Source: a virus
IMG/VR virus record: IMGVR_UViG_3300036398_003212
Coordinates: 1-20,032 of that record
DNA length: 20,032 nucleotides
Reading direction: 5' to 3' (one strand)
The translations under genes and the position numbers were made by a program. Positions 1-20,032 of this stretch are shown in pieces; positions within the stretch are counted from its first letter, which is position 1; each line of letters starts with the position of its first letter. The notes beneath the pieces are model-generated. The model saw only the letters and a list, made by a program, of their open reading frames with translations, made no database searches and had not been told where the DNA came from.

Positions 1-207
1 ATCGGAAATGTCCGTGTCTGGATCGTCGGGCAACGCCGCGAAATCTCCGTTTGTGATCCCCGTGTGGATTGACCGAAGTGGTGCGCTCCCGATCAAAGTT
101 GCCAGTTCACCGTCCGAGTTCGTTGAAATGATCGGCACGCCTTTGTCGGTCGTGATGTCGCCGTCGAATTGACCCAGACCGACCGAGTCCGTCCCATATG
201 TTGACAT
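1..207 (-). CDS. tail-region protein, N-terminal part only (3' cut by window edge)
   Basis: The first 69 codons of a gene that runs off the window. ATG at 207 overlaps the upstream stop (TAATG) and follows GGGGGGAGATA, a strong ribosome binding site, so the start is safe. The visible part reads MSTYGTDSVGLGQFDGD, then ITTDKGVPIISTNSDGELATLIGSAPL, then SIHTGITNGDFAALPDD. It is rich in Asp, Gly and Thr with short strands, as in tail-fibre or tip-associated proteins, but there is too little to name a family. Confidence 0.85.
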   Translation of the reverse strand, partial: MSTYGTDSVGLGQFDGDITTDKGVPIISTNSDGELATLIGSAPLRSIHTGITNGDFAALPDDPDTDISD

Positions 208-1625
208 TATCTCCCCCCGTAAATTCTTCGCATGTCATCCCCGACTTCGCGCTTTGCGAAATCGGCGGTGATTGAATATTTCAACGAATAGGAAGACCCA
301 GACTGAAACGACATGCCAACATCAACGATGCGAAGCACTTCGTTGTTCACATCAAGCGAAGGGGCGTTGACTTTCACATATTGATCCGGAAGCCACGCTG
401 TGACCAATTGAAACGCCGTCCCGCTCGTCTGCGCGTACCCTTGCGAAAATCCGAACCTCCAATCTGGTGCGGTCGCTTGATCAAGGTCGGAATCCATGAT
501 CTCGAATGAAACCGAACGAACTGGCTTTGATCTGACTTGGAATGTTGCACGAGTCAATCGGTTGATTTTTTTTGATCGCGACCCGAACCCGTACCCGCTC
601 AACTTTGATGCGGCAAAAATTTCATGTGGCAACGCACCAGCCCTAGACGGCAAGTCCGACCCGCGATAGGGTTCCGAACCAGTGTATGTTCGGAAATAAG
701 GCGCATTTGTGATCGGCTTTGCATTCGCGTCCCGATCTGCGCGAACATCTGCCGCGGCCACAAAAATGCCCTTCACAATTCGCCCGTGATCAAGCGTCAC
801 ATTCAAATTGTGTGGAGAAACTACGGTCGCCGCGGCGGTTCCACCGATGACCGGAACGGCTTGCAGTGTGCTGATTTGCATTGGTGCGTTCGCGTATGTC
901 GCCGAAGTGTCTTTCGGCGCATACGTCAACCGCCCGTTGGCATCAATGAAATATTTCATCGGAACTTTGCTCTCACCCGATGCTTCTTCTGCGATCTGAT
1001 CAAGCGCAGACCGAAGGTCACTGACATCAAACTGCAATTTCCCAATCGGGGTTGCTGTGCCGAAAAAAATTGCACGGTTGCCACCCACATCGCTGGTGTT
1101 GAGGATCTCGCGGGTGGTTGCATCGTTCACTTGGGTGTGAATTTTCGCCAAGAGTTGGTTGATGTGCGCGCGGTCGGTTGTTGCCGTCCCGGAACCTTGT
1201 GAAAACGACCCGACCGTTTGAAAAATGTCCGTTCCGACATATCCTTTGCGAACAATGGTTTTGTTCAACCACAAGTTTGCGCCGTCAACGCTTACTTCGC
1301 ACCGATTTCCAACGCCATTTCCAAGCAGTTGACCAGAAAGCGTATTGATGAACCCAAGGAAAAGAGGGGTTGATCCCGAATAGCGCGTGTCAAAAAACTT
1401 CACAACCGCATTGTCATTGACCGTCCCAGAAGCCCACCAAGGGCCACCCGAAGGAGTTAGCGGTTGGATCATCGTGAACGACATAGATCCGCCACCTTCG
1501 GTTGAAAGACTCGCGCTGAACGAATCAAGTTCAACGAATGGTGTAGTCGTCGCGGGTGAAGCGGGAACCGCCAGAAGGTTTGCGGTTCCAACGCCCGCGA
1601 TAGTTAGCGTGAACGGGGATGACAT
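207..1625 (-). CDS. distal tail/baseplate hub-like protein
   Basis: A 472-residue, beta-rich protein directly after the tape measure gene, where long-tailed phages carry the distal tail and hub proteins. The N-terminal part (FTLTIAGVGTANLLAVPASPATTTPFVELDSFSASLS, then GGSMSFTMIQPL) has the strand pattern of tail-distal/hub N-domains, the middle QFDVSDLRSALDQIAEEASGESKVPMKYFIDANGRLTY resembles the hub 'ldqIa...g..yyID..g.l.f' segment of gpD/gp27-like proteins, and the end FQSGSSYSLKYSITADFAKR is a closing sheet. So a hub role (threefold tail tip) is more likely than a plain Dit. No enzymatic domain is seen. ATG overlaps the upstream stop; a TTG just before it is possible. Confidence 0.78.
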   Translation of the reverse strand: MSSPFTLTIAGVGTANLLAVPASPATTTPFVELDSFSASLSTEGGGSMSFTMIQPLTPSGGPWWASGTVNDNAVVKFFDTRYSGSTPLFLGFINTLSGQLLGNGVGNRCEVSVDGANLWLNKTIVRKGYVGTDIFQTVGSFSQGSGTATTDRAHINQLLAKIHTQVNDATTREILNTSDVGGNRAIFFGTATPIGKLQFDVSDLRSALDQIAEEASGESKVPMKYFIDANGRLTYAPKDTSATYANAPMQISTLQAVPVIGGTAAATVVSPHNLNVTLDHGRIVKGIFVAAADVRADRDANAKPITNAPYFRTYTGSEPYRGSDLPSRAGALPHEIFAASKLSGYGFGSRSKKINRLTRATFQVRSKPVRSVSFEIMDSDLDQATAPDWRFGFSQGYAQTSGTAFQLVTAWLPDQYVKVNAPSLDVNNEVLRIVDVGMSFQSGSSYSLKYSITADFAKREVGDDMRRIYGGR

Positions 1626-3067
1626 CAATAACTCCCACGGGGAGCGGCGCTTGGCGTTAGGTTCAGACGCTTCGACACCGATTCCGCAACTTGTTTGCCA
1701 TCAATATTGACCGCCGTTTTGACTTCAAATTGGCCGTTGTTCGCGCCGTATCCGGTCGGAGCCGCAGTCGAAATTCCGCCGCCCGTGGGTCGCCCGCTCA
1801 ACGCGTCACCAAGACCTCCCGCAACATTCCCGACGAACCCCGAAACCGCTTTGATGATGAAGCCGATTGGTGAATCCATGATTGCTTTGCCAAGGTCAAT
1901 CACCGCGCTGATGGCGTTTCCGATGAACCCAGCGATGTTCCCGAAAATATTCAGAAGCACACCAGCAACTCCAGCGATGCCCTTGAACGCGATAGCAAGA
2001 GGGCCATTCCCGTCGCCCCACAATACGCCAACCAATTCGCCGATTTTGCCCGCCAGTTTCACGACATTTCCAATGAATGATTGGATGATCGGAACCAGAT
2101 CTTTGGCGATTCCGCCAACCACTTTTCCGATGGAGTCCGTCACGCCTCCTGGCGCAGTCAATCCTTGAACGAACCCAACGATTGCCGGAACAACCGTGCC
2201 GAAAATGAATTCGCCGACTTTCTGCAATACGGGAAGAAGGTTTTGCACAAACCCAACCGCGGTTGTGATGACTGATTTGATCAACTCTTTGTTTTCCGTG
2301 ATGAACCCGCTGATCGCTTTTGAAACCCCGTCAATAATTGGAAGCCCGTGCTTCATGAACACATCCATCAACTCTTCAAAAATCGGCAACAAACTTGTGG
2401 CGATTCCTTCGCCCGCTTTCTTGACGGATTCAAACAAAATCGTCATTCGACCTTCGGTGGTTTCGGCGAACGCTTTCGCCGAGCCGCCGAATGACTTGTT
2501 GACCGCGGTGAGAACTTTGGTTCCTTTGACATTTTTGCCGACTTCAATTCCGAAATTTTTCAAACCTTTTGTGTTTCCCTGGTATGCTTTCCCGACAATT
2601 GATGTGGCTTTTTCAAGTGAAATGTTTTTGGCTCTGGCCAGATCCTGCGCCGTTGACAAGATTTTTTGTGCATGCGTGAACTTATTGGTGAACTGTGTCG
2701 CCGTCGCAAGCCCGTCCCGAATCTCTTCGCCAGTGAATGCGAGCGCGGCTCCTTGGGTGATCAGTTTTTCAACGATTGCCAAATTTTCTGCGGAAGCAAG
2801 TTTTCGCGATTTCAAAACCGACACGAGTTTTGCGTTGGATTTTTCGTCTGCAATTGCGGCTTGCGTGAACTTATACAGCGCCGCCGTCGCACCCGCAATC
2901 GCGCCACCAATCCCCACCAATGCGGCTTTGAAACCAGTCTTCAAAAATCCGCCAACACGAGAAGAAACCTTGCCCAGACCGGACACGGTTGAAGACAGCC
3001 CGCGGATCGTTTTGGATGCCGCGTCTTTGGCGATGAATGCGAACGAAATCTGCGCGCTAGTTGCCAT
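1625..3067 (-). CDS. tape measure protein
   Basis: A 480-residue protein; ATG at 3067 six bases after AAGG (a TTG one codon upstream is less likely). It shows the standard TMP pattern: N-terminal helices with regular spacing (FAFIAKDAASKTIRGLSSTVSGLGKVSSRVGG), ISLEKATSIVGKAYQGNTKGLKNFGIEVG (the AcrIIA-like 'A..i..g..k' phage_tape region near 150-180), and a long hydrophobic central part from about 240 to 400 with Gly/Ala/Ile-rich, partly membrane-like helices. These set the tail length and pass through the tail tube into the host at infection. At roughly 0.15 nm per residue the tail would be around 70 nm, short for a siphovirus. The stop overlaps the next start (TGATG). Confidence 0.92.
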   Translation of the reverse strand: MATSAQISFAFIAKDAASKTIRGLSSTVSGLGKVSSRVGGFLKTGFKAALVGIGGAIAGATAALYKFTQAAIADEKSNAKLVSVLKSRKLASAENLAIVEKLITQGAALAFTGEEIRDGLATATQFTNKFTHAQKILSTAQDLARAKNISLEKATSIVGKAYQGNTKGLKNFGIEVGKNVKGTKVLTAVNKSFGGSAKAFAETTEGRMTILFESVKKAGEGIATSLLPIFEELMDVFMKHGLPIIDGVSKAISGFITENKELIKSVITTAVGFVQNLLPVLQKVGEFIFGTVVPAIVGFVQGLTAPGGVTDSIGKVVGGIAKDLVPIIQSFIGNVVKLAGKIGELVGVLWGDGNGPLAIAFKGIAGVAGVLLNIFGNIAGFIGNAISAVIDLGKAIMDSPIGFIIKAVSGFVGNVAGGLGDALSGRPTGGGISTAAPTGYGANNGQFEVKTAVNIDGKQVAESVSKRLNLTPSAAPRGSY

Positions 3068-3070
3068 CAA

Positions 3071-3640
3071 TCACCTTGGCTTCGGGATGGTGACGCGAAT
3101 GCGGCCACGCTTTGGAATCCCTTTCTCGATGATACTAGCCAGCGCTTCGCTGAACAATCGTTTCACCTTGTCCATATTCTGCTCCACGATTCGCGACACG
3201 AACGGGTTTCCAGGAATCGGTTGAACCCGCTTGGCGATGCGACGCGCATTGCCTCCGATATTTAGCGCACCAGCGAATTTCGGGCGGATGACATAGGGGA
3301 CATTGCGAACGCCGCTGGTCACGATCCAGCGATAGTAAGCACCACGCGTGTCTGCGCGACTTGCTCCCGGACGGATCCCGACATAGGCTCCGGGTTTGTT
3401 TTTCATTGCGGGCTTTGCCCAGATCGCGCGGCGCAACCGACCCGTTCCGCCACCCCTCGCGCCAACAGCCCCTTGCTTGACGGGATTGACCATTGCTTTG
3501 GCCGTGTGGAGCGCGGCGGCATTCAATGCCTTGTCGATCAATTTGTTGTCAAATCCAGCCGCGACGGCAAGCCCCAGATCATTGATGTCTTTGATCGTCT
3601 GGGATGAAATTTCAAAGTCAACCCGCGATTTAGCCGCCAC
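3071..3640 (-). CDS. HK97 gp10-like head-tail/neck protein
   Basis: A 189-residue protein. I start at the GTG at 3640, eight bases after AAAGG, rather than at a GTG three codons earlier that touches that ribosome binding site. It shows the gp10 order: FEISSQTIKDINDLGLAVA, LNAAALHTAKAMVNPVKQGAVGARGGGTGRLRRAIWAKPA, AYVGIRPGASRADTRGAYYRWIVTSGVRN, and PGNPFVSRIVEQNMDKVKRLFSEALASIIEK. Such proteins sit at the head-tail joint and normally lie between connector and tail-terminator genes. Here the gene is placed after the tail chaperones and before the tape measure gene, which is unusual. The body is strongly basic (end RGRIRVTIPKPR). Confidence 0.8.
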   Translation of the reverse strand: MAAKSRVDFEISSQTIKDINDLGLAVAAGFDNKLIDKALNAAALHTAKAMVNPVKQGAVGARGGGTGRLRRAIWAKPAMKNKPGAYVGIRPGASRADTRGAYYRWIVTSGVRNVPYVIRPKFAGALNIGGNARRIAKRVQPIPGNPFVSRIVEQNMDKVKRLFSEALASIIEKGIPKRGRIRVTIPKPR

Positions 3641-4114
3641 GACTTCCACCTTTCTGCGTGTTCAAATCTGCGGTGATTGTCCACCACCGAATCACATCGC
3701 CGAAATCTTCGTCAAGGATAGCCGATGGAAGCACGCCCCATCGTTCCGCAAGAATGACCGCAACAACTTCGGCGGGTGGCTTCACGCTCGGACGACCGAG
3801 CGCGATCATTTGTGCCGCCCGCCTCACCCGTTTGGGACGGCGGTTTTTATTGCCCCCCACTTTTCAAGCAATTGGGTGATTGCATCGTCAGGCGCATCCG
3901 TCGGATCGTCAAGCACATCATCAAATCCAACTTCTTCACGGAAGTTGTGACCGACCACCAGCGACCGAATTGCGTTCACGCGATCTTCCGGCTTGTCTGA
4001 TTCCAATTGCACGGCCAGACGAAACGGCACATGGAGCCGCATATCCGCCCACCATCCTTCAAATGGTTCGACCAATTCAATTCGGATTTTGCGATCCGCT
4101 CGAAGTTCTTTCAT
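3630..4114 (-). CDS. tail assembly chaperone, -1 frameshift form (gpGT-like)
   Basis: The short chaperone continued by a -1 frameshift at CCCAAAC (3836-3830) into the frame ending at 3630. Residues 1-95 come from the short form; about 66 follow in the new frame (RVRRAAQMIALGRPSVKPPAEV, AILDEDFGDVIRWWTITADLN), giving about 161 residues. The second part alone lacks a good start and ribosome binding site. In lambda-like phages the added T domain binds the tube subunit while G binds the tape measure, and the short/long ratio matters for tail assembly. The expected downstream RNA structure is present at the right distance. The T domain overlaps the gp10-like gene by 11 bases. Confidence 0.88.
3771..3836 (-). 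promoter_or_regulatory. -1 programmed frameshift signal (slippery site and stem)
   Basis: CCCAAAC in the X-XXY-YYZ register (0-frame CCA AAC, shifted frame CCC AAA) is followed by GGGTGA (0-frame Gly and stop). After a 6-base spacer GGCGGGCGGC (3823-3814) can pair with GCCACCCGCC (3780-3771), 9 pairs and one mismatch, and inside it CGCTCGG pairs perfectly with CCGAGCG across a TCGT loop (3802-3785). Spacing and structure fit known stimulators. Confidence 0.85.
3824..4114 (-). CDS. tail assembly chaperone, short form (gpG-like)
   Basis: A 96-residue protein with AGAAGGAGGACGGA before its ATG. It begins MKELRADRKIRIELVEPFEGWWADMRLHVPF and ends with FDDVLDDPTDAPDDAITQLLEKWGAIK. Small acidic proteins like this between the major tail and tape measure genes are the G-type chaperones that coat the tape measure during tail assembly and are absent from the finished tail. 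The canonical slippery site CCCAAAC lies at its last codons, so ribosomes that slip -1 continue into a longer form. Confidence 0.85.
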   Translation of the reverse strand: MKELRADRKIRIELVEPFEGWWADMRLHVPFRLAVQLESDKPEDRVNAIRSLVVGHNFREEVGFDDVLDDPTDAPDDAITQLLEKWGAIKTAVPNG

Positions 4115-4141
4115 TCCGTCCTCCTTCTGCCCCCCGTGAAC

Positions 4142-5167
4142 TTACGGGAGCGCGCTGATTGCATTCTCCACAACGATTTTGATGGATGATGCGCTGACCG
4201 GATCATACGCCAAACGACCCGTCACAGTCATAGTAGTCAACCCGTCTTCGCTTCCCGCGATGGGCGTGACATCCGTGACGATGATGGATGTGTTGATCGT
4301 TGCCGAATATGTTCCATCCGTCCAAGCCAATTCCACGAATTGCTGCTGACCCAACTTCTGGAACCACTTGGCGGAAGCGTTCGCGTTGCTCTGAATCGTC
4401 ATTGACAATTCCCCGCCGATTGCGGCGGATTCGGCGTGAGTGCTGAAAGTGCTTGTTCCGGCAAGATATGACTGACGAACGATGCCCGTCTGCATCGTCA
4501 ACGAGAAGTCCAACGCATACTGGAAGTCCGAGAATGTCCCCGTGGCCAGAGCGGTTCCGGTCGCGACATTCCAGAGCCGTCCCGAAAGGAACTTGCTTGT
4601 TGGCACGGCGGTCGCTGCCGCTGGATTCGTGGTCGTTTCTGCGACATTCTGCGCGAACAGCGTCGCGCTCAATGCGGTCAAGCCGCTTCGATCTGCCGTG
4701 ATTGAAATTTCCGTCGGGAGGCAATAGTTGAGCAAGTACGCGTTGCCGCCCGCGGCGGTTCCACCTTGCGCGTCCATTGAAATGAACGAATAGGATGTTG
4801 GCGAATTGCTTGCCGTTCCCATTGATGGCTGGAATGTCCAGTTGTACGGTGCAGCCGTCCCCGTGATCGTTGGGGAAAATGCCATCCCGAGCCACACGGA
4901 CATTTCATCAATGGACACGGCTGGAACGGACACGGACAACTCTGGCTCGTTGGCCATAAGCGTTGCAGTGGTTGCAATGATTGGGTTGCGGAGCGCGACG
5001 CTTCGCTCCTCGCCAATCTCAAAAGTTTTGCCAATTGTGATCAGACCCGTGGGCTCCACAAGGAATTTGCGACCGCCGGATGCGAACGAAGGCGATGTCC
5101 CCGCGGTTCCTTCTGCCTTGCCGACTAGTGCGCTGAATAGGATGTTCCCTGACGAGGCTGCTGGCAC
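4142..5167 (-). CDS. major tail tube protein
   Basis: A 341-residue protein with GTG start seven bases after AAGGAG. It is beta-rich throughout and low in charge: GKTFEIGEERSVALRNPI, PELSVSVPAVSIDEMSVWLGMAFSP, YSFISMDAQGG, LPTEISITADRSGLTALSATLFAQN, SGRLWNVATGT, FQYALDFSLTMQTG, AIGGELSMTIQSN and KLGQQQFVELAWTDG. This is the normal make-up of long-tailed phage tube subunits, which stack in hexameric rings around the tape measure. The length is larger than in lambda-like phages (about 250), suggesting an added surface domain near residues 170-210. The gene lies directly before the frameshifted chaperones, as expected. Confidence 0.85.
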   Translation of the reverse strand: MPAASSGNILFSALVGKAEGTAGTSPSFASGGRKFLVEPTGLITIGKTFEIGEERSVALRNPIIATTATLMANEPELSVSVPAVSIDEMSVWLGMAFSPTITGTAAPYNWTFQPSMGTASNSPTSYSFISMDAQGGTAAGGNAYLLNYCLPTEISITADRSGLTALSATLFAQNVAETTTNPAAATAVPTSKFLSGRLWNVATGTALATGTFSDFQYALDFSLTMQTGIVRQSYLAGTSTFSTHAESAAIGGELSMTIQSNANASAKWFQKLGQQQFVELAWTDGTYSATINTSIIVTDVTPIAGSEDGLTTMTVTGRLAYDPVSASSIKIVVENAISALP

Positions 5168-5182
5168 GATTGTTCTCCTTCG

Positions 5183-5620
5183 CTATGCGGATGCCGAGAT
5201 CGGCTCGACCCCGATGATGTCCATTGTAGCGGTGACGGTCATGAATGAAGCCTCTGCATACTCCGTTCCACCGTCCACGGTGGTTGATGTGACGGACGCT
5301 TGGGCGACCCCATCGGTGGAGTTTAGAAGCACCGCGGTGATAAGCGAGTCACGCATCCACGCGCGCCACACCGCAAGCCCCGCAAAATTTCGGGCGTATT
5401 CAACCTGTGGCAAATACAACACTGCGGAAACGGTCAACGCCGTTGTGCGGTTGGCCGCACCGTATGAAACCGAATCGCTTCCAGGATACAGCACGACCGC
5501 GGGCGTTGCCCCCAATGATTCCGGCGGGTAGTCATAAACGACTTTTAGCGTCTGCCCCGATGGTGGGGTCAGATTGCGAAGGTGGTTTCCGATGGCGGCC
5601 AACACGGTCGCGTCGTTCAC
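5183..5620 (-). CDS. tail-terminator-like / tail completion protein
   Basis: A 145-residue protein, GTG start. It begins with MNDATVLAAIGNHLRNL, a helix normal for tail-terminator proteins, followed by alternating strands: TPAVVLYPGSDSVSYG, TALTVSAVLYLPQ, and EASFMTVTATMDIIGV at the end. Size, place between connector and major tail protein, and the helix-then-sheet order agree with the hexameric protein that caps the tail tube (lambda gpU / HK97 gp11-like). I see no unique motif, so this remains a positional call with weak fold support. An AAGGAG site follows in the 15-base gap. Confidence 0.6.
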   Translation of the reverse strand: MNDATVLAAIGNHLRNLTPPSGQTLKVVYDYPPESLGATPAVVLYPGSDSVSYGAANRTTALTVSAVLYLPQVEYARNFAGLAVWRAWMRDSLITAVLLNSTDGVAQASVTSTTVDGGTEYAEASFMTVTATMDIIGVEPISASA

Positions 5621-6225
5621 TAGATCGCCTCCCGTGGCGCACGATACGGTCGAACCATCAATTCGACATCTGGATCCAATCGGGAAAGCAGCCTCACGAT
5701 CCCGCCTTCAGGTGATCCAGCGACTCCGAACGGAGTAGCCCGACGCGCATGCACGCGCACACTCTGGATCAATGCAGCGGCACGGATCGGTTCAGGGACG
5801 GCAGACCATCCCCGTGTGCCTACCACTTCAACGCCTTGGGTCACCCCGACGGGAAGTGTGTTTGAACCGAATGATGCGATCTGGATTGCCGTATATGGCC
5901 ACCCTTGAAATGTGGTGTTTTGCTGCAACCGATAGTCCATGTTTGGGGTCAATGTTTTGGTCACCGTGCCGGAATTGTTTTCGTCGGTCTTGACGGTGGT
6001 GACCGAAACCCAATCACCGATCGGGAGGAACATATAGTCGTTGGCGGTGAACACAACGGTTCCGGCGACCGAGTAGAAAAACCGCCCGCAATAATCGTCA
6101 ACGGCGCGGGACACGGCTTCAATCACATTGTCAATTTCTGCGGAGTCTGGAACCAGCGTTGCCGTCCCAAGACCAAGCGCATTTTGGACTTCTGCTTGGG
6201 TGACATATCCGTTCACGATTGCCAT
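5620..6225 (-). CDS. head-tail connector protein (gp6-like)
   Basis: A 201-residue protein with AGAAGGAG seven bases before its ATG. The N-terminal VTQAEVQNALGLG, then DNVIEAVSRAVDDYCGRFFY is the helical arrangement of HK97 gp6/SPP1 gp15-type connectors; a beta-rich middle (PIGDWVSVTTVKTDENNSG, MDYRLQQNTTFQGWPYTAIQI) and GVEVVGTRGWSAVPEPIRAAALIQSVRVHARRATPFGVAGSPEGG follow, very common in phage connector proteins of this position. The ring binds the portal after packaging. Stop and next start share one base (TAGTG). Confidence 0.85.
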   Translation of the reverse strand: MAIVNGYVTQAEVQNALGLGTATLVPDSAEIDNVIEAVSRAVDDYCGRFFYSVAGTVVFTANDYMFLPIGDWVSVTTVKTDENNSGTVTKTLTPNMDYRLQQNTTFQGWPYTAIQIASFGSNTLPVGVTQGVEVVGTRGWSAVPEPIRAAALIQSVRVHARRATPFGVAGSPEGGIVRLLSRLDPDVELMVRPYRAPREAI

Positions 6226-6264
6226 TTGGTTTCTCCTTCTGGGCGGATGGGTTGCTCGGTGATT

Positions 6265-6957
6265 CTAGCGCGTCCAACGCGCATCAAGCATCCCTTCCAC
6301 GCTTGCAATTTCGTCCCGTGCGGCGACAACGGATTCCCACGACGGCACGGAAGCGACGGCGGCGGGATCGCCCGCATCGTGCCATCCCCGAACCTTGAAC
6401 CACGGCATGTCCGAACCGTATCGGTTCAACAACATTGTCATCGGGGTTTCCTTGTCGCCAACCGTTGCAGCGTCAGAATGGGCGGCGGATGCAGCCTTTC
6501 GGAGCGCGTTCACATCCCCGAACGAATAGATCCCAATGCAGACTGGAACCCGTGGGATTCCGCGCACCCAATGCCCGCGCGCCGATGGCATATCCCAACG
6601 ACGCGCTGGGGCGGCCGCAACGCCAACCCAATCACCCGAAGACAATGGCTGCGGTGGGATCAGCGTATCCGCGAACACGACGGTCAATCCGTCCGTTTGA
6701 TTCGTCTGCGCCAAATACGCGTCCAACGCTCCAACCGGACCATTGAATTTGTTGGTTCCGATGATGGCGTTCGCCCACGGGACTTCATCTTCGATCGCGC
6801 GAACGGAATGATCATGCACGACGATCGAAATGTCAGACCCTTCAAATGCCCGACGATGCCATTCGTGGACGGGCAGACCGCCCGCCGTGACGAGCAATTT
6901 GTTCACGCCGCCAAGACGGGTCGCGCGCCCCGCGGCCAGAATGACGACCGGCTTCAC
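6265..6957 (-). CDS. nucleotidyltransferase, sugar-nucleotide-forming-like
   Basis: A 230-residue protein. The GTG at 6957 overlaps the upstream stop (GTGA) and gives MKPVVILAAGRATRLGGVNKLL, the standard LAAGxxxRxG...K start of NTP-transferases; the longer frame upstream has no Shine-Dalgarno sequence. Other signs are VVFADTLIPPQP (metal-binding Asp) and WFKVRGWHDAGDPAAVASV near the end, resembling the sugar-site 'W.D.GTP' of glucose-1-phosphate pyrophosphorylases. The enzyme would join an NTP with a sugar phosphate to make an activated sugar for the two glycosyltransferases. MobA-like or IspD-like activity cannot be ruled out. A 39-base gap with AGAAGGAG leads to the connector gene. Confidence 0.75.
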   Translation of the reverse strand: MKPVVILAAGRATRLGGVNKLLVTAGGLPVHEWHRRAFEGSDISIVVHDHSVRAIEDEVPWANAIIGTNKFNGPVGALDAYLAQTNQTDGLTVVFADTLIPPQPLSSGDWVGVAAAPARRWDMPSARGHWVRGIPRVPVCIGIYSFGDVNALRKAASAAHSDAATVGDKETPMTMLLNRYGSDMPWFKVRGWHDAGDPAAVASVPSWESVVAARDEIASVEGMLDARWTR

Positions 6958-7496
6958 GGTCGCGATTCGTGGTTCCATTCGGGTGTCAACCGATAGATCC
7001 ACGTCTTTTCTGGCACGGATAGGAATTGCGCCCCAGCGTCCAATGCTTTGACCCAGAATGTCCAGTCGTAGCCCTTCTGATTGTCCCAACCGCCAAGGTC
7101 AAGAATCAATTCGGTTCGCACGAATGCCGCGTGAGAAACGATGGACGATGTCCGCAATAAATTCCCGTCAAATGGTCGGTTGTATAGGTCAAACGATTTG
7201 TCACCAACGACATCGGCATATGAATAGACGATGTCAGCCCCCGCGCCGGAATAGTCCAACATCGTCGCCAGATGGTTCGGGAGCAGCAAATCGTCATCGT
7301 CCAGGATCTGCACCCATTTGGTTTCCACTTGCGACACGAGCAGATTCCGAACGCGCCAACCACCGACCCGTTGATAGTCAATGCCGATCAAATGATCAGA
7401 TGGCGGCATCGTCTGGGATGCGACGGATTGAATCGCGTCTTCGCGTAGTCGCCCGCGGTCGGGCAGACTTGCCGTGATCACGGTCACATCATTCAT
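6954..7496 (-). CDS. glycosyltransferase, GT-A fold (family 2), short
   Basis: A 180-residue protein, about half the usual GT2 length, so it is a catalytic core without the C-terminal extension. It begins MNDVTVITASLPDRGRLREDAIQSVASQTMPPSDHLIGID, the nucleotide-binding strand, and shows WVQILDDDDLLLPNHLATM with Asp 66-69 at the place of the DxD metal/sugar-phosphate site, and LGGWDNQKGYDWTFWVKAL near the catalytic region. A single-domain enzyme of this type usually works with a partner; here the GT-B enzyme in front and the nucleotidyltransferase behind are the candidates. ATGA overlap with the upstream gene and GTGA with the next gene. Confidence 0.85.
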   Translation of the reverse strand: MNDVTVITASLPDRGRLREDAIQSVASQTMPPSDHLIGIDYQRVGGWRVRNLLVSQVETKWVQILDDDDLLLPNHLATMLDYSGAGADIVYSYADVVGDKSFDLYNRPFDGNLLRTSSIVSHAAFVRTELILDLGGWDNQKGYDWTFWVKALDAGAQFLSVPEKTWIYRLTPEWNHESRP

Positions 7497-8734
7497 CGCT
7501 TCCGCCTCACGGCTGCACGCCGCTGCTCACGGTTGATTGGCTTGACACCTTCCGCCAACAAAGTTTCCATTGACGACAAAATCGGTCGCCAATGGGTTGC
7601 AAACACATTGTCCGTCTGGTACGGCTCGGCGAATTTGATGGACGCGGCACGCGCTTCTGACAATCTGGCCGCGTCACCTTTCAATGCATACGATTGTTCA
7701 AGCGCATCAATGATCCCGTCAACGGATGGCAACTTCCAGAATGACCCCTGAAATTCGTCCCATTCTTTTTGCCCTTCAACAACCCACCCGTGACCGACCA
7801 ACTCTGGCGATGCCGTCCAATTCGTGACGATCACCGGAACGCCCGTGGCTTGGGCTTCTAGTGTCGGGACACCGAAGCCTTCTCCCCGTGCCGCGCCGAG
7901 CAGCACATCGCTTGATCGAATCAATGCGGCAACCGTCTGCGCGGAAATGCCCATCCGATATTCAAATTGTGGAACGATGCGAACTTGCTTTTCTGGCGCA
8001 CCAACCGCTTTCAACAGCCGAGGGATGTTCACGCCGCTTGCGATGCCGGATGCTTCCGTGTGAAGGTACAAAAACGCATCGTCGTGCCGTCGTGCGAATT
8101 CCGACCACGCGGCCAGATTTTCAGGGAAGCACTTTCGGATAGGGGTGTTGCCCTTGTTGGCGGCGTTCATTGTGGTCAAATGCGCGTCCGCAGGGATCTG
8201 CATTTTGTCGCGCATCGTTTCGCCGTCTGGACTGAAAATGTTTGGGTCGTATGAATGCGGCGCATAAAACACCCGCTCGCGGGAAATCCCCGAATCAAGC
8301 AACGCTTGTTCGCCGAATTTTGACATTGCCAATGCCCATTTTCGACCAGGACGATTGAAAAATGTGGACACCTCTGGCGTGACCGGATCGTGGTCAACGG
8401 GTGTCCAACATAGCAGCGGCACTTCATCCCATTGCGGTGCTTTGAAGACCCAAACATCAAACAATGTCAAGCCAAGCCCGCGATGTCGCTGGTCGCCAAT
8501 GTGGTTCGCGATCTGCGCGGGATGGATGTCATTGGAATATGCATCAATGCCTTGCGGGAAAACCGGAACGGGCGGATTGCCCCAATTGATGATCGAACCC
8601 GCAAGCCCGTGATTCGCGAGGATCGCGACTTCGTGGCCGTCTGCAACCAAACGCGGAACGATTTCCGCGGTTTGCACGCCATATCCCGATCCCGTCCAAG
8701 GGGCATTGCTTGACCAAGCGATGCGGAGCGTCAT
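7493..8734 (-). CDS. glycosyltransferase, GT-B fold (GT4-like)
   Basis: A 413-residue protein. The ATG at 8734 follows GGAGGGTGAGGCA; a TTG five codons upstream lies in the ribosome binding site itself. The N-terminal Rossmann half begins with MTLRIAWSSNAPWTGSGYGVQTAEI, the glycine-rich acceptor-side loop; residues 109-125 read LLCWTPVDHDPVTPEV. The C-terminal half has ARGEGFGVPTLEAQATGVPVIVTN with Glu 285 and Glu 293, the E-x7-E sugar-nucleotide motif of GT4 enzymes. The end is very basic (REQRRAAVRRKR), useful for binding a virion or DNA surface. The enzyme moves a sugar from a nucleotide donor onto an acceptor; capsid or tail glycosylation is the inferred role from context. Its stop overlaps the next gene (ATGA). 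Confidence 0.88.
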   Translation of the reverse strand: MTLRIAWSSNAPWTGSGYGVQTAEIVPRLVADGHEVAILANHGLAGSIINWGNPPVPVFPQGIDAYSNDIHPAQIANHIGDQRHRGLGLTLFDVWVFKAPQWDEVPLLCWTPVDHDPVTPEVSTFFNRPGRKWALAMSKFGEQALLDSGISRERVFYAPHSYDPNIFSPDGETMRDKMQIPADAHLTTMNAANKGNTPIRKCFPENLAAWSEFARRHDDAFLYLHTEASGIASGVNIPRLLKAVGAPEKQVRIVPQFEYRMGISAQTVAALIRSSDVLLGAARGEGFGVPTLEAQATGVPVIVTNWTASPELVGHGWVVEGQKEWDEFQGSFWKLPSVDGIIDALEQSYALKGDAARLSEARAASIKFAEPYQTDNVFATHWRPILSSMETLLAEGVKPINREQRRAAVRRKR

Positions 8735-8755
8735 TGCCTCACCCTCCAAATAAAA

Positions 8756-8789
8756 GTCCGAGCGTCACCCAGACGGGCGACGCTCGGAC
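8756..8789 (-). terminator. strong intrinsic terminator after the capsid gene
   Basis: On the minus strand GTCCGAGCGTC pairs with GACGCTCGGAC (11 bp perfect), and inside this GCCC pairs with GGGT around the GTCT loop (one G-T pair), for a 15-bp stem in 34 bases. TTTTATTT follows directly (8755-8748). It lies between the capsid stop and the glycosyltransferase start, and the T-run leads straight into the ribosome binding site TTTGGAGG. It should lower, but not abolish, transcription into the downstream genes. Confidence 0.9.
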
Positions 8790-8819
8790 GATTCTACCTC
8801 AACCGAGGCAGATTGCCAA

Positions 8820-10010
8820 TTATGAGTTGGCGGAAACGAGCACGCGACCCGCAAGTGTATCCGGCAGCGCCGAGTCCACATGATAGATCGTTCGGATTCC
8901 GATGCTGTTGATCTCGAAGTAGCGTTCCTGCGAGGTTGCCACTTCAACACCACCCGCTTCTCGGATATAGAACGACGGCTCGTGGAGCAATGCCACGGAC
9001 TTGGATGCAGATGCAACCGCGGCCATGTGGACATTCTCCTTGACACGATATCCGAGCAGTGTCTCTGGCGCACCAGCCGCGACGGCTGGTTGCCAAATGA
9101 ACTGTCCGTTCAGATCCTGGAGGCGGCGAACCTTGCTCGCTGCACCCGTTGAAATCTGCCACACCGTGTTGGCGTTCCTATATTTTGGCGAGAGTGCATA
9201 GATCACGCCCGCTAGATCGAGCGCATCAAAGAAGGTCGCCGTGACCGTCCCTGACTTGGTTGCGGTCGTAAGCGCACCAGCCGTGGTCAGCGCGGACACG
9301 AAGCCCGTTGGCTGAACCGTTCCGGTTCCGAGGGTACACGCCGAACCCGCGAGGAATGCGATCTGGTTGCCCGCCGCGCGGCCAACATATTCCACGAGGT
9401 TGAAGCCAGCCGAATCAACCAACTCGCGTGATGCAAGCGTCAGCGTTGCCGCCGCGTATGCGCCAAGCGTGATGCTTGTGAAGACTGGATCCGAAGCCGA
9501 AATCGTTCCGCCCTGGGAAACGAAAGCCGCGCTTGGCGCGGTTCCCGCCATCACAGGCACGGTGATGTTTCGGATGTCGGTTGTGCGGATCTTGGACGCG
9601 CCTTCATAAACAGGGTTGCCTTCAACCAACTGCTCAACCACGAAATCAGCAAACGTCACAGGCGTTGTAGCCGTAGCCGTTGCGAGCGCGCGAAGTTCAA
9701 AATTCGCGGAACGCTTCTCGCCGTTGATGATGGCGCGGAGGACATCCGCATCATTGTTCAGCGGCTTTGCCGATGTGACTTCAAGGTTTCCGACGATTGC
9801 GGCCAACTTCGTTGAACGCTCTTCGCCCTTCTTGATGTCGTTGATCTTTTCCAACTTTGCATCCATCTGCTCGTTGAGACGGTCATACTGCGCGCTCTCC
9901 TCTGCGGAAAGTTCGCGAGCCTCGTCAGCGGCGCGGGTGATAAGACCCTTCGCAGCCTCAAAGTCCGTCCGATATGCAGAATGGAGGCGGTTCATCAGTT
10001 CATTCGACAC
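8820..10010 (-). CDS. major capsid protein, HK97 fold
   Basis: A 396-residue capsid protein. The GTG at 10010 follows GAAAGGGGAATCATC, a strong ribosome binding site, and removes 15 unlikely residues. Residues 1-80 are a charged helical delta-domain (NRLHSAYRTDFEAAKGL, LNEQMDAKLEKINDIKKGEERSTKLAAIVG) with coiled-coil character, the part normally removed by the protease. After about residue 100 the HK97 shell domain follows: NPVYEGASKIRTTDIRNITVPV (N-arm), SQGGTISASDPVFTSITLGAYAAATLTLASREL (E-loop region), AAGNQIAFLAGS, YRNANTVWQIST, LLGYRVKENVHM and the closing P-domain strand AVALLHEP, FEINSIGIRTIYHVDSALPDTLAGRVLV. It forms the icosahedral shell. There is no separate scaffold gene, as in HK97. 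It ends at a strong terminator. Confidence 0.95.
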   Translation of the reverse strand: MSNELMNRLHSAYRTDFEAAKGLITRAADEARELSAEESAQYDRLNEQMDAKLEKINDIKKGEERSTKLAAIVGNLEVTSAKPLNNDADVLRAIINGEKRSANFELRALATATATTPVTFADFVVEQLVEGNPVYEGASKIRTTDIRNITVPVMAGTAPSAAFVSQGGTISASDPVFTSITLGAYAAATLTLASRELVDSAGFNLVEYVGRAAGNQIAFLAGSACTLGTGTVQPTGFVSALTTAGALTTATKSGTVTATFFDALDLAGVIYALSPKYRNANTVWQISTGAASKVRRLQDLNGQFIWQPAVAAGAPETLLGYRVKENVHMAAVASASKSVALLHEPSFYIREAGGVEVATSQERYFEINSIGIRTIYHVDSALPDTLAGRVLVSANS

Positions 10011-10117
10011 GATGATTCCCCTTTCGCTATTCGGTTTTTTTATCAATCCCCTCAACGGTGGTACTCGTCCGGCGGTGCGAATGCCCTTTGCGGATCTGCC
10101 CTTGCGTTTTGGTTTTT
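10011..10117 (-). other. gap between protease and capsid genes (untranslated leader)
   Basis: This 107-base gap is the longest in the head region. On the minus strand it starts with an A-run beside the protease stop (TAAAAAAACC), contains a near-duplicate GCAAGGGCA/GCAAAGGGCA, and repeats a similar A7CC run (GATAAAAAAACCGAA) shortly before the capsid ribosome binding site. A TTGAGG with a weak GAATAG 17 bases further on could be a promoter, but it fits poorly. No hairpin terminator is seen. Confidence 0.35.
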
Positions 10118-11488
10118 TTAGTCTAAGGCGCGACGCGCCAATTCAATTTGGCGTTCGCGGATTGATCGTGGTACTGCGCGCGGGATCGTGACTTCGATCT
10201 CCACTTTCACGCCGGATTCCGTTTCGGTTTCTGGCGCGGGCTGCTCCATCGGATCCAAGTCAGCAGCGGTTTCCTCGTCCGTTGCCGCACCTTCGGTTGG
10301 TTCGGTTTCGGCTTCTGCCGCATCAGATTCATCGTCAACGATGACGGCGTTGACCGCATCGGCGATGACCTTCGCTTGATCTTCATTCATATTGCCCGCG
10401 AGCAGAGCGACCACCGCTTCACGGAGCGCGGCCACATCAATCCCGCTATCGGATGCCAGCGACCGCACGGCGACCGTTGAAATGGTTCCCGGATAATACG
10501 GCGCGAGCCCCGTCAATGCGGAAACCTCGACCAACTTCACATCACGCAATTCACGCACCCCTTCATCGTTCACCTTGTTTGCATTGGTTGAGAAAAACCC
10601 GAACGACATCCCCAGCGACTTGCCCATCGTCTTGACAATTTCGGCAAGGTCGCGATGGAATGAAATGTTCGGATTCAATGACACGCGTGCGCGCAGACCT
10701 TTTCCGTCATCATCAAGCGTTAGCGTGCCGGACTTGGTTGTTCCAAGCAAGAGTTCAGGGTTGTGGTCTTGATACGCTTTGACATCCCATTCGCCACGCT
10801 CTGCGGCGGCCAATGATCGGCGGAATGCTCCGGGCTTGATGACTTCTGGTGCAACGCCCGTGTCGGACGGCGAATCATACAGCGCGGCATATCCTTCAAA
10901 CGTCATTCCCGTTTCGTCAACGGCGCGGAGTTCAACCGCAGCGGTTCGGAATTCGATTGCCATGTCATCCCCTTTGCTTCTCATTCGGTCGCCATTTTCA
11001 TCAGCCGCGTCAATGATAGCCCCCGCCCATCGTTCGCCAGCATCTCCACCCCATAACGCCCACGCGATGCGACCAGCAGACGGGTAGCCGTCTTCTCCCG
11101 GACGGAAACCTTCCGCTTGCTTGTCAATCGTATGGCGCGCGAAATATGAATTCATCCGCACGACCGTTTCATAGGGCAGACGCTTGCCGTTGGAAATATC
11201 ACGGGCGCGGGCAACCCCAATGTCCGTTCCTCCGCGCCCGTATTCACGCCGCCATTGAAGTCCGCGCTCTGCCTCTGCCCGCATCGCCGCGGTCGGCTCA
11301 TATCCGTTCGGATCAATCGCCCGTTCGTCTTCAAGCGCAATGTTCAGCGCGGTCAAATGGTCTTCGGCCAATGACTGCTCGTCCGCCGGATGGCATCCCC
11401 CAGGAACAATATCCTTGGAGCCGTCCGCATTGACCTTCACAACGGCAAACGCGCACCCGTTGAAATCTGGTTCGATAGCGTATGGCAT
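10118..11488 (-). CDS. prohead protease with N-terminal accessory domains and acidic tail
   Basis: A 456-residue, multi-domain protein. Residues about 1-60 are a small Cys/His-containing domain (CAFAVVKVNADGSKDIVPGG then CHPADEQSLAEDHLTALN). Residues 70-156 carry the phage domain RGLQWRREYGRGGTDIGVARARDISNGKRL, ending AEGFRPGEDGYPSAGRIAWALWGGD. Residues 177-340 are the HK97-type protease: EFRTAAVELRA, FEGYAALYDS, VIKPGAFRRSL, YQDHNPELLLG (His 242) and MGKSLGMSFGF (Ser 295), a His/Ser site. Residues 385-427 are strongly acidic, followed by a basic helix, probably a scaffold-like segment. An internal ATG at 10963 (residue 176) after AAAGGGGATGAC could give a protease-only form of 281 residues. 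The protein matures the capsid shell by cleaving scaffold/delta regions. Start ATG overlaps the upstream stop; a TTG one codon earlier is also possible. Confidence 0.9.
   Translation of the reverse strand: MPYAIEPDFNGCAFAVVKVNADGSKDIVPGGCHPADEQSLAEDHLTALNIALEDERAIDPNGYEPTAAMRAEAERGLQWRREYGRGGTDIGVARARDISNGKRLPYETVVRMNSYFARHTIDKQAEGFRPGEDGYPSAGRIAWALWGGDAGERWAGAIIDAADENGDRMRSKGDDMAIEFRTAAVELRAVDETGMTFEGYAALYDSPSDTGVAPEVIKPGAFRRSLAAAERGEWDVKAYQDHNPELLLGTTKSGTLTLDDDGKGLRARVSLNPNISFHRDLAEIVKTMGKSLGMSFGFFSTNANKVNDEGVRELRDVKLVEVSALTGLAPYYPGTISTVAVRSLASDSGIDVAALREAVVALLAGNMNEDQAKVIADAVNAVIVDDESDAAEAETEPTEGAATDEETAADLDPMEQPAPETETESGVKVEIEVTIPRAVPRSIRERQIELARRALD
10961..10975 (-). promoter_or_regulatory. 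internal ribosome binding site within the protease gene
   Basis: AAAGGGGATGAC precedes an in-frame ATG (10963) with optimal spacing, exactly at the border between the accessory domain and the HK97 protease fold. This is the kind of signal that makes a shorter second product from one gene. Whether it is used is not shown by sequence alone. Confidence 0.5.
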
Positions 11489-11757
11489 CAAGGATCAACC
11501 TGAAAATCAAACACGGAAATCACCGCATCGGATGAGTCTGACACCGCCCACAAAATGTCTCCGTTTGCAATTTTGATGGGAACAATTGCGTTTTTGACAA
11601 TTTCAAATCCCCCGCCTACGGTGACCGATTCATCTCCGACATAAACGGTTTTGTTGTCGTTTGATTCAATTGTCAATTCGTGGGTGTTTTTGAGCGTTGC
11701 GGTTCCAATGGCAACAGCAGCCGTTCCGATGGTGATATGTCGTGAAGTGAATGTCAT
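11488..11757 (-). CDS. small beta-rich virion-associated protein (hypothetical)
   Basis: An 89-residue protein made almost entirely of short strands: MTFTSRHITIGTAAVAIGTATLKN, ELTIESNDNKTVYVGDESVTVGGGFEIV, then IKIANGDILWAVSDSSDAVISVFDF. Short phage proteins with this 'strand - Asn/Asp turn - VYVGDxxVT - LWAVs' pattern occur between portal and protease in many phages, and have been thought to be capsid- or neck-associated, but no role is proven to me. The ATG overlaps the portal stop (ATGA) and the TGA overlaps the protease ATG (TGATG). No Cys, no membrane segment, no signal. Confidence 0.7.
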   Translation of the reverse strand: MTFTSRHITIGTAAVAIGTATLKNTHELTIESNDNKTVYVGDESVTVGGGFEIVKNAIVPIKIANGDILWAVSDSSDAVISVFDFQVDP

Positions 11758-13034
11758 AGTTTCGCGATCCGTCTGGCTTCTGCCGGATCAACGCCCGCGT
11801 TGATCAGTACGGCATACACGTCGGCTTTCTGCTTGGCAGATGCCAACGCGGAATCGGATTGATTCAACGGTTGACGATATGCGTTGGCCGCCGCATCATC
11901 CACGGGCGCAAGGTCTTCCAGCCGTCTGATTTCTGCCACATTGATCCACCCTTCGGATAGCCCGATGCGATAGGCTTCAAACCGTTCGCGGGTTGATCCA
12001 CGAAGCAACGCGTCCATGGACAATCGCGTGAACGCTTCTGGCCGCGGAATCAAAATCGACAGTGCGCGTTCGATCTTTTCCGCAAGCGGGCGCAGCGTGT
12101 ACGACACGAATGACGCGTTCAATTCAACGACTGATGAATATGACATCGCGCCCGGAGTCGTGACGGCGAGGAGCGCGGGCGGGACGCGGAAGATGCGCGC
12201 GACTTCGTTGACGGTGAACTCCCGTGACGCGAGCAGTTGCGCGTCTTCCGGTCGGAACGACAATGCTTTGAATGTCGCTCCGCCGCTCAACACCCCAGGA
12301 GTGTGTGCGTTGACACCCGTGTGGTGGCGCAACCAACCGTCTTTCAATAACTTGGCTTGTTCGGCCGTCAGCGCGTCTGGCGTTTCAATGATGCCCGTAG
12401 GCGTGGAGCCGGTCGCAAAGAAGTTGGCGGCAGAATCATCAAGCGTCATTCCCAACGCAAGAGTGTTGCGGAGAGCCTCGATTGGATTGATGCCGCGGAG
12501 TTGTCCGGGCAGCGTGATCAACGGAATGTGCAAAATGGTGTCAGATCCAAAATCCACATTCTCCGCGCCGTTGCGGATCGTATAGAAAACCTCACGCCCG
12601 CGCTGGTGGATGGTGATAGTGCGAGGGTCAAGGACGCGAACTTCTAGCGGCTCGTTGGTGTCTGGGTCGCGCGGTGCAAACACGAAAGCGTTTCCGTTGA
12701 CGTAAAGACTGACGGTGATTTGCGACAAAATTTCATTGATGCCAACATTCTGCCCCGGAATCGGGTTCGTCATCCACAACGGTTTGACACCGCCCGGACG
12801 ATACGGGCGACGCTGGCCATTGTCGCGAATATAAGAATCAATTGGGAGTGTGGAGATCAAGTCGCTCAACAAGGTCACGCAAGCCCAAGCCGTGGACAAT
12901 CCAAACACGGACTCTTCATCAACACGCTTGGCGGAGATTCCCGGAACGCGATCAAACGCTTGCGGAATCAACCCCAGACCATTCAAGTTTCGCGGTTGTA
13001 GATTTGTCCCCAATACGCGGCGAATGATGCTCAC
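11754..13034 (-). CDS. portal protein, HK97 family
   Basis: A 426-residue portal (HK97/SPP1 super-family, Phage_portal). Visible signs are the N-terminal SVFGLSTAWACVTLLSDLISTLPI, the wing region ITVSLYVNGNAFVFAPRD and VRVLDPRTITIHQRG, then ILHIPLITLPGQLRGINPIEALRN, ALGMTLDDSAANFFATGSTPTGII (stem/clip area), FTVNEVARIFRVPPALLA, and SYTLRPLAEKIERAL. The dodecameric ring sits at one capsid vertex, is docked by terminase during packaging, and later binds the connector. GTG start overlapping the upstream stop (GTGA). The last 50 residues (SDSALASAKQKADVYAVLINAGVDPAEARRIAKL) are an Ala-rich tail that probably stays on the capsid interior. Confidence 0.95.
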   Translation of the reverse strand: MSIIRRVLGTNLQPRNLNGLGLIPQAFDRVPGISAKRVDEESVFGLSTAWACVTLLSDLISTLPIDSYIRDNGQRRPYRPGGVKPLWMTNPIPGQNVGINEILSQITVSLYVNGNAFVFAPRDPDTNEPLEVRVLDPRTITIHQRGREVFYTIRNGAENVDFGSDTILHIPLITLPGQLRGINPIEALRNTLALGMTLDDSAANFFATGSTPTGIIETPDALTAEQAKLLKDGWLRHHTGVNAHTPGVLSGGATFKALSFRPEDAQLLASREFTVNEVARIFRVPPALLAVTTPGAMSYSSVVELNASFVSYTLRPLAEKIERALSILIPRPEAFTRLSMDALLRGSTRERFEAYRIGLSEGWINVAEIRRLEDLAPVDDAAANAYRQPLNQSDSALASAKQKADVYAVLINAGVDPAEARRIAKL

Positions 13035-13165
13035 TTGTCACCCCTTGAATAGCCGAATGCAATCAGACCGATCCCGACCAGACCGATGATGATTGATGGA
13101 TGCACCAAATACGCGGCCAAGATTAGCAGACCGACACCGGCAATTTCCGCGATGGTTGAAATCAT
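13031..13165 (-). CDS. 44-residue membrane protein between terminase and portal
   Basis: A short gene locked in place by two overlaps: its ATG (13165) forms ATGA with the terminase stop, and its TGA (13033-13031) forms GTGA with the portal start. Translation gives MISTIAEIAGVGLLILAAY, then LVHPS, then IIIGLVGIGLIAFGYSRGDK: two hydrophobic helices separated by a short His-Pro turn, with a positively charged end that should face the cytoplasm. A hairpin of this size is compatible with a small membrane protein such as a holin-like or packaging-associated factor, but I recognise no family. Perfect gene packing and clean hydrophobic pattern argue that it is real. Confidence 0.75.
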   Translation of the reverse strand: MISTIAEIAGVGLLILAAYLVHPSIIIGLVGIGLIAFGYSRGDK

Positions 13166-14667
13166 AGGCTGTGAAACTCCACGCTTCTGGCGGGTTTTGC
13201 CGCCTCGCTGGCATAATAGCGCGCCCGATCCAATGCCATCGTAGCAGCAACGGCGAGGTCAATCTTGCGGGCAGACCCGCGATGTTCCTTGACGATGCGA
13301 GGGCCGAACCGATCCGTCTTCACGGCGGCATTCTGGAAATGCCGGACCATCGCCGCGGTCAAATGCGGCTCGCCGCCCCAATGGATCTCTCCTTGCGTGA
13401 CCGCCTCGAAGTAGCGTTGACACGCGGCCACCATCCTTGAAGGACTCTGAGGGAAGTGAACCACGTTCAATCCAGCGTGTTCCAACGCTTCCAACGACCG
13501 CGACCACCTGAATGGATCTGCCGCCAATTCGATGATCTGGAATTTCTTGGCAATTTCCAGGATCGCGGCTTCAACTTCCCCAATGTCCACACGCCAATGC
13601 GGGTCATCAATTGGCCGTTCAAACAACAACAGCGGTTCAATGTGGCCGTCCAGAGTTGCCCCAACCAGCACGGTGCAGTCCCCATCAAATGAGCCGTCAA
13701 ATGAAGCAACGATTGGTTCGCCCGGAATCAACCGTCGGTCGGTTTGCAATCGCTCGAACGATCCCGTTGGCAACCATGATGTTGAACGCGCGATCCATCG
13801 GTTCAGCCGTTTCGTTTCATACTCGTCACGCGGCAATGACCGCGCTGCCGCCGTGAAATCTTCGGGGTCAAGGAAATCACCCCATGCCGGATTTGCCGCT
13901 TTCGCGGCTTCAACCGAATCCCATTGCAGATCTTCTGGCGCGGTGAACCATCGGAAATAGAATTGCTCGTCTTGAATTTCCCCCGATTCAATGCGGCGAC
14001 CGTATTGCCACAACTTGTAGCACAGCGAATCTTGGCCGCGAGAATCGCTTTTGGATCCCGCCGTTGAAATGCCCAACACGAGCGGGTTTTTGCGTGTGCC
14101 GGAACCGAGGTTCACCGTTGCCCAGAGTCGGTCATCTGGTTGCACATGGACTTCATCAAATAGCACGGTTGAAAAGTTGTACCCTTCGGCGCGTGATGCT
14201 TCCGATGACAGCACGCGCAACACCGAACCCGTTTCCGCGTATTCAATCACATCGCGCAACACATGCAATTTGCGCGACAGCACGGGATCCAATTGCACCA
14301 TCCGAGCGCATTCCCGGAAGATGATGCGCGCTTGGGCGCGGTCACCCGCGACGATGGCGACTTCTGCGCCGATTTCGGTGAACAGCGAAAACAACGCGAT
14401 GCCCGCGGCCAACAAACTTTTGCCTTGCTTTCGCGGCATCAACAACAACCCGCGACGATATTTGCGGCGACCGTCTTCGCGGTGCGCGAATATTTCGTTC
14501 AAGATCTGCCGTTGCCACGGGCGCAATTCAATCAATTGTCCAGCCGTGTCCCCTTTGGTCAGACGGCAGAATGATTCGATGAATGTCGCAACCGTTTCGC
14601 CTTCAGGCGCGACGGGCGGCACGGATGAGCGCGTCGAGTTTCGCGGTTGCCGAATTCGCTTGGTCAC
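13162..14667 (-). CDS. terminase large subunit (ATPase and nuclease)
   Basis: A 501-residue packaging motor. The GTG at 14667 is placed six bases after AAGGGGG; a TTG one codon upstream is too close. The ATPase half shows the Q/Walker A region LLMPRKQGKSLL (about 77-86), Walker B VLFDEVH (168-174, Asp 171 and Glu 172) and coupling motif GISTAGS (199-205). The nuclease half shows ASFDGSFDGDCTVL (Asp 324), ELAADPFRWS (Asp 384) and KIDLAVAATMA (Asp 470), the three acidic residues of the RNase H-like site. The protein powers DNA translocation through the portal and cuts concatemers. Family: Terminase_1, HK97-like. Its stop overlaps a short membrane protein gene as ATGA. Confidence 0.95.
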   Translation of the reverse strand: MTKRIRQPRNSTRSSVPPVAPEGETVATFIESFCRLTKGDTAGQLIELRPWQRQILNEIFAHREDGRRKYRRGLLLMPRKQGKSLLAAGIALFSLFTEIGAEVAIVAGDRAQARIIFRECARMVQLDPVLSRKLHVLRDVIEYAETGSVLRVLSSEASRAEGYNFSTVLFDEVHVQPDDRLWATVNLGSGTRKNPLVLGISTAGSKSDSRGQDSLCYKLWQYGRRIESGEIQDEQFYFRWFTAPEDLQWDSVEAAKAANPAWGDFLDPEDFTAAARSLPRDEYETKRLNRWIARSTSWLPTGSFERLQTDRRLIPGEPIVASFDGSFDGDCTVLVGATLDGHIEPLLLFERPIDDPHWRVDIGEVEAAILEIAKKFQIIELAADPFRWSRSLEALEHAGLNVVHFPQSPSRMVAACQRYFEAVTQGEIHWGGEPHLTAAMVRHFQNAAVKTDRFGPRIVKEHRGSARKIDLAVAATMALDRARYYASEAAKPARSVEFHSL

Positions 14668-15088
14668 CAATTTCCCCCTTCAATCCAACGCGGGATGATG
14701 GGGTCAACCCCAATTCCCGTGCATACTTTTTCACCGCATCGCCGTTTTCCCGAACGATCTGGTGCAACGGGTTTTTGACGAATGTTCCTTCACGCCCCCG
14801 AACCAGAGGTCCGGTCTTGGCCAACATCGTTTCCGCTTCCGTGTATCGGGTGAACGCTTCGCAATAGAGTCGAATCAAATCCCGATCCGCCGATGTCAGC
14901 ACGCCCGTGTGACCGAGCGCATCAATCACCCGATCCCAGACTACCCGCACTTCCGGCCGCAGATCTGGCGGCGGGGTCAACGCCCCGCCCGCGGGGATTG
15001 GTTCCGCGTAGTTGATGACGGACGGGCGGGTTTGCCCAGCCAGAATCTTCAAACGCGTCGGCTTTGGTTGAGGTCCACGGGTTCCCAT
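14603..15088 (-). CDS. terminase small subunit, P27 family
   Basis: A 161-residue protein of normal length for the P27 family. It opens with MGTRGPQPKPTRLKILAGQTRPS, the hallmark basic/Gly-Pro start, then PPPDLRPEVRVVWDRVIDAL, LTSADRDLIRLYCEAFTRYTEAE, a GREGTFVKNPLHQIVRENGDAVKKYARELGLTPSSR segment and a helical tail. The protein recognises the packaging site on phage DNA and brings it to the large subunit at the portal. It overlaps the large subunit gene by 65 bases, so both are co-translated. It appears to be transcribed from its own leaderless promoter or by readthrough from the Mom-GP88 genes. Confidence 0.92.
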   Translation of the reverse strand: MGTRGPQPKPTRLKILAGQTRPSVINYAEPIPAGGALTPPPDLRPEVRVVWDRVIDALGHTGVLTSADRDLIRLYCEAFTRYTEAETMLAKTGPLVRGREGTFVKNPLHQIVRENGDAVKKYARELGLTPSSRVGLKGEIGDQANSATAKLDALIRAARRA

Positions 15089-15094
15089 CGCCCA

Positions 15095-15100
15095 AGTCTA
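15095..15100 (-). promoter_or_regulatory. -10 element of a leaderless promoter for small terminase gene
   Basis: TAGACT (TAnnnT) ends six bases before the ATG at 15088, and no Shine-Dalgarno sequence precedes this ATG. It lies just after the GP88 stop codon. No convincing -35 box is seen. If real, it starts the packaging/head operon. Confidence 0.4.
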
Positions 15101-15103
15101 ACG

Positions 15104-15787
15104 CTATGTCCGCGCTCGTTGCAGATCCCCGAATGTTGCGGTGCCTTGCTTTTTCTTGAATTGCGGGATGTTGTTGGCGACAATGCCGATCCGATTGGTG
15201 GGTGCGGTGATCGCCAAAATGTCGGACGCTTCTTGATTGAAGTATCCCGCCGCTTCCAATGATTGAGCGTCGGGAAAAACCTCGGCGTGCCGGTCGTTCA
15301 CCGTGTCAATCAAATGGTCTTCTTTGCCGCCCATCGAATACAGCCATTGGAAATTTGACGGGGAATGCCCGACGGCCAACCGTTTGAATCTGGACACTTC
15401 TTTCGTGTACGCGTAAAACACGACGGATGGGTGGGCAGCGGCAATCCGCATCCACGCCATCAAATAGTCGTCAGCGAAAAAATCACTCGCGTCGTGGATG
15501 CGAACATATGCGCCCGCTTTGACGAATCGTTTGATTTCGTCATTCATCGCCGCTTCCCATCCGACGGGATCATCCAACACGAATTTCAAGTTGCGAGCGT
15601 GTGCCGCTTTGACGGGCTTGAACCGGAATGTGCCGTTCCTGGCGTAGCACAACGCCGCGCATGCGCCCGCTTGCGGGCAAGTGTGGATCGTTCGACCATC
15701 ATCAAGTTTCGCGCCAAGCGCGGGGATCGTCCAATTCCATGCGCCGATTTCACGCAATTCGCGATTCTGCCGAAGTAGCCTTGTCAT
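15104..15787 (-). CDS. GP88-family protein, Cys-cluster TIM-barrel-like
   Basis: A 227-residue protein resembling the 'gene product 88' family known mainly from actinobacteriophages, of unknown activity. Conserved-looking parts are HTCPQAGACAALCYARNGTF (Cys 37, 43 and 47: C-x5-C-x3-C), VKAAHARNL (59-67), AYVRIHDASDFFADDYLMAW (93-112), SVVFYAYTKE (121-130) and PSNFQWLYSMGG (143-154). Alternating strands and helices with three clustered cysteines near the N-terminus suggest a TIM-barrel protein with an Fe-S or zinc site, comparable in outline to radical SAM enzymes though the spacing is not CxxxCxxC. I start it at the ATG at 15787 after GGGGGGCGA; an ATG at 15856, seven bases after the Mom stop, would add 23 residues. 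Its place behind Mom suggests, but does not prove, a joint pathway. Confidence 0.75.
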   Translation of the reverse strand: MTRLLRQNRELREIGAWNWTIPALGAKLDDGRTIHTCPQAGACAALCYARNGTFRFKPVKAAHARNLKFVLDDPVGWEAAMNDEIKRFVKAGAYVRIHDASDFFADDYLMAWMRIAAAHPSVVFYAYTKEVSRFKRLAVGHSPSNFQWLYSMGGKEDHLIDTVNDRHAEVFPDAQSLEAAGYFNQEASDILAITAPTNRIGIVANNIPQFKKKQGTATFGDLQRART

Positions 15788-15862
15788 TCGCCCCCCGTGT
15801 TTGGAGCGCGCGGATCGCATCACAGCGTCCTCTTCCCCGATGGAATCGGGGCGCATCGTTCC

Positions 15863-16507
15863 CTATGCTTCGCGCGCGTCTGGCGTGGATTCTACCTTGA
15901 TCGGATACGGTTGAGCAAGCGGCGCAACCTGTTGCCGCATTTGATCATCCAATGGCATCAAATAGCGGTGCTTGCCTTCCTTCACAACCGCGGTTGCGTT
16001 GGGGTCAAAATTCCGTCGCACGGCCGCCAATGAATTTTCCGATCCTTTCTGCACGACGCTTCGCGGGTGTCGGACACGACCGTGGATTTTGAAATAGGTT
16101 GCTTTCCCCATTGTCCCCGTATAAATCCACCCGCCCGCTTTATAGATCCCCCCCGCGTGACCCTCTGCCGGATCTGCGAACGACACGACCAAACGGAGTC
16201 CAGGATAGGTTTTTTTGAGCATTCGCAACGCGATGGCGATGACACGGGACACGGGTGTTTTGTGTTTGGTCATTGCCACCCGAACCAATTCGCAACCCTC
16301 GAACAAGCCCAGACCATACGGCTTCAACAATTGCGGTGTTGCGCCACCGCCGAAAATCACCGTTCCGACGAACTTGTCATCCTCCCAAACGCCGAGGCAC
16401 GACAATTTGAACGATGGCATTTGCCGCGAGTAGTGCCATTTTTCAACCGCGTATTTTGCCGCTTGTCTGGAACACCAATCAACGCGAAGGCTATGGCCGC
16501 CATTCAT
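15863..16507 (-). CDS. Mom-like DNA adenine modification protein
   Basis: A 214-residue protein starting at the ATG at 16507 after CCGGGGTGCGGAT; the longer frame upstream only shadows ParB. The order of motifs matches the phage Mu Mom family, a GNAT-fold branch: KWHYSRQMP (24-31), LGVWEDDKFVGTVIFGGGA (38-56), GCELVRVAMT (71-80), PVSRVIAIALRMLKKTYPGL (85-104), VVSFADPAEGHAGGIYKAGGWIYTG (107-131). Mom turns adenine in DNA into a carbamoylmethyl derivative, making phage DNA resistant to many restriction enzymes. Residues after about 145 are a basic tail with GKHRYLMPLDD that Mu Mom need not share. In Mu, expression is tightly controlled because modification is toxic; the palindrome upstream of the operon may serve this. 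The family call is firm by pattern; the exact chemistry here is inferred. Confidence 0.82.
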   Translation of the reverse strand: MNGGHSLRVDWCSRQAAKYAVEKWHYSRQMPSFKLSCLGVWEDDKFVGTVIFGGGATPQLLKPYGLGLFEGCELVRVAMTKHKTPVSRVIAIALRMLKKTYPGLRLVVSFADPAEGHAGGIYKAGGWIYTGTMGKATYFKIHGRVRHPRSVVQKGSENSLAAVRRNFDPNATAVVKEGKHRYLMPLDDQMRQQVAPLAQPYPIKVESTPDAREA

Positions 16508-17021
16508 ATCCGCACCCCGGACATTTGATTGGGTTTTTCTGATCAAGTTGTGATTGTTCGCCCACCGTGCCGATGTCAAACTTCGGTGCTTCGGCTCCGG
16601 TCGCATGTGCCAGATTGCCGAGCAGTTCAGCGACTTCAGATGATGACGGTGTGATCTCCGCCAATAGTTCGCCCAACCGTGCGGGATCTGCAAATGCCAA
16701 ATCACCAAGCGGGTCATATGTCGCCAACACCAATCGTTCTTCGTCTTCGGTCAGTTCAACATATGACACGGGGATCATCGTTTCATCGCGTGCCAGCGCA
16801 AGTTCAACGCGCAGGTGTCCATCAATCAGCCGTCCAGTTGTACGGTTGACGATAACGGGCGCGACGAATCCAACTTGATCAAGCACGGCGGCCAACGCTT
16901 CCCGTTGACCCGACGGATGCCCGCGCCAATTCGATGGATTGGCAAGCAATTGATCGGGCGACTCTTCGCCGGACGCGACGATGCGCGACCTAAACGCCTC
17001 TGAAAATCCTCCGTTTGTCAT
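16491..17021 (-). CDS. ParB-like nuclease domain protein
   Basis: A 176-residue protein. I use the ATG at 17021 (MTNGGFSEAF), which fits the TAnnnT-N6-ATG leaderless arrangement; ATGs further upstream would run into the promoter. Residues 28-95 are a ParB/sulfiredoxin-fold N-terminal domain: NPSNWRGHPSGQREAL, VAPVIVN, then RLIDGHLRVELAL (the DGHxR motif at 67-71) and a closing PVSYVELTEDEERLVLATYD. Residues 168-173 add CPGCGYEW, half of a zinc ribbon. In phages such proteins commonly lie next to DNA methylases or other DNA modification genes and act as DNA nucleases/NTPases or specificity factors rather than in partition; no ParA is visible. The end overlaps the Mom-like gene by 17 bases, so the two are translationally linked. 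Confidence 0.85.
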   Translation of the reverse strand: MTNGGFSEAFRSRIVASGEESPDQLLANPSNWRGHPSGQREALAAVLDQVGFVAPVIVNRTTGRLIDGHLRVELALARDETMIPVSYVELTEDEERLVLATYDPLGDLAFADPARLGELLAEITPSSSEVAELLGNLAHATGAEAPKFDIGTVGEQSQLDQKNPIKCPGCGYEWRP

Positions 17022-17027
17022 TGGCCG

Positions 17028-17033
17028 ATGGTA
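17028..17033 (-). promoter_or_regulatory. -10 element of a leaderless promoter for ParB gene
   Basis: TACCAT fits TAnnnT and ends exactly six bases before the ATG at 17021, so transcription would start at or next to the A of the start codon. There is no Shine-Dalgarno sequence before this ATG, in contrast to most genes in the window. The same geometry occurs before the small terminase gene. Confidence 0.45.
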
Positions 17034-17049
17034 GCACATCGCGGGGCGA

Positions 17050-17065
17050 CGGTTCGTCCGAACCG
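17050..17065. promoter_or_regulatory. palindromic operator-like site upstream of ParB gene
   Basis: CGGTTCG-TC-CGAACCG is a perfect 7-bp inverted repeat around a 2-base spacer. It lies 16 bases upstream of the -10-like hexamer of the ParB-Mom-GP88 genes, where a -35 box would be, and no good -35 hexamer is found there. That suggests a dimeric activator or repressor site. The short sequence GTCGGTT also recurs about 35 bases upstream. Confidence 0.45.
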
Positions 17066-17092
17066 ACCCAATCCGAAAATCTGCCCAAAACC

Positions 17093-17130
17093 AAAAAACC
17101 CAACCGACCGCGCACGGCATTGGGGGTCGG
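17093..17130 (-). terminator. possible intrinsic terminator after HNH gene
   Basis: On the minus strand CCGACC (17130-17125) pairs perfectly with GGTCGG (17109-17104) across a 15-base loop, and TTGGGTTTTTT follows directly (T6 at 17098-17093). The stem is short, but its place, between the end of the HNH gene and the ParB promoter, fits the end of the upstream operon. A competing 5-bp pairing (CCCAA with TTGGG) is possible. Confidence 0.35.
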
Positions 17131-17181
17131 ATATACAAGCGTTGTGCGTGCCAGATTCTGACCCCATACCCCCGTCAGTGG

Positions 17182-17478
17182 TCATCGTGATCGTCGTGTG
17201 CGACCGAAACGACGGTGGCAATCACCGCACAACACCCTCAGATTCCACGGGTCATCCGACCCACCCAACGACCGCGGAACGATGTGGTCAACGGCCAACG
17301 GGATTCCGGTTCGGGCGCACATCGAACACACGGGGTTGCGCCGCCGCATCTCGCGGCTGACCTTCGTCCACTCCGCGCCGTATCCTGGGCGCTTTCGGGT
17401 GTCCGGAATCTGGTGCAATTCGCACCGTGAACCACGGCTTGGTGCGCCGCATTCCAAGCACGGACGCTTCGGGTTCAC
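17182..17478 (-). CDS. HNH endonuclease
   Basis: A 98-residue protein, typical length for a free-standing phage HNH nuclease. A first cysteine pair (CLECGAPSRGSRC) is followed by the core: VCSMCARTG (second CxxC), VDHIVPRSLGGSDDPWNLRVLCGDCHRRF with the catalytic Asp-His, the Asn of WNL and the final His, plus the CGDC pair completing a structural zinc site. It cuts DNA with a single metal ion; in HK97-like phages such proteins often help terminase and packaging, and lie beside the terminase genes. Here it sits about 2 kb upstream of them, separated by the ParB-Mom-GP88 genes. The GTG start overlaps the upstream stop (GTGA), and AAGGG abuts it, so it depends on translational coupling. Confidence 0.9.
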   Translation of the reverse strand: MNPKRPCLECGAPSRGSRCELHQIPDTRKRPGYGAEWTKVSREMRRRNPVCSMCARTGIPLAVDHIVPRSLGGSDDPWNLRVLCGDCHRRFGRTRRSR

Positions 17479-17879
17479 CCCTTGGGCAGCGACGGGAGCG
17501 GGAGCATCGGGGCGATGATTGTGGCCAGATGTTCAACCATGCGTTCGGTCGCGTCTGAATATTGCGGTTCGAACACGGCAAACGCCAATTTGCCCATCGG
17601 ATCTTCAAGCGTGTCAACCATGCGATCAACGCGGGATGTGATCAGGTGGATCAATTCGTGGGTCAAGACGAGCCGTTGCCGGACGGCGGGTTGCCGCCAG
17701 AAGTCATGAGCCAACCGCAGATCTGCGGTGTTGGCTTGGCTATGGGGTTCAATGTCTGCCCACGCGGTCACGTCTGCCGCGTCCCGCAACACGATCACGA
17801 CCCAGCCAGACAATCCCAACACCCGCTGGGCGTTGGCAATCCACGCATCCAGCGCAATCCATTTGTCAGCCTTGGCCAT
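17475..17879 (-). CDS. zincin-like metalloprotease domain protein (HExxH)
   Basis: A 134-residue protein. The ATG at 17879 is preceded by AAGGGGGTTCA; the frame runs 19 codons further upstream through the tRNA-like element, which I discount. Residues 70-79 read LVLTHELIHL, giving the HExxH zinc site with His 74, Glu 75 and His 78; SDATERMVEHLATI about 35 residues later supplies Glu 112 or 116 as a possible third ligand, as in gluzincin-type folds. There is no signal peptide, so it should act in the cytoplasm. Small cytoplasmic HExxH phage proteins may cleave host regulators (as ImmA-type proteases cleave repressors) but no helix-turn-helix partner is seen nearby. The end overlaps the HNH gene's GTG as GTGA. 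Confidence 0.7.
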   Translation of the reverse strand: MAKADKWIALDAWIANAQRVLGLSGWVVIVLRDAADVTAWADIEPHSQANTADLRLAHDFWRQPAVRQRLVLTHELIHLITSRVDRMVDTLEDPMGKLAFAVFEPQYSDATERMVEHLATIIAPMLPLPSLPKG

Positions 17880-17897
17880 TGAACCCCCTTGTGTTGA

Positions 17898-17963
17898 TGG
17901 ACGCGTCGGGGAGTTGAACCCCGATTTCCCCGCCAATTGGCATCACGCCGCGGCGAGCGTCCA
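17898..17963 (-). other. tRNA-like element (T-arm plus acceptor-like stem)
   Basis: The only sizeable gap in this block (17880-17982) holds a 66-base structure on the minus strand. A 7-bp stem TGGACGC/GCGTCCA closes it (17963-17957 with 17904-17898), and inside it CGGGG-TTCAACT-CCCCG (17923-17907) is a perfect T-arm: 5-bp stem and a 7-base loop fitting the TTCRANY consensus. However, two extra bases separate the T-arm from the acceptor-like strand, the D-loop GG is missing, and I cannot draw a proper anticodon arm with a 7-base loop; a TCGCC/GGCGG stem leaves a 17-base loop. So it is either a decayed tRNA, a mimic of a tRNA 3' end (as found in attachment sites), or an unrelated RNA structure. 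No encoded CCA follows in register. Confidence 0.35.
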
Positions 17964-17982
17964 CGCGCGCCCGATGGGAAGT

Positions 17983-18465
17983 CTAGCGCGCCCAATCCTT
18001 CCCGACAATCGGGGGGTTTCGGTGTGCGCGTGGGTGCAATTCCAATGGGGACACGGGACGCAATGGGCATTGACCATCGGGGCATTGCTGGTCTTTGCCC
18101 TTGTCTGGCGCGGGCGCGCATTCACGGCACATCTTCGCCACAGCCCGCCGATATTCCCCGACCTCCGCCGATTGCGCGGGGTCGCGCTCGATGTTCAACG
18201 CCACCCCGTTCGGGGTTGATTTGGCGATGTCAATGACCCGATCGAGGATCTCAATGTCCAACGGTTTGACACGAATGCGGCCAGCCATCCGTTCGCGCAA
18301 CCACGATGCGGGCAGACCAAGCCGCTCGTGGGCATACGCCACACCAGCCAATGCCCGTGAATCACCCCGTGCGGTTCGCACCATTTGGGTGAAAATTTTT
18401 GATTGCGGGGATTGAAGGTTCGCCCGCATTCGTTCAAGTCGGTCGTCTTTTGATTCCTGTACCAT
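17983..18465 (-). CDS. hypothetical protein with C-terminal Cys cluster
   Basis: A 160-residue protein starting at the ATG at 18465, directly after TAGGGGGGACA, a strong ribosome binding site; a longer frame exists upstream but has no such site. The N-terminal two thirds is charged and helical (DDRLERMRANLQ, then ARGDSRALAGVAYAHERLG). Near the C-terminus the pattern MCRECAPAP...QQCPDGQCPLRPVSPL gives a C-x2-C...C-x4-CPL cluster, a recurring phage zinc-binding tail in which the final segment reads CPLxPxR or similar. The protein could be DNA- or RNA-binding, but I do not recognise a named family for the whole. A 103-base gap with a tRNA-like element follows it. Confidence 0.7.
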   Translation of the reverse strand: MVQESKDDRLERMRANLQSPQSKIFTQMVRTARGDSRALAGVAYAHERLGLPASWLRERMAGRIRVKPLDIEILDRVIDIAKSTPNGVALNIERDPAQSAEVGEYRRAVAKMCRECAPAPDKGKDQQCPDGQCPLRPVSPLELHPRAHRNPPIVGKDWAR

Positions 18466-18502
18466 TGTCCCCCCTAGACGCGCAACGATACACGAAATGC
18501 AA

Positions 18503-19006
18503 TCATCGCGTCGGAAGCACTTCAATCGTCACGCCAGTCACGCCCCGCCATAACGGGACACCCAGCGCGTCCCAGACGGCGGGAGCCAGATCAATCAATC
18601 GGTCATTGTCGGGGTTTTTGTCACCGCCGCGACATTCGCAGAAGTCAACGACCCACACCACGACCGAAATGCCCGTCAATTTTGATGAAACGATCACGGG
18701 ATAGCGGTTGCCCCATTTGTGCCGAACGATTTTCCGCAATGCCGGACCAGCAGCCCCATAAAGCACGATGCCTTCCCTCGTGTACCACGCAGACTGTCCG
18801 TTTCGTTCAGCGTCGTAGTGCGTGGCGATGCCCCGAATGGTTGGGTTTGGATCAGTCTGGACGATTGAGGTCGGGATTGGGTTCGGCGTTGGCATCGGCG
18901 TTGGGGTTGAAGTGGGGGTTGGGGCAATGACCCGATTTGGCGTATTTGCCACCGCGCTTGATGCGATGACGACCGACATCAACCAGATGACGGCCGAGCG
19001 CGTCAA
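18503..19006 (-). CDS. secreted RlpA-like double-psi beta-barrel protein
   Basis: A 167-residue protein. Residues 1-20 form a signal peptide (MTRS, then a hydrophobic run ending SSAVA before Asn 21). Residues 28-47 are a Thr/Pro repeat linker (TPTSTPTPMPTPNP), and residues 58-165 resemble the double-psi beta-barrel of RlpA: ISVVVWVVDFCECRGGD (Asp 121 at the place of the catalytic/structural Asp of the 'VxVRVNDRGP' motif), then RLIDLAPAVWDALGV (Asp 139), and a closing GVTGVTIEVLP strand. In bacteria such domains cleave or bind peptidoglycan glycan strands. There is no lipobox Cys, so it should be released or anchored by other means. The TTG start overlaps the upstream stop (TTGA) with AAAGG further upstream; an ATG at residue 10 is an alternative that would ruin the signal peptide. 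Possible roles: host wall remodelling, lysis help or superinfection control. Cys 123/125 are an unusual insertion. Confidence 0.75.
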   Translation of the reverse strand: MTRSAVIWLMSVVIASSAVANTPNRVIAPTPTSTPTPMPTPNPIPTSIVQTDPNPTIRGIATHYDAERNGQSAWYTREGIVLYGAAGPALRKIVRHKWGNRYPVIVSSKLTGISVVVWVVDFCECRGGDKNPDNDRLIDLAPAVWDALGVPLWRGVTGVTIEVLPTR

Positions 19007-19209
19007 CGCCGTTCGACCTTTTGATGCACGATTGCGCGATCCATATTGTCCAATGCTCGCACAATCTCAATGGCAACGGCAAGTCCGTCCTGATACCCGC
19101 GAACATATTCGGGGGCAGATGCGAGCGCACGCTCTGCCAGCGTTCGCGCCTCGGTGAACGCCAACACCAGATCACGGCGGGTCAAGATTGAATCATTCCG
19201 TTTCTTCAT
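19003..19209 (-). CDS. small hypothetical protein, helical
   Basis: A 68-residue protein. I start it at the ATG at 19209, which gives a clean MKKRNDSILTRRDL N-terminus and overlaps the upstream gene's end by 17 bases; the longer open frame upstream lies inside the nuclease gene. GAGACGGGC before the ATG is a weak ribosome binding site, so translation is probably coupled. The protein is mostly predicted alpha-helix (LVLAFTEARTLAERALAS, then GYQDGLAVAIEIVRALDN) with a basic, positively charged end. No cysteine cluster, membrane segment or recognised motif is present. Its stop overlaps the next gene's TTG as TTGA. Function unknown. Confidence 0.65.
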   Translation of the reverse strand: MKKRNDSILTRRDLVLAFTEARTLAERALASAPEYVRGYQDGLAVAIEIVRALDNMDRAIVHQKVERR

Positions 19210-19591
19210 TGCCCGTCTCGTTTGAGTACCACGCGCAGAAATCATCAAAATCCAGCACGATGAGCGTCCGGCGGCGCATCCCCGCGCCAGGGGAATCACC
19301 AAGGATCACCGCGCGCAATTGGTCGCTCTTGGCGTTGATGGATCGCAACCACCCGTCAATGCGTTCGGGATATGAGCCACCGACCTTCGTTTGCGCGGCC
19401 AGCCACGGGGATTCCACATCGGTTTTGGAACCGTACATCCCCACGCGTTTTGCATCGCCACCCAAACGGGCAGCAACTTCTCGTTCAAACGCATTCCCTC
19501 GGTTGCGAGCGCGTCGCCCGCGGGTTCGCTTGATCTGCATTTCCTCCGTGTTGATCTGCTCGCCCGTGGCGATGTCTTTGAACCGTCCCAT
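19193..19591 (-). CDS. PD-(D/E)XK nuclease, Holliday-junction-resolvase-like
   Basis: A 132-residue protein starting at the ATG at 19591, which overlaps the upstream stop as TGATG and is preceded by GGGGGTGAAGTG; the open frame extends further upstream (to 19801), but that part only shadows the zinc-protein gene. After a basic RTRGRRARNRG stretch comes GNAFEREVAARLGG (Glu 36/38), then KTDVESPWLAAQTKVGG, giving Asp 58 and Q67-x-K69 in the place of the D...(D/E)xK core, then an amphipathic helix and RRTLIVLDFDDF. This order matches phage PD-(D/E)XK nucleases of the Holliday junction resolvase type, which cut branched DNA before packaging or in recombination. Glu of the ExK motif is replaced by Gln, which is seen in parts of the superfamily. 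The role in branch resolution is inferred. Confidence 0.7.
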   Translation of the reverse strand: MGRFKDIATGEQINTEEMQIKRTRGRRARNRGNAFEREVAARLGGDAKRVGMYGSKTDVESPWLAAQTKVGGSYPERIDGWLRSINAKSDQLRAVILGDSPGAGMRRRTLIVLDFDDFCAWYSNETGNEETE

Positions 19592-19779
19592 CACTTCACC
19601 CCCGTGCATTTTCGGTGTTGCCATGTCATCGCCATTCTGCGACCGCCATCCGTGAAGTTGATCCATCGAACGCGCCACCCGTCTGCGCCGGACGGGATTG
19701 GTTGGCCGCAATGGAAGCACGGGACGGCGTGCCACACGGGTGCGCGCTTCGTTCCGCCCTGCTGCTTTGCTTTGCTCAT
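19591..19779 (-). CDS. small zinc-binding protein (CxxC...HxxxC)
   Basis: A 62-residue protein. After a short basic N-terminus it shows CFHCGQPI (Cys 21 and 24) and near the end TWQHRKC (His 54, Cys 58... by eye), which together make a C-x2-C...H-x3-C site of the kind that binds one zinc ion. The ATG at 19779 follows AGAAAGGACGGGTGA, a good ribosome binding site with normal spacing. The stop overlaps the next gene's start as TGATG. Such zinc knuckles occur in many small phage DNA- or RNA-associated proteins, but the exact job cannot be read from the sequence. Residue numbers are approximate. Confidence 0.75.
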   Translation of the reverse strand: MSKAKQQGGTKRAPVWHAVPCFHCGQPIPSGADGWRVRWINFTDGGRRMAMTWQHRKCTGVK

Positions 19780-19797
19780 TCACCCGTCCTTTCTGGG

Positions 19798-20032
19798 TCA
19801 ATCAACGATGCGCCAACGATACGCTATCCCGTGATTCATTTCCATCGGCTCCGCATTGGCAACGGGCTGGATTGCCCCCGTCAAGATCAGCAATTGGGCG
19901 ATTTCCGTGTTTTCGCTCCAATTCCGCAAATAGAATTCGTCCGGTGGGAGCGTTTCCCCCTCGAAATTGGCAGACATCCGAGCCAACGGCTCGTGGGTTT
20001 CGGCATTCCGTGCCAGCACCGCCAGACCGCCC
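19798..20032 (-). CDS. DUF4313-like hypothetical protein (5' partial)
   Basis: The reading frame is open to the window edge, so the true start probably lies outside; a GTG at 20019 would give 73 residues. The visible pattern is a small Gly/Leu/Ala strand, the phrase THEPLARMSANFEG, then a conserved-looking LPPDEFYLRNWSENTEIAQLL stretch and an Ile-Val-Asp end. This order resembles the small phage/actinobacterial DUF4313 family, in which a sentence like 'kTWSENeg' follows a short beta-strand region; no biochemical role is known to me. It is followed after 18 bases by the zinc-binding gene with its own ribosome binding site. Family assignment is from memory of the pattern and is tentative; that it is coding is fairly safe. 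Confidence 0.6.
   Translation of the reverse strand, partial: GGLAVLARNAETHEPLARMSANFEGETLPPDEFYLRNWSENTEIAQLLILTGAIQPVANAEPMEMNHGIAYRWRIVD

Follow-up and report, generated by a model that had tools for sequence, protein, structure and literature searches.

In the stretch of viral DNA analysed here (20,032 nucleotides of IMG/VR record IMGVR_UViG_3300036398_003212, hereafter the window) a gene for a degenerate tRNA-Gly was found at the end of mom, the gene of a Mom-family DNA modification enzyme which is itself preceded by the gene of a ParB-like protein. We consider it quite likely that ParB, Mom and the dedicated tRNA-Gly form one cassette, in which Mom would use a glycyl-tRNA that is charged by the host and escapes translation as its donor. 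All genes lie on the minus strand, parB first and then mom, GP88, terS and terL, and the features of the locus are as follows.

16491..17021, minus strand: parB, ParB-fold protein of 176 aa and first gene of the cassette, upstream of mom (phrog_620, 4e-15; PDB profile match)
16494..16580, minus strand: C-terminal tail of parB, putative half zinc ribbon CPGCGYEW (invariant columns in alignment A1)
16491..16507, minus strand: overlap of the parB stop and the mom start, 17 bases (sequence)
15863..16507, minus strand: mom, Mom-family DNA modification enzyme of 214 aa (PF25680, 1.4e-47; phrog_1384, 5e-56; model pLDDT 90)
15802..15877, minus strand: gene of a degenerate 73-nt tRNA-Gly with UCC anticodon, and the CCA encoded after it (covariance models R1 and R2; fold)
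15104..15787, minus strand: GP88 with its corrected, likely start, a neighbour which is probably outside the modification system (PF17338; ATG 15787 after GGGGGG)

The Mom enzyme and its ParB neighbour

A sequence-only reading of this DNA had described the ParB, Mom and GP88 genes as a three-part modification cassette. All three minus-strand open reading frames are present in the order it gave, and the 17-base overlap that it reported is exact, with the mom start at 16507 and the parB stop at 16491; translation of the two genes may be coupled through it. Its family calls were upheld by PF25680 and phrog_1384 for Mom, PF17338 for GP88 and phrog_620 for the ParB-like protein, and the Mom motifs WHYS, FGGGA and SFADP were all located in the window protein.

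The window Mom matched PF25680 with 162.4 bits (curated cut-off 27.1, E 1.4e-47) and, among the PHROGs, phrog_1384 (5e-56). Its predicted structure (pLDDT 90) had Mu Mom (8bv8) as top PDB match with an E value of 1e-12, and comparison of the model with this entry recovered the GNAT-like fold of the Mu enzyme. S124 of Mu Mom (NSESRAIS; NSEARAIS in the mutant chain), whose mutant is named inactive in PDB entry 8bv8, aligns with S87 of the window protein (PVSRV). The usual GNAT CoA-binding loop RxxGxG was not found in Mom; at this position the start of the helix reads HKTPVSRVIAIAL and similar, with no glycines. As side observations, the Mom proteins of L008 and L009 are 75% identical to that of the window, whereas ParB is 95%, TerS 99% and, for L008, the tRNA 100% identical, and from these sequences mom seems to have been swapped or to be quickly diversifying; tandem Mom genes were noted in L040, L059, L065, L078, L083 and L095, with the tRNA 3' of the last copy.

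For the window ParB no Pfam model matched, and its assignment came from phrog_620 (ParB-like, 4e-15) and from the family alignment A1 of 20 ParB proteins, which matched Spo0J/ParB structures in the PDB (1vz0 at 9e-11). It differs from the architecture of a chromosome-partition ParB: the protein has just 176 aa, the PDB matches span about the first 80-120 profile positions, and the helix-turn-helix and C-terminal dimer domain of partition ParB were not found in the window protein. Instead it ends in KCPGCGYEWRP with one CPxC pair. Between the window's ParB and those from outside its lineage, identity is only 21-43%, yet the tail columns F, LD and CPxC do not vary in A1, which indicates that the tail is under its own constraint; it is likely half a zinc ribbon for docking or dimerisation.

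Mom homologues were gathered from viral contigs and bacterial genomes, and ParB lies directly upstream of mom at 102 of the 122 distinct loci having upstream sequence. Some of the remaining loci are second copies of tandem Moms, and in other exceptions ParB and Mom are separated by an open reading frame of 73 aa, which is of unknown family and was seen in L076, L079, L084 and L086. The CxxC tail is carried by 100 of the 102 Mom-adjacent ParB proteins. In the Psychrobacter-type Mom group, comprising Moms related to that of Psychrobacter phage Y8A (28.6% identical to the window's), 78 of 80 loci have a ParB match close to mom, and the CxxC tail was not seen on the ParB of this group. ParB-Mom is a true recurring cassette; this part of the proposed three-gene unit also recurs across genomes, whereas its GP88 part does not (see below).

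The closest isolate relatives of the window's ParB domain lie within phage DNA methylases (H122-H124), which suggests a targeting role. The same relationship speaks against a guard nuclease attacking unmodified DNA, by which the ParB-Mom pair would become a phage-borne restriction-modification system. Nuclease is a frequent annotation for ParB-like domains, and jumbo phages have fusions of Mom domains with nucleases (PMC7824862), but our analysis showed no nuclease motif, and we regard a guard nuclease as unlikely. Phage proteins in which a ParB-like domain is joined to a DNA methyltransferase also combine ParB with DNA modification; they differ in using a methyl group and AdoMet, not Mom and a tRNA, and in being fused, not an overlapping gene with half a zinc ribbon.

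The degenerate tRNA-Gly at the end of mom

An annotated tRNA-Gly directly follows mom in Microbacterium phage Appa and in Salinibacter phage B2_17; the Arthrobacter phages Sonny and Wyborn are, like Appa, laboratory phages with the cassette. ARAGORN, run over all loci, called 23 tRNAs, 15 of them tRNA-Gly and almost all of these at the end of mom; it missed the one in the window, and most of the mom-linked RNAs also escaped the Rfam tRNA model RF00005, so that two covariance models were used instead. R1, built from six ARAGORN tRNA-Gly of which none came from the window's lineage, found the window RNA at 15877-15805 on the minus strand (46.9 bits, E 8e-9). R2, built from 57 sequences with the window's included, gave 69.3 bits (E 5e-16) for the same RNA, the next-best match in the window reaching 13 bits with filters off. 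Folded alone, the window RNA has as its minimum free energy structure a cloverleaf whose T-stem contains a bulged A (z -2.8); its T-loop reads UGUGAU. The gene straddles the end of mom, its first bases being the last mom codons and the stop, and a CCA is encoded after it, to 15802. The tRNA is identical between the window, L002 and L008, and in L006 a compensatory change from C-G to U-A occurs in the T-stem. A tRNA-Gly gene at 15877-15805 is well supported.

Among 112 distinct Mom loci, the 3' end of mom carries the RNA in 102 (103 with L081, recognised by eye); these counts depend on how the loci were chosen, namely for their resemblance to the window's Mom and a few other queries. Many of these RNAs were detected by R2 though they are outside its training set, and usually the RNA is the single strong match on the whole contig. 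In the window's Mom group 80 RNAs lie wholly within the mom open reading frame and 20 across its stop. GP88-only control loci (65 loci, 586 kb) gave no match with E<0.3. The Psychrobacter-type group, which is out of sample, has the RNA in 69 of 75 loci; among 51 analysed loci it lies within 120 nt of mom in 48 and on the opposite strand in 12, as it does in phage Appa. In the L166-type Mom group the RNA stands upstream of mom in 10 of 75; R2 matches of 25-34 bits in this group were mostly ordinary tRNA-Arg/Thr in tRNA arrays and were not counted. Since opposite-strand and upstream positions occur, the RNA would act in trans.

At Mu-type Mom loci neither ParB nor the RNA was found (0 of 32), indicating that not every Mom depends on a dedicated tRNA. 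Eleven further, diverse phages likewise gave no such RNA next to mom, phiEf11, L032 and L210 have a ParB-bearing Mom locus without it, and phiEf11 and a few prophages carry Mom without the RNA. L233 (Psychrobacter phage Y8A) has two copies in tandem, at 1820-1884 and 1892-1957, after ParB-Mom and before the terminase. In L020 the RNA appears at 19-89 and again at 2175-2245, at both ends of a contig of 2277 bases, probably through an assembly end overlap.

Among 96 distinct RNAs of the window's Mom group 98.0% of the cells were paired and 17 of 21 pairs showed changes on both sides, compared with at most 41% pairing in slid controls; the alignments (A7, A8 and A10) came from fitting to the model and are thereby biased to the structure and anticodon of the model, and the slide controls offset that only partly. 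The bacterial tRNA-Gly identity set consists of U73, G1-C72, C2-G71, G3-C70, C35 and C36 (PMC9976931). G1-C72, C2-G71, G3-C70 and U73 are invariant in all 96 RNAs, the window's included, and CC, corresponding to C35 and C36, is present in all 96 anticodon loops, while acceptor pairs 4-7 vary freely among the same RNAs. Judged by sequence, the RNA carries the bacterial glycine identity. The model was built on glycine tRNAs, yet it matches at 30-90 bits, so that most RNAs could lose identity positions and still score; furthermore, ARAGORN, which has no glycine bias, also calls glycine for most of the RNAs it detects. The genes of 70 among 102 RNAs include the CCA.

The remainder of the cloverleaf is degenerate. 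A bulged base on the 3' strand of the T-stem is present in 83 of 96 RNAs, the T-loop starts with UUC in 24 of 96 only, a D-arm of at least 3 pairs was seen in 57 of 96 and no regular D-arm in the other 39, and U33 is missing from many anticodon loops. The combination expected of an elongator tRNA (5-bp T-stem, UUC T-loop, D-arm with GG, U33) was not found in these RNAs. At the sequence level they do show a weakened EF-Tu site in the T-stem, as in non-proteinogenic tRNA-Gly. In the Psychrobacter-type group a regular UUC T-loop occurs in 34 of 55 RNAs, and many anticodon loops have 8 nt. Forms of 65-67 nt without a regular D-arm, often with the anticodon ACC, were observed in L077, L085, L113 and about 35 other loci; D-armless tRNAs are familiar mainly from mitochondria.

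Two other readings of the RNA have to be weighed. It might be a cis-acting tRNA-like element at the end of the mom message, where it would stabilise this message or have it cut (RNase P, CCA addition), limiting the toxic Mom. The overlap with the end of the mom frame in the window's group would fit such an element, as would the toxicity of Mom under artificial expression (PMC12707154). An element of this kind is nevertheless quite improbable, since the RNA lies on the opposite strand in the Psychrobacter-type loci mentioned above (12 of 51) and in Appa and upstream of mom in another Mom group, and since the glycine identity, the NCC anticodon and the encoded CCA would be needless. Alternatively, the RNA might be an ordinary phage tRNA for glycine codons, or an att site within a tRNA gene, in either case placed beside mom by chance or shared descent. 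tRNAs are common in phages and so is integration into tRNA genes; the glycine calls of ARAGORN, however, fall almost exclusively at mom, the RNA is usually the sole tRNA-like match per contig, the damage to T-arm and D-arm together with 8-nt anticodon loops makes it unfit for decoding, and a passive att remnant is contradicted by the double changes across the whole cloverleaf. This second alternative appears very improbable.

The GP88 neighbour

GP88 matched PF17338 with 172.4 bits (curated cut-off 24.4, E 1.7e-50) and has three invariant cysteines, C37, C43 and C47 (C-x5-C-x3-C); a search of its model (pLDDT 93) against the PDB gave no convincing match (best E 0.13). The start at 15856 assumed in the sequence-only reading had to be moved. 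The stretch formerly read as the beginning of GP88 shows indels of 1-2 bases between relatives of the window and belongs to the tRNA gene; ATG 15787 is preceded by a GGGGGG ribosome site directly after the tRNA CCA. Because tRNA, CCA, GGGGGG and ATG 15787 succeed each other there, the first 23 codons of the GP88 frame as earlier drawn correspond to the tRNA and a spacer, and ATG 15787 is likely the true start.

Elsewhere GP88 has terminase genes, a metallophosphoesterase or QueC as neighbours, QueC being directly upstream in L142 (5219-5983) and L145 (3-689). Any Mom was found on the contig of only 8 of 72 distinct GP88 loci, nearly all of them of the window's own lineage, and two other Mom groups gave 4 GP88 matches in 155 loci. 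On these neighbour counts GP88 was rejected as a member of the modification pathway; it is probably a bystander, and the proposal that it supplies or modifies the modifying group is unsupported, the tRNA being the more likely source. A three-enzyme pathway of ParB, Mom and GP88 is hardly credible: GP88 is kept with Mom in the window's lineage, its cysteines could hold a metal cluster and on L166 it is also near the RNA and a distant Mom (at 5998-7581, in the order GP88, tRNA-Gly-like RNA, Mom, with the RNA upstream of mom), but this stands against the few GP88 contigs with any Mom, the relative L010, in which ParB-Mom-tRNA is followed by terS with GP88 absent, and the loci with GP88 beside QueC or a metallophosphoesterase.

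Apart from this locus, GT4 and GT2 glycosyltransferases and a MobA-like NTP transferase are encoded at 6265-8749 of the window, between the capsid and downstream structural genes; this block is possibly a second decoration cassette.

Glycyl-tRNA as putative donor for DNA modification

The product of Mu Mom is a carbamoylmethyl group on adenine N6. By arithmetic this adduct, C2H3NO (+57.02 Da), equals one glycyl residue. In the mechanism that we propose as the most parsimonious, the bacterial glycyl-tRNA synthetase of the host would charge the phage tRNA, in which all identity elements are kept, with glycine. The altered T-arm, with its bulged stem base and changed loop, and often the D-arm would render it unfit for EF-Tu and the ribosome, and the glycyl-tRNA would thus be reserved for Mom. 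Mom, having a GNAT fold without the usual CoA-binding loop, would then move the glycine onto adenine N6 in phage DNA. Direct acyl transfer would yield N6-glycyl-adenine, whose amine could attack C6 via a five-membered ring to give the isomeric N6-carbamoylmethyl (glycinamide) adenine as in Mu. ParB would probably load or guide Mom on the DNA, and the modification may protect it against restriction.

Several observations weigh against the tRNA as donor. Mu-type Moms (0 of 32 with the RNA) would need host glycyl-tRNA or another donor, and in phiEf11 and the few prophages Mom comes without the RNA. The UUC T-loop is retained in about a quarter of the RNAs and in most of those in the Psychrobacter-type group, and the model-fitted alignments favour the structure and anticodon of the model. 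Taking the family as a whole, we regard it as likely that several Mom clades have their own charged, translation-incompetent tRNA-Gly as obligate donor and ParB as loader, and that Mu-type Moms use host glycyl-tRNA.

The com-mom system of phage Mu resembles the window in its PF25680 Mom of the same fold with the aligned essential serine (8bv8) and in a gene for a cysteine-pair protein that overlaps the mom start. It differs in that a four-cysteine Com (two pairs) replaces ParB, whose tail has one CPxC pair in the window, and in that no such tRNA is present at mom. The ParB tail as a possible remnant of Com was kept only as a lead, with two cysteines versus four and no testable homology. For the Mom donor, which is not settled in the open-licence papers searched, an acyl-CoA such as glycyl-CoA has been named (PMC7824862). 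In Staphylococcus aureus a dedicated tRNA-Gly with altered T-stem and D-loop feeds the non-ribosomal FemXAB transferases (PMC4052509, PMC9976931), and in the three cell-wall tRNA-Gly the EF-Tu pairs of the T-stem are weak and G18G19 is gone (PMC4052509). Those tRNAs are chromosomal and their target is peptidoglycan, whereas the RNA described here is carried by phages, is linked to an enzyme that modifies DNA and is degenerate to a higher degree, with its bulged T-stem and loss of the D-arm. Toxins of the TacT type share the GNAT fold with Mom. As acetyltransferases they recognise glycyl-tRNA via U73 and G71 (PMC9976931); TacT acetylates the charged tRNA, whereas Mom would remove the glycine.

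What is new is the tRNA-dependent mechanism, the Mom and ParB families being already known. We know of no dedicated tRNA partner for a DNA-modifying enzyme, and among open-licence papers, without preprints, no link of Mom with glycyl-tRNA, aminoacyl-tRNA or ParB was found. The association also reveals a family of degenerate tRNAs, D-armless ones included, that is largely missed by ARAGORN and Rfam. Since many phages have such a dedicated, degenerate tRNA-Gly tied to mom, the question of the Mom donor becomes directly testable. If the proposed mechanism is true, DNA would join peptidoglycan, lipids, protein ends and antibiotics as a target of aminoacyl-tRNA-dependent transferases, and the cassette would suggest phage-derived tools by which amino acids could be installed on DNA.
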